Positions 1-64,000 of a stretch of DNA of 64,000 bases are shown here, piece after piece. The position numbers were made by a program, and so were the translations under genes. Source of the DNA: an uncultured Clostridia bacterium. Lineage in GTDB: Bacteria; Bacillota; Clostridia; Oscillospirales; Ruminococcaceae. The DNA lies in the NCBI GenBank assembly GCA_944387915.1, contig CALXGT010000037.1, positions 1-64,000 on the forward strand, in the 5' to 3' direction. The first letter of the stretch is position 1, and each line of letters begins with the position of its first letter. Under the pieces are notes generated by a model. That model was not told the origin of the DNA. It did not search any database and was given only the letters and a program-made list of their open reading frames with translations.

Positions 1-34
1 GATGAGATGTTTTCCGCTTTTTTTGAAAAACCGG

Positions 35-63
35 TTGACAATTACCGGATGATGTGGTAGAAT
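35..63 (+). promoter_or_regulatory. Sigma-A promoter of tRNA-Arg
   Basis: TTGACA (35-40) and TAGAAT (58-63) are separated by exactly 17 bases. Transcription should begin near 70, about 19 bases before the mature tRNA. Confidence 0.85.
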
Positions 64-88
64 AGACAATGTTCCCGTTCGGGATGAT

Positions 89-165
89 GCGCCACTAGCT
101 CAGCTGGATAGAGTGTTTGACTACGAATCAAAAGGTCACAGGTTCGAGTCCTGTGTGGCGCGCCA
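89..165 (+). tRNA. tRNA-Arg (anticodon ACG)
   Basis: A full cloverleaf can be drawn. The acceptor stem GCGCCAC (89-95) pairs with GTGGCGC (155-161). The D-arm is GCTC/GAGT. The anticodon stem TTTGA/TCAAA carries the loop CTACGAA, giving anticodon ACG, which is read as ICG after A34 deamination and decodes CGU/CGC/CGA. The T-arm is ACAGG/CCTGT with loop TTCGAGT. The discriminator base is G and the CCA end is encoded in the DNA (163-165). It has its own promoter and an intrinsic terminator immediately downstream, so it is a single-gene unit. Confidence 0.97.
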
Positions 166-203
166 AAGAACCCCGCAAGCTTAATGCTTGCGGGGTTCTT
201 TTT
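166..203 (+). terminator. Intrinsic terminator of tRNA-Arg
   Basis: A perfect 15-base-pair stem (AAGAACCCCGCAAGC, 166-180, with its complement at 186-200) and a 5-base loop are followed by T residues. The 3' arm also encodes the last codons of the convergent gene that ends at 181, so the hairpin serves both strands. Confidence 0.93.
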
Positions 204-498
204 CGTCATTTTGTGAAGGCGCTGCGTTTATGCAGGGCTCGGAGTCGAAAGCCTTGGGAAATTCGTTTGGCGAAGCTTGCTTAAGCTCCGTTGTAATGGC
301 TGCAATCTGCCGGGAAAAGAGGATAAGGTCTTCTACGGAAACCGCTTTCCAGTCGGCGGCGAGAAGCGCCGCAATCGATTGCATCCTTTCCGGCGGTAAA
401 GCATTTCGACTTAAAACGACACGACGAATTTCCCGGTTTAAATCCGCCAAATTTTGTTGCAAAAGGTTCAAAACAGCACAAATTTCCTGATCGGTCAT
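181..498 (-). CDS. Hypothetical 105-residue protein
   Basis: I do not recognise this protein. It is 105 residues, rich in Leu, Ala, Glu and Arg, with no membrane segment or signal peptide. Residues 1-75 look like amphipathic helices and the C-terminus is charged. The ATG start has AAAAAGGA nine bases upstream, and a promoter (TTGTAT, 17 bases, TAAACT) sits just in front, so it is probably a real single-gene unit. It is convergent with the tRNA, and its last codons lie inside the tRNA terminator hairpin. No function is proposed. Confidence 0.7.
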   Translation of the reverse strand: MTDQEICAVLNLLQQNLADLNREIRRVVLSRNALPPERMQSIAALLAADWKAVSVEDLILFSRQIAAITTELKQASPNEFPKAFDSEPCINAAPSQNDEKEPRKH

Positions 499-520
499 AG
501 TAGATGGTCCTTTTTCTTTT

Positions 521-549
521 AGTTTATCAAAAAACTAAAAGAGATACAA
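521..549 (-). promoter_or_regulatory. Promoter of the 105-residue gene
   Basis: Reading the reverse strand, TTGTAT (544-549) and TAAACT (521-526) are 17 bases apart. The start codon lies about 25 bases downstream. Confidence 0.6.
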
Positions 550-550
550 T

Positions 551-587
551 TGCTAAAAAATACGAAATTATAAAATTGTTTTTAGCA
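551..587 (-). repeat. Inverted repeat between two genes
   Basis: TGCTAAAAA (551-559) and its exact complement TTTTTAGCA (579-587) flank 19 AT-rich bases. It lies downstream of tspO and abuts the -35 box of the next gene, so it could be a weak terminator or an operator. Confidence 0.4.
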
Positions 588-623
588 TTTTACCATATAC
601 TAAAAGGAAAAATTGGATATTTT

Positions 624-1097
624 TTATGAGCGATTGAGCAGCCAAATTCCAAAATTGAGATAGGCGGCAAAAAGGCACCAGCAAAGATAAGGGATTTGAA
701 TTTTTCCCGCCAGCGGGTCCACCTCGAGAAAAGAGCGGATCATTAAAATGATGAGTACAATCAGTAAAATCAGCCAGAGGAAGGCGGAAAGATAGGCGCC
801 CACTCCAAAAAACCAAACGGTCCAAAGGGCGTTGAACAAAAGCTGGAGCGAAAAAAGGATCAGGGGAGCGGTGCGGGCGGGAGCGCCCTTGTTCCAGACT
901 CTTGCGGCGCCGATCCCCATAAGAATGTACAGTGCGGTCCAAACGACGGGGAACAACCAGTTCGGCGGGGAAAGCGGGGGCTTTGTCAGCTGTTCATAAA
1001 AAGGAAGGCCCTTAGAGACAGCAAAAGAAGAGATCCCGCCGATTCCTAAGGCAATGGCGGGGAAGACCAAAAAGGGGATCCATGTTTTTCTTTTCAT
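624..1097 (-). CDS. tspO: TspO/MBR family membrane protein
   Basis: This is a tryptophan-rich sensory protein of the TspO/peripheral benzodiazepine receptor family, 157 residues, the usual length, with five predicted membrane helices. The family signature is clear around residues 39-57 (KPPLSPPNW followed by PVVWTALY), and Trp and Pro are frequent. Family members bind tetrapyrroles such as protoporphyrin IX and have been linked to stress responses; the role here is unknown. The start lies 21 bases after the stop of the upstream acetyltransferase gene, with a weak GGTGAT ribosome site, so the two are probably co-transcribed. Confidence 0.9.
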   Translation of the reverse strand: MKRKTWIPFLVFPAIALGIGGISSFAVSKGLPFYEQLTKPPLSPPNWLFPVVWTALYILMGIGAARVWNKGAPARTAPLILFSLQLLFNALWTVWFFGVGAYLSAFLWLILLIVLIILMIRSFLEVDPLAGKIQIPYLCWCLFAAYLNFGIWLLNRS

Positions 1098-1118
1098 ATT
1101 ACATCACCGGTATCCAGT

Positions 1119-1595
1119 TTATGCGCCGGAAGAAAAAATATGTAAACGTCTTTTTTCCATTTGGTAGTTGATAAGGAAAACGCCGTTTCGAAAAACCGCC
1201 TGCCGTTTTCGGATGCGGTAGCCTCGTTTGAGGAAAAAGGGGAGTGCGGTGATGGAAGCGTGAACGGTGATAACGGGAGCGGAGACGCTCTTTTCCAGCC
1301 GGTCACAGAGTTTTGCGGCAACGCCCCGGCGTTGATACTCCCGGTGGACGTAAAGGCGGTCTAAATACCCGTCTTTATGGATATCGCCAAAGCCGATGAT
1401 TTTTCCTTTCTCCACTGCTACCAGTGAAAGATGGTGAAGAAATGAGCGGTTCCATCCGGCAAGGTCACGGTGCTTTTCTGCCCAGGCGTCTCGTTGCCTT
1501 GCGCTGTAATCCTTTGCGTTGACGGTGTGGACGGTTTGGTAAAAAAGCGCCGCCGTTTCAAGACAGTCGGTGGGCTTATAGGTTCGAATAACCAT
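1119..1595 (-). CDS. GNAT family N-acetyltransferase
   Basis: A 158-residue protein with the GNAT fold. The acetyl-CoA-binding motif A is seen as QRRGVAAKL (residues 88-96) after the VHREY strand, and motif B ends in the FFLKRGYR segment near 120-130. It resembles small YafP/ElaA-like acetyltransferases; the substrate cannot be told from sequence. The ATG start is preceded by a strong AAAGGAG. It is the first gene of a likely two-gene operon with tspO. Two direct repeats at 1817-1851 lie upstream and may be an operator. Confidence 0.85.
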   Translation of the reverse strand: MVIRTYKPTDCLETAALFYQTVHTVNAKDYSARQRDAWAEKHRDLAGWNRSFLHHLSLVAVEKGKIIGFGDIHKDGYLDRLYVHREYQRRGVAAKLCDRLEKSVSAPVITVHASITALPFFLKRGYRIRKRQAVFRNGVFLINYQMEKRRLHIFSSGA

Positions 1596-1816
1596 AGTAA
1601 CTCCTTTCCGTTATCGAAAATATGGAAAAATTTTGCGAAAAAAAGGGGATTGCCGGTTTTCTTTTATGAACAGGGAAGGCCGGCGTCCTCCTATAAAATA
1701 GATGTGCAAGGGTTGACAGTGTGTAAGTTGTGTGTTGCTGCCGGCTTTTCCTGTAACACAGCCCATTTGGGAACCGTATAGCCGTCATTACTTTTTAAGC
1801 TTCTCCTTTCTCTTAA

Positions 1817-1851
1817 AATTGGTCTTGGTGTTTCAATAACAATTGGTCTTG
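1817..1851. repeat. Two direct repeats, possible operator
   Basis: AATTGGTCTTG occurs at 1817-1827 and again at 1841-1851, an offset of 24 bases, in the 395-base region between the divergent GNAT and lysozyme genes. Apart from this and the terminator at 1883, I see nothing convincing in that region; a 70-codon reverse ORF (1576-1788) has only a distant ribosome site. Confidence 0.45.
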
Positions 1852-1882
1852 ATTATTTTAACACATCGGCTGACGGTTGGGA

Positions 1883-1913
1883 AAGCGCGGATTTTTGATC
1901 CGCGCTTTTTTTG
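1883..1913 (+). terminator. Intrinsic terminator without an obvious upstream gene
   Basis: AAGCGCGGAT, a short loop, ATCCGCGCTT and a run of seven T residues form a strong forward terminator. No forward gene ends here, so it may close an unrecognised short RNA or act as a leader attenuator for the lysozyme gene that starts 78 bases later. Confidence 0.8.
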
Positions 1914-1991
1914 TATGAAAAGATAACATTTTTTGTCACAAACGGCGACTCGTCCGCATACCATGAAACGAAGAATGAAAGGAGGAAGGAT

Positions 1992-2810
1992 ATGGAAAAA
2001 GGTATCGATGTCAGTCGCTGGCAGGGAAAAATCGACTGGGCGAAGGTCAAACAGTCCGGCGTTGCGTTCGCTATGCTCCGAGCGGGATATGGAATGTACC
2101 AAAGCCAGGAGGATCCCTACTTTAAAACCAACGTCTCCGGAACGAAAATGGCGGGGATTCCCATTGGGGCGTATTGGTACAGCTATGCCGTCAATGAATC
2201 GGAGGCGCAAAGAGAAGCGGACACCTTTTTATCGGTGATCCGAAACGTTTCCTTTACTTATCCTTTGTTTTTTGACCAGGAATACGAGCCATCCATTTTG
2301 GCGCTCACCAACAAACAGCGCACCGATATTTGCAGCGCCTTCATCCGAAGGGTAACCGAGGCAGGGTACCGATGCGGGATTTATTCCAGCAAAGACTGGC
2401 TAGAAAATAAGATCGACGTTTCGGCGTTAGGGGATGTTCCCGTTTGGGTCGCCCAGTACAGCAGCGCCCTTACCTATTCGGGGCGGTATGACATCTGGCA
2501 GTATGGTCAGGGCAGTGTTCCCGGGATCTCCGGAGCGGTGGATTTGGATTACGGCTATTTCGATGAACAGAAAAAAGAAGGATGGGCGTATGAGGACGGG
2601 GAATGGTATTATTACGACGATGGCCGCCGTCTTGTTTCCAGATGGCTCAAGGACGACGGTTTTTGGTACTATTTAAAGGAAACGGGCGCGATGGCGAAAG
2701 GGTTTTTGACGGTAAAAAACGTTTTATACTATCTCAACCCATCCCGGTACCAGGATATTCCTACCGGCGCTTTAATCATTACCGATCCGAACGGCGGTAT
2801 TTCGGAATAA
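1992..2810 (+). CDS. GH25 lysozyme with aromatic cell-wall-binding repeats
   Basis: A 272-residue N-acetylmuramidase of glycoside hydrolase family 25 that cleaves peptidoglycan between MurNAc and GlcNAc. The opening GIDVSRWQG holds the first catalytic-site Asp (D6); D95 and E97 in FFDQEYE match the DxE active-site pair; DLDYGYF follows near 195. The C-terminal part (about 200-250) holds W/Y-rich repeats of the choline-binding type (EWYYYDDG, FWYYLKETG), likely for wall attachment. The start follows GAAAGGAGGAAGGAT; the in-frame ORF is open further upstream but has no ribosome site. No signal peptide or holin is present, so export is unexplained; phage-type release or a non-classical route are possible. 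Confidence 0.9.
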   Translation: MEKGIDVSRWQGKIDWAKVKQSGVAFAMLRAGYGMYQSQEDPYFKTNVSGTKMAGIPIGAYWYSYAVNESEAQREADTFLSVIRNVSFTYPLFFDQEYEPSILALTNKQRTDICSAFIRRVTEAGYRCGIYSSKDWLENKIDVSALGDVPVWVAQYSSALTYSGRYDIWQYGQGSVPGISGAVDLDYGYFDEQKKEGWAYEDGEWYYYDDGRRLVSRWLKDDGFWYYLKETGAMAKGFLTVKNVLYYLNPSRYQDIPTGALIITDPNGGISE

Positions 2811-2813
2811 CAA

Positions 2814-2845
2814 AAAAACCGGAAGAACTTCTTCCGGTTTTTCCT
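2814..2845. terminator. Bidirectional terminator
   Basis: AAAACCGGAAGAA and its complement TTCTTCCGGTTTT, flanked by A and T runs, lie between the convergent lysozyme and the first DUF2500-like gene and should stop transcription from both sides. Confidence 0.85.
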
Positions 2846-2846
2846 T

Positions 2847-3290
2847 TTACTTTTCATCGGGAACAAAGGATAAAAAGACGTTTTTGGTATAGGTGAGCGT
2901 CCCTTCGTCGCCGGGATGGAGCGTTTTATACCGCTCGTCGTTTTCGCCGATGGTAAAGTTTAACTCCTCGTTTTTTTCTTCGCACCAGAAGGAAAGACGG
3001 TGGTAAGAGACTCTCCCGTAGGTGTTTCCTACTTCTTCCCGCCCTCTGGCGACAACGTCTACTCTTCCGCCGGAAAGGTCGTTGGAAAGGACCCGCGCCC
3101 GAACGGAAACGGGGTTTTTGGGATGCCGGGTGCGGTAAGCTTTCACCGCGAAGGAGAGGGCAATGAGAACGATGATCAGCAAAAAGGCGATGAGCAGAAA
3201 GGTAAGCAGCCACCGCACCGGATCGTCTCCAAAAATGTTGGTGATAATAAATCGCATGATTTCGTCAATGGTTTCATTAAGCTTTGTCAT
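2847..3290 (-). CDS. DUF2500-like small membrane protein, copy 1
   Basis: A 147-residue protein with one long N-terminal membrane helix (about residues 25-55) followed by a conserved domain with ending GDEGTLTYTKNVFLSFVP, which matches the pattern of DUF2500 family proteins. It is the most divergent of four tandem copies: the loop reads VVARGREEVGNTYGRV where the others read VLDRGREVAGNTYGRV. I chose the ATG that has AAAGGGG 11 bases upstream; a TTG start 24 bases earlier lacks a ribosome site. It has its own promoter at 3459-3487. The function of the family is unknown; the topology suggests an anchored domain whose side of the membrane I cannot fix. Confidence 0.75.
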   Translation of the reverse strand: MTKLNETIDEIMRFIITNIFGDDPVRWLLTFLLIAFLLIIVLIALSFAVKAYRTRHPKNPVSVRARVLSNDLSGGRVDVVARGREEVGNTYGRVSYHRLSFWCEEKNEELNFTIGENDERYKTLHPGDEGTLTYTKNVFLSFVPDEK

Positions 3291-3458
3291 AGAGAACATG
3301 TCCCCTTTATTCAAAGAATACTTGAGCGGGCCTGAGTAACACGACGTATTTCGAGAGTTTTTGAAACAACAGCTAACGCAGTAAACTATTCAAATTGTGG
3401 GGGATGTGCGGTATTGGTGTTAATTGTTTTGTCGTAAACAGTACTGTTATATAGCTAC

Positions 3459-3487
3459 ATGATATGGTAATCGTTACGAATTGTCAA
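3459..3487 (-). promoter_or_regulatory. Promoter of DUF2500-like copy 1
   Basis: On the reverse strand TTGACA (3482-3487) and TATCAT (3459-3464) are 17 bases apart, giving a leader of about 160 bases. The rest of the 328-base AT-rich gap 3291-3618 shows nothing else I can name except the terminator at 3588. Confidence 0.8.
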
Positions 3488-3587
3488 CAAGTTACCTATA
3501 AAATCAATAAAATAACTAATGATTTTATTTTAAAATAGTAAGTTATACATTGAGTTAAGTTAAATTATATGAAAATAGGCTGAATAG

Positions 3588-3617
3588 AAAATGCCCGGGA
3601 AGCAGTCCCGGGTCATT
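3588..3617 (-). terminator. Terminator of the DUF2500-like three-gene operon
   Basis: Reverse-strand hairpin AATGACCCGGGA / TCCCGGGCATT with a short loop, followed by TTTTCTA. It sits just behind the stop codon of copy 2. Confidence 0.75.
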
Positions 3618-3618
3618 T

Positions 3619-4026
3619 CTACTCCCCATCGGGAACAAAGGACAAAAAGACGTTTTTGGAATAGGTGAGGGTTCCTTCGTCGCCGGGATGGAGCGTTTTA
3701 TATCGCTCGTCGTTTTCGCCGATGGTAAAGTTTAACTTCTCGTTTTTTTCTTCACACCAGAAGGAAAGACGGTGGTAAGCAACTCTTCCGTAGGTGTTGC
3801 CGGCAACCTCACGCCCTCTGTCCAATACGTCTACCTTTCCGCCGGTGAGGCCGGTAGAAACGACCCGCGCCCGAACGGAAACGGGGTTTTTGGGATGACG
3901 GGTGCGGTAAGCTTTCACCGCGAAGGAGAGGGGAATGAGCAAAAACAGGGCGATCAGGACAAAAAGAGCCGAAAATCCAAAAACGTATTCCATATCTTGA
4001 AAATATAAGGTGAGCAAATTGGGCAT
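3619..4026 (-). CDS. DUF2500-like small membrane protein, copy 2
   Basis: A 135-residue paralogue: short N-terminus, one membrane helix (about 15-40), then the shared domain from SFAVKAYRTRHPKNP to FLSFVP. The start ATG follows GGAGGTCGCT; an earlier in-frame start would lack this. The shared domain is almost identical to copies 3 and 4 while the N-terminal 30-odd residues differ completely, which suggests gene conversion or strong selection on the domain only. It is last in the transcript of copies 4, 3 and 2, with its start 31 bases after the stop of copy 3. Confidence 0.75.
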   Translation of the reverse strand: MPNLLTLYFQDMEYVFGFSALFVLIALFLLIPLSFAVKAYRTRHPKNPVSVRARVVSTGLTGGKVDVLDRGREVAGNTYGRVAYHRLSFWCEEKNEKLNFTIGENDERYKTLHPGDEGTLTYSKNVFLSFVPDGE

Positions 4027-4056
4027 AGCGACCTCCGAAATCATATCGGACAAACA

Positions 4057-4464
4057 TTACGAACGATACGGAACAAAGGACAAAAAGACGTTTTTGGAAT
4101 AGGTGAGGATTCCTTCGTCGCCGGGATGGAGCGATTTATACCGTTCGTCGTTTTCGCCGATGGTAAAGTTTAACTCCTCGTTTTTTTCTTCGCACCAGAA
4201 GGAAAGGCGGTGGTAGGCGACCCGCCCGTAGGTGTTGCCAGCAACCTCACGCCCTCTATCCAATACGTCTACCTTTCCGCCGGTGAGGTCGGTAGAGAGA
4301 ACCCGCGCCTGGACCGAAGTGGGGTTTTTGGGGTGCCGGGTGCGGTAAGCTTTTACCGCGAAGGAGATGACAATAAGGAACAAGATCGTAAGAAGAACGA
4401 AAGTCAAAATCATCGTCATATTTTCACCATCATACATAAGATAATCTTTGATTCGATTGAACAT
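4057..4464 (-). CDS. DUF2500-like small membrane protein, copy 3
   Basis: A 135-residue paralogue with one membrane helix (about 16-37) and the shared DUF2500-like domain ending NVFLSFVP. The ATG start has AAAGGAG eight bases upstream. It is the middle gene of the operon, 28 bases downstream of copy 4. The conserved segment YHRLSFWCEEKNEELNFTIG carries the single Cys shared by all four copies. Confidence 0.75.
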   Translation of the reverse strand: MFNRIKDYLMYDGENMTMILTFVLLTILFLIVISFAVKAYRTRHPKNPTSVQARVLSTDLTGGKVDVLDRGREVAGNTYGRVAYHRLSFWCEEKNEELNFTIGENDERYKSLHPGDEGILTYSKNVFLSFVPYRS

Positions 4465-4492
4465 AGAAAACTCCTTTCAAAAGGGACGATTT

Positions 4493-4927
4493 TCAGCGTT
4501 TCGATCCGGCTTTTGGCTCTTCCCCTGGGACGAAAGACAAAAAGACGTTTTTGGAATAGGTGAGGATTCCTTCGTCGCCGGGATGGAGCGATTTATACCG
4601 TTCGTCGTTTTCGCCGATGGTAAAGTTTAACTCCTCGTTTTTTTCTTCACACCAGAAGGAAAGGCGGTGGTAGGCGACCCGCCCGTAGGTGTTGCCGGCA
4701 ACCTCACGCCCTCTGTCCAATACGTCTACCTTTCCGCCGGTGAGGTCGGTAGAAACGACCCGCGCTCGGACGGAAGTGGGATTTTTGGGGTGGCGGGTAC
4801 GGTAGGCTTTCACCGCGAAGGAGAGGGCGATGAGGAAAAGTATGAGCAGAAACATCGTGAACATAAGAATGAAAAGGATATCCGGCCTGTCAAAATAAAA
4901 CCAAATTTTTTGAAAAACGTCTTCCAT
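4493..4927 (-). CDS. DUF2500-like small membrane protein, copy 4
   Basis: A 144-residue paralogue and first gene of the three-gene operon. An amphipathic N-terminus (MEDVFQKIWFYF) leads into one membrane helix (about 18-40) and the shared domain; the C-terminus has a short Lys/Arg-rich tail (EEPKAGSKR). The start follows AAAGGAGCGCAAG. The operon promoter lies about 230 bases upstream, giving a long untranslated leader. Confidence 0.75.
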   Translation of the reverse strand: MEDVFQKIWFYFDRPDILFILMFTMFLLILFLIALSFAVKAYRTRHPKNPTSVRARVVSTDLTGGKVDVLDRGREVAGNTYGRVAYHRLSFWCEEKNEELNFTIGENDERYKSLHPGDEGILTYSKNVFLSFVPGEEPKAGSKR

Positions 4928-5160
4928 CTTGCGCTCCTTTCTGGATGGGATGAAGAAAAATCCAATCCGCGTATCCTTGATAACGGGCTTTTTGGTCCGT
5001 TAGGTCAAAAGCGGGACGCAGTAAGCACAGGTGACAGCAAATCGAACCGTTTAGGCAAACAGTACGGCGTCGCCGGTTTTCCGCCGCATCCTTTCCTTTT
5101 GACACTCATAGGGAATGATCAAAAATCCAATGACACAAAATGTACGATTGATACATTTTC

Positions 5161-5166
5161 ATTATA
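5161..5166 (-). promoter_or_regulatory. Likely promoter of the DUF2500-like operon
   Basis: A TATAAT box is seen on the reverse strand; the matching -35 (TTTCCT, 17 bases away) is weak. The leader (about 5155 to 4928, in a 317-base gap) shows no structure I recognise. Confidence 0.5.
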
Positions 5167-5208
5167 CTATAACGGAATATTTTAGGAAATTCGCATATTG
5201 CACAAAAG

Positions 5209-5241
5209 AAAAATCCGGGCGCGTTTTCTGCGCCCGGAAAG
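5209..5241 (-). terminator. Terminator of the M28 peptidase gene
   Basis: TCCGGGCGC, a 7-base loop, GCGCCCGGA and TTTTTC on the reverse strand, four bases behind the stop codon. Confidence 0.9.
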
Positions 5242-5244
5242 GAA

Positions 5245-6495
5245 TTAGTCTTCTTTCTTTTTAAAAAGGTAGCGGTCCACCTTTTCCACGATTTCGTCGG
5301 GGATCTTTTTCGGCACCGGGAAGACCTCGGCGTTGACCACCCGCTTGGCGAACTCAATGGCAAAGTCGGCGACCACCTGTAACCCTTCCTCTGAGATAAG
5401 GGAAATCATATCGTACCGGGTATGCATAAAGCCCATACCCTGACCGCCGCCTCTGGCAAAGCTGATGGCGGGGACGCCGCAATCGGCAAAGGGGGTGGAG
5501 TCGCTGGACATAACGTCATATTTTACCGTTGTAGAGTAGCCCACCTCTTTGGCTAAATATTCGATGTAGGTACAAAGACCGTGGTCCGCAGTGACAATGG
5601 CTTGGTTTCTTCCTAAAATCGAACCGCCCACGTCGGCGTTAATCATCAAAACATGGCGGTCAAACTCGTCTTTATATTTGGCGGTGTAGGCTTTGGAGCC
5701 CAAAAGCCCCAGCTCCTCGGAGCCAAACCAGATAAAGTTTAACGTCCGTCTCGGGGGATTTTCCTTAAAGTAATGCAAAAGCTCCATAATGGTGGCACAG
5801 CCGGCGGCATTGTCCCAAACGCCGTAGGAAAACTCGACGCTGTCGTAATGGGCGCCGATATCAATAATCTCATCGGGAAAATCGGTTCCTTTTACGGTAA
5901 CGAGAACGTTATGGGAGATATGGACATGGTTTTTGGTCTCCAAAGTAAAGGACACCGTCTCGGGCTTTTGCTTTAACAGGTCCAGCGCGTCGGTCATCCG
6001 GATATGGAAAGCGGGAAGAAGCCCTAAATCGGTCATATTCTTCCGAAGCTTTCTCGTGTCCAGATCGGTTTTGTCCTCTTCGTCGATCACAGTGCCGCCC
6101 ATAGTCATAAAGCCTTTTACTCCGGCATCCAACAGCTTTTGGTAGGTTTCCGGATTGGGGCGCTCGTTGACCAGTACGAATTTGCCTTTGGCTTTTTGGA
6201 GACAGACATCGTCAAACTGCTCCAGATAGAAAAAAGGAGCGGTCTCTTCGCCGTCGGTGGATTTGGCGCATTTATAGCCGGTGACAGTATATTCCTTTCC
6301 GCCGGTGATCCGAAACTGCGCCTTTAAAACCGTTCCGTCCTCCACCTCGAAGGGCATTTTTTCCGCCTCAAAGCCCAGCTTTTTTGCTTCTTCCATTAAA
6401 ATGGCGGCAGCTTTTTCTTCCTCCGGCGAACCGCTGACCCGAACAAATCCCATGCGGCTGACCAGATCGTACATCCGTTTTCCATCTGCGTACAT
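5245..6495 (-). CDS. M28 family zinc aminopeptidase
   Basis: A 416-residue co-catalytic zinc peptidase of family M28 that removes N-terminal residues from peptides. The five metal ligands and the catalytic Glu are all present: H216 and D218 (GAHYDSVEF), D228 (WDNAAG), catalytic E260 and ligand E261 (FGSEELGLLGS), D288 (NADVGG) and H358 (GFMHTRYD). Residues about 70-190 form an insert that resembles a PA domain. There is no signal peptide, so it is probably cytoplasmic. The start follows AGAGGGATTGAT. The gene stands alone, divergent from cysK, with its own promoter and terminator. Confidence 0.92.
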   Translation of the reverse strand: MYADGKRMYDLVSRMGFVRVSGSPEEEKAAAILMEEAKKLGFEAEKMPFEVEDGTVLKAQFRITGGKEYTVTGYKCAKSTDGEETAPFFYLEQFDDVCLQKAKGKFVLVNERPNPETYQKLLDAGVKGFMTMGGTVIDEEDKTDLDTRKLRKNMTDLGLLPAFHIRMTDALDLLKQKPETVSFTLETKNHVHISHNVLVTVKGTDFPDEIIDIGAHYDSVEFSYGVWDNAAGCATIMELLHYFKENPPRRTLNFIWFGSEELGLLGSKAYTAKYKDEFDRHVLMINADVGGSILGRNQAIVTADHGLCTYIEYLAKEVGYSTTVKYDVMSSDSTPFADCGVPAISFARGGGQGMGFMHTRYDMISLISEEGLQVVADFAIEFAKRVVNAEVFPVPKKIPDEIVEKVDRYLFKKKED

Positions 6496-6521
6496 ATCAA
6501 TCCCTCTTTTCTTTTTCTTTC

Positions 6522-6550
6522 AGAATACCACGTTTTTGCGAAAATGACAA
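6522..6550 (-). promoter_or_regulatory. Promoter of the M28 peptidase gene
   Basis: Reverse strand TTGTCA (6545-6550), 17-base spacer, TATTCT (6522-6527). Confidence 0.7.
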
Positions 6551-6590
6551 GGGACGGCGGTTGTTTTCAAAAAGGAGCAAGTCCTCTGCC

Positions 6591-6619
6591 TTGCCAAAGG
6601 AAGGGGGCTGTGCTACAAT
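6591..6619 (+). promoter_or_regulatory. Promoter of the cysK operon
   Basis: TTGCCA (6591-6596), 17-base spacer, TACAAT (6614-6619). A GC-rich hairpin with one mismatch (6634-6655) lies between the start site and the ribosome site but has no T run. I see no T-box or S-box in this leader. Confidence 0.7.
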
Positions 6620-6672
6620 AAAAAAAGAAACGATCCCGGGCGTCTTGACGCCGGGGAAGACGGGAGGCTCTT

Positions 6673-7602
6673 ATGGAAAAGATCGTTTGTGCCGTGACCG
6701 ATCTGATCGGGCATACGCCCCTTTTGCGGCTGACGGCGTTGGAGAAAAAGTATGGGCTGAAAGGGGAACTGGTGGCGAAGGTGGAAGCGCTCAATCCCGC
6801 CGGCAGCATCAAAGACCGGGCGGCTTTGTTTATGATCGATGACGCCGAAAAAAAGGGCCTGTTAAAGCCCCATAGCACCATTATTGAACCCACCAGCGGC
6901 AACACCGGCATCGGGCTTTGCGCCATCGCTGCCGCGAGAGGCTATAAAGCGATCATTGTGATGCCCGATTCGATGAGCAAAGAGCGGATCGCATTGATGA
7001 AAGCCTACGGCGCCCAGGTGATCCTGACCGAGGGAAGCAAGGGCATGGCCGGATGCATCGAAAAGGCGGAGGCCTTACACCGGGAGATCGAAGGAAGCTT
7101 TATCCCCGACCAGTTTAACAATCCCGCCAACGTCGAGGCACATTACCAAACCACCGGTCCGGAAATTTTTGAGGATACCGAAGGAAAGGTGGATTTTTTG
7201 GTGGCGGGGATCGGTACCGGCGGCACGATTACCGGCGTCGGTCGGTATTTAAAGGAAAAAATTCCCGGGATCCGGGTAATCGGTGTAGAACCTTCGGATT
7301 CCCCTCTGCTTTCCGGCGGAAAAGCGGGAAGCCATGCGTTACAGGGGATCGGCGCCAATTTTATCCCTTCCATTTTGGATCGGACGGTGTATGATGAAAT
7401 TTCCCCCATTACCACCGAGGAAGCCTACGAGATGGTACGGGCGACGGCGTCCGCGGAAGGACTTTTGATCGGAATTTCCGGCGGGGCGGCGTTAGCGGCG
7501 GCGAAAAAATTGGCCGAGCGGGGAGAAAACCAAGGTAAGCGGTTTATCGTTATTTTGCCGGACAGCGGGGAACGCTATCTTTCCACCGGGGTGTTTGATT
7601 GA
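6673..7602 (+). CDS. cysK: Cysteine synthase A (O-acetylserine sulfhydrylase)
   Basis: A 309-residue PLP enzyme making L-cysteine from O-acetylserine and sulfide in the cytoplasm. The PLP lysine is K47 in AGSIKDRA; the substrate loop TSGNTG is at 74-79; the phosphate-binding GTGGTITG loop lies near 180. Length and ending are those of CysK. The start follows GGGAGGCTCTT. It is first in an operon with an SprT-like protease and an AAA+ ATPase: its stop overlaps the next start in TGATG. This neighbourhood is unusual for cysK; a CysK partner role beyond catalysis is conceivable but not shown. Confidence 0.95.
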   Translation: MEKIVCAVTDLIGHTPLLRLTALEKKYGLKGELVAKVEALNPAGSIKDRAALFMIDDAEKKGLLKPHSTIIEPTSGNTGIGLCAIAAARGYKAIIVMPDSMSKERIALMKAYGAQVILTEGSKGMAGCIEKAEALHREIEGSFIPDQFNNPANVEAHYQTTGPEIFEDTEGKVDFLVAGIGTGGTITGVGRYLKEKIPGIRVIGVEPSDSPLLSGGKAGSHALQGIGANFIPSILDRTVYDEISPITTEEAYEMVRATASAEGLLIGISGGAALAAAKKLAERGENQGKRFIVILPDSGERYLSTGVFD

Positions 7603-8120
7603 TGCAGTATCTGCTCCTTCTTCAGCTGGTGCGTTTGGCGACGGAACAAATGCAGGCGCTGGGGATCCCGGTATCGGACCGGATCACAGAGGTAACCATC
7701 AACCGGCGGGCGGTGCGGCGGCTGGGCTGCTGCCATAAAAATAAAGACGGAAGTTTTTGGATCGAGGTGTCGGAGCGGGTGATTCAGGGCGACAGGCACG
7801 CGGTGCTGGAGATTTTGTGTCATGAGCTTTTGCATACCTGTCCCGGTTGTTTGAACCATGGAGCCCAGTTTACCCGCTATGCCCAAAAATTGAACCAAGC
7901 TTACGGCTACCACATCTCCCGTACCGCGGATACGACAGTCCTTGAGACGATCCCCGATCCGAAACCGGCGCGTTATCTGGTTCGCTGCAAAGCGTGCGGC
8001 GAAGAGTGGCAGCGGTACCGGCGCACCGGACCGGCGGCGTATCCGGAACATTATAGGTGTCCCTGCTGCCGCGGAAACTTGGAGGTCATCGACCGAGGAA
8101 AAGGAGAAGAAAATGGATAA
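7602..8120 (+). CDS. SprT-like zinc metalloprotease
   Basis: A 172-residue protein with the SprT-like zincin motif HELLH (H74, E75, H78) and a third likely ligand H86 (LNHGAQF). The C-terminal part has a zinc ribbon with CKAC and CPCC pairs, as in SprT/Spartan-type proteins, some of which cut DNA-protein crosslinks. It is translationally coupled to cysK (ATG overlaps the cysK TGA) and its 3' end overlaps the next gene by eight bases. Bacterial SprT-like proteins are poorly characterised; function is inferred from the fold only. Confidence 0.88.
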   Translation: MQYLLLLQLVRLATEQMQALGIPVSDRITEVTINRRAVRRLGCCHKNKDGSFWIEVSERVIQGDRHAVLEILCHELLHTCPGCLNHGAQFTRYAQKLNQAYGYHISRTADTTVLETIPDPKPARYLVRCKACGEEWQRYRRTGPAAYPEHYRCPCCRGNLEVIDRGKGEENG

Positions 8121-9252
8121 AAAGGATGAAATTATTTTACAGCAATTAGAGGTCATCCGGGCGATGACCGAAAACAACCTTCGGTCGATGTCGGGGGATT
8201 TTTGGGGCAGCACGCCGTCGGTCCCTTCGGCAAAGGAAGAGGAAAGCCCATCGGATAAGCTGCTTTCCATATTAAAAGAAGAGGATCCCAAGGCGGAGCT
8301 GACTCCTCAAAAGAAGGAAGCGGCCAAAGTAGAGACAAAAGCAAAGCCGGAAGAGCCGGAGGAGACCCTCGAGGATCTGAAAAAGGAACTGGAAGGGTAT
8401 GTGGGGCTGGAAACCGTCAAGGAAGAGGTGAAGGACCTTATCAATTTGGCGGTAATCTATCAAAAGCGCCGGGAGAACCAACTTCCCACCGCAGATATGT
8501 CCTTTCATATGGTATTTTCGGGGAATCCCGGTACCGGAAAGACCATGATCGCCCGTTTGATGGCGAGAGTGTATAAGGTACTCGGCATTCTTTCCAAGGG
8601 ACAGCTTGTGGAGGTGGATCGGTCGGGACTGGTGGCAGGATATGTAGGCCAGACCGCTTTGAAAACCAGCGAGGTTATCGAGAAAGCCAAAGGCGGCGTA
8701 CTGTTTATCGACGAAGCTTACGCTCTGACCAATAAGGAAGGCAACGACTTTGGCCAGGAAGCGGTGGACACGCTTTTGAAGGCGATGGAGGACAATCGAG
8801 AGGATCTCATTGTGATCGTAGCGGGTTATGAGGGACTGATGGAGGAATTTATTCACTCTAACCCGGGGCTGGAGTCCCGTTTTAACCGATATCTTCACTT
8901 TGACGATTATACGCCGGAGGAGATGTTGGGCATTTTCCAATTGAATTGTGAAAAAAGCGCCTATACCCTGGCGGAGGACGCGAAGGAACCACTAAAGGCC
9001 CTTCTTACCGCGCTGAGCTTAAAAGGGGGAATCACCTTTGGAAACGGCCGGGGGGTTCGAAATGTATTTGAACGGATTTTAACGGAGCAGGCCAATCGCC
9101 TCGCGGCGAAAACCGAGCCGTTAAGCAGAGAGGATTTAATGCGTCTGGAAAAGGACGACGTGTTGGCTTGTTTTCAGGAAATGACCGGGGAAGAGACCCT
9201 CCCGGAAGACTTTCAAAAGATAGAAACGGATTTAAAGGAAAAAACGGAATAA
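8113..9252 (+). CDS. CbxX/CfqX-type AAA+ ATPase (SpoVK-like)
   Basis: A 379-residue AAA+ protein. Residues 1-85 form an acidic, low-complexity linker; 90-125 a helical segment; Walker A is GNPGTGKT (137-144); Walker B is LFIDE (197-201); an arginine-finger region lies at ESRFNRY (254-260). This layout fits the CbxX/CfqX/SpoVK clade, whose best-known members remodel Rubisco or act in sporulation. The ATG at 8113 has AAGGAGAAG upstream and lies inside the end of the SprT gene; the reading frame is open further upstream but only as a shadow of that gene. The target of the ATPase may be a product of the same operon; this is inference. Confidence 0.9.
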   Translation: MDKKDEIILQQLEVIRAMTENNLRSMSGDFWGSTPSVPSAKEEESPSDKLLSILKEEDPKAELTPQKKEAAKVETKAKPEEPEETLEDLKKELEGYVGLETVKEEVKDLINLAVIYQKRRENQLPTADMSFHMVFSGNPGTGKTMIARLMARVYKVLGILSKGQLVEVDRSGLVAGYVGQTALKTSEVIEKAKGGVLFIDEAYALTNKEGNDFGQEAVDTLLKAMEDNREDLIVIVAGYEGLMEEFIHSNPGLESRFNRYLHFDDYTPEEMLGIFQLNCEKSAYTLAEDAKEPLKALLTALSLKGGITFGNGRGVRNVFERILTEQANRLAAKTEPLSREDLMRLEKDDVLACFQEMTGEETLPEDFQKIETDLKEKTE

Positions 9253-9282
9253 TACATTTTTTTCTTGCATAAAAATAAATTG

Positions 9283-9319
9283 GCGGTTCCGGAGAACTTT
9301 CGACAGGAACCGCTTTTTT
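9283..9319 (+). terminator. Terminator of the cysK operon
   Basis: GCGGTTCC (9283-9290) pairs with GGAACCGC (9306-9313), followed by TTTTTT. Confidence 0.85.
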
Positions 9320-9424
9320 GTTTGTTTTTTTGACGTGACAAATTTTTATTTTAGTTATCAAAGAAAGCTGAAAAAGTGAAATTAGGAATTTTACATAAAA
9401 AAATAAAAAATATTTAAAAAATAC

Positions 9425-9453
9425 TTGACTTATTTATCAAAAATTGCTATACT
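9425..9453 (+). promoter_or_regulatory. Distal promoter in the ABC transporter upstream region
   Basis: TTGACT (9425-9430), 17-base spacer, TATACT (9448-9453). It lies about 585 bases before the first permease start and leads into the startless short frame at 9486. Confidence 0.7.
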
Positions 9454-9470
9454 GTAAGCGGAGTGACGAG

Positions 9471-9548
9471 AAAGGAGGCGGTAACATCGACGTAAAAAGA
9501 AAGACGGTATTCGACGTGCCGCAACAATTGACGACGATAGAGAAATGA
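9471..9548 (+). other. Strong ribosome site followed by a 20-codon frame lacking a normal start
   Basis: AAAGGAGG (9471-9478) is followed seven bases later by ATC (9486) and an open frame of 20 codons ending at TGA 9546-9548. AUC is a very poor start codon, so this is either a decayed leader peptide, a rare-start leader or chance. TCGACGT occurs twice within it. The remaining bases up to 9850 show nothing I can name. Confidence 0.35.
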
Positions 9549-9851
9549 GGTGCGTACAAAACAAAAATCGATGATTCGTAATTGTGGGTTGCAAGATAAT
9601 TTTTATCCAGTCGACTTTAACAGGCTATTTTTAACAAATTGATTTGCCCGGAAAATAGATACTTATTGAAAATAGAAAAATCTTTCAGGTAAAATGGAAA
9701 CCGCATTGGGCTGGGAAAATCCGTCTGTTGCGAGAAAGGGACTTCTCTTCTGCAAGGAGAAAATTGCGGGAAAGAACAAATGCTCGGGGAAGGAGTGAGA
9801 AAACGAAACAAATCGAATAAAAAAATGACACATATGTTAAATTAAAAACAA

Positions 9852-9865
9852 TTAAAGCGCTTTGA
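9852..9865. promoter_or_regulatory. CcpA/LacI-type operator (cre-like)
   Basis: TTAAAGCGCTTTGA closely matches the cre consensus TGWAARCGYTWNCW, centred on the palindrome AAAGCGCTTT. It lies about 100 bases before the ABC promoter, fitting catabolite control of a sugar transporter. Confidence 0.55.
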
Positions 9866-9880
9866 AAAAGCTTTGATTAT

Positions 9881-9922
9881 TTCCCTTTTTTACGGGAATT
9901 TGTGTCCAAATCGTAAAGGGAA
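9881..9922. repeat. Imperfect inverted repeat before the ABC genes
   Basis: TTCCCTTTTTTACG and CGTAAAGGGAA flank an inner ATTTG/CAAAT pair. It may be a second operator or a cruciform; there is no T run to make it a terminator. Confidence 0.35.
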
Positions 9923-9961
9923 TGGAAAATAAATTGAAATTCATTCATAAATAATTGGTAA

Positions 9962-9990
9962 TTTACACAAAAAGAGTTTTATGTTATACT
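9962..9990 (+). promoter_or_regulatory. Promoter of the ABC permease genes
   Basis: TTTACA (9962-9967), 17-base spacer, TATACT (9985-9990) with an extended TG at 9982-9983. Confidence 0.75.
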
Positions 9991-10037
9991 TCTTTATACA
10001 GCGTGATACTCGCAAATAATCAAAAAGGAGAAGAGAT

Positions 10038-10952
10038 ATGTCATTTTTCCGAAATGTAGCGACAGACTTTAGACGGAACAAAGTGCTGTATATCCTTTGT
10101 ATCCCGATCCTCGCGTGGTATGCTATCTTCTGCTATGCGCCTATGGTCGGCGTTGTGATGGCATTCCAGAACTTTAACCCGGTAAAAGGAATCTCTGGAA
10201 GCCCCTGGGTTGGCTTTAAACATTTTGTGGATTTCTTCACCGGAAACTACGCGTGGCGTGTTATTCGTAACACCTTCGTCATCAGCTTTTACGATTTGAT
10301 CTTTAACTTCCCGGCGCCTATTATTTTCGCGTTGTTACTGAACGAAGTAAAGAACAAATACTACAAGAAAGTTGTTCAGACCATCAGCTATATGCCTTAC
10401 TTCATTTCGATGGTTGTTATGTGCGGTATTATTGTTGACTTCACCAAATCCGGTGGATTGATTTCCTCCATCGTGGCGATGCTCACCGGTACCGAGGCGA
10501 GAAACCTTTTGGGTGACGCCAGCTGCTACCGTGCCATTTACATCGGCACCAATATCTGGCAGGGCGTTGGTTACGGCTCCATCATTTATCTGGCGGCTTT
10601 GTCCAGCGTTGACCAGGAGCTTTATGAAGCGGCCACCATCGACGGTGCGGGACGTTGGAAACAAACCTTACATATTACTCTTCCCGGTATTTCCAGCACC
10701 ATCATCATCATGCTGATTATGAAAATGGGTATGATGTTGGCAGTCGGTTCGGAAAAAACCCTTCTGCTTTATAGCCCGGCGACTTACGAGACGGCTGACG
10801 TTATCTCGACGCTCGTTTACCGTAAAGGTTTCGAAGACTACAACTACGGTTTCTCTACGGCGGTCGGTCTGTTTAACTCCGTTGTTAATACGACCTTCTT
10901 GTTAATCACCAACTGGCTCAGCAGAAAGTACTCTGAGACCAGCTTGTTCTAA
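10038..10952 (+). CDS. ABC transporter permease, LplB type
   Basis: A 304-residue inner-membrane permease of the carbohydrate uptake (CUT1) class, closest in pattern to LplB-like subunits for oligosaccharides or glycosylated compounds. Six membrane helices are expected; the EAA loop that docks the ATPase reads YEAATIDGAGRWKQ near residues 195-208. The start follows AAAAAGGAGAAGAGAT. It forms a pair with the next gene. No substrate-binding lipoprotein is encoded beside it, which is unusual, and the ATPase (often a shared MsmK-like subunit) is also elsewhere. Confidence 0.9.
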   Translation: MSFFRNVATDFRRNKVLYILCIPILAWYAIFCYAPMVGVVMAFQNFNPVKGISGSPWVGFKHFVDFFTGNYAWRVIRNTFVISFYDLIFNFPAPIIFALLLNEVKNKYYKKVVQTISYMPYFISMVVMCGIIVDFTKSGGLISSIVAMLTGTEARNLLGDASCYRAIYIGTNIWQGVGYGSIIYLAALSSVDQELYEAATIDGAGRWKQTLHITLPGISSTIIIMLIMKMGMMLAVGSEKTLLLYSPATYETADVISTLVYRKGFEDYNYGFSTAVGLFNSVVNTTFLLITNWLSRKYSETSLF

Positions 10953-10972
10953 AGGAAGGAGGAGAAACAACA

Positions 10973-11860
10973 ATGGCAATGGTTGAAAAGAAGGGTCCTG
11001 CCCGAATTGCATTCTTGATTTTTAACTATATCCTGATGGGCGTCATTGCTTTGATCTGCTTTATGCCGATCTGGCACGTTATTATGGCTTCTGTCAGTGA
11101 CCCCGGTCTGGTTGACGCTTACAGCGGATTGATCGTCTGGCCTTTGGGTGAACCTTCTCTCTATGGTTACGGTTACATTACCGGTTACAAAAACATCTGG
11201 GTTGGTTATGGCAATACTATTTTCTACGTTATTGCACAGTGCTTGATTACTGGTACGTTGACGGTTTTGGCTGGTTACTTGCTTTCCAGAAAGCGGTTCC
11301 GTTACCGCAACATCCTCACCGGTATTATTACCTTTACTATGTTGTTCCACGGTGGTACGATTCCTACTTACATGGTTATCCGTAAGTTGGGCTTGCTCAA
11401 CACCCGTTGGGCGATGTTACTGCCTATGGCTTTGATGGTTTTCTACATCATCATCATGCGTACTTCGATCGCGTCTATCCCGGACAGCTTGGAAGAATCT
11501 GCCCGTATCGATGGCGCCGGCGAATTTACGATCGTATTTAAGATCATCCTTCCTCTGTGTAAGGCGACCTTTGCGGTTATCATTTTGTTCGTTGCGGTTG
11601 CGAAGTGGAACGAGTGGTTCCCCGCTTTGCTGTACCTCGATGATGAGAAACTCTATCCTTTGCAGATGTTCATGCGTGAAATCTTGATCCAGCAGACGGA
11701 TATCCAGTCCTCCAGCGACGCGATGGAAAACCTCGCGATCTACAAGCTGCTTGCGAAATACTGCGCCATCGTTGCTGCGACTTTGCCGATCCTTTGCGTA
11801 TATCCCTTCGTCCAGAAGTACTTCGTATCTGGCGTTATGATCGGTTCTGTAAAAGGTTAA
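10973..11860 (+). CDS. ABC transporter permease, YtcP type
   Basis: A 295-residue CUT1 permease, the usual partner of LplB-type subunits. Six membrane helices are expected and the EAA loop is EESARIDGAGEFTI near residues 178-191. The start follows AAAGGAAGGAGGAGAAACAACA, 20 bases after the stop of the first permease. A strong terminator follows directly, so the operon ends without a binding-protein gene. The substrate is probably an oligosaccharide, judged only from the family and the sugar-related neighbourhood. Confidence 0.9.
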   Translation: MAMVEKKGPARIAFLIFNYILMGVIALICFMPIWHVIMASVSDPGLVDAYSGLIVWPLGEPSLYGYGYITGYKNIWVGYGNTIFYVIAQCLITGTLTVLAGYLLSRKRFRYRNILTGIITFTMLFHGGTIPTYMVIRKLGLLNTRWAMLLPMALMVFYIIIMRTSIASIPDSLEESARIDGAGEFTIVFKIILPLCKATFAVIILFVAVAKWNEWFPALLYLDDEKLYPLQMFMREILIQQTDIQSSSDAMENLAIYKLLAKYCAIVAATLPILCVYPFVQKYFVSGVMIGSVKG

Positions 11861-11879
11861 TCGACATTCTCTTGTTCAA

Positions 11880-11909
11880 AACCCGAAGCGAAAGCTTCGG
11901 GTTTTTGTT
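11880..11909 (+). terminator. Terminator of the ABC permease operon
   Basis: ACCCGAAGC, a GAAA tetraloop, GCTTCGGGT and TTTT. Confidence 0.93.
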
Positions 11910-11926
11910 TTGCTGTTTGTGAGCGC

Positions 11927-11964
11927 AAAAAAGATCCGGGCGGAATTTCCGCCCGGATCTTTTA
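11927..11964. terminator. Terminator behind pduL (bidirectional)
   Basis: AAAAGATCCGGGCGG and CCGCCCGGATCTTTT flank a 5-base loop, between the convergent ABC operon and pduL. Confidence 0.9.
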
Positions 11965-11976
11965 TGTATCCAATCA

Positions 11977-12552
11977 TTAAAGAGTAATGATCTCTCCGGT
12001 TACATTACCGGCGCATCCTGCCGCATTGGCTTCATCAGTGTCCAAATGCATTGCCGCCGCGTAATTTTCGCTGACACGGACCACTACGTCACCGAAAATA
12101 ACCTGACGTTCCGTGGTGTTGACTTTGACCCAGACAATATCCTTATCCTTGACATTCCATTCAGCCGCATCCGCGGGAGTAAAGTGGATATGCCGTTTGG
12201 CGATGATAACGCCTTCTTCGATCTCCACTTCGCCGCAGGGACCGACCAGCTTACAGCCAACGCTGCCGGCCAAATCGCCGGATTCCCGAATGGGAGGAGT
12301 CAAGCCCAGAGAACGGGCATCGGTAGCGCTCAGCTCCACCTGGGTCTGTTTCCGCTCCGGCCCGAGAATTGAGGCGGTCATTTGTCCTTTGGGGCCGACA
12401 ATGGTCACCTTTTCGGTACAGGCGAATTGACCCGGCTGGGAAAGGTCTTTTTTATTGGTCAGCTTCGCGCCCTCGCCAAATAAAATCGCCAAATGTTCTT
12501 TGGTGACGTGAAGATGGCGGGCGGATGTTTCAACAATGAACGGGGTTGCCAT
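11977..12552 (-). CDS. pduL: PduL-type phosphate acyltransferase
   Basis: A 191-residue PduL phosphotransacylase, which interconverts acyl-CoA and acyl phosphate and is unrelated to Pta. Zinc-binding histidines are visible in ARHLHV (near the N-terminus), AKRHIHFTP and AMHLD. The chosen ATG is 10 bases after GGAGG; an ATG nine bases earlier is only one base from it. No microcompartment shell genes or acetate kinase lie in this window, so here it probably serves housekeeping acetate or propionate metabolism rather than a compartment. It has its own promoter and terminator. Confidence 0.92.
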   Translation of the reverse strand: MATPFIVETSARHLHVTKEHLAILFGEGAKLTNKKDLSQPGQFACTEKVTIVGPKGQMTASILGPERKQTQVELSATDARSLGLTPPIRESGDLAGSVGCKLVGPCGEVEIEEGVIIAKRHIHFTPADAAEWNVKDKDIVWVKVNTTERQVIFGDVVVRVSENYAAAMHLDTDEANAAGCAGNVTGEIITL

Positions 12553-12581
12553 ATCAATCATTCCTCCATGTCGTTTTTTTC

Positions 12582-12610
12582 ATTATATTCCTTTTTTAGG
12601 TACCGGTCAA
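12582..12610 (-). promoter_or_regulatory. Promoter of pduL
   Basis: Reverse strand TTGACC (12605-12610), 17-base spacer, TATAAT (12582-12587). Confidence 0.85.
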
Positions 12611-12632
12611 GAGATTTGTCGATTTTTGGAGA

Positions 12633-13400
12633 TCAGGAAATCTGAATCCGTTCAATGGCGGTGCATTTCCCCGTTTTCGGATCCAGGGTAAAGACGGCGC
12701 CATTTAGCTTGCAGGGGCCATCGGGGACGACAAACCGGGTAGGAAGGTGGGTCGTCATTTTTTCTACGATATTTTCCGGAGTGACACCCAAAATAGAGCG
12801 GATCGGTCCAACCATGCCCAAATCAGAAAGATAACCGGTGCCATGTTCCAATATCGTTTCGTCTGCGGTCTGAACGTGGGTATGGGTACCGGCGACCACC
12901 GATACCCGCCCGTCCAGATAATAGGCCAGCGCCAGCTTTTCGCCGGTTGCTTCTGCATGGAAATCAACAATGTAAAAATGTGCCCGGACGGTTTCCAAGA
13001 TCCGATCCATCGTGCGGAAAGGGCAGTTTAGCGGATCCATATAGATCTGCCCCATTAAGCTGATGACCGCGATGGAATATTTGCCGCAGTCCACGACACA
13101 GTATCCGTTTCCCCAGCATCCCGGGGGGAAATTTGCGGGACGAAGCAAAAAAGGCATTTCTTCAATATATGTCTGGATCTCCCGCCGGCGAAAGCTATGG
13201 TTTCCGCCGGTGATGACATCGGCGCCGCTTTGGAAAATGGCGTCGGCGGATTGAGGGAGAATACCGTTGCCTACCGCAGAATTCTCTCCGTTGACAATAG
13301 TCAATATCGGTTGGTATTTTTGCTTCAGCTTCGGCAGGACTTGGGAAAGGTAGTCGCAGCCGGGTTTTCCGACGACGTCGCCGATCATTAAAACGTTCAT
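12633..13400 (-). CDS. ymdB: YmdB family metallophosphoesterase
   Basis: A 255-residue calcineurin-like phosphoesterase of the TIGR00282/YmdB family; the B. subtilis member hydrolyses 2',3'- or 3',5'-cyclic nucleotides and affects biofilm and motility choices. Metal ligands sit in MIGDVVGKPG, NGEN, GGNHS, DFHAEATGEK and GTHTHVQTAD. It lies eight bases downstream of hslO with AGGAGAACAT as its ribosome site, so the two form an operon. Confidence 0.92.
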   Translation of the reverse strand: MNVLMIGDVVGKPGCDYLSQVLPKLKQKYQPILTIVNGENSAVGNGILPQSADAIFQSGADVITGGNHSFRRREIQTYIEEMPFLLRPANFPPGCWGNGYCVVDCGKYSIAVISLMGQIYMDPLNCPFRTMDRILETVRAHFYIVDFHAEATGEKLALAYYLDGRVSVVAGTHTHVQTADETILEHGTGYLSDLGMVGPIRSILGVTPENIVEKMTTHLPTRFVVPDGPCKLNGAVFTLDPKTGKCTAIERIQIS

Positions 13401-13408
13401 ATGTTCTC

Positions 13409-14290
13409 CTATCTCGTTGCCCGATGGAGAAGGTCAGTTAGCTCCTGTTCATTAAACCGGTATTTTTTGTTGCAAAAATGGCATGAGACTTCAGTGCCGT
13501 GGTCTTCACGGATAATTTCTTCCAATTGGTCTTTTCCCAGGCTAATCAACGCGCGTTCCACCCGTTCCCGGTTGCAGTCGCAGTGATATGACACCATAGA
13601 TTCATCCAAAATTTCCGGCTCCAGTCCGTTAAGGAGAATGTTACAGATTTCGTCCGGGCGCTTTCCTTCCGCAATCATGGTGGAGATGGGCGGGAGGTCT
13701 TTTATGTTTTCCTCCAATACGTCAATCGCCCCATCGTCGGCATAAGGGAGAAGCTGTACCAAAAAACCTCCGGCGGCTTTTACTGTCAAATTAGGATTGA
13801 CCAATACGCCGAGGGCACAGACAGTGGGGGTTTGTTCGCTGGTCGCAAAATAATGGGTAATATCTTCGGCGATTTCCCCCGACACAATGGGTGTTTGACC
13901 GACATAGGGATCTTTTAAGCCCAAATCCCGGATAACGCTCAGATAACCATTTTTCCCTACCGCACCCGCGACGTCCAACTTTCCCTTTTCATTGAGGGGC
14001 AATTCTACTACCGGGTTTAGGGGATACGCTTTTACATTTCCTTTGCTGTCGGAGACGGCGATAATCGCGCCAATTGGTCCATCGCCGTTTAAGCGAAGTG
14101 TTAAGGTATCTTTCTCGCCTTTTAGCAAAACCCCCATCATAGAGGCTGCGGTGGCCAGCCGCCCAACAGCGGCCGTTACTACGGCGGAGGTGACATGATA
14201 ATGCTCAATTGCGGCGGCAATGTCGGTAGTGTCCGCGGCAATCGCCAATACGGATCCATCCTTGGAGATGGCTCTTGTTAATCGTCCCAT
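13409..14290 (-). CDS. hslO: Hsp33 redox-regulated chaperone
   Basis: A 293-residue Hsp33 holdase chaperone activated by oxidation. The C-terminal redox switch CDC (HCDCNRE) and CHFC (SCHFCNKKY) binds zinc. The real start is the ATG preceded by AAAGGA ten bases upstream; the frame continues upstream without a start signal. It is first in an operon with ymdB. Confidence 0.95.
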   Translation of the reverse strand: MGRLTRAISKDGSVLAIAADTTDIAAAIEHYHVTSAVVTAAVGRLATAASMMGVLLKGEKDTLTLRLNGDGPIGAIIAVSDSKGNVKAYPLNPVVELPLNEKGKLDVAGAVGKNGYLSVIRDLGLKDPYVGQTPIVSGEIAEDITHYFATSEQTPTVCALGVLVNPNLTVKAAGGFLVQLLPYADDGAIDVLEENIKDLPPISTMIAEGKRPDEICNILLNGLEPEILDESMVSYHCDCNRERVERALISLGKDQLEEIIREDHGTEVSCHFCNKKYRFNEQELTDLLHRATR

Positions 14291-14325
14291 ACATTTTCGT
14301 TCCTTTCGTTCAAGGTTTTTTCTAT

Positions 14326-14354
14326 ATTGTGCCACATTTAATAGATTTTTGCAA
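14326..14354 (-). promoter_or_regulatory. Promoter of hslO-ymdB
   Basis: Reverse strand TTGCAA (14349-14354), 17-base spacer, CACAAT (14326-14331). Confidence 0.6.
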
Positions 14355-14467
14355 GGAAAGGGAAATAGTAAAGAAATAGTTCTCCCAAAAGTAACAAGTT
14401 TATTAGAATATTTGCCTATATTTTTTGCTAAGAAACAAAAAAATAATGATATTTTACTTGTTTTTTC

Positions 14468-14496
14468 TTGCACCTTTGTTTGAAATATGATATACT
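14468..14496 (+). promoter_or_regulatory. Promoter of the esterase/MBL operon
   Basis: TTGCAC (14468-14473), 17-base spacer, TATACT (14491-14496). Confidence 0.7.
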
Positions 14497-14537
14497 GTAG
14501 ATAAAAAATAATATTAAAAAAGGGGGTTCCTTAACTT

Positions 14538-15377
14538 ATGGCAGTTGCAACGGTAAACTTTATGTCGAAGAGTCTTATGCGCACCGTTACTGTCCACGCG
14601 ATTATCCCTGTGGATAAGTTAACTTTTCCGGGAATGCCCGAGCCGGAGAAAAAGCCTTTCAAAACGCTTTACCTGCTTCATGGCGTTTTCGGGAATTATA
14701 CCGATTGGCTTTACGGAACTCGAATTCAACGTTTTGCTGAGAAAAACAATTTGGCGGTGATTATGCCTTCCGGTGAAAACGGTTTTTACTCTAACCATCC
14801 GGGTAGCGGCGCTAATTACAGCGATTTCATTGGGAAAGAACTGGTTGAGGTGACCAGAGATTTGTTCCCCCTTTCTCGAGAGAGAGAAGATACCTTTATC
14901 GGCGGACTCTCCATGGGAGGGTTTGGCAGTATTGTGAACGGCTTGCGCCATAGCGATACTTTCAGCCGCGTAGCGGCGCTCTCTTCGGCGTTGATTAAGG
15001 ACACCATTACCTCCGCCCAATATCATGCTCCCAGTTTTCTTTCCGATCGGGGCTACTTTGAATCCCTTTTTGGTGACACAACAAAGTATGATGGCGGTGA
15101 CTACGATTATTACGCTTTGGTGGAAAAAGGCCTCGCCCAGGGAAAGACTCTTCCGAAATTTTATCTTTGCTGCGGAACGGAGGATGGGCTTCTCTCCGCC
15201 AACCGAGATTATCGTGATTTTCTTTTGGAAAAGGGATTGGATGTCACTTATGAAGAGGGGCCGGGGGGTCATGATTGGGATTTCTGGGACACCTATATTC
15301 AGAAGATTATTGATTGGCTTCCTTTGGATCAGGGCATAGAAGGCATCAACAGCGGAAATGTCAGCGGTTCGAAATAA
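14538..15377 (+). CDS. Alpha/beta-hydrolase esterase (EstA / esterase D family)
   Basis: A 279-residue serine esterase of the tributyrin esterase / S-formylglutathione hydrolase-like family. The nucleophile S125 lies in GGLSMGGFG; the acid is probably the Asp in CCGTEDGL (near 220) and the base the His in GGHDWDFW (near 252). The oxyanion region is YLLHGVFGN (about 45-53). No signal peptide is present. The family often removes acetyl groups from plant oligosaccharides, which fits the sugar-related neighbours. It starts an operon with the MBL-fold gene 35 bases downstream. Confidence 0.9.
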   Translation: MAVATVNFMSKSLMRTVTVHAIIPVDKLTFPGMPEPEKKPFKTLYLLHGVFGNYTDWLYGTRIQRFAEKNNLAVIMPSGENGFYSNHPGSGANYSDFIGKELVEVTRDLFPLSREREDTFIGGLSMGGFGSIVNGLRHSDTFSRVAALSSALIKDTITSAQYHAPSFLSDRGYFESLFGDTTKYDGGDYDYYALVEKGLAQGKTLPKFYLCCGTEDGLLSANRDYRDFLLEKGLDVTYEEGPGGHDWDFWDTYIQKIIDWLPLDQGIEGINSGNVSGSK

Positions 15378-15412
15378 CATAGACTCTATTTTATTTTCAG
15401 GAGGTTTTTACT

Positions 15413-16231
15413 ATGTACGACGGAAATCCAAACATCAACGAGAAAGGCTACATCTATGCAAAATGGAAAGTTGCGCCGAATACGTATATGATCGGCTATC
15501 ATGGCACCATGTATGCCTATCTGTTTATCGGTACCGAAAAGGCTCTTCTTATTGATACCTTTTACGGAGAGGGTAATCTGCGCCAGTTTGTAGAAGACCT
15601 TGCCGGGATGCCTGTTATGGTGGCGAATACCCATGGCCATTTCGATCATACCGGCGGTAATGCGTATTGGGAGCATGTTTATATTAGCGCCGAGGGACAA
15701 AAGGATATGAAGGTAGCTTTGGGCGAGGAACATAAAAAGGCGTTCCTGGCGATGCCTCATCCCGATTACACCGCTACCACCATTGGCGACGGCTATGTAT
15801 TTGATTTGGGTGGAAGAACGGTAGAGGTCATCGATATTCCCTGTCACCATCCCGGAAGCGTTGCTTTCTTAGACAGCCAGACGGGCTTCCTTTGCAGCGG
15901 CGATGAATTGGAGCCGGGCCAGGTTCTTTTGGGCTCCGGCGGACCGGACAAAATTGCCAAACATAAACGGAATATGGAAAAACTGTACAAGCGGATTGAC
16001 GAGATTAAATTTGTTTGCCCTGCCCATAACGGCAGTCCCTGTGATCCGGAGTTGATTTCCGATTATATTGAATTAGACACGCGGATCTTAAACGGTACCG
16101 CCCAAATTATGCCGAATATGGCAGGATTTGGCTACGGACCGAAGCCTCGTAAGTTTCGTCCGGAAGATCCGGATCAGGTTCGCGCCCAGTATGGTGGTGC
16201 TTCCATCTGTTACGCTCCTTGGGATAAATAG
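15413..16231 (+). CDS. MBL-fold metallo-hydrolase
   Basis: A 272-residue metallo-beta-lactamase-fold enzyme with a binuclear metal site. The THGHFDHTGG motif (residues 73-82) gives H74, H76, D78 and H79; further ligands are the His in PCHHPGS (near 144), the Asp in CSGDELEP (near 163) and the His in PAHNG (near 205). The start follows AGGAGGTTTTTACT. Substrate unknown; such proteins act on lactones, thioesters or phosphoesters. It probably shares a transcript with the esterase. Confidence 0.88.
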   Translation: MYDGNPNINEKGYIYAKWKVAPNTYMIGYHGTMYAYLFIGTEKALLIDTFYGEGNLRQFVEDLAGMPVMVANTHGHFDHTGGNAYWEHVYISAEGQKDMKVALGEEHKKAFLAMPHPDYTATTIGDGYVFDLGGRTVEVIDIPCHHPGSVAFLDSQTGFLCSGDELEPGQVLLGSGGPDKIAKHKRNMEKLYKRIDEIKFVCPAHNGSPCDPELISDYIELDTRILNGTAQIMPNMAGFGYGPKPRKFRPEDPDQVRAQYGGASICYAPWDK

Positions 16232-16240
16232 ATGTACCAT

Positions 16241-16282
16241 TGTCCCTGCGGAAAATACGCAGGGACTTTCGGTTTTCTTTTT
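16241..16282 (+). terminator. Terminator behind the MBL-fold gene
   Basis: CCCTGCG and CGCAGGG flank a 7-base loop; the following stretch is T-rich but broken (ACTTTCGGTTTTC), so strength is uncertain. Confidence 0.6.
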
Positions 16283-16323
16283 TTCGACAAATTTTTTTGT
16301 TTTTCGCGAAAGTGTTGACGAAT

Positions 16324-16393
16324 TGGGAAATTTATGCAAAAATAGTATAGAACTTTAAAAAACGGACAATATTATCAAACGAAGTGTTTGGTA
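16324..16393 (+). promoter_or_regulatory. Promoter and candidate operator of the ROK regulator gene
   Basis: TTGGGA (16324-16329), 17-base spacer and TATAGA (16347-16352) are the best promoter match. Just downstream, TTATCAAAC (16372-16380) and GTTTGGTAA (16385-16393) form an inverted repeat with one mismatch around a 4-base centre, a good candidate for autoregulation. Confidence 0.5.
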
Positions 16394-16417
16394 AAATAAA
16401 AATGGCAGGTGAGCGCG

Positions 16418-17671
16418 ATGGCGGAGCTTACGCCCGTAAAACAAACAGGAAATAAACCCAGAAATATTAAAAGCAACAACCAGAAAGTGGTTTTGGCTTT
16501 GTTGAGACAAAAGAAGGTGATGTCGCTGAGCGAAATTGCGGAGCAAGTCAACCTCAGCAAAACGACGATCACTAAGATTGTCAGCACGCTCATGGAAAAG
16601 AAGTATGTCATTTCTGTGGGAAAAGGTTCTTCTACGGAAGAAGGAGGAAAACGTCCGGAACTGTTTTCCTTTGATGTAACGTGCGCGTATTCCATTGCTT
16701 TACAGCTTCGTGGCGGTATGATGGTGGGAGCGCTGATGGATTTATCTTCCCGGGTACTTGAGGAATATGAATATAATCTTCCCAGAGAACTGCTCTATGA
16801 AGACTATGTATCCGCTGCTGCCACGGTGGTGAAGGAACTCCTCACGATTAGCGGGAAAAAGCCGGAGCAAATCTGCGGCGTTGTCTTGGGCTGCGACGGA
16901 ATTGTGGATGCGATTCGGGGAATTTTGCGCTTTTCTGTCCATCGGAAATGGGATCTGAATCTTCCCATTGCGGCTGATTTGAAGGAAAAGATCGGCTTGG
17001 AAATTCCGATTTATGTGGATAATAGCTGCCGCTTTAACGGTTATGCGGAGCTCAAAGCCAAGGAAAAGGATATGTACGGGAGTTCCATTACCATATATAC
17101 TTCTTATTCTACAGGTGGTTGTATTTTATTTGATGGAAGAATGCTCCATGGTGAAAACGGGTTTATGGGAGAATATGGTCATGTAATTGTGAACCCAAAT
17201 TCTACTGTCCGTTGTACTTGCGGAGGGTATGGCTGTTTTGAGACGATGGTATCTCCTACGGCGCTTTTGAATAACGCTTATGAGGGCTACGAACAATATC
17301 CGGACTCTCTTCTTTATCGGAAAGCAAAAGAACAATCCTTAGAGTATCGGGACATTTTTGATGCCGCGAATCTCAATGATCCCTTTGCCTGTAAGTTGAT
17401 GGACCAGATGGCAAAATATTTCGCCATTTTGATCCATAACATTACCTTGCTTCATGACCCGCAAAATGTTATTCTTCAAGGCGTTTACACCGAAGCCGGA
17501 GAGTATTTTATCAACTCACTTCGTAAAACATTGAATGATATGCCCTTTTATAAAATTAAACGCAACTTAAATATTTCCTATTCAACGGTAAACCCGAAAG
17601 TTGCCTTTTTCTATGGCGCTTCCCGTTATGTTGCGGACACTTATTTTAACGATGAAGCCCGATACGAGTAA
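16418..17671 (+). CDS. ROK family transcriptional regulator
   Basis: A 417-residue NagC/XylR-type regulator: an N-terminal winged helix-turn-helix (about 20-80, with MSLSEIAEQVNLSKTTITK), then a ROK sugar-kinase-like domain. The zinc signature is present as CTCGGYGCFE with its upstream partner GEYGHV. The ATP-phosphate region is degenerate (LQLRGGMMVGALMD), as in regulators rather than kinases. The ATG chosen follows CAGGTGAGCGCG; a GTG nine bases earlier is possible. It lies between the esterase operon and the sugar catabolic operon and could control either; the inverted repeat at 16372 suggests self-control. Confidence 0.9.
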   Translation: MAELTPVKQTGNKPRNIKSNNQKVVLALLRQKKVMSLSEIAEQVNLSKTTITKIVSTLMEKKYVISVGKGSSTEEGGKRPELFSFDVTCAYSIALQLRGGMMVGALMDLSSRVLEEYEYNLPRELLYEDYVSAAATVVKELLTISGKKPEQICGVVLGCDGIVDAIRGILRFSVHRKWDLNLPIAADLKEKIGLEIPIYVDNSCRFNGYAELKAKEKDMYGSSITIYTSYSTGGCILFDGRMLHGENGFMGEYGHVIVNPNSTVRCTCGGYGCFETMVSPTALLNNAYEGYEQYPDSLLYRKAKEQSLEYRDIFDAANLNDPFACKLMDQMAKYFAILIHNITLLHDPQNVILQGVYTEAGEYFINSLRKTLNDMPFYKIKRNLNISYSTVNPKVAFFYGASRYVADTYFNDEARYE

Positions 17672-17701
17672 TACATTTCGTATAATTTGTCGAAATAATA
17701 C

Positions 17702-17757
17702 GAAAAACAGCGGATTTCGCCCTCAAATGAGGGGGCGAGCCGCTGTTTTTTCTTTTT
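17702..17757. terminator. Bidirectional terminator between the ROK gene and galM
   Basis: Outer stem AAAAACAGCGG / CCGCTGTTTTT with an inner CGCCCTC / GAGGGGGCG hairpin, and T runs on both strands. Confidence 0.85.
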
Positions 17758-17773
17758 GGTAAAATGATTGGTT

Positions 17774-18826
17774 TTACCGAATTCCGAAGCAAAATGCGGT
17801 CTTAAAGTGGTAAAGGGTATTCCCTTTACAGACAGGATCGGGAAAGTGGCTGAAATTGATGGAATTCGGATAGCTTTGTGTCTCAAAACAATAGGCGTGG
17901 TGCTTCCCGTAAAGGGCTCCGCCTTTAGATGGAGGCATTTTTAAAGGCATATTGTTCATGGTGTAAAACTGCATGCCGGGACGATCGGTAAAGACCGTTA
18001 AAGTTCTTCCTGTATCCGGATCATAAGCGGAAGCAGCTTTTCGGTAACCGCGTCCCCGGATGCAGAAATTGTGGTCGAATCCGCCGAACGCCACGATTTG
18101 GGGATCGTCGGAGGCAAAACCGTCGCCGATTGGTTTTTCCGAAGTAAAGTCAAAAGCCGTTCCCTTGACGGGGCGGATCTCGCCGGTAGGGGCACAGGTT
18201 TTGTCGTTGGGGGTAAAGAAGTCCGCTTCGATTTGGATCTGCTGGTCGTCGATCACCCCGCTGTGATGACCGGCTAAGTTAAAATAACAGTGATTGGTAA
18301 TGGAAACCGGAGTATCTTCGGTAGGAAGGATACGGTAATCCAACTGGAACTTGTGATCCTCGGTAAAGGTATAGGTCAGCGTCAGGGTAAGGCATCCCGG
18401 ATAGCCGCCCCTTCCATCGTCAAAATGGCGCAGCGTCACCGATGCCGCATCTTCGGTCTGGGAAGAACCTACATAGTCGAAAACAAACCGGGAGTAATTT
18501 CCGCTTCCGCCATGCATGGCATTGCCGTCCCGTCCTTGTTCCAGCTGGTAAACCCGACCGTTAAGAGAAAATTTCGCTCCTACGATCCGGTTGGCGAAAC
18601 GACCGATGATTAAGGCGGCGCCAAGCCCTCTGGCTCGGTAGTCCTCTAAGGTGTTTTGCCCCAAAATGACGTCATCCAGCTTCCCGTCTTGATCCGGTAC
18701 CACAATGGAATGGATGATGCCGCCATAGGAGATCACTTCAGCGTAGGCGCCATCGGACGCCTCCATATGAAATAAGGTAACGGCCTTCCCGTCCAATGTT
18801 CCGAAGGGTTTGGTAGTTAATCTCAT
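17774..18826 (-). CDS. galM: Aldose 1-epimerase
   Basis: A 350-residue mutarotase interconverting alpha and beta anomers of aldoses. The general acid/base residues are visible: H105 in NAMHGGSGNY, H179 in ITNHCYFNL, and the Glu in YCFETQSYPN near 326. The start follows AAGGAATCGTCC. It is downstream of the sugar catabolic operon but separated from it by a terminator at 18849-18886, so expression may depend on read-through. Its role would be to supply the anomer used by the isomerase. Confidence 0.93.
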   Translation of the reverse strand: MRLTTKPFGTLDGKAVTLFHMEASDGAYAEVISYGGIIHSIVVPDQDGKLDDVILGQNTLEDYRARGLGAALIIGRFANRIVGAKFSLNGRVYQLEQGRDGNAMHGGSGNYSRFVFDYVGSSQTEDAASVTLRHFDDGRGGYPGCLTLTLTYTFTEDHKFQLDYRILPTEDTPVSITNHCYFNLAGHHSGVIDDQQIQIEADFFTPNDKTCAPTGEIRPVKGTAFDFTSEKPIGDGFASDDPQIVAFGGFDHNFCIRGRGYRKAASAYDPDTGRTLTVFTDRPGMQFYTMNNMPLKMPPSKGGALYGKHHAYCFETQSYPNSINFSHFPDPVCKGNTLYHFKTAFCFGIR

Positions 18827-18848
18827 GGACGATTCCTTCTTTCCTCAA

Positions 18849-18886
18849 TAAAAAGGGGTCAGAAGGGAACCACCCGACCCCTTTTT
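18849..18886 (-). terminator. Terminator between the cupin gene and galM
   Basis: AAAAAGGGGTC and GACCCCTTTTT flank a 15-base loop. It would end the sugar operon or set a lower level for galM. Confidence 0.75.
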
Positions 18887-18888
18887 CG

Positions 18889-19383
18889 TTAAATTTCGAT
18901 TTCGATTCGATCATCGCCCTCTAAGAACGTCGCGTGCATATCGTTTCCGTAGGTGCGCTGAGGCAAGAGGCACAGGATATGAGCAACATCGGTGTCATAA
19001 ACGAACTGTCTTCCATGGAGTACGCCAGGATTCAGTTTTACAAAGGTGCCCTTAGGGATATGGAAGGCTTCAATGGTTTTGGGATCCACATTGCGTCCGC
19101 TGGGACCGACAAAGATAACGCAGTCGGCGTCAATGGGAAGAAGCCCTTCACAGGTGTACTGGTGGTATTCCACCATGGAAATAATGGGATCGTCCTTGGA
19201 TACCCGGCAGGTAGACGCAGAGGGAAGAGTGGTGGGGCTTAAAAATAAAGAGATCCGATCGGGATAAAATTCGTTGGAACGGCCGGGTCCTTCGGGACGG
19301 AAGGAGTCATCGGTCAAGGAAGCGTAATCGCCGTATTTGCGGAATTTTTCCAAGGAAAGCTCTTGAACAGGAATTTTCAGCAT
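18889..19383 (-). CDS. AllA-like (ureidoglycolate lyase family) cupin protein
   Basis: A 164-residue single-domain protein of the ureidoglycolate lyase/AllA type beta-barrel fold. Features include SLEKFRKYGDYA at the start, the central EYHQYTCEGLLPIDADC segment and the barrel-closing IPKGTFVKLNPGVLHGRQF. The chosen ATG is preceded by AAAGGTGACAAAT. No allantoin genes are nearby; it ends a sugar-catabolism operon, so an ureidoglycolate role is doubtful and it may act on a sugar-derived intermediate or be a sugar-binding accessory. This is inference from context. Confidence 0.7.
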   Translation of the reverse strand: MLKIPVQELSLEKFRKYGDYASLTDDSFRPEGPGRSNEFYPDRISLFLSPTTLPSASTCRVSKDDPIISMVEYHQYTCEGLLPIDADCVIFVGPSGRNVDPKTIEAFHIPKGTFVKLNPGVLHGRQFVYDTDVAHILCLLPQRTYGNDMHATFLEGDDRIEIEI

Positions 19384-19440
19384 ATTTGTCACCTTTCTTT
19401 ACAAAAAGGCGGCGCCGGCTGCCGCCGCCTTTCCAAATGT

Positions 19441-20832
19441 TTATAAGCTCTTAGGACCGTCGGCATCGGGATGATCGTAGATCAAGCCCAAATACCGGGC
19501 TGCTTCTTTCAAAGCGGCCTGATAATTGCCGTACATACCGCCCACATGGTGAATGTAAGGACCGTACATCAGACGGTCTTCCCATTTCGCCCAGTCGTCC
19601 ACCTCAAACCAGACATAGGTTCCGGTGGTCTTGGGACCGGTGGTGGATTTGCCTTCGCCGGCAAAGAGATAGTAATCGCCGTCTAAATCGTCGAAACGGG
19701 CAATGGTGATGGGGCCTTGTTTCAGTTCCCAGCATTCCTGGCCTCTTTGAGACATGCAAGCGGCGCAGTCATCCGCTTTCAGGGAGTAGGGGAAAGGACC
19801 GCAGTGCCACAGAAGCTCCGCATTGTCGTTTTGAGGATGACGGATGGTGAGGTCGGCAAAGAATTGGCTGTTTTCGTATAAGCCTGCCGCACGGAGGATC
19901 GCTAAAGTAATAGCGCCGTTGACGTCGGTCTCACAGGCAATAGGCAGCCCTTCGTCCGCCATCTCGCCCAAAGTCATGCAGGGAGGTACGCCGGCAATGC
20001 CGTTAAAAGCAGACCAGCACTCCATAGCGCCTACGGTACATCCGTTTTGGAGCATCAATTCTTTGGTGGCCATTTTGATACCAGCAACCAGCTTGGCATC
20101 GTTTTCCGCCATTTTGCTGAAATCGATGCGGGAAGTTAAATCCGCAAAATAAGCTTTAAATTCATCGCCGTTTTCCTCAACGATCTTTTTCGCCAAATTG
20201 ACAATGGCGGTGGGAGCGATGGGAACGGTAATGATACCAAAGCGCTTGAGCAAAGCGGCTTCATCGGTCATAACGCTCATAAAGGAAGAGGGACGAGCGC
20301 CGATCTTGGCAACCCGAAGACCCTTAAGGGCTTTGACCACCGCGGCTGCGCGAAGGAAGGTCACAAAACCGTTTTTAAATTTTTCATCTTCCGTCTCACA
20401 GTTGGTGATGTAGCTGAAGGTGACACCCTGACGGCGCATAACCTTGGTGGAAGCGAACATACCGCACTGGGTATCTCTGCCCCGTTTTTCGTCGGTGTTG
20501 GGAACCGCGTCTCTCGCGCCCCAGACCAGGGTGGGAAGCTTAAAGGCGCCGGCGATGACCGCGGCGACCTGTTCCTCGCCAAAATCGCAGAAGGGAACAA
20601 ACAACGCGTCCACATTGGCGGCCTTCAGCTTTGCGACGACTGCGTCCACGTCCGCGGGCTTGAAAGCGATCCCGTTTTCACAGATATCGTCGATATCTAC
20701 GTACTCCACCACGTCCGGCTTGATTTCTCGGATCACTTTCATAAACCGGTCTTTTTGCCGTTTGGCTTCATCCATACTCAGCATCATACGTTTGGTTGGC
20801 ACAATACCCAAAGTCAGGGTCTGTTTATACAT
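19441..20832 (-). CDS. L-fucose/L-arabinose isomerase family protein
   Basis: A 463-residue cytoplasmic protein of the fucose/arabinose isomerase superfamily, which converts aldoses to ketoses using Mn2+. Candidate metal ligands are the Glu and Asp of CETDVNGAITLAIL (near 300) and the His of LLWHCGPFPYS (near 340). It is shorter than classic FucI (about 590) and resembles the short clade that lacks part of the N-terminal domain. It overlaps the kinase gene upstream by eight bases, so the pair is translationally coupled. The substrate cannot be told; fucose, arabinose or a less common sugar are all open. Confidence 0.82.
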   Translation of the reverse strand: MYKQTLTLGIVPTKRMMLSMDEAKRQKDRFMKVIREIKPDVVEYVDIDDICENGIAFKPADVDAVVAKLKAANVDALFVPFCDFGEEQVAAVIAGAFKLPTLVWGARDAVPNTDEKRGRDTQCGMFASTKVMRRQGVTFSYITNCETEDEKFKNGFVTFLRAAAVVKALKGLRVAKIGARPSSFMSVMTDEAALLKRFGIITVPIAPTAIVNLAKKIVEENGDEFKAYFADLTSRIDFSKMAENDAKLVAGIKMATKELMLQNGCTVGAMECWSAFNGIAGVPPCMTLGEMADEGLPIACETDVNGAITLAILRAAGLYENSQFFADLTIRHPQNDNAELLWHCGPFPYSLKADDCAACMSQRGQECWELKQGPITIARFDDLDGDYYLFAGEGKSTTGPKTTGTYVWFEVDDWAKWEDRLMYGPYIHHVGGMYGNYQAALKEAARYLGLIYDHPDADGPKSL

Positions 20833-21793
20833 AGTGAATCCCCCTCTTGTAAAATTCTACCCGCTGATCCAACTCGGTATAGTCGATCTCGCCGGTGGCC
20901 AAAAACTTCTCCACCATTTCTTTGGTGGGAATACCGCTTCTTCCTCCGATGCGGGTGCATTTGATGGCGGAAACCGCCGAAGCGTACCGGGCGCTTTCCT
21001 TCGCGTCCATACCATATACCAGCGCGGCCAGATAACCGCCATGGAACACATCACCGGCGCCCAAGGTATCGGTGGCGTCTACCGAGAAAGCGGGGATCTC
21101 AAAATACCCCGTCTCTTCGGAATAACCGACGCAGCCCTTCTCTCCAAAAGTAAATACCACAATAGAAGGTCCTTTGGCGGCGATGGTTTTACAGTTTTCT
21201 TCGTAGTTTTTATCCTGGAACAAAGCGTCGTAGACAAATTCCGAAGCCACAAACATGTCGATAAGCCCAATATTTTCCATTAAGGAATCGCTGTAGTTAT
21301 CGGCGTCGATAAAGACTTTGGCTCCCGCCTGCTTGGCAACGTGGCAGGCTTTGATGACCACATCGCTGAAACGGGCGATATAAAAATATTTGGTATTCTT
21401 TAAGAAATCTTCGTTAAGCTCCTCGTAGCGAATCGGTTCAACAGTACCGGCGCCGGTGCCTAAAATGCTGCGGCCCATCGTTTCTCTGTCACTTAAAATG
21501 ACATTGAACATAGTAAACTGCCCTTCGCGCAGGATCATGTTGTCTACGTTAATGTTGTGGCGCTGAAAATCCTTGTAGCAGAATTTTCCGAAGATATCGT
21601 CCCCCAAAGCACCCATAATGGCACAGCTTACACCCTGACGGGCGGAGGCGACGATACCGCTGGCCACCTTTCCGCCACCCTGCCAGCTGCTGGCGTTGAC
21701 ACGAACGCCCTGGTTGGGAGTGGGGAGGTGATCGACGTTCATTACAAAATCCTGACAAGGGGAGTCAATGCCCACAATATCAAATGGTTTCAT
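20825..21793 (-). CDS. PfkB family carbohydrate kinase
   Basis: A 322-residue ribokinase/PfkB-fold sugar kinase. The N-terminal glycine motif is WQGGGKVASGIVA (about 36-48) and the C-terminal signature with the catalytic Asp is DTLGAGDVFHGGY (near 240-250). It should phosphorylate the ketose made by the isomerase. The start is uncertain: the ATG used here begins a typical PfkB N-terminus but has no ribosome site, while an ATG at 21862 has AAAGGA only three bases upstream and adds 23 atypical residues. An inverted repeat (21808-21859) covers this stretch. Confidence 0.85.
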   Translation of the reverse strand: MKPFDIVGIDSPCQDFVMNVDHLPTPNQGVRVNASSWQGGGKVASGIVASARQGVSCAIMGALGDDIFGKFCYKDFQRHNINVDNMILREGQFTMFNVILSDRETMGRSILGTGAGTVEPIRYEELNEDFLKNTKYFYIARFSDVVIKACHVAKQAGAKVFIDADNYSDSLMENIGLIDMFVASEFVYDALFQDKNYEENCKTIAAKGPSIVVFTFGEKGCVGYSEETGYFEIPAFSVDATDTLGAGDVFHGGYLAALVYGMDAKESARYASAVSAIKCTRIGGRSGIPTKEMVEKFLATGEIDYTELDQRVEFYKRGIHYV

Positions 21794-21807
21794 AAATTTG
21801 TTTATCT

Positions 21808-21859
21808 GATGCCGGCTTCGCATCCAATGCCGTTTTGACAAGCGGATACGGCCGGCATC
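21808..21859. repeat. Inverted repeat at the kinase start
   Basis: GATGCCGGC (21808-21816) and its exact complement GCCGGCATC (21851-21859) flank 34 bases. It may fold in the mRNA between the aldolase and kinase genes and affect translation of the kinase. Confidence 0.45.
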
Positions 21860-21892
21860 CATCCTTTCTGGTTATTTTTATCCCACAAATTC

Positions 21893-22747
21893 TTACAGGC
21901 TGAATTTATTGGGGTTCAGCAGGCGGATCTTGCTCTTGACAAAGGAAACCATGGCTTCTTCGATGCCGACCATGACTGCCCGTCCGGAGGCTCTCTGGGC
22001 GCCCGCGTAATCGGTGTCTTTCAGCGCGTTAAAGAATGCACGGTCATACTCGGTGGCGATATTAAATTTGCTCATGCCTTGGTTTACCGCTTCCTGCATC
22101 TGCCAGTCGGGAATGTCGGAACCGCCGTGGAGCACCAGAGGAATGGGGAGTTTGGCCCGCAGCGCTTTGATGCGGTCAAAGTCTAAGTTAGGGGTGACGA
22201 TGTAGGTACCATGCGCGTTACCTACGGCGACCGCTAAGCTGTGGCATCCGGTTCTCTGTACGAAATCCACCGCCTGATCCACATTGGTGTAATGGTCGCT
22301 GTTTTGGATATCGTCAATGTTGGCGCCGCTTCCTACATGTCCCAATTCCGCTTCAATATCGATTCCGAAGACGGCGGCGGTCTCTACAACGCTCTTGGTC
22401 AAAGCGACATTTTCCTCATAAGGAAGCGCGGAACCATCCACCATAACCGAGGGGAACCCATCCCGAATACCGGCAACGGCAATCTCGAAGTTTCTCGAAT
22501 GGTCCAGATGGACACCAACGGGAACGGAAGCTTTCTCCGCCAGATCCTTGGCGATGTAGCTGACGTATTTGTTGGCCATATGTCCTTCCAAGCCGGGGAA
22601 GTACTGGATAATAATGGGCACCTTCTCCTCTTCCGCCGCTTGGATGGCGTATTTAATGGTTTCAAAGGTAAACATGTTGACGGCGGCAACGCCGTATTTG
22701 TTTTCGGTAGCGTGTTTTAAGATATCATTGACTTTTGCTAAAGGCAT
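21893..22747 (-). CDS. Class II fructose/tagatose-bisphosphate aldolase family protein
   Basis: A 284-residue zinc aldolase that should split a ketose phosphate into dihydroxyacetone phosphate and an aldehyde. Zinc ligands are visible in VHLDHS (near 80), GNAHG (near 180) and VLHGGSD (near 208); AELGHVGSG (about 133-141) holds the acidic catalytic region. Length matches GatY/KbaY/Fba. The start follows AAGGAGGTCTTCTT. It is the second gene of the operon. The lack of the extended phosphate loop features of classical Fba leaves open whether the true substrate is a 1-phosphate or a bisphosphate. Confidence 0.88.
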   Translation of the reverse strand: MPLAKVNDILKHATENKYGVAAVNMFTFETIKYAIQAAEEEKVPIIIQYFPGLEGHMANKYVSYIAKDLAEKASVPVGVHLDHSRNFEIAVAGIRDGFPSVMVDGSALPYEENVALTKSVVETAAVFGIDIEAELGHVGSGANIDDIQNSDHYTNVDQAVDFVQRTGCHSLAVAVGNAHGTYIVTPNLDFDRIKALRAKLPIPLVLHGGSDIPDWQMQEAVNQGMSKFNIATEYDRAFFNALKDTDYAGAQRASGRAVMVGIEEAMVSFVKSKIRLLNPNKFSL

Positions 22748-22790
22748 AAGAAGACCTCCTTGTTAAAATGTATAGTGACCATTCTTTGGA

Positions 22791-23753
22791 TCAACCGATA
22801 GACAACCGTTCCAGTTCCTTGTTGAGACGGTCAAATTCTTCGTCGCTTAAGCTCCATTCAAAGGTGGCGCAGTTTTCTTTCGCTTCTCTTACATTGGAAA
22901 GACCGCAAAGGGCGGTACCGACGAATTCCTGCTTGGCGCTCCAGTTGATGGCGACCTGAGCCACCGGCTTGTTATGAGCGGCGGCGATCTCGTCCATAAC
23001 CTTCAAAAGCTCCATGACCTTGGAGAACTTGGGCTCTTTGAAGAAATCATAGAAGGTGTTGCGGATATCCCGTTCGTTTTCGAATTTGGGGATTTCGCGG
23101 AACGCGCCGGTCAAAATGCCGGAACCGAGAGAACCGTAAGTCAGGGTGTTGATTCCCTTGTCGTAAGCCCATTTCATCAACTTTTCATCCCGGCGGTTAA
23201 CCATAGAATAAGGAGGCTGGATCACGTCCACCTGTCCCCATTCTTCCGCTTCCAGGATCTGTTCTTCGTTAAAGTTGGATAAACCGATGTACCGGATATA
23301 ACCCCGTTTTTTCAGTACGTTTAACGCCGACATCGTTTCGGCGATATCGGTAGCAGGATCCGGCCAGTGGATAAAGTAAAAGTCCACATAATCCGTCCCC
23401 AGGAGATTCAAAGAGGTCTGGATTTCACGCATAATGTTCTTATAGCTGGCATTTCGGGAATTTCCTCTGGTCACAGGGGAAGCGTAGGGAACCAAGCCGC
23501 ATTTGGTGGAAATCAAAATTTTGCTGCGGTCAAAGCCATGGATCGCTTCACCGACAATTTTTTCCGAAGCGCCGGTACCATAGCAGGGAGCGGTATCGAT
23601 GAGATTGACGCCGCCGTCTAATGCCGCCTGGATCGCTTCGATGGCGTCGTTACGGTCAACGTTCCCGTAACGGCCGGATTCGCCGATGGCCCAGGTACCT
23701 ACTGCGAGCTCCGATACGTCTACGTTTGCATTTTGAAAGTGTTTATAACGCAT
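22791..23753 (-). CDS. Aldo/keto reductase
   Basis: A 320-residue NAD(P)H-dependent (alpha/beta)8 barrel reductase. The catalytic tetrad is visible as Asp and Tyr in LIDTAPCYGTG, Lys in ILISTKCGL and His in FYFIHWPDP. It is the first gene of the five-gene sugar operon and probably reduces the sugar itself or the aldehyde released by the aldolase. The start follows CGGAGGAAAGAAT; the frame is open 31 codons further upstream but without a start signal and across the promoter. Confidence 0.92.
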   Translation of the reverse strand: MRYKHFQNANVDVSELAVGTWAIGESGRYGNVDRNDAIEAIQAALDGGVNLIDTAPCYGTGASEKIVGEAIHGFDRSKILISTKCGLVPYASPVTRGNSRNASYKNIMREIQTSLNLLGTDYVDFYFIHWPDPATDIAETMSALNVLKKRGYIRYIGLSNFNEEQILEAEEWGQVDVIQPPYSMVNRRDEKLMKWAYDKGINTLTYGSLGSGILTGAFREIPKFENERDIRNTFYDFFKEPKFSKVMELLKVMDEIAAAHNKPVAQVAINWSAKQEFVGTALCGLSNVREAKENCATFEWSLSDEEFDRLNKELERLSIG

Positions 23754-23817
23754 ATTCTTTCCTCCGTTTCTCTGTAATTGGACGGTTCGCTTCGACATAC
23801 GTCCACAGGTTACCTTC

Positions 23818-23846
23818 ATTATAACCAAACCTCCTATGTTTGTCAA
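23818..23846 (-). promoter_or_regulatory. Promoter of the sugar catabolic operon
   Basis: Reverse strand TTGACA (23841-23846), 17-base spacer, TATAAT (23818-23823): a perfect consensus. A second TTGACA with AATAAT at 17 bases lies about 65 bases further upstream. Such a strong promoter implies tight repression. Confidence 0.9.
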
Positions 23847-23973
23847 TGATGTTGAATAACAAAAATAATGACTACTTTTTAATTATTTTCACTACAAAAG
23901 ACTTTGTCAAAAACAATAATAAAAATTTATTTTAGAGAATATATACTATCTGTTTTTAAATAATAACCATTTC

Positions 23974-24002
23974 TTGACAGGAAAAAAAGATTCTTCTATA
24001 AT
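23974..24002 (+). promoter_or_regulatory. Promoter of the flavoprotein gene
   Basis: TTGACA (23974-23979), 17-base spacer, TATAAT (23997-24002), a perfect consensus. Confidence 0.92.
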
Positions 24003-24028
24003 AAAGGAAGAATGATCGGAGAGGAGAA

Positions 24029-24661
24029 ATGAAAATGAAAGTGCTGCTGTTAAACGGAAGCCCCCATAAAAACGGATGTATTGCCAGAGCCCTCTGCGAA
24101 GTGGAAGGTATTTTTCAAAAAAATGGGATTGAAACCGTGAACTTTTGGATCGGCGCCAAGCCGGTGGGAGGATGTGCCGCCTGCGGAGGCTGCCGGAAAG
24201 GGGAAGGTTGTGTTTTCGGAAAAGAGGACGGGGTCAATGCATGTCAAAAGCTTCTGGCGGAGTGCGATGGTGTAGTGATCGGTTCTCCCGTCCATTACGC
24301 TTCTTCCGCTGGCTCTTTGGGAGGCTTTTTGGATCGGCTTTTTTACAGCAACCGCACTCCCTTTGACGGAAAATTGGGAGCGGCTGTGGTAAGCTGCCGA
24401 CGGGGAGGCGCTTCTGCGGCGTTCGATCGTTTAAACAAATATTTTACTATTTCCGGGATGCCGGTGGTATCTTCCCGGTATTGGAACAGCGTCCATGGAA
24501 ATACGCCCGAAGAGGTGGAGCAAGACGCCGAGGGGCTTCAGACCATGCGGATTTTGGGCGAGAACATAAGCTGGCTTTTGCGGTGCATTGAAGCGGGAAA
24601 ACAGCAAGGTATTGTAATGACGCCGGCGGAAACCGGAAACCGCACCAATTTCATTCGGTAA
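24029..24661 (+). CDS. Flavodoxin-fold NADPH-dependent FMN reductase
   Basis: A 210-residue flavodoxin-like reductase of the FMN_red/iron-sulfur flavoprotein type. The FMN-phosphate loop is LNGSPHKNGCIARAL (residues 8-22). Four cysteines (CAACGGCRKGEGC, near 50-62) resemble the compact motif of iron-sulfur flavoproteins that bind 4Fe-4S, and SPVHYASSAG follows. The start ATG follows GGAGAGGAGAA. It is a single-gene unit between a consensus promoter and a terminator. Substrate unknown; quinones or disulfides are possible. Confidence 0.88.
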   Translation: MKMKVLLLNGSPHKNGCIARALCEVEGIFQKNGIETVNFWIGAKPVGGCAACGGCRKGEGCVFGKEDGVNACQKLLAECDGVVIGSPVHYASSAGSLGGFLDRLFYSNRTPFDGKLGAAVVSCRRGGASAAFDRLNKYFTISGMPVVSSRYWNSVHGNTPEEVEQDAEGLQTMRILGENISWLLRCIEAGKQQGIVMTPAETGNRTNFIR

Positions 24662-24678
24662 ACATTTTGAAAAAAAGG

Positions 24679-24711
24679 AAAACCATCCGCTTATAGCGGA
24701 TGGTTTTTTAT
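24679..24711 (+). terminator. Terminator behind the flavoprotein gene
   Basis: AAAACCATCCGC, TTAT loop, GCGGATGGTTTT and a T run; it can serve the convergent transporter gene as well. Confidence 0.92.
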
Positions 24712-24735
24712 GCAATAACCGGGAAAAATTTCTTT

Positions 24736-25674
24736 TTAAATGAGGGAGAAGCTTTTTAACGCGAAGATCCAAAGGAAGATGGTAAGGGTAGCGAGAATAC
24801 TGCTGAATACCACTAATTGGCCAGCCAGTTCTCCGTCGTAACCGTAAGCGGACGCCATGGTATAAGAAGTGACCGCCGTAGGGGCGGCGAACATAATGAC
24901 TAAGCAGAGAAGATCCAATCCCCGGAATCCCAGCAAGATCGCCACCGGCAAAATCAGTAGCGGAAACAGAAAGATTTTACCTCCGATCCCGAAAAGAAGG
25001 GGCCTTAGATTGGACTTTAGGGAACGAAAATGGAAGGATGCGCCGAGAAGCACCAAAGAAAGCGGGGTAGACACCCGGCTTAAGTCGGTAATGGCTTTTT
25101 CTACCGCGGTAGGAATAGGGATGTTCAATAAAAGGACGACCAGCGCCGCCAACACGCCCACAATGGCGGGATTGGTAGCGATCCCCCGAAAGAGGGACTT
25201 TACGCCTTTTTTATCCGGGGAGTAGTATTCCATGACCACGACGGCAAATACATTAAATAAAGGAACGCAGACAGCTGCCAGCAGCGCCGCCTCTCCCACG
25301 TTTCCTTCGCCGTAGATGCTGGTGGCAATGGGAATGCCAAAAATAACATAGTTTCCCCGAAAGATAGCCTGGGTTAAAACCGCTCTGGTCCCCCCGTCCA
25401 AAAAGAATCGGCGAATACCGAAAAAAGAGATGACAAACACCAATGTTTCCGCTACCACCGCGAAAAGGATCATTTTTACCGCGGAAAAAGAAGAAAGATC
25501 CGCGGTGTAAAGGTTGGAAAACAGTAAAAATCCCATAAATACCTTAAAAGCGAAAGCGTTGCATTTGGTAACAAAGGCGTCGTCTACCCATTTTCGCAGG
25601 CGCACAAAATATCCCACGCCCATAGATAAAAGCAAAGGCAATACAGCGTTTAAGCTGATTACTAGGTTTTCCAT
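24736..25674 (-). CDS. AEC family transporter
   Basis: A 312-residue auxin-efflux-carrier-type membrane protein with about ten membrane helices in two five-helix halves. Features typical of the family are the PLLLSMGVGYFVR opening, the FGIPIATSIYGEGN segment in mid-protein and the CLVIMFAAPTAVTSYTMA segment near 260. Bacterial members move malate, malonate or other organic acids; the substrate here is unknown. The start follows AAGGGATTGTT. Confidence 0.9.
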   Translation of the reverse strand: MENLVISLNAVLPLLLSMGVGYFVRLRKWVDDAFVTKCNAFAFKVFMGFLLFSNLYTADLSSFSAVKMILFAVVAETLVFVISFFGIRRFFLDGGTRAVLTQAIFRGNYVIFGIPIATSIYGEGNVGEAALLAAVCVPLFNVFAVVVMEYYSPDKKGVKSLFRGIATNPAIVGVLAALVVLLLNIPIPTAVEKAITDLSRVSTPLSLVLLGASFHFRSLKSNLRPLLFGIGGKIFLFPLLILPVAILLGFRGLDLLCLVIMFAAPTAVTSYTMASAYGYDGELAGQLVVFSSILATLTIFLWIFALKSFSLI

Positions 25675-25706
25675 AACAATCCCTTCTTTGATGTAGCCTT
25701 ATGTTC

Positions 25707-25735
25707 AGTATATATTTCAGAAAGAAAAATGTCAA
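25707..25735 (-). promoter_or_regulatory. Promoter of the AEC transporter gene
   Basis: Reverse strand TTGACA (25730-25735), 17-base spacer, TATACT (25707-25712). Confidence 0.88.
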
Positions 25736-25821
25736 TAATAAGGAATTATGCGCAAATGATATAAAAAGCAAATTATTTTTTTGTTGCGTTTTGCCGAATA
25801 AGGAGAAAAAAGAAAAAACTA

Positions 25822-25850
25822 TTGCTTTTTGGGTTTGGATTGCTTATAAT
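25822..25850 (+). promoter_or_regulatory. Promoter of the first MATE exporter gene
   Basis: TTGCTT (25822-25827), 17-base spacer, TATAAT (25845-25850). Confidence 0.75.
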
Positions 25851-25894
25851 ACGCTAAGGTTAGATCGTAAATTATATGGGAAAGGACGAAGAAC

Positions 25895-27265
25895 GTGGAT
25901 AACAGTAGAGCTACTCGGATGGGGACGGCGCCGGTTTTGCCCCTGATTATTAAAATGTCTTTGCCGGCGATTCTTTCTATGCTGGCCCAAAGCCTTTACA
26001 ACATTGTAGACAGTATTTTTATTTCCTGGGATTCCGAAGCGGGTCTGACTGCGGTTTCCTTAGCCTTCCCGGTTCAGATGCTGTGCAGTGCTGTCGGTGT
26101 GGGTACCGCGGTGGGTATCAATTCCCTGGTTTCCAGAAGGTTAGGAGAACAACGGCAGCGGGATGCGGATAACGCGGCGACGCATGGATTGATATTAGCG
26201 GCGCTCAGCAGCATTCCTTTTATTATCTTCGGCTTGTTTTTCTGCGAGATGTTCTTTTCCGCTTACTCCAGCGATCCCGCTGTGATTGCGGCAGGCAAGG
26301 ATTACCTTTCGGTAGTTACCATTTTTTGCTTCGGCGTTATGATTGAAATGGCCTGTGAGAAAACGCTCCAGGCGACGGGAAATATGATCGCGCCGATGAT
26401 TTCCAAGTTGATCGGTACGGTGACCAACATCGTATTAGATCCCATTATGATTTTCGGTCTGTTGGGTTGTCCCCGTATGGGCGCCAAAGGCGCCGCGATC
26501 GCTACGGTAGCGGGCCAGATTCTCGCGATGGCCTTTATGCTGACGGTACTGCTGAAAGGAAAGCATGCCGTCCATGTGGGGTTGAAAGGATTCCGGTTTC
26601 ATGGTCGCACCGTCAAGGATATTTACATCGTTGGATTCCCCTCTATTATTATGCAAGCCATTGGTTCGGTAATGACCATGGGTTTAAACGGTATTTTAGC
26701 CGGATTTTCCGATATGGCAGTTTCGGTTCTTGGAATTTACAACAAGCTTCAGTCCTTCGTCTTTATGCCCATTTTCGGTTTGAATCAGGGTGTTATGCCC
26801 ATTATGGGATACAATTACGGCGCTCGGAATAAAGAGCGCACCATGGCGACGCTTCGCTATGCCACAATTATTGCGGCGTTAATTATGGCGGTGGGAACGG
26901 TGTTATTCTGGACCATTCCGGATCTGCTTTTGGAGATTTTCGACGCTTCCGACGAGATGCTTCGGGTGGGCGTCCCCGCGTTTCATTCCATTAGCCTTTG
27001 CTTTATCCCGGCGGCGTTTGGCATTGCCTTCTCTACCCTGTTCCAGGCAGTGGGCAACGGGTTTAAGAGCATGATGGTTTCTTTGTTCCGCCAGTTGATC
27101 CTTTTGTTGCCGGCAGCTTACATTCTTGCTAAAGTCGGTGGCCTTGAGGCGGTATGGTACGCTTTCCCGGTAGCGGAGGCGGCGTCTCTTCTGATTTCCA
27201 TTCTGTTTTTGAAACAGGTATACAATAGTCACATCAAGACCATGGGCGCTCCTTCTAAAGCGTAA
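25895..27265 (+). CDS. MATE family efflux transporter
   Basis: A 456-residue Na+- or H+-coupled exporter with twelve expected membrane helices. The first helix region MSLPAILSMLAQSLYNIVDSIF and the second-half counterpart GFPSIIMQAIGSVMTMGLN are typical of the NorM/DinF-like branch. It begins with GTG, preceded by AAAGGACGAAGAAC. It is a single-gene unit. Substrate unknown. Confidence 0.92.
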   Translation: MDNSRATRMGTAPVLPLIIKMSLPAILSMLAQSLYNIVDSIFISWDSEAGLTAVSLAFPVQMLCSAVGVGTAVGINSLVSRRLGEQRQRDADNAATHGLILAALSSIPFIIFGLFFCEMFFSAYSSDPAVIAAGKDYLSVVTIFCFGVMIEMACEKTLQATGNMIAPMISKLIGTVTNIVLDPIMIFGLLGCPRMGAKGAAIATVAGQILAMAFMLTVLLKGKHAVHVGLKGFRFHGRTVKDIYIVGFPSIIMQAIGSVMTMGLNGILAGFSDMAVSVLGIYNKLQSFVFMPIFGLNQGVMPIMGYNYGARNKERTMATLRYATIIAALIMAVGTVLFWTIPDLLLEIFDASDEMLRVGVPAFHSISLCFIPAAFGIAFSTLFQAVGNGFKSMMVSLFRQLILLLPAAYILAKVGGLEAVWYAFPVAEAASLLISILFLKQVYNSHIKTMGAPSKA

Positions 27266-27278
27266 AATGAAAAATAGT

Positions 27279-27312
27279 CCCGGCGGCGTATTGACCCCGC
27301 CGGGGTTTTATT
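27279..27312 (+). terminator. Terminator behind the MATE gene
   Basis: CCCGGCGG, a 9-base loop, CCGCCGGG and TTTTATTTT. Confidence 0.85.
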
Positions 27313-27324
27313 TTGCGGAAAAGA

Positions 27325-27360
27325 AAAAGGCCCTCTATCTTTAAGATAGGGGACCTTTTT
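27325..27360 (-). terminator. Terminator behind the acyl-CoA synthetase gene
   Basis: An interrupted stem, AAAAGG.CCC.CTATCTT with its partner on the other side, ends in a T run on the reverse strand just behind the stop codon. Confidence 0.75.
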
Positions 27361-27361
27361 C

Positions 27362-29023
27362 TTATTTCTTATCCGCGATTTTTTTCCGAAGGGCGGTTCT
27401 CGTAATTTTACCGGAAGTGGTTTTGGGCATTTCGTCTAAGTATTCAATCACCCGGGGGTACTTATAGGGAGCCGTCATTTTCTTAACGTAATCTTGAAGC
27501 TCCTTGGTAAGCTCGGGCGTTCCTTCATATCCTTCTCTCAGTACGATCATCGCGCAGACCACCTGACCCCGGATGGGATCGTCCCGGCCGATAATGGCGG
27601 ATTCCTTGACGGAAGGATGGGTATTGAGGACGCTTTCAATCTCAAACGGCCCAATGCGGTAACCGGAGCATTTGATCATATCGTCGTTTCGTCCTACATA
27701 CCAGTAATAACCGTCTTCGTCTTCGTAAGCAATGTCGCCGGTATGGTAAACGTCATCGTAGTTGCGAAGGATGGTTCCGTCCGGCTGCATATACCCTTCC
27801 ATCAATCCTAATACGTTTTTCTGGCTCTTTAATCCCCGCATCACCACTTCGCCGGGCTGGCCCACTTCGCAGGGATTTCCCTCGTCGTCAATAATGGCCA
27901 CATCATAAAGGGGAGAAGGTTTTCCCATAGAACCGGGATGCACCTCGCACCATTCAAAGGAACAGGTGATGGGGGTGGTTTCGCTCTGGCCGAAGCCTTC
28001 GTGGATAGAATGTCCCGTCATATCCAAAAACGACTGGTTTACCGCGGGAGAAAGGGGTTCACCGGCGGTGGAGAACCATTGAATGGAAGAGATGTCTTCT
28101 CCCTTTAATCCGTCCCGGAGAAGGAAACGGTACATGGTGGGAGGAATGCAGAGGGTGGTAGGCCGGCAAAGCCGCATCGCGTCAATGAGCCCCTGGGAGG
28201 AGAAACGAGCGGGGTCGTAACCTAAAATCGCCGAACCGCAAATCCACTGTCCGTAAATGTTGCCCCAGCCGAATTTCGCCCAGCCGCTGTCCGCCTGGGT
28301 CAGATGAAGACCGTTGTTTTTTACATTTTGCATATAGCGGGCGGTGGTGATATGGCTCAAAGGATAGGTGCGGGTATGCGCCACCATTTTGGGCATTCCC
28401 GTGGTGCCCGAGGTAAAGTAAAGAATAAAGAGATCGTCGTTATTTAAGGTGGGATACTCCTCTAATGCGGGGGATTCCAAAATGCCCTTCGTAAGGGAAA
28501 GCTCCCCGGGAAGATCGTCGGTGTAGAGAATGTTTTCCAAAGAGGGGCATTTTTCCTTCAGATTTTTCACCTGGTCGATCACGAAGGGATCGTTGAGCGC
28601 TAAAACCATCTTGACGTTAGCGGCGTTGAGCCGGTAGGTGAGATCCTTTTCCCGAAGCTGAATGGACGCGGGGATCACCACCGCACCCAAACGGTGGAGC
28701 GCCACGGCACAGATCCAGTACTCCCATCTCCGGCGAAGCAGGGTCAATACCCGGTCGCCCTTTTGGATCCCCAGGGAAGCAAAATAGTAAGCAGCCTGCT
28801 TGGATAAGATGGAGATATCCCGGAAGGTAAATTCCTTTAAGGAAGAAGGCCCGCTGTCGTCCAGATAGCAAAGCGCCCGCTTTTGGGGCTCCTCTTTTGC
28901 CCAGACATCCACAATATCCCGGGGAAAATCAAAATTTTCCGGGACATGGATGGTGAAATTTTTCTTAAAATCCTCGTAGCTTTCAAAATGTTCTCTCGGA
29001 AGATACCGGCTTAACAGTTCCAA
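27362..29023 (-). CDS. AMP-forming acyl-CoA synthetase (medium/branched-chain type)
   Basis: A 553-residue adenylate-forming ligase that activates a carboxylic acid to its CoA thioester. The P-loop is YFTSGTTGMPK (about 203-213), the A5 motif is GFGQSETT, the adenine-site/hinge motif is YHTGDIAYEDEDGYYWYVGR and the catalytic lysine is in TSGKITRTALR near the C-terminus. The pattern is closest to acetyl-CoA synthetase-like/MACS enzymes. It begins with TTG after AAAGGAGCGACAAAA. The leader is a T-box riboswitch, so expression responds to an uncharged tRNA. That suggests a job in amino-acid supply, for example activating a branched-chain or aryl acid for reductive carboxylation; this is inference. 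Confidence 0.92.
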   Translation of the reverse strand: MELLSRYLPREHFESYEDFKKNFTIHVPENFDFPRDIVDVWAKEEPQKRALCYLDDSGPSSLKEFTFRDISILSKQAAYYFASLGIQKGDRVLTLLRRRWEYWICAVALHRLGAVVIPASIQLREKDLTYRLNAANVKMVLALNDPFVIDQVKNLKEKCPSLENILYTDDLPGELSLTKGILESPALEEYPTLNNDDLFILYFTSGTTGMPKMVAHTRTYPLSHITTARYMQNVKNNGLHLTQADSGWAKFGWGNIYGQWICGSAILGYDPARFSSQGLIDAMRLCRPTTLCIPPTMYRFLLRDGLKGEDISSIQWFSTAGEPLSPAVNQSFLDMTGHSIHEGFGQSETTPITCSFEWCEVHPGSMGKPSPLYDVAIIDDEGNPCEVGQPGEVVMRGLKSQKNVLGLMEGYMQPDGTILRNYDDVYHTGDIAYEDEDGYYWYVGRNDDMIKCSGYRIGPFEIESVLNTHPSVKESAIIGRDDPIRGQVVCAMIVLREGYEGTPELTKELQDYVKKMTAPYKYPRVIEYLDEMPKTTSGKITRTALRKKIADKK

Positions 29024-29065
29024 TTTTGTCGCTCCTTTTTCTATGATACCTGCTATGCAAATGCT

Positions 29066-29346
29066 TCAAAATAAAAAAGCCATTCGCCCATTGATTAGGA
29101 CGAATGGCTTCGTGTTACCACCTAACTTCACGCAAAAAATGCGCCTCAGCCGCCACAGGATACCCGATGGCGTTTCCTATTATACGGGAGGAGACCCGTC
29201 GAATCCTACTTGGAAACATTCCGTTCAGTTCGCAGCTCCAAGACTACGTTCCCCGATCCTTTCGCGAAACCTTACACCAGCCGGTTTCTCTCTGCGCCGT
29301 CCAAACCGAGTACTCCTTCTCTTCACAGCCTTTGCATATTCAGTTT
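29066..29346 (-). ncRNA. T-box riboswitch leader
   Basis: On the reverse strand the leader has Stem I with the AGTA/GAA loop-E pair (GGAGTACTCG on the 5' side, CGGGGAACGTAG on the 3' side) and TTGGAGCTGCG closing it, then a Stem III-like hairpin, the T-box TTAGGTGGTAACACG, and a terminator stem AAGCCATTCGTCC / GGGCGAATGGCTT with six T residues. The specifier region reads GAACGTAG: GTA (Val) or CGT (Arg) are the possible readings. The antiterminator bulge TGGT calls for a tRNA ending ACCA, which fits tRNA-Val and not the tRNA-Arg(ACG) of this window, whose end is GCCA. The leader fills most of the 373 bases between its promoter and the synthetase start. Confidence 0.92.
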
Positions 29347-29351
29347 CTATC

Positions 29352-29380
29352 ATCTTAGCACGATGTTTTTTCTTTGTCAA
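29352..29380 (-). promoter_or_regulatory. Promoter of the T-box/acyl-CoA synthetase transcript
   Basis: Reverse strand TTGACA (29375-29380), 17-base spacer, TAAGAT (29352-29357). Confidence 0.85.
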
Positions 29381-29428
29381 GACCTTCCCAAAAATATTTT
29401 ACCGATTCACAGGGGAAAAGGGCTTTTT

Positions 29429-30055
29429 TCAGCGCGACGGCTTTGCGTCCGAAAGCAGCGAGGAGATCCGGCTCAATAAGGCGGCCATCATATAGCAGAC
29501 CGTTTCATAATGCATATATCCCAAAATCCCCCGGTCGGCGTAGACCTGAAGGCTCGCGGGAAATTCGGCGTCGGAATTCCAAAAAGAAAAGAGAAGGACG
29601 ATCTCTTTGATGACGGGGATCTGGTAGGAAACATCTCCTTTGCCCTTGGGGACGCCGTTTAGCGCTTCACATGCGGCGCGTAGCGCTTCGCTTTTTTGGT
29701 CAAACAGCTCTTCGTACCGGGAAAACATTCCCTTTCCGGCAAAGGAATAGGCGTTTTGAACGGTAGATAACCCGGCGAGAGACACCATGTCTCCGGTTAA
29801 AGGTCCGCCCTTTCCGTAGGACAGCAGATCGTATAAGGTCATCGCCGTGTTAAAGCTCGCTTCCTCGTAATGCCCGTCGGAAGCCAGAGATTCACAAAGC
29901 CCCGTTTCCTTTTGGATCCGAAATGGGGTGGAAAGAAATTCCAGATAAATATAGGTTTCGTCCTCTCCCGAGGAAAATCTGCGGATTCGTTCGTGCTGAT
30001 AGGAAGACAAAAACAGCTTTTGCGCCGTATGCTTTGCGGTTTCGTAGTTAGACAT
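29429..30055 (-). CDS. DUF3786 domain protein
   Basis: A 208-residue soluble protein that fits the DUF3786 family of anaerobes: LYDLLSYGKGGPLTGDMVSL (about 73-92), a central Gly/Phe segment, then the hallmark VIKEIVLLFSFWNSDAEFPA and a final HYETVCYMMAALL helix. The family's biochemical role is unknown; members often sit near corrinoid or Fe-S genes, which is not the case here. The start follows AAAGGAGGCGGAAAA. No cysteine cluster is apparent. Confidence 0.75.
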   Translation of the reverse strand: MSNYETAKHTAQKLFLSSYQHERIRRFSSGEDETYIYLEFLSTPFRIQKETGLCESLASDGHYEEASFNTAMTLYDLLSYGKGGPLTGDMVSLAGLSTVQNAYSFAGKGMFSRYEELFDQKSEALRAACEALNGVPKGKGDVSYQIPVIKEIVLLFSFWNSDAEFPASLQVYADRGILGYMHYETVCYMMAALLSRISSLLSDAKPSR

Positions 30056-30118
30056 TTTTCCGCCTCCTTTTTTATATCCTACCATTTTTTTGAAAAAAAG
30101 CAAAGGCTTTTCTCTCCA

Positions 30119-30147
30119 TTGAGAAAAAAGAAAAACTGTGGTATACT
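30119..30147 (+). promoter_or_regulatory. Promoter of the DUF3237/lipoprotein genes
   Basis: TTGAGA (30119-30124), 17-base spacer, TATACT (30142-30147). Confidence 0.75.
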
Positions 30148-30192
30148 ATAGCTATCTGTTACCAAAAGCGCAATGCGGAAAGGAGCATATTT

Positions 30193-30654
30193 ATGCCGAA
30201 ATTGACCTTTATGTTTGAAGTGAATTGCAGTGTAGACGTCCCCGTAGTGGTGGGACAAGACGAAGTAAACGGCCGTCGCCAGCTGATTCCTGTTACCGGC
30301 GGAGAACTAAAAGGGGAAGGCATCCACGGCGTTTTGCTTCCCGGCGCAGTGGACAGCCAGATTATCCGACCCGATGGAAAGTGCGATCTTTCCGCCCGGT
30401 ATGCTGTCCGTTTGGATGACGGAGAGGGTATCTATATCGAGAATAACGGGATCCGGACGGTTCCGCCTGAATATGTAGAGGAAGTGAAAAACGGCGGCTT
30501 TATCGATCCTTCCCTTTATTATTTTTGTACCACGCCGAAAATCGAGACCTACTCGGAAAAATACCGGTATCTTTCCGATTTTATCTATGTTTGTTCCGCG
30601 ACCCGAACCAAGGATAGCGTGATCATTCGCTATTATCGGGTGGATCAGGAATGA
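30193..30654 (+). CDS. DUF3237 family protein
   Basis: A 153-residue protein that matches DUF3237: RRQLIPVTGGELKGEGIHG (about 28-46), VLLPGAVDSQIIRPDGKCDLSARY, a LDDGEGIYIENNG strand pair and YYFCTTPKIET near 110-120. Some family members are beta-barrel isomerases or hydratases of aromatic or sugar intermediates, but most are uncharacterised. It starts about 40 bases behind its promoter with GGAAAGGAGCATATTT upstream, and its stop overlaps the lipoprotein start (ATGA). Confidence 0.85.
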   Translation: MPKLTFMFEVNCSVDVPVVVGQDEVNGRRQLIPVTGGELKGEGIHGVLLPGAVDSQIIRPDGKCDLSARYAVRLDDGEGIYIENNGIRTVPPEYVEEVKNGGFIDPSLYYFCTTPKIETYSEKYRYLSDFIYVCSATRTKDSVIIRYYRVDQE

Positions 30655-31106
30655 GACGGCTCTTTTCTCTCCTTTTGGCGGTGCTGCTGCTTTCGGGATG
30701 TGCCGGCGACGGAAAAGCCTACGGAACGGTAACATTGACGGCGGGGGAGCGGTCGGTTTCCCCCTACGCCAATATTTATCAGGAGGAGACAGGCGACGGG
30801 ACCTTTACCGAGCTTCCCTTCCTTTCTTTTGAGGAAGTGGACCGGTCTCTTCTTCCCACGCTTACGGTATCCCCCCAGGATGAAATTACCGTAAAAACCG
30901 AAGACCGGAAAGTCGCCTTTCCTCAAAAGTACTCTCTGTATGACGAAAACGGCGATCAGCTTTACGCTTTTTACGACGAGATTTTGATTCCCGAAGAGGA
31001 AGGGACGTATTTTCTTTCCTTCATTATTCTTTGGGGCGACGAAACGGGGAATGCCGCCGGACAGTATTTTCTGATTTTGGAAGTAAAATCTTCTTCTTTT
31101 TCTTGA
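30651..31106 (+). CDS. Small lipoprotein
   Basis: A 151-residue predicted lipoprotein: positively charged start, hydrophobic stretch and lipobox LLSGC with Cys17. The mature part is acidic and beta-rich with no recognised domain; the C-terminal GTYFLSFIILWGDETG suggests an immunoglobulin-like or small barrel fold. It is translationally coupled to the DUF3237 gene through ATGA, so the two products may act together, although one is cytoplasmic and the other extracellular. Confidence 0.75.
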   Translation: MRRLFSLLLAVLLLSGCAGDGKAYGTVTLTAGERSVSPYANIYQEETGDGTFTELPFLSFEEVDRSLLPTLTVSPQDEITVKTEDRKVAFPQKYSLYDENGDQLYAFYDEILIPEEEGTYFLSFIILWGDETGNAAGQYFLILEVKSSSFS

Positions 31107-31131
31107 CTTTTTTGCCCTTCCCTGATAGAAT
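31103..31131 (+). promoter_or_regulatory. Promoter of the DMT transporter gene
   Basis: TTGACT (31103-31108, overlapping the lipoprotein stop codon), 17-base spacer, TAGAAT (31126-31131). Confidence 0.78.
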
Positions 31132-31166
31132 AGCAAAGGAATTTTTTTCTAAAAGGAAGAGACAGC

Positions 31167-32087
31167 ATGTGGTTTATGTACGCGTTGATTACCGCTCTTT
31201 GCTGGGGCGGCGCCGATCTGTTTTACAAAAAGGGAGCCGATGAAAACGAAGCCTATTCCCATTTAAAGACGTCCATTATGGTGGGTTTGGTTATGGGAAT
31301 CCATGCGATCTTGGTGCTGCTGACCGCCGATTTTCATTACGACCCCATCAACCTTTTGATTTACGCCCCCGTATCCCTGATGTATATTTTGTCTATGACT
31401 ATCGGGTATTTTGGACTGAAATATCTGGAAGTGTCTCTTTCTTCCCCGATTCAAAATTCTTCCGGCGTTGTGGTAAGCCTTCTTTGCTTTCTCTTTTTAC
31501 AGCAGACCATGGACGTGGTGCCTTTGATTGCCGTTATTTTGATCGCCGTGTGCATCTTTTTCTTAGGCGTTTTGGAAAAACGCAAGCAAAAGGAATATGA
31601 GCTTCAATTCGACAAAAAGTACCGGATTGGTTTCGTGGCTTTCCTGATGCCGATTTTTTATTGTATTATCGACGCGATGGGAACCTTTTTCGACGCTTTT
31701 TATCTGGACGATTTCGAAACGACGCCTCTTGCCGGTGTGACCGAGGACAGTCTGGAACTGGTGGCGAATACCTCTTATGAGCTGACGTTTCTTTTGATCG
31801 CCGCGGTGCTGTTTATTTATGTTTGTGTCATTAAAAAGCAAAAGCTTTGGACCAAAAACAATCCCGCGAGAACGGCGGCGGCTCTTTTGGAGACCGGCGG
31901 GCAGTTTACTTATGTGTACGCTATGAGCGGAAACGCCATTGTGGCGGCGCCCTTGATCGCTTGTTACAGCATTTTTTCCATTCTTTTTGCCAGAATTTTT
32001 ATCAAGGAAAAGCTTTCCGCGTCTCAATACGCGGTGGTGGCGTTGGTTTTATTGGGAATTGCGGTTCTCGGCATTTACGACATTTAA
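31167..32087 (+). CDS. DMT superfamily (EamA-like) transporter
   Basis: A 306-residue ten-helix drug/metabolite transporter made of two EamA repeats. It opens with MYALITALCWGGADLFYKKG and has the second-repeat features APLIACYSIFSILFARIF and EKLSASQYAVVALVLLGIAV. An unusual acidic extracytoplasmic loop (about 180-205, FDAFYLDDFETTPLAG) splits the halves. The start follows AAAAGGAAGAGACAGC. Substrate unknown. Confidence 0.88.
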   Translation: MWFMYALITALCWGGADLFYKKGADENEAYSHLKTSIMVGLVMGIHAILVLLTADFHYDPINLLIYAPVSLMYILSMTIGYFGLKYLEVSLSSPIQNSSGVVVSLLCFLFLQQTMDVVPLIAVILIAVCIFFLGVLEKRKQKEYELQFDKKYRIGFVAFLMPIFYCIIDAMGTFFDAFYLDDFETTPLAGVTEDSLELVANTSYELTFLLIAAVLFIYVCVIKKQKLWTKNNPARTAAALLETGGQFTYVYAMSGNAIVAAPLIACYSIFSILFARIFIKEKLSASQYAVVALVLLGIAVLGIYDI

Positions 32088-32088
32088 A

Positions 32089-32118
32089 AAAAGCTCCGGA
32101 ATTTCCGGAGCTTTTTTG
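32089..32118. terminator. Bidirectional terminator between the DMT gene and murC
   Basis: AAAAAGCTCCGGAA and TTCCGGAGCTTTTT with a very short loop. Confidence 0.9.
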
Positions 32119-32121
32119 CTT

Positions 32122-33489
32122 TTATTTGCGCTTTTCCTCAAGCTTTTTTATCATCAGCTTCGCCGCTTTATAGATATCGCCGCAGCCTAACGTGATTATA
32201 AGATCTCCTTCTTTGGCGATGGAGACCACATAGTCGGCGATCTCTTCAAAGGTCGCAAACTGCTTGCAGCCCGGGATCAGCGCCGCTAAGTCTTTCGCGT
32301 AAATGTTGTAGGTGTTCTTTTCTCTGGATCCCATAATTTCCGACAACACGACCTCATCGGCAATGGGAAGGACCTTGGCAAAATCGGAAAGGAGCATCGC
32401 GGTGCGGGAGTAGGTAAAGGGCTGATGAACCGCGATCACCCTTTGGAAGGGGAGCGCCTTTGCCGCTTTTAGGGTCGCTTCGATCTCAGCGGGGTGATGG
32501 GCGTAATCGTCGGCGATGGTAATGCCGTCGATTTTTGCCAGTACCTCAAACCGTCTTCCCGCGCCGAAGAAAGCGTCGATTCCTTTTTTGCATTCCTCTG
32601 GGGTGACTCCCGCGTCTATGGCGGCGGCGACGGCGGCTAAGGTGTTTAAAATGTTGTGACGTCCCGGAATATGGATGGTGACGTCGGTAAGGGCTTTTCC
32701 TTGATACATGACGGTAAACGCGGTGTCTACGCCGCCTAAAGAGCGGATGTTTTCGGGGTAGTAGTCGTTATGACCTTCAAAGCCGAAGGAGATCAACGGC
32801 TTTTCGATCCCCACAAGCGCCTTTTTGGTGTTGTCGTCGTCCCCGTTATAGATCACCGCTTTGGTGGCCTTTTGGGCAAACTGATGAAAAGAGCGGATAA
32901 TGTTCTCTAACGTCTTAAAATAGTCGAGATGGTCGGCGTCAATGTTTAGGATCACCGCCACGTCGGGGTAAAGCTTTAAAAAGGTGTCTACAAATTCACA
33001 GGATTCGCAGACCATAATTTCCGAGCTTCCCGCCCTTCCGTTTCCGCCGATGGCGGGAAGCTTCCCGCCGATGACACAGGAAGGATCCTTCCCGGCGTCT
33101 AAAAGAATCTGGGTGAGCATCGCCGAGGTGGTGGTTTTGCCGTGGGTGCCGCTGACACCGATCATATGGGAATAACGGGCGGTGAGTTCCCCTAACATCT
33201 CGCTTCGCTCGATAGTGGGGATGCCGCTGGCTTTGGCGGCAATCAGCTCCGGGTTATCCACCATAATGGCGGCGGTATATACAATGAGGTCGGCGCCTTC
33301 GATGTTTTCCGGACGCTGGCCCAAGGTCACCTTGGCGCCCATTTTTCGTACCAACGCCAGGGTATCGGTCTCGTTGTTATCGGATCCGGAAATGGTAAAT
33401 CCTTCGGCGTGCAAGATCTGGGCGATGGGAAACATTCCCGAACCCCCGATGCCGATGAAATGAATATGTTTCTTTCCTTCGAGATACAT
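32122..33489 (-). CDS. murC: UDP-N-acetylmuramate--L-alanine ligase
   Basis: A 455-residue cytoplasmic Mur ligase adding L-alanine to UDP-MurNAc, the first step of the peptide stem. The N-terminal Rossmann loop is HFIGIGGSGM, the ATP loop is GTHGKTT (114-120), and the central DHLDYF and HHPAEI segments are typical of MurC. The start follows AAAGGGAGACCTTGT. It lies downstream of recG with its own promoter overlapping the recG end. Confidence 0.95.
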   Translation of the reverse strand: MYLEGKKHIHFIGIGGSGMFPIAQILHAEGFTISGSDNNETDTLALVRKMGAKVTLGQRPENIEGADLIVYTAAIMVDNPELIAAKASGIPTIERSEMLGELTARYSHMIGVSGTHGKTTTSAMLTQILLDAGKDPSCVIGGKLPAIGGNGRAGSSEIMVCESCEFVDTFLKLYPDVAVILNIDADHLDYFKTLENIIRSFHQFAQKATKAVIYNGDDDNTKKALVGIEKPLISFGFEGHNDYYPENIRSLGGVDTAFTVMYQGKALTDVTIHIPGRHNILNTLAAVAAAIDAGVTPEECKKGIDAFFGAGRRFEVLAKIDGITIADDYAHHPAEIEATLKAAKALPFQRVIAVHQPFTYSRTAMLLSDFAKVLPIADEVVLSEIMGSREKNTYNIYAKDLAALIPGCKQFATFEEIADYVVSIAKEGDLIITLGCGDIYKAAKLMIKKLEEKRK

Positions 33490-33521
33490 ACAAGGTCTCC
33501 CTTTCTTTTTTCGCTTTCTTT

Positions 33522-33550
33522 ATTATACGGCGAATTTTTTATTCCGTCCA
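33522..33550 (-). promoter_or_regulatory. Promoter of murC
   Basis: Reverse strand TGGACG (33545-33550, inside the recG end), 17-base spacer, TATAAT (33522-33527). Confidence 0.6.
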
Positions 33551-35575
33551 TAGCTTTTTTTGAATCCAGTCATGTTGCACCTTTTCCCATAAGGGCCGAT
33601 GTTCCTCTTTTTCCAGCTTCGGATCTTCTTTTAAAAGGGATCGCGCTTCTTCCCGGGCCGTTTGGAACAAAAGGGAATCCTCCATTAGGTCGGCAATGCC
33701 AAGCACCGGCACGCCATGCTGTTTTTCTCCGAAAAAGTCGCCGGCGCCCCGGAGCTTTAAGTCCTGTTTGGCAATGAAAAAACCGTCGTTGGATTTTCGC
33801 ATGACCGCAAGGCGGCGACGGGTGTCCGGGTTGTCGTGGTCGGAAAGAAGGATACAGTAGCTTTCCCTTTCTCCTCTTCCCACCCGGCCTCGAAGCTGGT
33901 GAAGCTGGGAAAGACCGAACCGCTCGGCGTTTTCGATGAGAATAACGTTGGCGTTTGGCACATCCACTCCCACTTCAATGACGGTGGTCGCCACCAAAAG
34001 GGAAATTTCCCCTCGGGAAAAGGCGGACATCACCGCCTCTTTTTCTTCCGCGCTCATTTTTCCATGGAGCAGTCCCACCGAAATGCCCCAAAAAACGGTT
34101 TCCTTTAATTCCTCGGCGTACCGGGTGGCCGCCGTCAATTCCCCGACGCCTTCCTCAATGAGAGGGCAGACAATGTACGCTTGTCCTCCCTGTTCAATCT
34201 GTTTTCGCAAAAAATGAAGGGCCCGAGTCCGTTTGTCCGAATGGATGACAAAGGTCTCTACCGGCTTTCTCCCCGCGGGGCGCTGATCCAAAACCGAAAG
34301 ATCCAAATCCCCGTATAGCATCAGCGCTAAGGTGCGGGGAATGGGCGTGGCGGACATCACTAAATGGTGGGGCGCATCCCCTTTTTGGGTCAGGGCTTCC
34401 CGCTGCCGGACGCCGAACCGATGCTGCTCGTCGGTAATAACCAGCCCCAACCGGGAAAAGAGGGTAGATTGTTGGAACAGCGCATGGGTCCCGATGACCA
34501 CGTCAAAATCTCCGTTTTGAATACCGGCGCGAAGAGCCGCCTTTTCCTTTTGAGAAAGGGAGCCGGTTAAAAGGCAAATCCGGATTCCCAAAGGGCATAA
34601 CATGTCGCGGAAGGTTTTTTCATGCTGTGCGGCGAGAATTTCGGTGGGCGCCATCAAAGCGGACTGGTAACCGCTTTGCGCCGCAGCGTAACAGGCCGCC
34701 GCCGCGACTACCGTCTTTCCGCTTCCCACATCTCCCTGGAGCAAGCGCCGCATAGGATGGGGAGAGGAAAAATCCTTTAGGATCTCGTCGATGGACCGCT
34801 TTTGACAGTCGGTGAGCGAGAAGGGGAGGGATTGGTAAAACGGGGACATAGAGCAGGCGGCGATTCGAATGCGGGTATTTTCCTTTGGCCGCCCTTTCAG
34901 TAAAAACAGCGCCAGGGAAAAGAAAAACAGTTCTTCGAAGCTGAGACGTCGTTTGGCTTCCGCAAGAGCGGTTTGATCTTTGGGAAAATGAATGGACCAT
35001 AAGGCGTCCCGAATAGGAAGGAGCCGGTATCGGGAAATAAGGGCTGGGGGAAGCTGTTCCGCCACCAAGGGAAGGTACGCGGTAAGGGCGTCTTTGATAT
35101 TATGGATGACGCCCTTTAAAGGGAGCCCTTCGGTCAGCCGGTAGATGGGACGGAAGGTTTCCTTTTCCTCTTTGGAGACGACGGTGGTTACCGTCATTTG
35201 GTACCCGCTGAGGCTTTTTACTAATTTTCCGGAGAACAGATAGCTTTCCCCCAAGGACATTCCCTTCAATGCGTATTCATTGTTGAAAAAGGTAATCTGA
35301 CACCGGGAAAATCCGTCGGTGATGAGTCCTTTGTAAAGTACCATCCCTTTTCGAATGTAGGCGGGTGGATATTTTTTGAGCAGGGTCCCCTCCACCAAAC
35401 CGGTGGTTTCCGTTTGCCACTGGTCCAAAGGGAGGGGATGCGAAAAATCGTCATAGCGTCGAGGATAGAAGTGAAGAAGGTCATCTACCGTTTCAATTCC
35501 CAGTTTTTGGTACAGCTTTTTGCGCTTGGGGCCCACGCCGGAAAGGGCGGTGACCGGGTCATATAAAGAAAGCAA
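33539..35575 (-). CDS. recG: ATP-dependent DNA helicase RecG
   Basis: A 678-residue branch-migration helicase that remodels stalled forks and Holliday junctions. It has an N-terminal wedge/OB domain, Walker A GDVGSGKTVVA, the DEQHRFGV motif II, the motif III MSATPIPRT and motif VI QLRGRVGRG. It begins with TTG after AAGGAGGATCCCT. It follows fakA, as in other Firmicutes, but an intrinsic terminator stands between them. Confidence 0.95.
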   Translation of the reverse strand: MLSLYDPVTALSGVGPKRKKLYQKLGIETVDDLLHFYPRRYDDFSHPLPLDQWQTETTGLVEGTLLKKYPPAYIRKGMVLYKGLITDGFSRCQITFFNNEYALKGMSLGESYLFSGKLVKSLSGYQMTVTTVVSKEEKETFRPIYRLTEGLPLKGVIHNIKDALTAYLPLVAEQLPPALISRYRLLPIRDALWSIHFPKDQTALAEAKRRLSFEELFFFSLALFLLKGRPKENTRIRIAACSMSPFYQSLPFSLTDCQKRSIDEILKDFSSPHPMRRLLQGDVGSGKTVVAAAACYAAAQSGYQSALMAPTEILAAQHEKTFRDMLCPLGIRICLLTGSLSQKEKAALRAGIQNGDFDVVIGTHALFQQSTLFSRLGLVITDEQHRFGVRQREALTQKGDAPHHLVMSATPIPRTLALMLYGDLDLSVLDQRPAGRKPVETFVIHSDKRTRALHFLRKQIEQGGQAYIVCPLIEEGVGELTAATRYAEELKETVFWGISVGLLHGKMSAEEKEAVMSAFSRGEISLLVATTVIEVGVDVPNANVILIENAERFGLSQLHQLRGRVGRGERESYCILLSDHDNPDTRRRLAVMRKSNDGFFIAKQDLKLRGAGDFFGEKQHGVPVLGIADLMEDSLLFQTAREEARSLLKEDPKLEKEEHRPLWEKVQHDWIQKKLWTE

Positions 35576-35647
35576 AGGGATCCTCCTTGGCTAAAAATGT
35601 CAATGTTGGAAGAAAAAGGGAAAGTTTTGCGAAAAGGCGCAAAACAG

Positions 35648-35676
35648 AAAAAACGAAGCGAACCGCTTCGTTTTTT
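35648..35676. terminator. Terminator between fakA and recG
   Basis: AAACGAAGCG, AAC loop, CGCTTCGTTT with T runs on both strands; recG expression must come from read-through or an unseen promoter. Confidence 0.85.
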
Positions 35677-35685
35677 CGTATTCCA

Positions 35686-37326
35686 CTATTCCACCGAAAT
35701 GATATAGTAGTAAACCGGTTGCCCGCCGTCAATCAGGTTGATTTCAATATCGTCGCTGATTTTCCCGCGAAGAAGCGCGTAGGCTTCTTTCGCCTGGTCG
35801 TCGGAAACGTCGGCGCCGTAAAGAAGGGTAATAAAAGCGGAATCCTTTTTCACCATCGAGCGGGTCAGCTTTAACAGCGCCTTATTCAGATCTTTTTCCA
35901 CAAAGGCAAGCTTTCCGTTTTCCATAGCCAAAAGCTCTCCTTCTTTGATGTTGTGGCCATCGTAGTCGCTGTCTCTTGCGGCAAAGGTGATCTGGCCGGT
36001 TTGGACATTGTCCAACGCCCTGGTCATCTCCACCTGGTTTTGCTCCAGAGTGGAATCCGGATCAAATGCCAGCATCGCCGCGATTCCCTGAGGGATGGTC
36101 CGGGTCTGAAGAACGCAGACATCCCGATCCGCCAATTTCGCGGCTTGTTCCGCCGCCATAATGATATTTTTATTGTTTGGGAGGACAAAAATGGTTTTGG
36201 CGGGAATGGATTGAATGGCGTTTAGAATATCGTCGGTGCTGGGGTTCATGGTCTGTCCCCCGGTAACTACCTGATTGACGCCCAGATCGGAAAAGAGATG
36301 CTGGATCCCCGCGCCTGCGGCCACCGCCGCGAATCCGAAGGGGACCTCGGGATCGGGAGCGACGTAGGTTTCGTTGAGCCCTACCAGCTCCGCTTCCAGT
36401 ACCTGAGCGGAATGCTGTTCCCGCATATTTTCGATCTTTAAAGAGGTGAGCATACCAAATTTCAGCCCCTCTTCGATGGCGTTGCCCGGATGGTTGGAGT
36501 GGACATGGACCTTAATGATCTCGTCGTCGTCCACCACCACGACGCAGTCGCCGATGGACTCCAAATACGCCCGAAGTTTTAACGCGTCCTCCGCGTCTTT
36601 CTTTTTGAGTACAATATATTCGGTGCAGTAGGCAAATTTAATATCGCCGTCACTTTCCGCTACGGCGGACCGTTTTACCGGCTTGGGCGAGGCGACGGAA
36701 ACATTGCTTTGGACAACCTTCCCGCCGGAAAAGACGTCAAGCATCGCATGGAGAATGACGGATAATCCTTTTCCGCCCGCGTCCACTACGCCCGCTTTCT
36801 TTAACACGGGGAGCATTTCCGGCGTTTCCGAGAGTGTCTTATCCGCTTCCTCTACCATAGTGGAAAAGACGAAAAGAGGATCTTTGTTTTCCTCGGACAC
36901 TTCTTTTCCTTTTGTCGCCGCCAGGCGAGCCACCGTCAAAATAGTTCCTTCGGTGGGTTTCATGACCGCCTTGTAGGCGGCTTCCACTCCCAAGGACAGC
37001 GCTTCGGCAAGGTCCTTGCCGTCCGCTTCGTTTTTCCCTTCCAGCCCCTTGGAAAATCCCCGGAACAGTAGGGAAAGGATAACGCCGGAGTTTCCTCTCG
37101 CGCCCCGCAAAAGGGCGGAAGCGGCAGTCTTCGCCGTCAATTCCACCGAAGGGTCTTTTAACCGATTCAGTTCCTGGACGGCTGCGCCGATGGTCATGGA
37201 CATATTGGTTCCCGTATCGCCATCAGGAACGGGAAATACATTTAATTCGTCTACTGACTGCTTTTGGTTGGCAATATCATGGGCGGCGGAAACGATGGCA
37301 TCCCGCAGCAAAGCTCCGTTAATCAC
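35686..37326 (-). CDS. fakA: Fatty acid kinase ATP-binding subunit FakA
   Basis: A 546-residue DhaL/DegV-related kinase that phosphorylates fatty acids held by FakB. The N-terminal DAK2 domain has the ATP/Mg motif VPDGDTGTNMSMT and GARGNSG; the middle domain continues to about 300, and the C-terminal FakA domain follows. The GTG used is nine bases after AAAAAGGAA; a GTG nine bases earlier abuts the ribosome site. It is co-transcribed with the Asp23-family gene upstream, the conserved yloU-yloV arrangement. Confidence 0.93.
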   Translation of the reverse strand: MINGALLRDAIVSAAHDIANQKQSVDELNVFPVPDGDTGTNMSMTIGAAVQELNRLKDPSVELTAKTAASALLRGARGNSGVILSLLFRGFSKGLEGKNEADGKDLAEALSLGVEAAYKAVMKPTEGTILTVARLAATKGKEVSEENKDPLFVFSTMVEEADKTLSETPEMLPVLKKAGVVDAGGKGLSVILHAMLDVFSGGKVVQSNVSVASPKPVKRSAVAESDGDIKFAYCTEYIVLKKKDAEDALKLRAYLESIGDCVVVVDDDEIIKVHVHSNHPGNAIEEGLKFGMLTSLKIENMREQHSAQVLEAELVGLNETYVAPDPEVPFGFAAVAAGAGIQHLFSDLGVNQVVTGGQTMNPSTDDILNAIQSIPAKTIFVLPNNKNIIMAAEQAAKLADRDVCVLQTRTIPQGIAAMLAFDPDSTLEQNQVEMTRALDNVQTGQITFAARDSDYDGHNIKEGELLAMENGKLAFVEKDLNKALLKLTRSMVKKDSAFITLLYGADVSDDQAKEAYALLRGKISDDIEINLIDGGQPVYYYIISVE

Positions 37327-37365
37327 AAAAAGCACTTCCTTTTTGATTTTTTTTGGATACAGGTC

Positions 37366-37716
37366 TTAGGAAAGTTGCATTCCGTCTACATGAATGTTGA
37401 CAGCGTAAGCGGTCAGTCCCGTCGCCTCCTCGATGGCGTAGCCCACCTTATGAATAATACTGTCGGCAATGGCGGAGATGTTGGTCCCGTAGCTGACAAT
37501 AATATGAAGGTCAACGGAAAGCTTCCCGTTTTTAACCCGGACTTTTACGCCGTCCCGTAAGGCGGGTTTATAGACTTTATGCAGCATTTCTTTCGGCAAA
37601 TCGGCCGGAGAGAGGGCGGCAACGCCAAAGCAGCTTACAGCGGTCATCGCGACAAGGCTTTCAAAAAAGCTCTTGGAAAGCTCGATAGCTCCTAAGTGGT
37701 TTTCGATTTTAACCAT
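37366..37716 (-). CDS. Asp23/Gls24 family protein (YloU-like)
   Basis: A 116-residue member of the Asp23/Gls24 envelope-stress family. The typical pattern of an N-terminal ISKSFFESLVAMTAVSCFGV-like segment, a basic middle (GVKVRVKNGKLSVDLHIIV) and an ending VNIHVDGMQL is seen. It precedes fakA, as yloU precedes yloV in B. subtilis, and probably works at the membrane or with fatty acid kinase. The start follows AAAAGGAGGCCGCT. Confidence 0.9.
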   Translation of the reverse strand: MVKIENHLGAIELSKSFFESLVAMTAVSCFGVAALSPADLPKEMLHKVYKPALRDGVKVRVKNGKLSVDLHIIVSYGTNISAIADSIIHKVGYAIEEATGLTAYAVNIHVDGMQLS

Positions 37717-37774
37717 AGCGGCCTCCTTTTCGCTTTTAAAGAATCTTTATCAAATTGCACAAATATACAATGGT

Positions 37775-37803
37775 ATTGTACCCAAAAAAAAATCAGTTGT
37801 CAA
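37775..37803 (-). promoter_or_regulatory. Promoter of the yloU-fakA operon
   Basis: Reverse strand TTGACA (37798-37803), 17-base spacer, TACAAT (37775-37780). Confidence 0.88.
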
Positions 37804-37887
37804 CAAGGGGAGCCAATCTTTTCCGGTTTTCAAGGCAAAAAACGCTTTCGGAAAGCCGAAAAGCGAAAAAATGGATTAAACAGAAAA

Positions 37888-37917
37888 ATCCCCCCGCCAC
37901 GGCGGGGAGATTTTTTC
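37888..37917 (-). terminator. Terminator behind the SpoIIQ-like gene
   Basis: Reverse strand CTCCCCGCC, GT loop, GGCGGGGGGATTTTT; a second small hairpin (TTCACCACGGTGGAA, 37916-37930) lies before it. Confidence 0.8.
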
Positions 37918-37939
37918 ACCACGGTGGAAGGGGGTCACA

Positions 37940-38728
37940 TTATTCGCTTTGCGCCGGGAGAACGGTAAAGGGATCCGCCCATTCGCCGTTTACCCGCAGT
38001 CCCAAATGCAGATGGTACTCCTCCGCCGATTCTACTACCGACGTATTCCCCACATAGCCGATTACGTCTCCCAAGGCGACAGCCTGGCCGATTTTTACCG
38101 GGACATCGGTGGAAAGACCGGCATAGACAAAGGTGCCGGCAGGATATTCAATTTCTACCACAATGCCCCATTGACGATCTTCTCTCACATCGGTTACCGT
38201 GCCGTCGAACACCGATTTCACCGGCGTTCCTTCCGCGGCAAGGATATCAATTCCGTCATGGGTGCGCCAGTCGCCTAAGGTTTTCGACTTTACCAGTTCT
38301 CCGTTGCTGAAAACGTTGGATATTGTTCCTTCCAAAGGTATAATATAGTTTTGACTTTTTTGCGCTTCCGCTTTGGTCTCTTCTACCGGTTCCGAAACCA
38401 TTTCAGAGGTGGTGTTCGTTTCTTCTGCGGATTGGTTTTCGGCGATTCCCCCGGTTTCCTGTTGGGAATTGTCAGATGCGTCGGATTCTACTTTGCTCTC
38501 TTCGACGTCATCTTTTGGAATTCCCGATTGAGGCTTAGACGCTTCTTCTACCGAAGAACTGTTTTCCGCGGTAAAATTCCCGTCAGGGATAGAACCGATG
38601 GATTCGTTGAGCCGGTTGAGGGTCAGATAGGACACCAGTCCGATTGCGGCGACACTCAGAAAAAGAGCCAGATAAAATCCCTTGTTGCTCCGACTGTCGC
38701 TGTTTTTCAAAAATCCTGATTTTTTCAT
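37940..38728 (-). CDS. SpoIIQ-like M23 (LytM) peptidase
   Basis: A 262-residue membrane-anchored protein: short cytoplasmic N-terminus, one membrane helix (about 18-40), a long Ser/Glu-rich linker (45-125) and an M23/LytM domain (130-255). Metal ligands are visible as the His and Asp of WRTHDGIDI and the HLH of EEYHLHLGL, so it may be catalytically active, as in many clostridial SpoIIQ proteins. The upstream promoter resembles forespore sigma-F/G sites (38775-38803). It is thus a candidate for the forespore part of the SpoIIQ-SpoIIIAH channel. Another LytM role in wall growth cannot be ruled out. Confidence 0.82.
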   Translation of the reverse strand: MKKSGFLKNSDSRSNKGFYLALFLSVAAIGLVSYLTLNRLNESIGSIPDGNFTAENSSSVEEASKPQSGIPKDDVEESKVESDASDNSQQETGGIAENQSAEETNTTSEMVSEPVEETKAEAQKSQNYIIPLEGTISNVFSNGELVKSKTLGDWRTHDGIDILAAEGTPVKSVFDGTVTDVREDRQWGIVVEIEYPAGTFVYAGLSTDVPVKIGQAVALGDVIGYVGNTSVVESAEEYHLHLGLRVNGEWADPFTVLPAQSE

Positions 38729-38774
38729 TTATTGTGACCTCCCAGTCATGATAATGATGATTTTTGTTCAAAGG

Positions 38775-38803
38775 TAGTTTGTGCGAAAAACAGCACTTTA
38801 TGC
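38775..38803 (-). promoter_or_regulatory. Sigma-F/sigma-G-type promoter
   Basis: Reverse strand GCATA (38799-38803), 14-base spacer, GCACAAACTA (38775-38784), close to the forespore consensus GYATA and GGNNANAHTR (one mismatch). No good sigma-A promoter is seen here. Confidence 0.6.
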
Positions 38804-38927
38804 TAAAGAAAACGTCACCTTTTTTGAAAAACAGGTTGCAAAATGTAAAAAAGAAAAGAGTTTGAATCTCTTTCTTTTGTCAATTTAGAAAAAATCCCAG
38901 ATATTGTTAAAATATTTTCAAAAACAC

Positions 38928-38956
38928 TTGTATTTTAAAAACGGGTATAGTATAAT
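38928..38956 (+). promoter_or_regulatory. Promoter of serC-serA
   Basis: TTGTAT (38928-38933), 17-base spacer, TATAAT (38951-38956). Confidence 0.8.
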
Positions 38957-38960
38957 GAGT

Positions 38961-39015
38961 GCAATCTGTATTTTACTCAAAAATACATGTTTTTCGAATG
39001 AGTACAGATTTGCGT
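38961..39015 (+). promoter_or_regulatory. Imperfect hairpin in the serC leader
   Basis: GCAATCTGTATTTTACTC is matched by GAGTACAGATTTGC about 20 bases later, allowing one gap. It lies just downstream of the start site and could be an operator or an RNA element; it has no terminator run. Confidence 0.4.
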
Positions 39016-39070
39016 TTACTGTTGGGTAATGAACAATTTGTGATTTCAAAAAAATGATGGAGGTAACAGT

Positions 39071-40156
39071 ATGAACAGAGTCTATAATTTCAGCGCCGGT
39101 CCTTCGATGCTGCCGGAGTCCGTGTTAAAGAGAGCGGCGGATGAAATGCTCAACTACCAGGGAAGCGGCCAGTCGGTTATGGAAATGTCTCACCGGTCAA
39201 AGGTGTACGAGAAAATCATTGGTGAGTGTAAGGCTCTGCTCAGAGAGGTCATGAACATTCCCGATAATTATGAGGTGCTTTTGCTTCATGGCGGCGCTTC
39301 CACCCAGTTTGCCATGGTTCCCTTGAATTTGGCGGTCAAATCGGGAAAAGGCGATTACATCGTCACCGGCCAGTTCAGCAAAAAAGCGTATCAGGAAGGC
39401 AAAAAGCTGATTGAAGCGAAAGAGGTCCTCTCTTCCGCCGATCAGAATTTCACCTGCATCCCCGAACTGGATTCTTCCAAATTCAGCAAGGACGCGGATT
39501 TTTTACATATCTGCATGAACAACACCATTTACGGAAGCAGATATAGAGAGCTGCCTGAGACGGGCGACGTTCCCCTGGTTGCGGACGTGAGCTCCTGCAT
39601 TCTTTCCGAGCCTATTGACGTTTCCAAGTTCGGCCTTCTGTACGCCGGTGTCCAAAAGAATATGGCGCCCGCGGGTATGGCGGTAGCTATTCTCAGAAAA
39701 GACCTCATCGGCGAGCCCAGAGAGGGCACGCCCACTATGCTCACCTATAAGATCCATGCGGAAAACGATTCCATGTACAATACCCCTCCCGCTTACACCA
39801 TCTATATGTGCAAGCTGGTGCTGGAGTGGCTTAAAAACGAGGTGGGCGGCTTAGAGGAGATCAAGAAGATCAACGAATACAAAGCGGGCTTGCTTTACGA
39901 TTTCATCGACAACTCCAAGCTGTTCTCCAACCCGGTCGTAAAGAAATACCGTTCCATTATGAACGTTCCTTTTGTCACCGGAAGCGACGAGCTGGATAAG
40001 AAATTTGTCAACGAAGCCGAAGCGGCGGGACTGGTCAACATCAAGGGCCATCGTTCCGTAGGCGGTATGCGTGCTTCTATCTACAACGCCATGCCGGTCG
40101 CCGGCGTAGAAGCGCTTATCAAGTTTATGGCGGAATTCGAAAAACAAAACGCGTAA
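39071..40156 (+). CDS. serC: 3-Phosphoserine aminotransferase
   Basis: A 361-residue class V PLP aminotransferase making 3-phosphoserine from 3-phosphohydroxypyruvate and glutamate. It has the opening VYNFSAGPSMLP, the phosphate-binding HGGAS segment, the PLP lysine in YAGVQKNMAPAG and the GHRSVGGMRASIYN substrate-binding ending. The start follows GGAGGTAACAGT. It forms an operon with serA, whose start is 13 bases away. Confidence 0.96.
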   Translation: MNRVYNFSAGPSMLPESVLKRAADEMLNYQGSGQSVMEMSHRSKVYEKIIGECKALLREVMNIPDNYEVLLLHGGASTQFAMVPLNLAVKSGKGDYIVTGQFSKKAYQEGKKLIEAKEVLSSADQNFTCIPELDSSKFSKDADFLHICMNNTIYGSRYRELPETGDVPLVADVSSCILSEPIDVSKFGLLYAGVQKNMAPAGMAVAILRKDLIGEPREGTPTMLTYKIHAENDSMYNTPPAYTIYMCKLVLEWLKNEVGGLEEIKKINEYKAGLLYDFIDNSKLFSNPVVKKYRSIMNVPFVTGSDELDKKFVNEAEAAGLVNIKGHRSVGGMRASIYNAMPVAGVEALIKFMAEFEKQNA

Positions 40157-40168
40157 GGAGAACAAAAT

Positions 40169-41332
40169 ATGTTTCAGATTCAAACGTTAAATAAAATCTC
40201 CCCCTTGGGCACCGATCTTTTGGATCGGAATCGTTACCGCTTCGGCGACGAGATCGAAAATCCGGACGCTATTTTAGTTCGGTCGGCTTCCATGCATGAG
40301 ATGGCGCGGCCCGCTTCCTTGAAAGCCATCGCCAGAGCCGGCGCCGGCGTCAACAACATTCCCCTGGAAGACTGCGCCAAAGAGGGTATCGTGGTCTTCA
40401 ATACCCCCGGCGCTAACGCTAATGCAGTAAAAGAGCTGGTATTATTAGGACTTTTGATTTCTTCCCGTAAAATTGTTCCCGCCATGGAGTGGGTCAATAC
40501 CTTGAAAGACGAGGGGGACAATGTTTTAAAGGTCGTGGAAAAAGGAAAATCCAACTACGTCGGTCCCGAGATTAAGGGCAAGACTTTGGGCGTGGTGGGT
40601 CTCGGCGCTATCGGTATTCTGGTTGCCAACGCGGCGGCGGAGCTGGGCATGAAGGTGCTGGGCTACGATCCCTACTTAAGCGTCGACGCGGCGTGGGGAC
40701 TGTCCCATAAAGTGCAGCATGCCACCACTTTGAAAGAGATCTATGAAAACAGCGACTACATCACGCTACATGTTCCCTATAATAATGAAACCAAAGATAT
40801 GATTAATTCCTCCTCTATCGCCATGATGAAAAACGGCGTTCGCATTTTGAATCTGGCGAGAGGCGAGTTGGTAAACGACGACGATCTTCTTCCCGCTCTC
40901 GCGGAGCGCAAGGTCGCGGTTTATGTGACCGATTTCCCCAGCGCGAAAGTTTTAGGTCAATACGGCGTCATAGCGTTCCCTCATTTAGGCGCATCTACTC
41001 CGGAATCGGAAGATAACTGCGCCAAGATGGCGGTGGAAGAGATCATGACCTACCTGGAGACCGGTAACATTGTCAACTCGGTGAATATGCCCAATGCGTC
41101 TATGCCTAAGAGCGGCGTATCGAGACTTTGCGTCATTCATAGAAACGAGAGCGGCGTCATCTCCAAGGTTTCCGGCATCCTTTCCGAGGCGGGAATCAAT
41201 ATCGAGAACATGATTAACGCTTCCAGAGGCGAGTTTGCTTACTCGATGTTGGACGCGGTGGTTCCCATCAGCGAAGAGTTAGCCAAGAAAGTAGAAGAGA
41301 TTCCCGAGGTTATTCGGACTCGACTGATCTAA
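40169..41332 (+). CDS. serA: D-3-phosphoglycerate dehydrogenase
   Basis: A 387-residue dehydrogenase catalysing the first step of serine synthesis. The NAD loop is GVVGLGAIG, substrate and catalytic residues lie in NLARGELV and the His of AFPHLGASTPESE, and a C-terminal ACT domain (about 315-387, LCVIHRNESGVISKVSGILSE) suggests serine feedback control. The start follows AAGGAGAACAAAAT. It ends at a strong terminator. Confidence 0.96.
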   Translation: MFQIQTLNKISPLGTDLLDRNRYRFGDEIENPDAILVRSASMHEMARPASLKAIARAGAGVNNIPLEDCAKEGIVVFNTPGANANAVKELVLLGLLISSRKIVPAMEWVNTLKDEGDNVLKVVEKGKSNYVGPEIKGKTLGVVGLGAIGILVANAAAELGMKVLGYDPYLSVDAAWGLSHKVQHATTLKEIYENSDYITLHVPYNNETKDMINSSSIAMMKNGVRILNLARGELVNDDDLLPALAERKVAVYVTDFPSAKVLGQYGVIAFPHLGASTPESEDNCAKMAVEEIMTYLETGNIVNSVNMPNASMPKSGVSRLCVIHRNESGVISKVSGILSEAGINIENMINASRGEFAYSMLDAVVPISEELAKKVEEIPEVIRTRLI

Positions 41333-41345
41333 AAGAAATATTTTT

Positions 41346-41376
41346 GGCATCCTCCCTTCGGAGGATGCCTTTTTCT
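41346..41376 (+). terminator. Terminator of serC-serA
   Basis: GGCATCCTCC, CTTC loop, GGAGGATGCC and TTTTTC. Confidence 0.93.
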
Positions 41377-41396
41377 TTTTAAAAGGCGTTTTTCTC

Positions 41397-41425
41397 TTTA
41401 CGGGATGGGGAAAACAGGGTATAAT
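41397..41425 (+). promoter_or_regulatory. Promoter of nadE-uvrC-HD
   Basis: TTTACG (41397-41402), 17-base spacer, TATAAT (41420-41425). Confidence 0.72.
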
Positions 41426-41460
41426 AGCAGCAGAACGATGGGTAAGAAAGGAAATGAACT

Positions 41461-43371
41461 ATGAGATACAGCATGTTGAAAACGGCGGCGGTTAGTCCCC
41501 GAGTGACCGTTGCCAATCCGGACAAAAACGCCGAAGTGATCCTTTCGGAGATCCGAAAAGCGGCGCAGGAAGGCGCTAAAATCATTGTTTTTCCCGAGCT
41601 TTGCCTTTCCGGATATACCTGCGGAGATCTTTTTGCACAGGACGCGTTAATTTTGGCTTGTGACCGGGCGCTTAAAAGGATTCTTGCCGAAACGGCGGAT
41701 CTGGACGCCGCCATTGTCTTAGGACTTCCCGTTCGGGGAGAATGGACGCTGTATAACTGCGCCGTTATGATTCAAAAGGGAAAGATTTTGGGGGCGGTTA
41801 TGAAAAGCTACCTTCCCAATTACAAAGAGTTTTATGAGAAACGCTGGTTTGGATCCGGTCTAAACGCGCGGGAAAAGGTCCTTCATATCTGCGGGGAGGA
41901 AGTTTTATGCGGGGATCTTTTGTTTTCTTTTGGCGATGCGGTTCGGATTGGCATAGAAATTTGCGAGGACCTTTGGGTCCCGGTGCCGCCTTCTTCCGCG
42001 CTTTGCCTCGCGGGGGCGAATCTCATTGTCAATCTTTCCGCCAGCAATGAGATTGTTACCAAACACGATTATCGCCGGTCGCTGATTTTACAGCAGAGCG
42101 GCCGTTGTATTTGCGGGTATCTGTTCGCTTCGGCGGGAGTCGGGGAATCTTCTACCGACCTTGTGTTTTCCGGGGACTGTGTCGTAGCGGAAAACGGAAG
42201 CCTTCTCGGGGAGGGAGAGCGGTTTGCCTTTGATGGCAGCAGCGCCGAAGGGGTAATCGATTTCGGACGGTTAGAGGCGGAACGGCGGAATAATACATCC
42301 TTTTTTGACAACAGCCAGAGATATGCCGCCGATGTGACTGTAATTGCCGGGTCGCCTTTTGAAGAGGTGGAGGATGAAAAGCTAAACCGCTTTGTGGACC
42401 CCCATCCTTTTGTGCCTTCCAATCCCGTTACCAGAGACGAGCGGTGTCGGGAAATTTTTGCTTTGCAGGCAAACGGGCTGGCCAAACGCCTTTCCCACAC
42501 CGGACTCCATAAAGCGGTGGTGGGGATTTCCGGAGGACTGGACTCCACTTTGGCGCTTCTGGTCTCTGTGGAGGCCATGAAGATCTTAAAGCTTCCCACG
42601 GAAAATGTCCGCTGTGTGACCATGCCGGGCTTTGGCACTACCGGACGCACCTATCATAACGCGGTAGAGCTTGTTACATCCTTAGGGGCGTCCCTTTTGG
42701 AAATCGACATCCGCCCCGCTTGTTTACAGCATATGAAGGATATCGGCCATGATCCGTCGGTCCATGATGTGACCTACGAAAACACCCAGGCCAGAGAGCG
42801 CACCCAGATCCTGATGGATTTAGCCAACAAAGAGGGCGCGATCTTAGTGGGGACCGGAGACTTAAGCGAGCTGGCGATGGGGTGGTGTACCTATAACGGG
42901 GACCATATGAGCATGTACGGCGTCAACGCGTCGGTACCGAAAACGTTGGTGCGCCATTTATGCGCTTATGTGGCGGCATCCTCCGAGGAGCGGATCCGGG
43001 CGGTGCTTTTGGATATTCTGGATACGCCGGTGAGCCCCGAGCTTCTTCCCCCCGATGAAAACGGGAAGATCGCCCAAAAGACCGAAGATAATATTGGGCC
43101 TTACGAGCTTCATGACTTCTTCTTATATTATTTTGTCCGGTTTGGTTTCTTAAAGGAAAAAATCCTCTTTTTGGCAAAAAAAGCCTTCGGCGACCGGTAT
43201 TCGGAAGAAGAAATTCAAAAATGGCTGTCGGTATTTTTAAAGCGCTTTTTTATGAGCCAGTTTAAGCGCTCATGCCTTCCCGACGGGCCGAAGGTGGGGT
43301 CGGTGTCTTTGTCCCCGCGGGGAGATTTCCGTATGCCCTCCGACGCCGACGGAAGCGTATGGCAGCTGTAA
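41461..43371 (+). CDS. nadE: Glutamine-dependent NAD+ synthetase
   Basis: A 636-residue two-domain enzyme that amidates deamido-NAD. The N-terminal nitrilase-type glutaminase has its Glu in VFPELCLSGYTCGDLF (E46), Lys in KSYLPNYKEFYEKRWF and Cys in GIEICEDLW. The C-terminal synthetase has the PP-loop GISGGLDSTLAL and GTGDLSELAMGWCTY. Length fits the glutamine-dependent type. The start follows AAAGGAAATGAACT. It leads an operon with uvrC. Confidence 0.95.
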   Translation: MRYSMLKTAAVSPRVTVANPDKNAEVILSEIRKAAQEGAKIIVFPELCLSGYTCGDLFAQDALILACDRALKRILAETADLDAAIVLGLPVRGEWTLYNCAVMIQKGKILGAVMKSYLPNYKEFYEKRWFGSGLNAREKVLHICGEEVLCGDLLFSFGDAVRIGIEICEDLWVPVPPSSALCLAGANLIVNLSASNEIVTKHDYRRSLILQQSGRCICGYLFASAGVGESSTDLVFSGDCVVAENGSLLGEGERFAFDGSSAEGVIDFGRLEAERRNNTSFFDNSQRYAADVTVIAGSPFEEVEDEKLNRFVDPHPFVPSNPVTRDERCREIFALQANGLAKRLSHTGLHKAVVGISGGLDSTLALLVSVEAMKILKLPTENVRCVTMPGFGTTGRTYHNAVELVTSLGASLLEIDIRPACLQHMKDIGHDPSVHDVTYENTQARERTQILMDLANKEGAILVGTGDLSELAMGWCTYNGDHMSMYGVNASVPKTLVRHLCAYVAASSEERIRAVLLDILDTPVSPELLPPDENGKIAQKTEDNIGPYELHDFFLYYFVRFGFLKEKILFLAKKAFGDRYSEEEIQKWLSVFLKRFFMSQFKRSCLPDGPKVGSVSLSPRGDFRMPSDADGSVWQL

Positions 43372-43386
43372 GGAAGGAGTGCTTTC

Positions 43387-45195
43387 TTGACCATCGAGGA
43401 ACTAAAACAAAAGGCGTTGAGCCTGACGCTGGAGCCGGGCGTTTATTTGATGAAAGATAAAAACGGAGAGATCATTTACGTCGGTAAGGCCAAGGCGTTG
43501 AAAAACCGGGTAGTGAGCTATTTTCGAAATGTAAGCGCCCACAACAGCAAGACCCGGAAAATGGTAAGTTTGGTCAACGATTTCGATTATATTGTAACGG
43601 GAAGCGAATTTGAAGCGCTCATATTGGAGTGTAGTCTCATCAAGCTCCATTCCCCCAAATACAATATCCTTTTAAAAGACGATAAGGGGTATTCCTATAT
43701 TCGGATCTCCGACGGTCCCTTTCCCCGTTTGAGCCAGAGCTTTAAGCGGGGAGAGGAGGGCACCTTCATCGGACCGTATTTGAGCGCCTTTGCCGTGAAG
43801 CAGATGGTAGAGCAGGCGAATCTCATTTTTAAGCTTCCCACCTGTAAAAAGCAGTTTCCCAAGGACTTTAAAAAGGCGCGCCCATGCTTAAATTTTTACA
43901 TTAACCGCTGTATGGGGCTTTGCCAGGGAAAGATCAGCGAGGAAGAGTATCAGAAAATCTTTTCCGAAGCGTTGGAGTATATCAAAGGCGGCGGCGTGCT
44001 GTCGGAGGAAGCGCTGCAAAAAGGGATGGAAGAGGCGGCGGAAGCCCTCGATTTCGAAAAGGCGGCCCAGCTTCGGGACCGAATCCGCGCTTTGCACCAT
44101 ATCGCCGACACCCAAAATGTGCTTTTGGGCGAGGACCGGTTTTTGGACGTATGGGGCTTTGCGGAAAACGGGGACACGGTGTTCGCCGTGGTCATTAAGG
44201 TACGAGAGGGTATTTTGGCGGACAAGCAGAATTTTTCCTTCGAAGGCAGCAGCCTGTCCGAGGTCAAAAACGAGCTGCTATTCCGCTACTATTCCCAGAC
44301 CAGAGAATTTCCCAAAGCGGTTTTGGTGGATGAGGAAACGGAAGATTTGGATCTTTTAAGCGAATTTTTGAGCCATTGCGCCAACGGAAAGCTTTCCGCT
44401 GTGATCCCCAAACGGGGGGAGCGGAAAAAGCTTTTGGAGATGGCGAAAAATAACGCGGTGGAACAGCTTTCCCTGAAAGTGAGCCGCACGGGAAAGGAAG
44501 TCGCGGTATTAGAGGAGCTTTCTAAGCTTTTGGGACTGGAGAAAACGCCCCTTCGCATCGAATCCTACGATATCTCCAACTGGGGAGAGACGGGAAAGGT
44601 GGGAGGCATGGTGGTGTTCGAAAACGGTCGTCCCCTCAAAAGCGCATACAAGCGGTTTTCCATCAAGACGGTCGCCGGTCAGGACGACTACGCATCCATG
44701 AAAGAGGTGCTTTCGAGAAGGCTTACCCGGTTTTTAAGCGGCGACGAGAATTTCGCGCCTTTGCCGGATTTGATTTTACTAGACGGCGGGAAAGGGCATG
44801 TCTCGGCGGTGAGAGAGGTATTAAACGAGTTGTCCCTTTCCATCCCTCTGTTTGGTATGGTTAAAGACAGTCGCCACCGCACCAGGGCGATTGTGACCGA
44901 GGATGGAGAGATCGCCATTTCTCCCGTTAGGAGCGTGTTTACCTTTGTCACATCCATTCAGGATGAGGTTCATCGCTACGCCATCTCTTACCAGCGCACC
45001 CTCCATAAAAAAGCCACCTATCAAAGCGTGCTTACCGAGGTCAAGGGCATTGGAGAGAAAAAGCAAAAAGCGCTGCTTCGGGCGTTTAAGACCAAAAAGG
45101 CGCTCAAGGAAGCGACGGTACAGCAACTGATGGAAGCGGCAAAAATTAAGGAGGAGACGGCGATCCAATTGAAAGAAAAGATCGACGGGATGTAA
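43387..45195 (+). CDS. uvrC: UvrABC excinuclease subunit C
   Basis: A 602-residue nuclease that makes both incisions in nucleotide excision repair. It has the GIY-YIG domain (GVYLMKDKNGEIIYVGKAKAL), a UVR motif near 200-235 for UvrB contact, the RNase H-like domain (SYDISNWGETGKVGGMVVFE and LLDGGKGH) and a C-terminal helix-hairpin-helix pair. It begins with TTG after GGAAGGAGTGCTTTC, 15 bases downstream of nadE. Confidence 0.96.
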   Translation: MTIEELKQKALSLTLEPGVYLMKDKNGEIIYVGKAKALKNRVVSYFRNVSAHNSKTRKMVSLVNDFDYIVTGSEFEALILECSLIKLHSPKYNILLKDDKGYSYIRISDGPFPRLSQSFKRGEEGTFIGPYLSAFAVKQMVEQANLIFKLPTCKKQFPKDFKKARPCLNFYINRCMGLCQGKISEEEYQKIFSEALEYIKGGGVLSEEALQKGMEEAAEALDFEKAAQLRDRIRALHHIADTQNVLLGEDRFLDVWGFAENGDTVFAVVIKVREGILADKQNFSFEGSSLSEVKNELLFRYYSQTREFPKAVLVDEETEDLDLLSEFLSHCANGKLSAVIPKRGERKKLLEMAKNNAVEQLSLKVSRTGKEVAVLEELSKLLGLEKTPLRIESYDISNWGETGKVGGMVVFENGRPLKSAYKRFSIKTVAGQDDYASMKEVLSRRLTRFLSGDENFAPLPDLILLDGGKGHVSAVREVLNELSLSIPLFGMVKDSRHRTRAIVTEDGEIAISPVRSVFTFVTSIQDEVHRYAISYQRTLHKKATYQSVLTEVKGIGEKKQKALLRAFKTKKALKEATVQQLMEAAKIKEETAIQLKEKIDGM

Positions 45196-45204
45196 GGAGG
45201 AAAT

Positions 45205-45864
45205 ATGCTAACGCTAAAACAGCTTCAAAAGGATCCGGACGTTCGGGCGTACATCGAAATGGAAGACGCCTTTTTGAACAATTTGGGCTATACGGAACAT
45301 AGCTTTGCCCATGTCACTACGGTGGCGGAGACAGCGGGAATGATTTTAAGCAAGCTAAGCTATACCGAGCGGGAAGTGGAGTTAGCGAAAATCGCGGGCT
45401 ATCTCCACGATTTGGGGAACATCATCAACCGCATTGACCATGCCCAATCCGGGGCGGTTATGGCGTTTCGCCTTTTGGATCAACGTCGGATGGATCCCAA
45501 AGAGATTGCCGTGGTGATTAGTGCCATCGGAAATCATGATGAAGGGACGGCGTATCCGGTGTCGCCGGTGGCGGCGGCGCTGATTTTGGCGGATAAGAGC
45601 GATGTGCGGCGAAGCCGCGTCCGAAATGAGAAAGATGTGGCTTTGGATATCCATGACCGGGTCAATTACGCCGTTTCCCATTCGGCCCTTTTTGTGGACC
45701 CCACCAAGATGACCATTACGCTCTCTCTTACGATTGATACCGAGATTTCTACCGTGATGGATTATTTCGAGATTTTTTTAAGCCGGATGCTTTTATGCCG
45801 GAAGGCGGCGGAGGCTCTTTCGCTGTCTTTTCATCTGGAAATTAACGATCAGCGAATGATGTGA
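45205..45864 (+). CDS. HD domain phosphohydrolase
   Basis: A 219-residue metal-dependent phosphohydrolase of the HD superfamily. Ligands are His in HSFAHVTTVAE, the HD pair in GYLHDLGNI, the His in AIGNHDEG and the Asp in LADKSDVRR. The arrangement HVxxV, HDxG and NHxE resembles HDIG-type hydrolases acting on nucleotides, but the substrate is unknown. The start follows AAGGAGGAAAT nine bases behind uvrC, so it belongs to that operon. Confidence 0.9.
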   Translation: MLTLKQLQKDPDVRAYIEMEDAFLNNLGYTEHSFAHVTTVAETAGMILSKLSYTEREVELAKIAGYLHDLGNIINRIDHAQSGAVMAFRLLDQRRMDPKEIAVVISAIGNHDEGTAYPVSPVAAALILADKSDVRRSRVRNEKDVALDIHDRVNYAVSHSALFVDPTKMTITLSLTIDTEISTVMDYFEIFLSRMLLCRKAAEALSLSFHLEINDQRMM

Positions 45865-45922
45865 CGGGGAAATTTGCACAAAAGGCATTTCTTCCCAAAC
45901 GCTGTTTTCTTAAGATTCGCTC

Positions 45923-45951
45923 TTGAAAAAGCGGCGGGAATGATTTACAAT
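45923..45951 (+). promoter_or_regulatory. Promoter of the purine operon
   Basis: TTGAAA (45923-45928), 17-base spacer, TACAAT (45946-45951). No PurR box or purine, PRPP or ZTP riboswitch pattern was recognised. Confidence 0.75.
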
Positions 45952-45998
45952 AAAAATATACTTTCCCTCAGAAGTCGACAAGAAAGGGAGGAAAAGGA

Positions 45999-46088
45999 AT
46001 GAAATATGGTATGCGGTGTTCCTGCGTTATGAAAAACAACAGGGGCAGTGTATCTTCCTTTGCTCTTTTCTTCGAGGGAAGGGGATAA
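45999..46088 (+). CDS. 29-residue leader peptide of the purine operon
   Basis: A short ORF with an excellent ribosome site (AAAGGGAGG, seven bases before ATG) lies wholly between the promoter and the terminator at 46095. The product begins MKYGMRCSCVMKNNRG and ends FFEGRG; it is basic in the first half and has two cysteines. There is no run of one amino acid as in classic attenuators. It could couple ribosome movement to folding of the terminator, or make a bioactive small protein; the first is more likely from its position. Confidence 0.55.
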   Translation: MKYGMRCSCVMKNNRGSVSSFALFFEGRG

Positions 46089-46094
46089 GGATTT

Positions 46095-46125
46095 AAGCTG
46101 CGGCAAAACGCAGCTTTTTTGTTTT
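46095..46125 (+). terminator. Attenuator-type terminator before purE
   Basis: AAGCTGCG, GCAAAA loop, CGCAGCTT, then TTTTGTTTT. A competing pairing exists: CTGCGTT (46022-46028, inside the leader ORF) is complementary to AACGCAG (46107-46113), so an antiterminator form can be drawn. Confidence 0.85.
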
Positions 46126-46141
46126 GGAAAGGAGAGGCCAC

Positions 46142-46636
46142 ATGAAAAAGGTAGCGGTCATTATGGGCAGCGACAGTGATTGGGGTACGGTGAAAAAGGC
46201 GGTAGACGTACTCAAGGAATTTCAGGTGGAAACGGAGGTTCACGTTTTTTCGGCGCATAGAACGCCGGCGATGGCGATGGAGTTTGCGGCCAAGGCGAAA
46301 GAAAACGGCTTTGGCGTTATTATCGCGGCGGCGGGTAAGGCGGCCCATTTGGGCGGCGTTTTGGCGGCGCATACGATCTTACCGGTGATTGGTCTTCCGA
46401 TTAAGGCCTCTACCTTAGACGGATTGGACGCCCTTTTATCTACGGTTCAGATGCCAAAAGGCGTTCCGGTGGCCACGGTCGCCATTGACGGTGCGGAAAA
46501 CGCCGCTTATTTAGCGATCCAGATTCTGGCGGTGTCCGATGAAGGACTCAGTGAAAAGCTGTCGGAAATGAAGAGGAAAATGGAAGCGGACGTTTTAAAG
46601 AAAGACCAGGAAATGCAGGAAATTTTTAACGCGTAA
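46142..46636 (+). CDS. purE: N5-carboxyaminoimidazole ribonucleotide mutase
   Basis: A 164-residue class I PurE that moves the carboxylate of N5-CAIR to give CAIR. The active-site loop MGSDSDWGTVKKA, the histidine of FSAHRTP and AAGKAAHLGGVLAAHT are present. The ATG chosen follows GGAAAGGAGAGGCCAC; a TTG six codons earlier includes that site. No purK is present in the window. First structural gene of the operon. Confidence 0.95.
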   Translation: MKKVAVIMGSDSDWGTVKKAVDVLKEFQVETEVHVFSAHRTPAMAMEFAAKAKENGFGVIIAAAGKAAHLGGVLAAHTILPVIGLPIKASTLDGLDALLSTVQMPKGVPVATVAIDGAENAAYLAIQILAVSDEGLSEKLSEMKRKMEADVLKKDQEMQEIFNA

Positions 46637-46655
46637 TGCGAAAGGAGCTCATAGT

Positions 46656-47366
46656 ATGAAAAAAGGGAATCTGCTGTATGAGGGAAAAGCAAAAAAGGTA
46701 TTTGAAACCGACGATCCTAATATTTTGATCGTGGATTACACCGACAACGCTACGGCGCTGAACGGATTAAAGAAGGGAACCATTGTAGGAAAAGGCGCCA
46801 TCAACAATCGGATGACCAATCATATGATGCGGCTTTTAGAGAAAAAAGGTATCCCCACCCACTATGTGGAGGAGCTTTCCGATCGGGAAACGGCGGTAAA
46901 GAGAGTCTCTATCGTTCCTTTGGAGGTCATCATCCGGAATATTGCCGCCGGTTCGTTCTCCAAACGGTACGGCGTTGAGGAAGGTACGCCTTTGAAGATC
47001 AGCACCATTGAGTTTTCCTACAAGAATGACGCGCTGGGCGACCCTTTGATTAACGACTACCATGCGCTGGCTTTGGGGCTTTGCACCGAGGAAGAGCTGA
47101 ATACCATCAAAAAATACGCTTTTGCCGTCAACGATATGATGAAGGAATACCTTTTGAACCTGGGTATCATTTTGGTGGACTTCAAGCTGGAGTTTGGCAG
47201 ACTCGCCGACGGTACCATTGTTTTGGCGGACGAGATCTCCCCCGATACCTGCCGTTTCTGGGATAAGGACACCATGCAGAAGCTGGATAAAGACCGGTTC
47301 CGCAGAGATATGGGCGGCGCCGAGGACGCGTATCAGGAAGTGATGAAGCGTCTGATGGGCGAATAA
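46656..47366 (+). CDS. purC: SAICAR synthetase
   Basis: A 236-residue ligase joining CAIR and aspartate. Typical motifs are [37 protein letters not shown] and [12 protein letters not shown]. The start follows GAAAGGAGCTCATAGT. It lies 19 bases downstream of purE. Confidence 0.96.
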
Positions 47367-47391
47367 CAGCAGGAAGAAAGGCGGAAAAAAA

Positions 47392-48432
47392 GTGAAAAGT
47401 TTCAGCGAAAGCTATAAACAGGCGGGCGTAGACGTCACCGCCGGCTACAAAGCGGTAGAGCTGATGAAAGAGCATGTCAAAAAGACCATGACCGATTCGG
47501 TGCTGACGGGGCTGGGAGGCTTCGGCGGCCTGTTCGCCTTGGATCTCACCGGGATTCAAAAACCGGTTTTGGTTTCGGGCACCGACGGCGTAGGCACCAA
47601 GTTAAAGCTGGCCTTTTTGATGGACAAGCATGATACCGTGGGGATCGACTGTGTCGCTATGTGTGCCAACGACATTATCTGCTGCGGCGCCAAGCCCCTG
47701 TTCTTTTTGGATTATGTGGCGGTGGGAAAAAACTTCCCCGAAAAAATTGCCCAGATCGTCAAAGGCGTGGCGGACGGCTGCGTAATGGCGGGATGCTCTT
47801 TGGTGGGCGGCGAAACGGCGGAGATGCCCGGCTTTTACCCCATCGATGAGTACGACCTCGCCGGCTTTTGCGTGGGCGTTGTGGACCGGGACCGGATCTT
47901 AAATAACGAGACCCAAAAGGCGGGGGACGTTTTGATCGCCCTTCCTTCCAGCGGCGTTCATTCCAAAGGCTTTTCTCTGGTCCGGAAGATCTTCAATATT
48001 GAAGAGAGCGGTAATTTAAAGGAATATGTGGAGGATTTAAACGGTACGCTGGGCGAGACCCTTCTGACTCCCACCAAGATCTATGTGAAACCTATGCTGG
48101 CGCTGATGGAAGCGGTAACGGTTAAGAGCGTTGCCCATATCACCGGCGGCGGTTTTTACGAAAACATTCCCCGGTCGCTGAAAGCGGGATTGTCCGCGAA
48201 GATTCGCAAAGGGGACGTGAAAGTGCTTCCCATTTTTGAGCTGATTGAACGGATGGGCAAAATTCCCGAGCGGGATATGTTCAACACCTTCAACATGGGC
48301 GTCGGTATGGTGGCTTGCGTCGCGAAGGAAGACGCCGATAAGGCCCTTTCGGTGCTGAAGGCGGCGGGCGAGGACGCTTACATCCTCGGCGAGCTGGCAG
48401 AAGGGGACGAAGGCGTCCTCATCGAGGAATAA
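47392..48432 (+). CDS. purM: Phosphoribosylformylglycinamidine cyclo-ligase
   Basis: A 346-residue AIR synthetase. It shows [21 protein letters not shown], the ATP-binding [14 protein letters not shown] and the [12 protein letters not shown] segment. It begins with GTG, with AAAGG ten bases upstream. It lies in the middle of the purine operon, 25 bases after purC. Confidence 0.96.
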
Positions 48433-48434
48433 CT

Positions 48435-49073
48435 ATGAAACGGATTGCGGTTTTGGTTTCCGGAGGCGGAACCAATTTACAGGCTTTGATCGACGCCCAA
48501 AAGCGGGGCGAGATCCATAACGGCGAGATCGCTTTGGTGCTTTCCTCTTCCTCGAAGGCGTATGCCCTCACCCGGGCGGAGGAAAACGGCATTCCCTCGC
48601 TGGTGATGCGCAAGCGGGATTTCCCCGACCGGGATGCCTACAGCGCGGCGTTGGCGGAGACCCTTACCGAGCGGAACATCGATCTGGTGGTGCTGGCGGG
48701 GTTTATGCTCATCTTAACGGAAAATTTCGCCAAAGCGTTTCCCAATCGGATCATCAATGTCCATCCGGCGCTGATCCCGTCTTTTTGCGGCGAGGGCTTT
48801 TACGGGCTCCACGTCCACGAGGCGGCGTTGAAGGCGGGAGTCAAGCTCACCGGCGCCACCGTGCATTTTGTCAATGAGGTATGCGACGGCGGCCCCATTA
48901 TTTTACAGGGCGGCGTTCCCGTTTTGGAGGGGGACACCCCGGAGATCTTGCAAAAGAGGGTCATGGAGGAAGCGGAATGGAAGCTTCTTCCCAAGGCGGT
49001 GTCCTATTTTTGCGAGGACAGGCTTTCGGTAGATGAAAACGGAATCGTACATATTGCGGAAGAGAAGGAGTAA
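48435..49073 (+). CDS. purN: GAR transformylase (formyltetrahydrofolate-dependent)
   Basis: A 212-residue phosphoribosylglycinamide formyltransferase. It has the opening LVSGGGTNLQALI, the catalytic pattern NVHPALIPSFCGEGFYGLHVH and GATVHFVNEVCDGGPII. The ATG lies two bases behind the purM stop, so translation is probably coupled. Confidence 0.95.
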   Translation: MKRIAVLVSGGGTNLQALIDAQKRGEIHNGEIALVLSSSSKAYALTRAEENGIPSLVMRKRDFPDRDAYSAALAETLTERNIDLVVLAGFMLILTENFAKAFPNRIINVHPALIPSFCGEGFYGLHVHEAALKAGVKLTGATVHFVNEVCDGGPIILQGGVPVLEGDTPEILQKRVMEEAEWKLLPKAVSYFCEDRLSVDENGIVHIAEEKE

Positions 49074-49076
49074 GCT

Positions 49077-49778
49077 ATGTTTCAAATTGAGACGTTGTTA
49101 AAGGAAAACAGCTACCCCGGACGGGGGATCGTTTTGGGAAAAAGCAAGGACGGAGCAAGCGCTGTGATCGGCTACTTCATTATGGGAAGAAGCGTCAACA
49201 GCAGAAACCGGATTTTTGTCACCGAGCCGGACGGGATCCGTACCGAGGCATTCGACCCAGCGAAGCTATCCGACCCGAGCCTCATTATCTATCATCCGGT
49301 TCGCCGTTACGGCAAGGAGACGGTAGTGACCAACGGGGATCAGACCGATACCATTGTTGATTACCTCAAAGAAGGAAAGACCTTTGAAGAGGCGCTTCGC
49401 ACCCGGACCTTCGAGCCCGACGGCCCCAACTGGACGCCCCGCATCTCCGGAATTGTAAAAGAAAACGGAGATTATACCATGAGTATTTTGAAAAGCTGCG
49501 AGGGGGATGAAAATACCGTCCTTCGGTTTTTCTTTGAGTACAGCGACGTGAAACCCGGCACCGGCCACTTTATCCACACTTATCAAAAGGACGGAGACCC
49601 CATTCCTTCTTTCTACGGGGAGCCGGAGATGGTGTCGTTGGATTATAACTGCATCAACTGCTTTACCTCGGCGCTTTGGGACAACTTAAACGAAGACAAC
49701 AAGGTTTCCCTTTACACCTGCTTTATCGACTTAAAAACCGGGGAATGGACCGAAAAAATCGTGAACAAAAATCAGTAG
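49077..49778 (+). CDS. purO: IMP cyclohydrolase, PurO-like
   Basis: A 233-residue stand-alone IMP cyclohydrolase of the PurO-like family that closes the ring of FAICAR to give IMP. It opens with [20 protein letters not shown] and has [16 protein letters not shown] and [20 protein letters not shown]. In most bacteria this activity is the N-terminal half of PurH; here it is separate and followed by a separate transformylase. The start lies three bases behind the purN stop. Confidence 0.93.
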
Positions 49779-49789
49779 GAGGGATTGCT

Positions 49790-50965
49790 ATGGCGAAGGA
49801 ATTGGAACTGAAATACGGCTGTAACCCCAATCAGAAGCCGGCGAAAATTTTTATGAAGGAAGGGGAGCTTCCCCTCACCGTATTGAACGGCAAACCGGGT
49901 TACATTAACTTTTTGGACGCCCTTAACAGCTGGCAGCTGGTCAAGGAATTAAAGGAAGCCACCGGGCTTCCCGCGGCGGCGTCTTTTAAACACGTTTCTC
50001 CGGCGGGCGCCGCGGTAGCGTGTCCTTTGGATGAAGTGATGAAAGAGATCTATTTTGTGAAAACGCTGGAGCTTTCGCCCATCGCTTCCGCCTATGCCAG
50101 AGCCAGAGGCGCCGACCGGATGTCTTCTTACGGCGACTGGATCGCCTTGTCTGATCCCTGCGATGAAGTGACGGCGAAGCTGATTTCAAGAGAGGTTTCC
50201 GACGGGATCATCGCCCCCGGCTACGACGACGCGGCGTTAGAGATTTTAAAGAAGAAGAAAAAAGGCGGCTACAATGTGGTTTTGATCGACGAAAACTATG
50301 TTCCCGCCCCCATTGAGCACAAGGATGTATTCGGCATCACCTTTGAACAGGGCAGAAACAACTATAAGATCGATGAAAGCCTGTTTGGCAACATCCCCAC
50401 CAAAAATAAAAACATCCCCGAGAGCGCTAAACGGGATTTGATGATCGCTTTGATTACGTTAAAGTACACCCAGTCCAATTCGGTCTGCTACGTCAAGGAC
50501 GGCCAGGCGATCGGTATCGGCGCCGGACAGCAGAGCAGAATTCACTGCACCCGTCTTGCCGGAAACAAGGCGGATAACTGGTACCTGCGCCAGCACGAGC
50601 GGGTCAGAAGCTTAAAATTCAAAAAGGGCATCGGCCGTGCCGACCGGGATAACACCATCGACGTCTTTATCTCCGACGATTATATGGACGTGCTTCGTGA
50701 CGGTGTTTGGGAGAACCTCTTTGAGGAGAAACCGGTTCCTCTGACGAGAGAGGAAAAGAGAGCATGGCTTGATACCTTAAAGGGCGTTTCGTTAGGCTCC
50801 GACGCTTTCTTCCCCTTTGGCGACAACATCGAGCGCGCTCACCGCAGCGGCGTAGAATATATTGCCGAGCCCGGCGGATCGGTGCGGGACGATAACGTGA
50901 TTGAGACCTGTGACCTGTATAATATCGCCATGGCCTTTACCGGCATGCGGTTATTCCATCACTAA
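49790..50965 (+). CDS. purJ: AICAR transformylase, stand-alone
   Basis: A 391-residue protein matching only the AICAR formyltransferase part of PurH, without the cyclohydrolase half. Key features are [26 protein letters not shown] with the catalytic Lys-His, and [12 protein letters not shown]. The ATG follows TAGGAGGGATTGCT; the frame is open upstream only as a shadow of purO. The pair PurO plus this protein replaces bifunctional PurH. Confidence 0.93.
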
Positions 50966-50979
50966 GAGGAGACAGTTTC

Positions 50980-52245
50980 ATGAAGCTATTAGTGGTAGGC
51001 TCCGGCGGAAGAGAGCATGCTCTGGCGCTGAAGCTGAAAGAAAATCCCAAGGTGGAAGAAATTTTTGTAGCGCCGGGAAACGGCGGTATGGAGGCCACCT
51101 GTATCCCGGTGGACATCAAGGCGACAGATATTCAAGGAATGGTGGACTTCGCCAAAAAGGCAAAGATCGACTTTGCGGTGATCGCGCCGGATGATCCTCT
51201 GGTGATGGGGATGGCGGACGCTTTTGAGGAGGCGGGAATTCCCCACTTCGGTCCGTCCAAAAAAGCGGCGATTATCGAGGGAAGTAAGGCGTTCAGCAAG
51301 GAACTGATGAAAAAATACAACATCCCCACCGCCGCTTACGAAACCTTTACCGACGAGGAAGCGGCGAAAGCGTACCTTTTAGAGCGTAACCAGTATCCCG
51401 CCGTCATCAAAGCGGACGGACTGGCGTTGGGCAAAGGGGTCGTGATCGCGCAAAACGAGGAAGAAGCGTTAGAAGCGGTTCACTCTATGATGAGCGAGAA
51501 AATTTTCGGCGATTCGGGGAATACTGTGGTTATTGAGGAATTTTTGACCGGTCCCGAGGTCTCGGTTTTGTCCTTTACCGACGGGAAGACGCTGGTGCCC
51601 ATGGTGTCTTCTAAGGACCATAAACGGGCGCTGGACAACGACCAGGGGCTGAACACCGGAGGCATGGGAACCATCGCCCCCAACCCTTACTACACCAAGG
51701 AGATTGCCAAGACCTGTATGGAACAGATTTTCCTCCCCACCATGCGGGCGATGAATGCCGAGGGGCGCACCTTTAAAGGCTGTCTCTATTTTGGCTTAAT
51801 GCTTACCCCGTCGGGACCGAAGGTGATCGAGTATAACTGCCGGTTCGGCGATCCTGAAACTCAGGTGGTGCTTCCCTTATTAAAAACCGATCTTTTAACT
51901 ATTATGGAAGCCGTTTACGAGGAGCGTCTCTCCGAGGTGCCGGTAGAATTTGAGGACGGTTGCGCCGCCTGTGTGATTCTTGCCTCCGGCGGCTACCCCA
52001 AAAAGTACGTTACCGGCTATCCTATTGAGGGATTGGATCCGTTGGGACAAAAGGAAGGGGTCACCGTGTACCATGCGGGTACCCGCTACGAGAACGGGAA
52101 ATTTGTTACCTCCGGCGGACGGGTGCTGGGCGTGACCGCCAAGGGCAAGACCTTAGAGGAAGCCCTTCAAAAAAGCTACGCCGCCGCGAAGGAGATCACC
52201 TTTACCGACGTCCATTACCGGAAGGATATCGGCGTGATCCGGTAA
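50980..52245 (+). CDS. purD: Phosphoribosylamine--glycine ligase
   Basis: A 421-residue ATP-grasp GAR synthetase. It shows LLVVGSGGREHALALKL, the ATP-grasp IKADGLALGKGVVIAQ, VLSFTDGKTLVPM and YNCRFGDPETQ. It is the last gene of the operon. I see no clear terminator behind it; the 224 bases before gap contain only the gap promoter and AT-rich sequence. Confidence 0.96.
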   Translation: MKLLVVGSGGREHALALKLKENPKVEEIFVAPGNGGMEATCIPVDIKATDIQGMVDFAKKAKIDFAVIAPDDPLVMGMADAFEEAGIPHFGPSKKAAIIEGSKAFSKELMKKYNIPTAAYETFTDEEAAKAYLLERNQYPAVIKADGLALGKGVVIAQNEEEALEAVHSMMSEKIFGDSGNTVVIEEFLTGPEVSVLSFTDGKTLVPMVSSKDHKRALDNDQGLNTGGMGTIAPNPYYTKEIAKTCMEQIFLPTMRAMNAEGRTFKGCLYFGLMLTPSGPKVIEYNCRFGDPETQVVLPLLKTDLLTIMEAVYEERLSEVPVEFEDGCAACVILASGGYPKKYVTGYPIEGLDPLGQKEGVTVYHAGTRYENGKFVTSGGRVLGVTAKGKTLEEALQKSYAAAKEITFTDVHYRKDIGVIR

Positions 52246-52393
52246 CATGCGGCTGTAGAAAAAATAAGGGTTTTAAGAAAAAAACTGTATCAATGTGACA
52301 AGTTTTTCCTGAAAAGGGCGAGAATCAGGGAAAAAGCGGTGGATCCTTAACAAAAAATTCATATTTTGGACCCGTTAATTTTCTGTCACACCC

Positions 52394-52422
52394 TTGTATA
52401 TTTTTTCAAATTAGTATACAAT
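52394..52422 (+). promoter_or_regulatory. Promoter of gap
   Basis: TTGTAT (52394-52399), 17-base spacer, TACAAT (52417-52422). Confidence 0.75.
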
Positions 52423-52469
52423 AAGAGCAGGCAAAAAGTAGTCCATAAAAACATTTTGGAGGTATTATC

Positions 52470-53483
52470 ATGGCAGTAAAAGTTGCAATCAATGGCTTCG
52501 GCCGGATCGGTCGTTTGGCTTTCCGTCAGATGTTTGGCGCGGAAGGTTATGAGATCGTTGCGATTAACGACTTGACCAGCCCCACTATGCTGGCGCACCT
52601 TCTCAAATACGATACCGCTCAAGGACGTTACGACGGTCACACTGTGACTGCGGAGGAAGATTCCATCGTTGTCGACGGCAAAAAGATCACCATTTACAAA
52701 AACCCCAATCCTGCGGAGCTTCCCTGGGGCGAACTGGGAGTAGACGTTGTTTTGGAGTGCACCGGCTTCTTCACCACCAAAGAAAAAGCCAAAGCGCACA
52801 TCGACGCTGGCGCGAAGAAAGTTGTTATCTCCGCTCCTGCTGACAACGAGACCAAGACCGTTGTTTACAGCGTAAACGAGGGTATCCTGAACAAGGATGA
52901 CACCATTGTTTCCGCCGCTTCCTGCACCACCAACTGCCTGGCTCCTATGGCGAAAGCGCTCAACGATTACGCTCCTATCGTCAGCGGTATCATGACCACC
53001 GTTCATGCTTACACCGGCGACCAGATGATCTTGGATGGTCCTCATCGGAAAGGTGACCTTCGTCGTGCTCGTGCCGGCGCTTCCAACATCGTTCCCAACT
53101 CCACCGGCGCTGCGAAAGCGATCGGCCTGGTTATTCCTGAACTGAACGGCAAACTCATCGGTTCTGCGCAGCGTGTTCCTGTTCCTACCGGATCCACCAC
53201 CATTTTGGTTGCGGTCGTTAAGGGCAAAGACATCACCAAAGAGAGCATCAACGCGGCGATGAAAGCGGCTTCTTCCGCTTCCTTCGGCTACACCGAGGAT
53301 CCCATCGTTTCTTCCGATGTCATCGGTATCACCTACGGTTCTCTCTTCGATGCCACCCAGACCATGGTCACCAAGATCGACGACGATACCTATCAGGTAC
53401 AGGTCGTTTCCTGGTACGACAACGAGAACTCCTACACCAGCCAGATGGTTCGCACCATCAAATACTTTGCTGAACTGGCCTAA
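52470..53483 (+). CDS. gap: Glyceraldehyde-3-phosphate dehydrogenase
   Basis: A 337-residue glycolytic GAPDH. The NAD loop is [14 protein letters not shown], the catalytic Cys is in [12 protein letters not shown] and the base His in [27 protein letters not shown] closes the protein. The start follows TTTTGGAGGTATTATC. The codon choice is highly uniform, as in strongly expressed genes. Single-gene unit with its own terminator. Confidence 0.97.
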
Positions 53484-53514
53484 TCGCCGTTCAAACAGCA
53501 ATTCTGCATGTAAG

Positions 53515-53550
53515 AATGTGCTGCCACGAAAGCGGCAGCACATTTTTTTC
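53515..53550 (+). terminator. Terminator of gap
   Basis: TGTGCTGCC and GGCAGCACA with an 8-base loop, followed by seven T residues. Confidence 0.93.
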
Positions 53551-53593
53551 AGAAAGGACACCCGACAGGGTTGTTTTACAGGAGGTAAAAAAG

Positions 53594-54286
53594 ATGACTT
53601 ATTCTCATGAAGTGGAAAATATGTGTCCGGTTGCCCAGGGCGTTGCCCACGGCGCGGCGCCCATTCCCGAAGAAGCGAAATGGATTCAGGCGAAGGAAAT
53701 TAAGGACATTTCCGGTTTCACCCATGGTATCGGCTGGTGCGCGCCTCAGCAGGGCACCTGCAAGCTCTCTTTGAACGTAAAAGACGGTATCATCCAGGAA
53801 GCGCTGGTGGAGACCATCGGCTGCTCCGGTATGACCCATTCCGCCGCTATGGCTTCGGAGATCCTTCCCGGAAGAACCATTTTGGAAGCGCTGAACACCG
53901 ACCTGGTGTGTGACGCCATCAACACCGCGATGCGGGAGCTGTTTTTACAGATCGTTTACGGCAGAAGCCAGAGCGCGTTTTCTGAAGACGGACTTACCAT
54001 CGGCGCCGGTTTGGAGGACCTTGGTAAAGGACTTCGTTCCCAGGTCGGCACCATGTACGGTACTTTGGCCAAAGGCCCCCGGTACTTGGAAATGACCGAC
54101 GGCTATGTTACCGGTATCGCTTTGAACGAAGATAACGAGATCATCGGTTACAAATACGTCAACTTCGGAAAAATGATGGACTTTATTAAGCAGGGCGATG
54201 ACGCCAATACTGCCTTCGAAAAATCCCAGGGTCAGTACGGTCGGGTTGCGGACGCTGTGAAGATCATCGATCCGAGATGCGAATAA
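53594..54286 (+). CDS. NifU-like iron-sulfur cluster scaffold protein
   Basis: A 230-residue protein of the NifU_N/IscU-like scaffold class. Conserved cysteines are C49 and C56 (GWCAPQQGTCKL), C77 (TIGCSGMTHSAA) and C107 (DLVCDAINTA). It has a N-terminal extension and a C-terminal tail absent from classic IscU. It is paired with the GGGtGRT gene 21 bases downstream, a combination found in Clostridia and other anaerobes; no sufS or nifS cysteine desulfurase is adjacent. The start follows GGAGGTAAAAAAG. Confidence 0.85.
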   Translation: MTYSHEVENMCPVAQGVAHGAAPIPEEAKWIQAKEIKDISGFTHGIGWCAPQQGTCKLSLNVKDGIIQEALVETIGCSGMTHSAAMASEILPGRTILEALNTDLVCDAINTAMRELFLQIVYGRSQSAFSEDGLTIGAGLEDLGKGLRSQVGTMYGTLAKGPRYLEMTDGYVTGIALNEDNEIIGYKYVNFGKMMDFIKQGDDANTAFEKSQGQYGRVADAVKIIDPRCE

Positions 54287-54307
54287 GGGGTACAGGAGGT
54301 AACGAAA

Positions 54308-55309
54308 ATGGCTTTATTTGAATCCTACGACAGAAGAGAAAAACAAATTCTGGCGGTTATTAAAGAATACGGCATCAACTCCATCGAAGAGTGCGCCGAG
54401 GTTTGCAAAGAAAAAGGCTTGGATATCTACAAGCTGGTAGAAAGCATTCAGCCCATCTGCTTCGAAAACGCGAAATGGGCTTACACGGTAGGCTGCGCTA
54501 TCGCTATTAAGAAAAACTGCACCAGAGCGGCAGACGCTGCGGCGGCCATCGGCGAAGGTTTGCAGGCGTTTTGCATCCCCGGTTCCGTTGCGGATCAGCG
54601 TAAGGTTGGCTTAGGCCACGGCAACCTGGGCAAAATGCTTTTGGAAGAGGAGACCAAGTGCTTTTGCTTCTTAGCGGGTCACGAGTCCTTTGCGGCGGCG
54701 GAAGGCGCCATTGGTATCGCCGAAAAAGCCAACAAAGTCCGGAAAGAACCCCTGCGGGTTATCCTGAACGGACTCGGTAAAGACGCTGCCCAGATCATTG
54801 CCCGGATCAACGGCTTTACCTATGTAGAGACCCAGATGGACTACTACACCGGCGAAGTCAAAGAGGTGTTCCGGAAAGCCTACTCCAACGGCCTGAGAGC
54901 GAAAGTAAATTGCTACGGCGCCAACGACGTCACCGAAGGCGTTGCCATTATGTGGAAAGAGGGCGTTGACGTTTCCATCACCGGTAACTCCACCAACCCC
55001 ACCCGCTTCCAGCATCCGGTTGCCGGCACCTACAAGAAAGAGTGTGTCGAAAAAGGTAAGAAATACTTCTCGGTGGCTTCCGGCGGCGGTACGGGCCGTA
55101 CCCTCCATCCCGATAACATGGCGGCTGGTCCTGCCTCTTACGGTATGACGGACACCATGGGAAGAATGCATTCTGACGCCCAGTTCGCCGGTTCCTCTTC
55201 CGTTCCTGCTCACGTTGAGATGATGGGCTTGATCGGTATGGGTAATAACCCCATGGTGGGCGCTACCGTTGCCTGTGCGGTTGCGGTAGAAGAAGCGTTA
55301 AAGGCGTAA
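54308..55309 (+). CDS. GGGtGRT family protein
   Basis: A 333-residue protein named for its GGGTGRT loop (residues 259-265, in VASGGGTGRTLHPDN). It has ten cysteines, including C29 and C33, C63 and C71, C118 and C120, which may bind a metal or Fe-S cluster. A phosphate-binding or Rossmann-like segment RVILNGLGKDAAQIIARI lies at 150-167. No enzyme activity is known to me for this family. Its constant company with the scaffold gene suggests that it receives or needs a cluster from it. The start follows ACAGGAGGTAACGAAA. Confidence 0.85.
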   Translation: MALFESYDRREKQILAVIKEYGINSIEECAEVCKEKGLDIYKLVESIQPICFENAKWAYTVGCAIAIKKNCTRAADAAAAIGEGLQAFCIPGSVADQRKVGLGHGNLGKMLLEEETKCFCFLAGHESFAAAEGAIGIAEKANKVRKEPLRVILNGLGKDAAQIIARINGFTYVETQMDYYTGEVKEVFRKAYSNGLRAKVNCYGANDVTEGVAIMWKEGVDVSITGNSTNPTRFQHPVAGTYKKECVEKGKKYFSVASGGGTGRTLHPDNMAAGPASYGMTDTMGRMHSDAQFAGSSSVPAHVEMMGLIGMGNNPMVGATVACAVAVEEALKA

Positions 55310-55324
55310 GTTTTGTACCCAATC

Positions 55325-55357
55325 AAAAAGCGTTTCCCTTTTGGGAAACGCTTTTTT
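55325..55357. terminator. Terminator behind the GGGtGRT gene
   Basis: AAAAAGCGTTTCCC and GGGAAACGCTTTTT with a TTTT loop; it can act on both strands. Confidence 0.93.
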
Positions 55358-55396
55358 CTTATCTTTCGGAAAGTTGGGAGCAAACAAGATAACCGT

Positions 55397-56484
55397 TTAT
55401 TGGTAATAAGCGATCAGTAGATCCACTACCGTTCCGTAGGTTAAAAGCCCCAATTCCTGGTCGTAGCTTTTTAAAAAACGATCGTAGACCTGGTTGGAAA
55501 CTTCGGTTACTATATTTTGATGCGCAGCCCAATAAGCGTTGTTGCCGCGAAGATCTGCCTTGACCCCTTCGGGAAGACTTTGATAAATTTCGTCTGCCAA
55601 AATGGGATCATATCGGGAAAGGGCATTGGATAAGTGCACGTACGCCAAGAGATACCCTGCGTACTGGTACGCGGGAATATCCGACCGGTCGCAAACCAAA
55701 ACGGCGATGAAGTTGGCCTCCTGTTCCGAAGCGATGCCATTTTGGTGGGCCAGCTCATGGGCAATGGTGGAAGGGACAAAGCAGGAAGGACTATCGGCGT
55801 TAATATTGGACTCGCCAGTAAACGGAAAGAAAAAACCGGTAAAGGAAAGGTCGCTCAAAAGGAAAGAGAAAAAGATTCGTTTCGGTGTGTACACTTTTCC
55901 GGATAAAAAGGGAAATTCTTCGGTGATATTTTGGTAAATTTGGGTACTTTGATCGTAAATTTCGTCTATGTCTTCATCGAAGAGAAGTGTCTCGTCACGT
56001 TGAATTTTAGAATCAACTTCCTCTAACTTTTCCGCAAAAAGCTTTGTTGTTTCAGATAACGTTTCTACGGATGCGGTTGCAGGCATAATACCGCTTTGCT
56101 CCGAAAAGGTGGGGGGTAGTAGTTAAACCCCCAAAGCAGGCAAAAGCCGCTGTAGACAGTGAGAATACAGCATAATAAAGCGAGAAAACGCTGGTAAAAC
56201 GAAAACAGGCGATCCTTCTTCCGGAAAAAGGCGGCAACGGAAAAGGCCAACAGAAAAAGCCCCAGCAGGAAGGCGAGACCAATTAGAATTTCCGCCACCG
56301 AAAAGGGAAACAGACTGCAAAACGCAGCCATTATCCTTTTTATGGGGGAAGTGACATAAGTGACAACCCATACCGAAACAGCTTGTATTTTTCGTATTAG
56401 AAAGAAAAAGAGAAGAAACAAAAAATTTCCCGCTAACCAAAGGTGGATTTTTTTGCTTCTTCGAATCAGAGCAACAATCTTCAT
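55397..56484 (-). pseudogene. DUF3810 membrane metalloprotease, frameshifted
   Basis: Two overlapping reverse frames together make one DUF3810 protein. The 5' frame (56484 to 56065) gives a signal-anchor and three membrane helices ending at LLWGFNYYPPPF. The 3' frame (56086 to 55397) continues with a helical part and a zinc motif HELAHQNG followed by EQEANF. The join needs a -1 shift near 56107-56117, beside a run of six C. The break may be a true mutation, a base-calling error in the homopolymer, or programmed slippage, since C CCC CCA is a possible slippery heptamer. The start ATG directly follows the stop of the small gene upstream. Confidence 0.8.
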
Positions 56485-56646
56485 TTATTTTTTTACCATA
56501 ATACCGGCGCACATGCCCACGATCCCGCCTAACGGAAGGAACAGCCCCAGCCGGGACGTTACAAGTCCTAAAATCAAACCGGCGGCCAATCCAAGCAAGA
56601 AATATTTCGTTAACCGCTTGAGCGGTTCTTTTTCCCATCGTTTCAC
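56485..56646 (-). CDS. 53-residue small membrane protein
   Basis: A short gene, too small for many gene finders. It begins with GTG after AAAGGAGTCTGCTTT and ends directly against the DUF3810 start (TAA then ATG). The product has a basic N-terminus (KRWEKEPLKRLTKY) and two Gly/Leu-rich hydrophobic stretches (LLGLAAGLILGLV and LPLGGIVGMCAGIMV) with a KK end. Probably co-translated with DUF3810. Function unknown. Confidence 0.65.
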   Translation of the reverse strand: MKRWEKEPLKRLTKYFLLGLAAGLILGLVTSRLGLFLPLGGIVGMCAGIMVKK

Positions 56647-56735
56647 AAAGCAGACTCCTTTTTTCTTTTATTGTAGCATAAAAGAGAAAGAAACGCAACG
56701 AAGTGAAAATGACTGAAACAATTCTATGGTTTTCA

Positions 56736-56764
56736 TAGACATTTGTTAAGATACGTGTTATAAT
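56736..56764 (+). promoter_or_regulatory. Promoter of the second ROK regulator gene
   Basis: TAGACA (56736-56741), 17-base spacer, TATAAT (56759-56764) with an extended TG at 56756-56757. Confidence 0.75.
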
Positions 56765-56827
56765 AATTTTGTTCTTATGGAAAATAAATCAACCGATCGG
56801 CCAAAGCGCTGGGAAGTGGAGGGGATT

Positions 56828-58080
56828 ATGGATCCGTTGACCACCAAGAGAGGGGCGAAACCCCACGACATTAAAATCAACAACCGGCAAATTATTTTAG
56901 AACTTTTGCGGGAAAAAGAACAGATGAGTTTGAACGAGATGGCTTTCGCCTGTTCCTTGTCTCGAAACACGGTCAAAAAATGTGTGGATCATTTTTTGGA
57001 GAGGGGTTTGGTCGCCATTATGGGGAAAGGCGTTTCCACCAGTGAAGGCGGAAAACGTCCGGATATTTATGGATCAATCGAAGCTGGGGCGTGATTGCCA
57101 GCGTATATTATCATGGTAACGAATTGGTGTGTGCGCTTTATGACCCCTGCCTTCAATTGATAGAAAAAATGACCACTGAGTGCCCCAACGATAGCTTGCT
57201 GTCTCCGGAAGATCTGGTAGAACGCACTTTTTCCACACTGGAGAGGGCGTTGACTCTGAAGGGAAAGTCTTGGTCGGATTTACGGGGAGTCAATTTTGGA
57301 GATCGAAGACTTATCAATGTAGAAGAAGGCGCGGTGGTATCTTCTCTCAACGAGAAATGGTCTAAAAATTTTCCTCTTCGGGAGATGTTGAAAAGCCGAT
57401 TGGGAGGGAACATAGAGGTTTCCATTGGGAACGCGGTTCATTTGTTAGCGATTTCCGAGCGTCGGAACAATGCGGCTTTACGGGAAAACAGTGTGCTGAT
57501 TTGTGCTGAAAATCCTTTAGCATCTGCTGCAGTGATTCAGAATGGACGAGTTGTGGCAGGAAATCATCACGTTATCGGCGTCCTTTCCGCCATCCCAATT
57601 GTGCAGGGGGAAGATGAGCCTCTTACGGCTGGGAAAAATAAGAAATCTTTGGGAAACTTGGTTTCCGTGGAAAACCTTTCCCGTTACATTGTTACTCACC
57701 ACAGCGGCGATATTTCCCTCTTGGTTTCCGCGGCGAAAAAAGGAAACCTTACGTTGAAAGCGATTTTCGAAGGCGCGCGAAAAAAAGATCCGGTAGCGCT
57801 GTCCGCTTTAAATTTTGCCATTAAATGGTTTACCATTGCGATTCATTATTTCGTATATACCCTTGATCCCAATCTCATTATGATTAGCGGGGAATATTTG
57901 GAAGCGCCGGAGTACTTTTTCCGTGAATTGAAGGAAAGTGTGAAACGGTTTGGAATGCAGACGGTACAGTTTTCGCCGGAAATTATTCCCGGTTCTATGG
58001 GAGTGGAAGAAGGCGCGATATATGGTGGCGCGTGCGTGATGTTGGAACATCTTTTCCGGCAAGAAGAGTTATATCGGTAG
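56828..58080 (+). pseudogene. ROK family regulator, frameshifted and degenerate
   Basis: The first frame (to 57094) gives a winged helix-turn-helix like that of the ROK regulator at 16418 (KPHDIKINNRQIILELLREK, then GGKRPDIYG). The second frame (from about 57070 to 58080) gives the ROK domain beginning INRSWGVIASVYYHG. One base is missing near 57068-57075 (TATTTATGGATC) to keep one frame. The ROK domain has also lost the CxCGxxGC zinc motif. The start ATG follows GTGGAGGGGATT. Either a decaying regulator or a sequencing error; a split expressed as two chains, with GTG at 57091, is less likely. Confidence 0.8.
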
Positions 58081-58105
58081 CCGTTGTGATGAAAAAGGAG
58101 CAAGC

Positions 58106-58456
58106 ATGGTTTTTATAGAATACCCCTCGTGCGGGACCTGTAAAAAGGCGAGAAAATATCTCGAGGAAAGGAAAATTCCCTTTACATCCCGCCATATTGT
58201 TAAGGAAACCCCGTCGGCAGAAGAGTTAAGGACGTTTTGGGAACGAAGCGGATTGCCCCTCCGAAAACTTTTTAACACCAGCGGCCAAAGCTATCGCAAT
58301 CAAAACCTGAAGGAGCGGCTGGATCAAATGACGCAAGAAGAGCAGCTTTCCCTTCTTGCAAGCGACGGAATGTTGATAAAACGGCCCATTTTAATCGGGG
58401 ATCATTTTGTATTATTCGGCTTCCGAGAGAAAGAATGGGAGGACAAGCTCGGGTAA
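58106..58456 (+). CDS. ArsC/Spx family thioredoxin-like protein
   Basis: A 116-residue thioredoxin-fold protein of the arsenate reductase/Spx/YffB family. The active site is YPSCGTCKKARKYLEE (CxxC at 9-12), followed by the ArsC-type middle and KRPILIGDHFVLFGF with the cis-Pro region. There are no ars genes nearby, so a Spx- or MgsR-like redox regulator role or a general reductase is as likely as arsenate reduction. The start follows AAAAAGGAGCAAGC, 25 bases behind the ROK gene. Confidence 0.88.
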   Translation: MVFIEYPSCGTCKKARKYLEERKIPFTSRHIVKETPSAEELRTFWERSGLPLRKLFNTSGQSYRNQNLKERLDQMTQEEQLSLLASDGMLIKRPILIGDHFVLFGFREKEWEDKLG

Positions 58457-58458
58457 AA

Positions 58459-58497
58459 TGCCGTCCGATTTGGCAATATGTCAGATCGGACGGTTTA
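58459..58497 (+). terminator. Weak terminator-like hairpin
   Basis: CCGTCCGAT and ATCGGACGG flank a 15-base loop and are followed by TTTAGC only. Confidence 0.5.
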
Positions 58498-58545
58498 GCT
58501 ATGTGAAAGATGAAATAGAATTATTCCAAAATCGCATTTCCCTTT

Positions 58546-58574
58546 TTGAAATAATTGTGTTATTCTTTTAACAA
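58546..58574 (+). promoter_or_regulatory. Promoter of the alcohol dehydrogenase gene
   Basis: TTGAAA (58546-58551), 17-base spacer, TAACAA (58569-58574). Confidence 0.5.
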
Positions 58575-58616
58575 AGAGAACACTACCGTTCCCTTGAGCC
58601 AAAAGGAGGAAAAATT

Positions 58617-59828
58617 ATGGCACGTTTTACATTACCCCGGGACCTGTATCATGGAAAAGGCTCTTTGGAAGAGTTAAAGAACTTGAAAGGCAGTAAGGCG
58701 ATGGTCGTCGTAGGCGGCGGCAGCATGAGACGGTTCGGTTTTTTGGATAAAGCAATTTCTTATTTGAAGGAAGCCGGCATGGAAGTTTCTCTGTTTGAGA
58801 ATGTAGAGTCGGATCCTTCTGTCGATACCGTTATGCGCGGCGCCGAAGCGATGCGGGAATTTGGACCCGACTGGATTGTGGCTATGGGCGGCGGAAGCCC
58901 CATTGATGCCGCGAAAGCGATGTGGGCGTTTTATGAGTATCCGGAGACTACCTTTGAAGATTTGATTGTTCCCTTTAACTTCCCGACGCTGCGGACTAAG
59001 GCGAGATTTTGCGCTATTCCCTCTACTTCCGGTACAGCGACGGAGGTGACCGCGTTTTCCGTAATTACCGATTACAAGAAGGGAATTAAATACCCCCTGG
59101 CGGACTTTAACATTACTCCCGATATCGCTATCGTGGATCCGGAATTGGCGGAGACTATGCCTCCGAAACTGACGGCGCATACCGGTATGGACGCTATGAC
59201 CCATGCTATCGAGGCGTATGTTTCGACGCTTCATTGCGATTACACCGATCCTCTGGCGCTCCATGCGATTAAGATGATTCATGAAAATTTGAAGAAATCC
59301 TATGACGGGGATATGGAAGCAAGAGACGCGATGCACAATGCGCAGTGCCTGGCGGGTATGGCTTTCAGCAACGCCCTTTTGGGAATCGTTCACAGCATGG
59401 CGCATAAAACCGGCGCGGCGTTTACCGGCGGCCACATTATCCACGGTGCGGCTAACGCGATGTACCTTCCGAAGGTAATTCGCTACAATGCGAAGAACGA
59501 GGAAGCGAAGGCGCGTTATGCGCAAATTGCTCGGTTCATCCATTTGGAAGGCAAGGACGACGATGAGCTGGTTACCGCTTTGATTAGCGAATTGAGAAGC
59601 ATGAATACCGCTCTCAACATTCCTTTGAGCATTAAAAACTACGGTGAAGGCGGCGTTATCGCGCAGCAAAGCATCATCGATGAAAAGGAATTTTTAGAGA
59701 AACTGCCTGAGGTAGCGAAGCTGGCGATTTCGGACGCCTGCACCGGTTCCAACCCGAGACAACCTTCCCAGGAAGACATGGAAAAGCTTCTACTTGCGGT
59801 TTACTACGATCGGGAGATTGATTTTTAA
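58617..59828 (+). CDS. Iron-containing alcohol dehydrogenase
   Basis: A 403-residue class III (Fe-dependent) alcohol dehydrogenase resembling butanol dehydrogenase and related clostridial enzymes. The cofactor loop is VAMGGGSPIDAAKAM; the metal ligands lie in GMDAMTHAIEAY, SMAHKTGAAF and GGHIIHGAANA (an Asp and three His, the usual set). Likely role is reduction of an aldehyde in fermentation. The start follows AAAAGGAGGAAAAATT. Single-gene unit. Confidence 0.93.
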   Translation: MARFTLPRDLYHGKGSLEELKNLKGSKAMVVVGGGSMRRFGFLDKAISYLKEAGMEVSLFENVESDPSVDTVMRGAEAMREFGPDWIVAMGGGSPIDAAKAMWAFYEYPETTFEDLIVPFNFPTLRTKARFCAIPSTSGTATEVTAFSVITDYKKGIKYPLADFNITPDIAIVDPELAETMPPKLTAHTGMDAMTHAIEAYVSTLHCDYTDPLALHAIKMIHENLKKSYDGDMEARDAMHNAQCLAGMAFSNALLGIVHSMAHKTGAAFTGGHIIHGAANAMYLPKVIRYNAKNEEAKARYAQIARFIHLEGKDDDELVTALISELRSMNTALNIPLSIKNYGEGGVIAQQSIIDEKEFLEKLPEVAKLAISDACTGSNPRQPSQEDMEKLLLAVYYDREIDF

Positions 59829-59865
59829 TTTTATCTTAGACAGCAAACGTTTTTTAAAACAGACG

Positions 59866-59900
59866 AAAAAAGAGTCGGAAATTTCCGACTCTTTTTTCGT
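59866..59900 (+). terminator. Terminator of the alcohol dehydrogenase gene
   Basis: AAAAAAGAGTCGGAAA and TTTCCGACTCTTTTTT. Confidence 0.92.
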
Positions 59901-59955
59901 TTGCTTTAAAAAGGGAGAGAATAATGCAAAGCATCCGAAAATTTTAGAAAATCTC

Positions 59956-59984
59956 TTGATCTTTTTTTCGGTTTTTTGTATGCT
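59956..59984 (+). promoter_or_regulatory. Promoter of the M19 dipeptidase gene
   Basis: TTGATC (59956-59961), 17-base spacer, TATGCT (59979-59984). Confidence 0.6.
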
Positions 59985-60006
59985 AAAAAGGAAAGGATGT
60001 GTTTTT

Positions 60007-60990
60007 ATGTACCCGTATTTGGATATGCACTGTGACACCTTGCTGAAAGGATTGCGCGGTGGAAATTTGTTTGAGGATCCGAGCGCGATGCTGGATATCA
60101 AACGGATGAAAGAAGCAAACCAGGGCGGGCAGTTTTTTGCCGTCTTCTTCCCGCCCCGTCCCGGAAAAGAAGTCCCCGAAGGAAGCAGAGCGGCAATGCC
60201 GCCCGACGACGAGCTGTTTTCGCTTGCGCGGGAAAATTTATTGACAACGGTAAACGCCCACAGCGATATCATCGCCATGGCGTATAACGGCGATGACCTC
60301 AAGAAAAACCGGAAGGAAGGGAAAATGTCCGCTTTCTTAACGGTGGAAGACGGACGGAACGTTTTAGGAGATTTTGACCGCCTGAAGGCATTTTATGACC
60401 AGGGCGTTCGCGCCATTGCCTTGACATGGAATTTCGAAAACTGTTTTGGCGCTCCCAATTCCAAAGATCCCGCGATTATGTCGAAGGGCTTGACCCCTTT
60501 CGGAAAAGAAGCGGTGGAAGTGATGAACGAGCTTGGAATTTTGATCGACGTTTCCCATTTAAGCGATGGCGGCTTTTGGGATGTAGCGCGAGGGACAAAG
60601 AAACCGTTTGTGGCTACCCACTCCAACTGTCGGGCGCTTTGCGGTCATACGAGGAACCTCACCGACGATATGATTCGGGCGCTTTCGGAAAAAGGCGGTG
60701 TTTCCGGTATTAACTTCGGCCCCGATTTTCTTTCGGAAAACAATACGGAAAAAATTTGCCGGGTAGACGATTTGTGCGCCCATATTCTCCATTTTATCCA
60801 GGTAGGCGGCGAAGACTGCGTGGGATTGGGAACCGATTTTGACGGTATCGGCGGAACCTTTGAGGTAGGGATGCCTACTGAGATGGAAAAGCTGTTTTCG
60901 GCGCTTCAGAAAAAAGGACTGACCGAAAGCCAGATCGAAAAAGTCGCTTATAAGAACGTAGAGCGAGTTATTGATGAAAGTATGAAATAA
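60007..60990 (+). CDS. Membrane dipeptidase family (M19) peptidase
   Basis: A 327-residue metallo-dipeptidase of the renal dipeptidase family with an (alpha/beta)8 barrel. Zinc ligands appear as HCDT near the N-terminus, the bridging Glu in AFLTVEDGRN and His in ILIDVSHLSD and VATHSNCR; GLGTDFDGI near 280 holds the last Asp. No signal peptide, so cytoplasmic. The start follows AAAAGGAAAGGATGTGTTTTT; the frame is open further upstream through the previous terminator and is not used. Confidence 0.92.
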   Translation: MYPYLDMHCDTLLKGLRGGNLFEDPSAMLDIKRMKEANQGGQFFAVFFPPRPGKEVPEGSRAAMPPDDELFSLARENLLTTVNAHSDIIAMAYNGDDLKKNRKEGKMSAFLTVEDGRNVLGDFDRLKAFYDQGVRAIALTWNFENCFGAPNSKDPAIMSKGLTPFGKEAVEVMNELGILIDVSHLSDGGFWDVARGTKKPFVATHSNCRALCGHTRNLTDDMIRALSEKGGVSGINFGPDFLSENNTEKICRVDDLCAHILHFIQVGGEDCVGLGTDFDGIGGTFEVGMPTEMEKLFSALQKKGLTESQIEKVAYKNVERVIDESMK

Positions 60991-61024
60991 TTTCGAGAAA
61001 TCAATTGGGAAAAGAGGAAGGGCT

Positions 61025-61438
61025 TTGGAACAGGAGGAAAAAATTTCAGACTCTCTTATTAAAGCGCGGGCGTTTTTTGCTAAAGATCGGTATGCCACCG
61101 CAACTACTGGGATCCAGATTGAAAAAGTGGAAAAAGGTTACGCAAAATGCAGCTTGCGGTTAGATGAACGGCATAAAAACGCTACCGGGCAGGTTATGGG
61201 CGGCGCGATTTTTACCTTGGCAGATTTTACTTTTGCTGTGGCTACCAATTTTGAGCAGCCTGTCACTGTGACGGCAGTAAGCCAGATTAGTTTTCTGGGG
61301 GTAGCGAAAGGGGATATCCTTTATGGGGAAACCACCTTGCTCAAGGACGGGAAACGAAGCTGTTTTTATCAAATTCAGATTATGGATAATCTCGGGAACC
61401 CGGTAGCTTCTGTCGCTACGAACGGAATGCATTTGTAA
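61025..61438 (+). CDS. PaaI-type hotdog thioesterase
   Basis: A 137-residue acyl-CoA thioesterase of the hotdog fold. The signature is NATGQVMGGAIFTLADFTFAVA (about 52-73) with the Asp of TLADF as likely catalytic residue. It begins with TTG behind AGAGGAAGGGC, 34 bases after the dipeptidase gene, and probably shares its transcript. Substrate unknown. Confidence 0.88.
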   Translation: MEQEEKISDSLIKARAFFAKDRYATATTGIQIEKVEKGYAKCSLRLDERHKNATGQVMGGAIFTLADFTFAVATNFEQPVTVTAVSQISFLGVAKGDILYGETTLLKDGKRSCFYQIQIMDNLGNPVASVATNGMHL

Positions 61439-61488
61439 ATCGAAGATTCATAAATACATAAGATCTTTCATAAGATAAGAGAAAAAGA

Positions 61489-61521
61489 AAAGGCAGGAAT
61501 GCTTTGGCGTTCTTGCTTTTT
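61489..61521 (+). terminator. Terminator behind the thioesterase gene
   Basis: GGCAGGAATGC and GCGTTCTTGC pair with two G-T pairs, followed by TTTTTT. Confidence 0.65.
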
Positions 61522-61580
61522 TCTGTCAATAATTGGTAAATTTTATTAATGAACTTTGTAAATAATTGAAATCTCAACTA

Positions 61581-61609
61581 TTGCATTAAATTGAAAATTT
61601 TGCTATAAT
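61581..61609 (+). promoter_or_regulatory. Promoter of the second MATE exporter gene
   Basis: TTGCAT (61581-61586), 17-base spacer, TATAAT (61604-61609). The leader to the chosen start is about 125 bases. Confidence 0.78.
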
Positions 61610-61741
61610 ATAAACAATAATCGGTTGGTATTAAGAAACTTTTTTGGCATATTCAAAACCCGGATTGGAAATAGAAATTTGTTTTCTAAAATGGCGTTTT
61701 TGTTTTGCGAAGAAAAAATCAAGAGAGAAGAGGTCTTTCCA

Positions 61742-63196
61742 TTGGATGAAAACAAATTAGACATATCGGAACTGGCTGAGGCTCCAAAGCGGAAGTTTAG
61801 TTTAAAAGGGATCATCACACAGCTTCGAGAAGGATTGTCGGGCCCCATGCCAGAGGATATGGACAAAAAAGAAGTTTCCCGGCAGGTTTTGGCCATTGCA
61901 TGGCCTGCGATGTTGGAAAACTTCCTGTTGAGCTTAGCCAGTATGGTAAACACCATGATGGTGGGCGGCCTTGGAACCTGGGCTATTGCTTCTATCGGTT
62001 ATGTAACGCAGCCTCGGTTTTTGTTGCTGGCGGTATTCCAAGCCTTGAACGTAGGCGCCACCGCTCTGATTGCCCGGGCGAAGGGAAGCGGAGACGCCGA
62101 GGAAGCAAACCGGATTATGCACCAATCTTTGACATTATCCATATTGGTGTCTTTGGTTATGGTAGTGATTGGGTACATATTTGCGGAGCCGTTAATTATT
62201 TTTATGGGAGCGGAAACGGAGCAGACCATTGCGGCCGGCACTTTATATTTCCGGATCATACTCCTCTCTTTCCCGGCTAATGTAATTTCTCTTTCCATTA
62301 CGGCGATTTTGCGGGGAATTGGAAAGACGAGAATATCTATGATTTACAATGTGACGGCGAATGCCGTCAATATCAGCGTAGGCTTTCTCTTTATTTCCGG
62401 TCGGTTTGGAATGCCCGCGCTTGGCGTCGGCGGCGCCGGGTTGGGTATGGCCGCAGGTCAGGTGGTAGCTATGATTATCGCTCTGGTGACCTTGTTCCGG
62501 GGCGCGGAAATGTTAAAGCTCCAGCTGAAAAACCTGTTCCATTTGGATATAGCGATTTTAAAACGTATTTCCAACGTAGGAACCCCCGCTATGTTTGAAC
62601 AGCTTTGTATGCGTACCGGTCAGTTGATTTTCTCTAAAATCGTAGCTTCGTTGGGAACGGACGCCTATGCGACCCACCAGATTGCCAACAACATTCTTTC
62701 TATGTCGATGATGAACGGTATGGCGTTTGGTATCTCCGCCACATCCCTTCTGGGGCAGGCGATGGGAAGAAAACGCCCCGATCAGGGAAAGGCGGCGGTG
62801 CAGGTTTGCCGTCGTTACGGTATGATTCTTTCTCTGGTGATGGCGGTGGTTATGATCGTCGGCGGAAGATGGTTAGTAGGGATGTACACAACGGAAGCGG
62901 CGGTAATCGAAACGGGCGCGGTCCTTTTGATTATTGTTGCGGTAGTTCAGCCCCTTCAATCCTCCCAGCAGGTTTTGGCAGGCGCGCTTCGCGGCGCGGG
63001 CGATACCAAAGCGGTAGCGCTGTGTATCTTCATTGGTATCGTGATTGTCCGTCCGGTTTTCGCGTTTTTCTTTACCAGCGGCTTGGATTGGGCCTTGGTG
63101 GGGATCTGGCTGTCGTTGGTTATCGACCAATGTACCCGTTCTTTCTACACTATGTGGCGGTTCTCTACCGGAAAATGGAAAACCATTAAAGTATAA
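61742..63196 (+). CDS. MATE family efflux transporter with N-terminal extension
   Basis: A 484-residue multidrug/toxin exporter with twelve membrane helices preceded by an acidic then basic cytoplasmic tail of about 45 residues (DENKLDISELAEAPKRKF). The first helix region AWPAMLENFLLSLASMVNTM and second-half counterpart GTPAMFEQLCMRTGQLIFSK are typical. I place the start at TTG, with AGAGG eight bases upstream; the frame is open to 61625 with no better site. The clade resembles the NorM/YoeA type. Substrate unknown. Confidence 0.88.
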   Translation: MDENKLDISELAEAPKRKFSLKGIITQLREGLSGPMPEDMDKKEVSRQVLAIAWPAMLENFLLSLASMVNTMMVGGLGTWAIASIGYVTQPRFLLLAVFQALNVGATALIARAKGSGDAEEANRIMHQSLTLSILVSLVMVVIGYIFAEPLIIFMGAETEQTIAAGTLYFRIILLSFPANVISLSITAILRGIGKTRISMIYNVTANAVNISVGFLFISGRFGMPALGVGGAGLGMAAGQVVAMIIALVTLFRGAEMLKLQLKNLFHLDIAILKRISNVGTPAMFEQLCMRTGQLIFSKIVASLGTDAYATHQIANNILSMSMMNGMAFGISATSLLGQAMGRKRPDQGKAAVQVCRRYGMILSLVMAVVMIVGGRWLVGMYTTEAAVIETGAVLLIIVAVVQPLQSSQQVLAGALRGAGDTKAVALCIFIGIVIVRPVFAFFFTSGLDWALVGIWLSLVIDQCTRSFYTMWRFSTGKWKTIKV

Positions 63197-63261
63197 CTTC
63201 CTTCTGTTGAGGTGTTTTTGAGAGGCCTTTAGGCTTTTTCGAAAAACCAAAAGGATAACAA

Positions 63262-63308
63262 GTGCCCCCGATGCGGTATCTGCCTTTCCGCGTCGGGGGT
63301 ATCTTTGT
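63262..63308 (+). terminator. Terminator-like hairpin behind the MATE gene
   Basis: CCCCCGATGCGG and CCGCGTCGGGGG form a long stem with one G-T pair and an 11-base loop; the T run (TATCTTT) is imperfect. Confidence 0.6.
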
Positions 63309-63421
63309 GTCCTAACAAGGGCAAACGTAAAAAATATGGCATTCGATCCGAAAATATGCAAAAGAAGGGATATGTGCCAATTGGAATTTCTATTTCCGTG
63401 ATGCGGCCAAGTGCTTTAATC

Positions 63422-63458
63422 CAATTATTGACAAAAAAAGAGTGGCGCCGCCTTGCGG
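63422..63458 (-). terminator. T-box-like terminator behind the MFS gene
   Basis: On the reverse strand GAGTGGTACCGC is followed by GGCGGCGCCACTC and seven T residues, forming a terminator whose 5' arm matches 11 of 14 bases of the T-box consensus AGGGTGGNACCGCG. No Stem I is seen and no reverse-strand gene lies downstream. In the 338-base gap 63197-63535 a second hairpin, GTATGCTGTTTTC with its partner (63487-63513), is also present. Confidence 0.7.
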
Positions 63459-63535
63459 TACCACTCCATAACCAATCGTTTGGGCGTATGCTGTTTTCAG
63501 GAAACAGCATACACGGTTTTTTGAAAAGTCCTCGA

Positions 63536-64000
63536 TTACTTGGAACAAATCGCTTTAATTTTCGGATAGACAAAGAAAAAGATGACGCAGGCAATGACGA
63601 TTGGGATAATCATAATCCGGTACATTCCGCTGTAACCGAAATTCGTAACCAGTACGCCGGAAATGGTGGGCCCAACTAAGTATCCTAAGTCCGTGCCGAT
63701 GTAGTTGGTGCTTCCTCCGACGCCTCTCCGTTCAGGAGAGACACATTTCATACAGAGCGCCTGGATCGTGGGCTGGGCGGCGCCGTAGCCACAGGCGTTA
63801 ATTACGGCGGTAATCAGGAACATTGTCAGACTGTCGGCAAAGGAAATCATAAACAGGGAAAGTGCGAACATAATGAACGCGGGAAGCAAAACCTTATGGA
63901 TACCGAATTTGTCCGCCAACTTTCCAATCAACGGTCGGGTCACCAAAAGACAGATTGCGTTGACGGTAAAGAAAAGACCAATTTCCTCAACGCCCCGTTC
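63536..64000 (-). CDS. MFS transporter, C-terminal part (cut by the window end)
   Basis: The last 154 residues of a major facilitator superfamily transporter; the frame is open to the window edge, where it reads ERGVEEIGLFFTVNAICL. The loop motif RPLIGKLADKFGIHK matches the MFS motif A of the second half, followed by helices 9-12. Substrate unknown. The YhhS/arabinose-efflux-like group is the likeliest. Confidence 0.85.
   Translation of the reverse strand, partial: ERGVEEIGLFFTVNAICLLVTRPLIGKLADKFGIHKVLLPAFIMFALSLFMISFADSLTMFLITAVINACGYGAAQPTIQALCMKCVSPERRGVGGSTNYIGTDLGYLVGPTISGVLVTNFGYSGMYRIMIIPIVIACVIFFFVYPKIKAICSK

Follow-up and report, generated by a model that had tools for sequence, protein, structure and literature searches.

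The window, the whole 64,000-nucleotide stretch of Clostridia DNA analysed here, carries six genes that form one minus-strand operon within positions 17774–23753, flanked by a putative promoter and a convergent gene for a possible regulator:

23818..23846, minus strand: putative operon promoter TTGACA-17-TATAAT, a 12/12 match to a sigma-70-like consensus.
22791..23753, minus strand: aldo/keto reductase (AKR), IolS/GSP69/YdjG-like (Aldo_ket_red, PF00248, 2e-72); proposed to reduce the aldehyde that the aldolase sets free.
21893..22747, minus strand: class II aldolase (F_bP_aldolase, PF01116, 4.3e-86); proposed ketose-1-phosphate aldolase yielding DHAP.
20825..21790, minus strand: PfkB-family sugar kinase (PF00294, 9.8e-42); proposed ketose 1-kinase.
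19441..20832, minus strand: aldose–ketose isomerase of the AraA/FucI fold, from an AlphaFold2 model and Foldseek (Fucose_iso_C, 3.5e-8).
18889..19392, minus strand: AllA-like metal cupin, an SqvB/DUF4867 homologue by Foldseek and hhalign (Ureidogly_lyase, 4.1e-5, weak and barely above cut-off); proposed ring-opening/mutarotation helper.
17774..18826, minus strand: aldose 1-epimerase, a GalM/YihR-type mutarotase (Aldose_epim, PF01263, 1.4e-68).
17716..17739, plus strand: stem-loop in the gap where the ROK and mutarotase genes converge (9 pairs, 6 of them GC), terminator-like on the plus strand.
16409..17671, plus strand: ROK/NagC-type protein convergent with the operon (PF00480, 1.6e-42, plus HTH); possible regulator.

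Transcription runs from the AKR through the aldolase, kinase, isomerase and cupin to the mutarotase. Neighbouring genes are separated by 43–102 bp, except that the kinase and isomerase genes overlap by 8 bp. The original prediction listed isomerase, kinase, aldolase and reductase; the genes are correct but their direction is the reverse of transcription, and its title leaves out the mutarotase, the sixth gene. The AKR probably starts at the ATG at 23753, which is preceded by the ribosome site GGAGGA, whereas the listed reading frame begins at TTG 23846. The kinase start was set at MKPFDIV by comparison with relatives (the listed frame begins at 21862). Foreign origin was considered and gave no clear signal: GC content is 0.51 in the operon and averages 0.49 across the window (sd 0.017). 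The isomerase was absent from all listed genomes of the same taxonomic family.

The calls of a FucI-like isomerase, PfkB kinase, GatY/Fba-like aldolase and AKR were borne out by the Pfam matches and the isomerase fold. The AlphaFold2 model of the isomerase (pLDDT 93, pTM 0.93) retrieved L-arabinose isomerases as its top 32 Foldseek matches, followed by D-arabinose/L-fucose isomerases, with TM scores of about 0.8. Residues E301, D303 and H343 are invariant among 30 relatives. The modelled fold and these conserved metal-site residues place the protein in the AraA/FucI superfamily. Nevertheless, homology to E. coli FucI was undetectable by hhalign (probability 1.9%), and the Pfam match is limited to the C-terminal domain. 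An L-fucose/rhamnose pathway was rejected on this ground and because the operon has neither an FGGY kinase nor a FucA-type aldolase.

Among relatives with an assigned function, D-apiose isomerases (36–39% identity), members of the same larger family, are nearest to the isomerase. In place of PfkB and an aldolase, their clusters (ApsI, AptAB and a kinase) rely on a two-part transketolase together with an FGGY-type kinase that is annotated as glycerol kinase, and some carry DUF4038/DUF5060 genes, presumably of GH140 type. D-Apiose was rejected for this operon, since no transketolase is present and aldol cleavage of apiulose 1-phosphate would, by reasoning, give formaldehyde. A related cluster with an assigned sugar, which would have undercut the original prediction, was not found; these transketolase-based clusters came closest.

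The kinase retains the catalytic GAGD motif. Its best PDB match is the sulfofructose kinase YihV (2.8e-29), with which it shares KCTR-GGR-GIP, while ribokinase models score best in NCBIfam. K27, N109 and R138 of YihV, all confirmed in its sequence, are taken here to be the sulfonate triad. At these columns, the Lys was found in 0/11 family kinases, the Asn in 1/11 (L039, reading Y-N-L), the Arg in 2/11 and the full triad in 0/11. The window kinase reads G/T/R and so has Arg at the R138 position.

The aldolase keeps its zinc-site and catalytic residues (HLDH/AHG/LHG). Among solved structures it matched YdjI (1.6e-54) ahead of 8q57 (1e-45) and 8q58 (4e-45), which we take to be SqiA. R257 of AgaY, present in the AgaY sequence, is presumably the Arg that binds the C6 phosphate in bisphosphate aldolases. 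Its absence from 8/10 family aldolases fits a substrate with an unphosphorylated tail. It is present in the window and in L038, and together with the Arg of the window kinase this leaves room for an anionic tail in this lineage. The best PDB match of the AKR was GSP69 (3.8e-55), followed by IolS.

An AKR, a PfkB kinase and a class II aldolase also occur together in the E. coli ydj cluster as YdjG, YdjH and YdjI, to which the window proteins are 32%, 26% and 42% identical, respectively. The operon might thus act on a long-chain or oxidised sugar, given the annotation of YdjH/YdjI for octuluronate. We consider this very unlikely: the kinase is closer to YihV than to YdjH, and the operon has an isomerase and a cupin, both missing from ydj, and lacks the zinc dehydrogenases YdjJ/YdjL.

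Foldseek matched the cupin to AllA-type ureidoglycolate lyases (3.8e-11) and then to the DUF4867 structure 9gyy (1.3e-6), so that with the weak Pfam match the AllA-like label stands. The DUF4867 model PF16161 gave no match, but hhalign aligned the cupin to DUF4867 with 97% probability, compared with at most 0.3% for shuffled controls. E75, H77, E82 and H126 are invariant and equivalent to the SqvB metal ligands Glu97/His99/Glu103/His150. Judged by alignment and modelling, the cupin family appears as a sister to SqvB/DUF4867. DUF4867 cupins are also paired with PF02952 isomerases outside sulfoglycolysis, mostly beside FGGY kinases (PMC11968277). The operon shares with those clusters the pairing of a cupin with such an isomerase and differs in its PfkB kinase and in a cupin that the DUF4867 model does not recognise. 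No mutarotase activity was detected for SftX, the SqvB-type protein of E. rectale (PMC11968277).

The genome-neighbourhood search proposed with the original prediction showed that the gene set recurs in Clostridia. Among 17 loci whose isomerase is at least 51% identical, the kinase was found in 16, the aldolase in 15, and the AKR and the cupin in 11 each; the mutarotase lies beside the isomerase in just four, and a ROK protein is close to the operon in seven. Because these genes turn up again in other genera, mostly at 44–65% identity, chance adjacency is ruled out. The four-enzyme set is incomplete in some relatives, and no aldolase was found near the operon of Clostridium asparagiforme (L039). 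Other cultured, named carriers are Eisenbergiella tayi, Hungatella hathewayi and Catonella morbi.

Glycosidases adjoin some of the related operons. GH31 enzymes at four loci are YicI-like and lack R301, W304 and Y508 of YihQ, residues present in the YihQ sequence that we take as sulfoquinovosidase markers. An alpha-xylosidase model scores best for them, although they are unlike YicI at the C307/F308 positions. A GH13 enzyme adjoins L080. A Gfo/Idh/MocA enzyme at L082 has inositol/L-glucose dehydrogenases as its best solved matches, and no sulfoquinovosidase is described among the matches listed. A myo-inositol (IolC/IolJ) route finds no IolB, IolD or IolE homologue in the operon.

Sequence and models give the enzyme families and their folds, the residues of the metal sites, the structure of the operon and its recurrence; from these we infer which reactions would take place, in what order, and where the sugar would be phosphorylated. 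The operon probably encodes a DHAP-forming ketose-1-phosphate route for a probably uncharged aldose, built like sulfo-EMP2 or hybrid sulfoglycolysis (probability about 0.58). The mutarotase and metal cupin would supply the right or open-chain form of the sugar, which the isomerase would convert from aldose to ketose. Phosphorylation at C1 by the PfkB kinase would allow the aldolase to release a short aldehyde together with DHAP, which would enter glycolysis. Reduction of the aldehyde by the AKR would then give an alcohol that may leave the cell, carrying off reducing equivalents.

Sulfo-EMP2 and hybrid clusters, which carry SqvB, SqvD, SqiK or YihV, SqiA and a reductase, are among the closest precedents. 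SqvD (FucI family), SqvB (AllA-like cupin) and SqiA define sulfo-EMP2; in hybrid sulfo-EMP/EMP2 clusters, SqvD and SqiA (class II aldolase) replace YihS and YihT, the other enzymes being those of sulfo-EMP, with YihV, a PfkB-type kinase (PMC9594981). The operon follows the hybrids family by family, with an SqvB-like cupin, SqvD-like isomerase, YihV-like PfkB, SqiA-like aldolase, YihR-like mutarotase and presumptive reduction of the aldehyde half, here by an AKR instead of a YihU-type reductase. The claim that the combination matches no textbook pathway therefore holds only in part, as these systems and ydj share combinations of its families.

Could the operon itself be a hybrid for sulfoquinovose, with the AKR as sulfolactaldehyde reductase? 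Besides this architecture, the required SqiA-family aldolase, the cupin homology, the YihV match and the Arg at the R138 position speak for it, as does SftI, the sole NCBIfam model to match the isomerase. That match reached 106 bits against a cut-off of 700. Isomerases from the same order whose genomes have DUF4867 and an over-cut-off YihQ nearby scored 204–413, none reaching 700, and the isomerase tree places the window's clade apart from SftI-like enzymes. The SftI match was rejected as proof of sulfoquinovose use because no other NCBIfam model matches at all and because bona fide neighbours score far higher. Moreover, YihQ exceeded its cut-off in none of five genomes carrying a close isomerase, and the window's genome has no TauE exporter and no GH31, the family covered by the sulfoquinovosidase search. 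The YihV triad is not conserved across the kinase family, and the kinase of true sulfo-EMP2 is PfkA-type. For the family, the tests of sulfonate specificity (triad, YihQ-type sulfoquinovosidase, SftI score) thus failed, whereas genuine sulfoquinovose clusters within this order do far better on YihQ and SftI. A hybrid route for sulfoquinovose is improbable, and a sulfo-sugar is disfavoured on these sequence criteria. As the relatives lack marks of sulfosugar specificity, the operon is probably for a different sugar.

A pentose such as D-xylose or D-arabinose would also suit these enzymes, its ketopentose 1-phosphate being split into DHAP and glycolaldehyde, which the AKR would reduce to ethylene glycol. 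The L-arabinose isomerase-like fold, the ribokinase scores, the alpha-xylosidase model and the D-apiose relatives point this way. Nevertheless, fold similarity does not set substrate, the GH31 neighbours depart from YicI at C307/F308, the GH13 enzyme suggests hexosides, and anaerobes usually degrade xylose through XylA/XylB. A pentose is unlikely.

For the uncharged-aldose route, our guess is a hexose or 6-deoxyhexose of gluco or xylo configuration, which would fit the alpha-glycosidases beside the relatives' operons. One example is D-quinovose, the unsulfonated analogue of sulfoquinovose; no assigned quinovose or comparable aldolase cluster was found in the papers searched. More tentatively, and with considerable doubt, the operon may represent a widespread EMP-like ketose-1-phosphate pathway, new and of gut type, for a sugar such as D-quinovose without known anaerobic catabolism, together with a previously undescribed SqvB-like cupin family.

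Finding a FucI-like isomerase, SqvB-like cupin, PfkB kinase and class II aldolase together is no ground for annotating a sulfoquinovose pathway unless sulfonate specificity has been tested. The cupin offers a second family in which to study the function of SqvB-type proteins. The carriers are anaerobic, mostly gut-type bacteria, and since cultured, named Clostridia are among them, the sugar can be found experimentally. If the more tentative reading of a new D-quinovose-like pathway is true, ordinary deoxysugar metabolism would have been either the source of sulfoglycolysis enzymes or the recipient of them.

The interval 17774-23753, originally predicted to hold a sugar cluster, is filled by six minus-strand genes. 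With the convergent gene downstream, they are, in order of transcription:

22791-23753, minus strand, aldo/keto reductase (AKR), first gene
21893-22747, minus strand, class II aldolase, second
20825-21790, minus strand, PfkB kinase, third
19441-20832, minus strand, isomerase, fourth
18889-19392, minus strand, cupin, fifth
17774-18826, minus strand, mutarotase, last
16409-17671, plus strand, ROK regulator, convergent, downstream of the operon

The six genes likely form a single operon: neighbouring genes are 43-102 bp apart or, once, overlap by 8 bp, a single perfect -35/-10 match lies at 23846-23818, and the ATG at 23753 follows a strong ribosome site. A stem-loop lies between the ROK regulator gene and the operon end. 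A second perfect promoter match (12/12; 23974-24002, plus strand) is divergent from the operon promoter, with an FMN-reductase-like gene (24029-24661) downstream. An MBL-fold hydrolase gene (15413-16231, plus strand), which may encode a lactonase tied to the operon's sugar, adjoins the ROK regulator; it has the same position in the relative L036 and is also beside the regulator in the close relative L038. An LplB/YtcP-type ABC permease pair (10038-11860, plus strand) lies 6 kb from the operon and was not seen beside it in L038.

The genome-neighbourhood search proposed in the original prediction showed that the gene set recurs. Scanning of GTDB contigs gave 13 loci with an isomerase at 57-100% identity, in Oscillospiraceae and uncultured Clostridia MAGs, C. 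asparagiforme, E. tayi, H. hathewayi, H. effluvii, C. morbi, Herbinix, Roseburia and others. Four loci from a genome search (L079-L082) brought the set to 17, counting L036, which is nearly identical to the window. As minima, several loci being cut by contig ends, the kinase is present in 16 of the 17, the aldolase in 15, the AKR in 11 (two of these merely 32-34% alike), the cupin in 11, ROK in seven and the mutarotase in four. Both Hungatella genomes place the kinase and aldolase (39-45%) beside a second isomerase (40% identity), which makes it ambiguous whether they pair with the first. These loci (L044, 4552-11389; L046, 4694-11389) each hold two isomerase paralogues, 40% and 60% identical to that of the window, and ribose-type ABC transporter genes. 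Among 295 sampled genomes of the window's order, the close isomerase clade (at least 51% identity) occurs in five and any isomerase relative in 41. A more distant isomerase clade, found with aldolase and PfkB in L093, L096 and L097, possibly serves another sugar route; L093 adds an FAD-linked oxidase and a 4Fe-4S protein.

Modelled with a pLDDT of 93, the isomerase has the AraA/FucI fold, its leading matches being L-arabinose isomerases, followed by fucose isomerases; sequence alone gave no PDB relative. E301, D303 and H343, invariant across 30 relatives, are by analogy plausible metal ligands. Catalytic residues are retained in the aldolase and the kinase. The Arg for the C6 phosphate is missing in 8/10 aldolase family members, so the sugar tail is probably unphosphorylated. 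The cupin model matches AllA (ureidoglycolate lyase) best, with the DUF4867 (PF16161) protein SqvB (9gyy) sixth; profile comparison with DUF4867 gave 97%, and shuffled columns at most 0.3%. The metal ligands of SqvB are Glu97, His99, Glu103 and His150 (PMC11968277). Invariant E75, H77, E82 and H126 of the cupin, in the same motif order with the His-to-second-Glu spacing one residue longer, would correspond to them. Pairings of DUF4867 cupins with PF02952 isomerases have already been noted outside sulfoglycolysis (PMC11968277). The cupin of L124 (1246-1788) lies between two families, DUF4867 and that of the window's cupin; it is 29% identical to the latter protein and matches PF16161 weakly.

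Sequence and models establish the enzyme families and folds. From family chemistry, the mutarotase and cupin would act first, ahead of the isomerase, which would yield a ketose; PfkB would convert this to the ketose-1-phosphate, the aldolase would cleave it to DHAP and an aldehyde, and the AKR would reduce the aldehyde to an alcohol.

The case for sulfoquinovose as the substrate was examined because the operon architecture is that of hybrid sulfo-EMP/EMP2 clusters (PMC9594981). Against the SftI model the window isomerase scored 106 bits; same-order isomerases near DUF4867 and an above-cut-off YihQ scored 204-413 bits, two of their loci also having TauE exporters. In the isomerase tree, where some deep branches are long and exact joins unsure, these fall outside the 45-row clade containing the window, apiose-type and other isomerases. 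K27, N109 and R138 are the sulfonate triad of YihV, and R301, W304 and Y508 the residues compared in YihQ. Among 11 family kinases K27 is replaced in all, N109 in 10 (the L039 kinase has Asn in this column) and R138 in nine; none has the full triad, although the window kinase keeps Arg in the 138 column. The window genome (98.9% complete) has neither GH31 nor TauE, and YihQ exceeds its 553-bit cut-off in none of the five genomes with the close isomerase, G135 reaching 403 bits. For the GH31s that flank four related operons, YicI is a better match than YihQ (L042, 339 vs 168 bits), and they are without R301, W304 and Y508. Taken together, these results make sulfoquinovose unlikely.

The original prediction that no textbook pathway matches holds in part: the pathway type is already known, the architecture equalling that of the hybrid clusters, and literature searches found no sugar assigned to a gene set that joins an SftI-distinct isomerase clade with a non-DUF4867 SqvB-like cupin and an AKR.

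Neighbouring genes in the relatives include GH31 (L042, L043, L045 and L048), GH13 with a Gfo/Idh/MocA protein (L080), sulfatases without obvious N-terminal extension (L041 and L079), esterases (L044, L045 and L046; the window's own is 3 kb off) and LacY-like MFS or LplB/YtcP-type ABC transporters. The sulfatase genes (L041, 4558-7566; L079, 4839-6299) lie directly upstream of the operon, that of L041 accompanied by a radical-SAM/SPASM maturase-like gene. Such neighbours suggest an alpha-linked sugar open to esterification or sulfation. Of the uncommon hexose, deoxy- or sulfo-sugar first proposed, the last is disfavored, and our guess is that a hexose or 6-deoxyhexose fits best.

Follow-up and report, generated by a model that had tools for sequence, protein, structure and literature searches.

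The window analysed here, a 64,000-nucleotide stretch of DNA from an uncultured Clostridia bacterium, carries a T-box leader that runs directly into the gene of an AMP-forming acyl-CoA synthetase. We consider it probable, from the sequence comparisons set out below, that this synthetase activates isobutyrate under valine control and that the product continues to valine through 2-oxoisovalerate:ferredoxin oxidoreductase (VOR) and the aminotransferase IlvE, the enzyme being one of a set whose sisters serve isoleucine and leucine. An isobutyrate-to-valine reading had been proposed in an earlier note on this DNA, and it gains support from the missing ketol-acid reductoisomerase (KARI), from the presence of VorB and IlvE, from the isoleucine and leucine T-box sisters and from the gene clusters of relatives.

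How might a T-box come to supply valine? T-boxes generally work through an uncharged tRNA that pairs with the specifier and the bulge, allowing transcription. We envision that uncharged tRNA-Val(UAC) pairs with the GUA specifier while its ACCA end pairs with UGGU, that the antiterminator then forms and that transcription proceeds into the acyl-CoA synthetase gene. The enzyme would turn isobutyrate, presumably from neighbouring microbes, into isobutyryl-CoA, which VOR would reductively carboxylate to 2-oxoisovalerate, and IlvE would aminate this 2-oxo acid to valine in the living cell. The sister under an isoleucine T-box is predicted to use 2-methylbutyrate and, less surely, the sister under a leucine T-box isovalerate. 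Because VOR is reversible, its presence gives no direction. Conceivably, the synthetase might run catabolically while amino acids are fermented and use branched acyl-CoA to gain ATP, as AMP-forming ligases are reversible in principle, but by T-box logic an enzyme that degrades valine would hardly be expected behind a leader induced by starvation, and we regard this direction as highly improbable.

The proposed precursor pairs are those of isoacid reductive carboxylation in the rumen: in the available portion of PMC7356843, isobutyrate is named as a precursor of valine in rumen fermentation, 2-methylbutyrate as one of isoleucine and isovalerate as one of leucine. That rumen bacteria form branched amino acids from isoacids has been known since the 1960s and 1970s through Allison and co-workers (as cited in PMC7356843). 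In contrast to that work, as represented by the citing paper, we propose genes and an RNA control specific to each amino acid. On balance, we lean slightly towards a broader proposal, namely that the order encodes the substrate of each branched-acid ligase in RNA, with paralogues for valine, isoleucine and leucine and with valine on two branches, that a shortage of the matching amino acid is needed for an isoacid to be salvaged, and that KARI-free genomes obtain their branched-chain amino acids mainly through this set. A T-box specifier would then predict the amino acid served by an otherwise anonymous acyl-CoA synthetase and thus yield a substrate hypothesis for each class. The set would also mark, at the genome level, bacteria with a possible dependence on the isobutyrate, 2-methylbutyrate and isovalerate of their neighbours.

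The T-box leader and its target gene

A complete T-box, with promoter, Stem I carrying AGTA and GAA, T-box and terminator, had been claimed from the letters alone, together with a suggestion to run the Rfam model over the reverse strand. Consistently, the covariance model RF00230 matches minus-strand positions 29093-29335 with 101.5 bits (E 3.1e-21; gathering 93), model positions 1-219 of 219 are all covered, and the single elements could be located, all on the minus strand. A promoter-like site of the sigma-70 type (TTGACA-17-TAAGAT, 29352-29380) is followed by the AGUA (AGTA) specifier-loop motif of Stem I (29311-29314), which is invariant in eight aligned leaders, and by GAA, which precedes the specifier GUA (29245-29247). 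The T-box bulge UGGU (TGGT, 29117-29120), assigned by reading, by the covariance model and by tRNA ends, is expected to partner a tRNA with 3' ACCA; an intrinsic terminator hairpin of 14 pairs with a subsequent T run (29076-29111) and a ribosome-binding site read from the sequence (AAGGAG, 29032-29037) complete the region. Since a likely intrinsic terminator lies 3' of the synthetase gene as well (27323-27358, minus strand, read by eye), the transcription unit looks monocistronic.

One promoter-like site and one terminator-like hairpin were each found where 0.4 were expected in shuffles, and these counts by themselves are weak evidence; the hairpin energy is -23.3 kcal/mol (z -6.7). A minimum-energy fold of Stem I by itself does not beat shuffled sequences (z 0.60), and the antiterminator, which lies within the covariance-model match, is barely above them as an isolated 31-nt piece (z -0.69). 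We accept the leader structure because of the covariance-model match and of covariation, not because of a minimum-energy fold.

With its complete architecture, specifier, UGGN bulge and terminator, the leader is an ordinary member of the T-box family (RF00230), and the novelty is the set of target genes: the usual targets are aminoacyl-tRNA synthetases, classical amino-acid pathway genes or transporters, whereas here it is an acyl-CoA synthetase. In the open-access literature, we found no paper that joins T-boxes to acyl-CoA or ferredoxin-oxidoreductase; because two main T-box surveys fall outside that scope, we make no claim of priority. The available part of PMC2700814 places a T-box on leuA only, the term 'CoA' is absent from the available part of the T-box database (TBDB) paper (PMC7778990), and neither 'CoA ligase' nor 'CoA synthetase' occurs in the main text of an RNA-regulon survey (PMC3766115).

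Identity of the specifier

The earlier note had left the specifier as GTA or CGT; of these, GTA stands (29247-29245) and CGT falls. We aligned the window leader with those of seven relatives whose synthetases are 54.5-65% identical. GUA and the G following it are invariant in all eight leaders at a mean column identity of 62%, and the base 5' of GUA is C in the window leader and A in the other seven. The consensus fold shows two-sided changes in 6 of 6 pairs of the helix above the specifier loop and in 1 of 4 pairs of the one below it; counted from the loop's 3' end, GUA takes up bases 2-4. This is the position to which the TBDB rule gives priority, according to the portion of PMC7778990 at hand.

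A switch that senses tRNA-Arg through CGU would read a triplet that overlaps GUA in the window leader alone, and a tRNA-Arg(ACG) is indeed encoded at positions 89-165 of the window. Conservation excludes this specifier, because the A before GUA in 7 of 7 other leaders abolishes CGU and keeps GUA; moreover, tRNA-Arg(ACG) ends in GCCA, whereas tRNA-Val(UAC) of the same genome ends in ACCA. That the TGGT bulge fits tRNA-Val and disfavours tRNA-Arg, as had been argued before, thus agrees with the tRNA ends, but the argument holds weakly because a G-U wobble is possible. Together, we give the arginine switch a negligible probability. Valine specificity is supported by the invariant GUA, by the ACCA end of tRNA-Val(UAC) and by the same GUA on the genome's own rqcH-valS leader.

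The other leaders of the genome, read by eye under one rule, served as controls. The genome, given as 98.92% complete, has 14 Rfam T-box matches. Seven readings agree with the downstream proteins: pheS UUC, metS AUG, rqcH-valS GUA, trpS UGG, alaS GCC, thrS ACC and a TrpB-like gene UGG. The tyrS leader reads UAC and its protein, cut by a contig end, matched 0 families; the leuA leader reads CUG and its protein was identified as LeuA. Against the rule, the aspS leader (L008) gives AAC, an Asn codon, as could be expected if this AspRS charged tRNA-Asn as well, and a symporter leader (L001) is ambiguous. On the rqcH-valS locus, the valine T-box precedes an RqcH/NFACT-like gene, then valS (L017:7758-12193, contig C64), and this likely ribosome-rescue factor seems to share control by valine starvation.

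The synthetase and the pathway genes of its genome

The leader had been said to run into an AMP-forming acyl-CoA synthetase (ACS), and the open reading frame bears this out: it encodes 553 residues from a TTG start (27362-29023, minus strand), with PF00501 (AMP-binding, 209.2 bits) and PF13193 (AMP-binding_C, 76.7 bits) both above cut-off. We predict an isobutyrate--CoA ligase. The best PDB match is 3etc (560 bits across residues 2-548), which the PDB table gives just as an AMP-binding protein and which we take to be MacS of Methanosarcina acetivorans, an enzyme favouring 2-methylbutyrate. MacS is an archaeal protein, and MacS-type enzymes can be broad in substrate; within the GWxKxxW motif, a Gly of MacS aligns with Ala 249 of the window enzyme. 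Among curated families, the top NCBIfam model is MbcS (NF047394), a short branched-chain acyl-CoA synthetase. The score of 387.8 bits lies far below the equivalog cut-off of 850 and rules out membership, so the substrate cannot be taken from the family.

MbcS of Staphylococcus aureus activates 2-methylbutyrate and isobutyrate and serves branched fatty acid synthesis, according to the accessible part of PMC10026030. As MbcS is the nearest curated family, it is conceivable that the window enzyme makes isobutyryl-CoA to prime the branched fatty acids of the membrane, and that valine starvation induces it because valine is the source of the usual primer. Two observations speak against that use, namely that the valine T-box synthetases go with the absence of KARI and that some T-box synthetases of relatives sit with VOR and IlvE genes (see below). 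We consider the primer explanation unlikely, although the valine and primer uses may coexist.

Four PF00501 proteins were found in the genome, and three of them, including the window enzyme, stand behind T-boxes. One sister is an HTH-cupin-ACS fusion behind an AUC (Ile) specifier (L015:13080-15362), the other a TIM-barrel-ACS fusion behind CUG (Leu). The N-terminal HTH and cupin fusion, present here and in relatives, places a regulator-like head on an enzyme. The fourth protein is PaaK-like (387 bits, under the PaaK cut-off of 646) and belongs to an iorA-iorB-PaaK-like cluster (L111:4684-8356, contig C3) in which iorA is above cut-off; the contig has no T-box match. Judged by its genes, this cluster would be the aromatic counterpart of the same chemistry, leading from an arylacetate to an aromatic amino acid.

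KARI was not found in the genome (0 matches) in a search that was positive in 14 of 14 control genomes. The sole IlvD-family protein found falls short of the curated cut-offs for dihydroxy-acid dehydratase, and its neighbour is an aldolase-like gene, as read by eye. The steps that our preferred isobutyrate-to-valine route calls for have candidates: a four-gene VOR-like cluster has a VorB of 547.4 bits (cut-off 399), with beta and gamma subunits below their cut-offs, and IlvE is present with 493.8 bits (cut-off 307). LeuA stands under a leucine T-box although the sole PF00330 protein found is a hydratase of another family (L019:2567-4201; L256), so that LeuA would act without LeuC.

Related synthetases across the order

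Leaders were sought up to 700 bases upstream of 110 loci (80 + 30) related to the window synthetase. A real leader was present at 12, with GUA in every case; L031 closely resembles L114, the window's own gene, and L036 equals L115, hence ten leaders are distinct. A motif match at L050 proved to be a false leader, and at 97 of the 110 loci, all at or below 54.1% identity, these 700 bases contain no leader. When 98 loci were scanned over their whole length, a leader turned up in two (L094 and L106), both reading AUC by eye and lying further upstream.

An order survey of 245 genomes, in which Ile-type and Leu-type proteins were searched at 1e-100 and partial matches counted, gave 166 genomes with an Ile-type protein, 135 with a Leu-type protein and 117 with KARI. 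Among the best 30 Ile-type loci, 24 leaders were found by motif and three more by Rfam; 26 read AUC and one (L155) was undecoded, its region L223 reading AUC by a codon-blind motif, whereas L149 and L159 have no leader by motif or Rfam. The best 30 Leu-type loci gave 18 leaders, 16 of them Leu by rule and two (L181, L182) CUC by eye; at the other 12, neither the motif nor Rfam at its gathering threshold gives a T-box. At L172, the Rfam match belongs to the next gene, whereas the leader of L172's own gene reads AUC, and it was this match that led to the discovery of tandem valine copies.

We examined 20 cluster regions chosen for several closely spaced synthetase matches, a selected rather than a random sample. 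The leaders of fused synthetases, and of these only, were read with the codon-blind motif, which was written after seeing these leaders; of the seven leaders that a simple triplet rule had misread (TGA, GGT, AGG, AGT, ACG, TTG, ACT), it settled L206, L208 (4250) and L221, and it also settled the leaders which that rule had missed. One fused ACS stands behind AUC in 20 of 20 regions. The tandem fused copy present in 18 regions has GUA in 15, GUC in two and no leader in one, which makes valine the reading in 17 of 18, as GUC for GUA keeps valine. Leu-type genes have a CUC leader in 13 of the 20 regions, nine by rule and four by eye (L208 at 11155, L210, L212 and L223, the remaining misread leaders); no Leu-type leader was seen in the other seven, of which L216 and L217 hold no Leu-type gene.

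Among the eight regions with listed ORFs, VorB-like ORFs occur by sequence in six (L205, L206, L207, L214, L218, L222) and IlvE-like ORFs in four (L204, L206, L215, L222), so that L206 and L222 have both; in L206, the sole region tested with HMMs, VorB and IlvE exceed their cut-offs. With ligase, VOR and aminotransferase ORFs in the same regions, the three proposed steps are neighbours in some genomes. In L206 (11504-16212) and similar clusters, the leucine T-box leads into a diverged LeuA-like gene, accompanied by genes for a TIM-barrel-ACS fusion and an amidohydrolase. Our simple scheme does not explain the LeuA-like gene, and we propose the leucine branch less surely.

Is the synthetase set linked to the loss of KARI? 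KARI is present in 1 of 23 genomes with a valine T-box synthetase (6 window-type, 17 tandem) versus 116 of 222 others (Fisher p 3e-6), and in none of the six window-type genomes alone versus 117 of 239 others (p 0.03), in tests that treat related genomes as independent, ignore phylogeny and incompleteness and draw on hand-compiled lists and a chosen tandem set. It is kept in 21 of 94 genomes with a full-length Leu-type protein and, among the matches listed, in 15 of 83 with a full-length fused protein. Since 47 of the 128 KARI-free genomes are without a Leu-type or full-length fused synthetase among the matches listed, the synthetase set is not the sole answer to KARI loss.

A valine switch might also control an enzyme whose main substrate is another acid, such as 2-methylbutyrate, propionate or a mixture, in other words a general branched-acid ligase. 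A sequence below the MbcS cut-off and the breadth of MacS-type enzymes would suit this explanation. However, the genome has separate synthetases under isoleucine and leucine T-boxes, and consistent differences between the fused valine and isoleucine copies are confined to six columns, of which four lie close to the presumed acyl pocket of MacS. Two of the six, 249 and 252, lie within GWxKxxW and presumably adjoin pocket residues. We therefore think a general ligase quite unlikely and retain isobutyrate as the predicted main substrate. Ala occupies column 249 in 10 of 10 members of the window's class and 17 of 17 of the fused valine class, and Gly in 24 of 24 isoleucine copies (L094 and L106 left out); because 45 of 51 rows labelled as T-box-free also have Ala, this residue is weak evidence.

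In a quick tree built from 122 synthetase rows, whose labels were given partly by class, the window's class forms a single clade (support 100); the fused valine class lies elsewhere, and starred branches with Ile-type and T-box-free enzymes separate the two. The valine T-box thus sits on two branches of this ACS tree, by two gains or by one old gain and losses. A T-box-free relative of the window synthetase, in a Ruminococcus record (L054), has a TIM-barrel-ACS fusion gene directly 3'.
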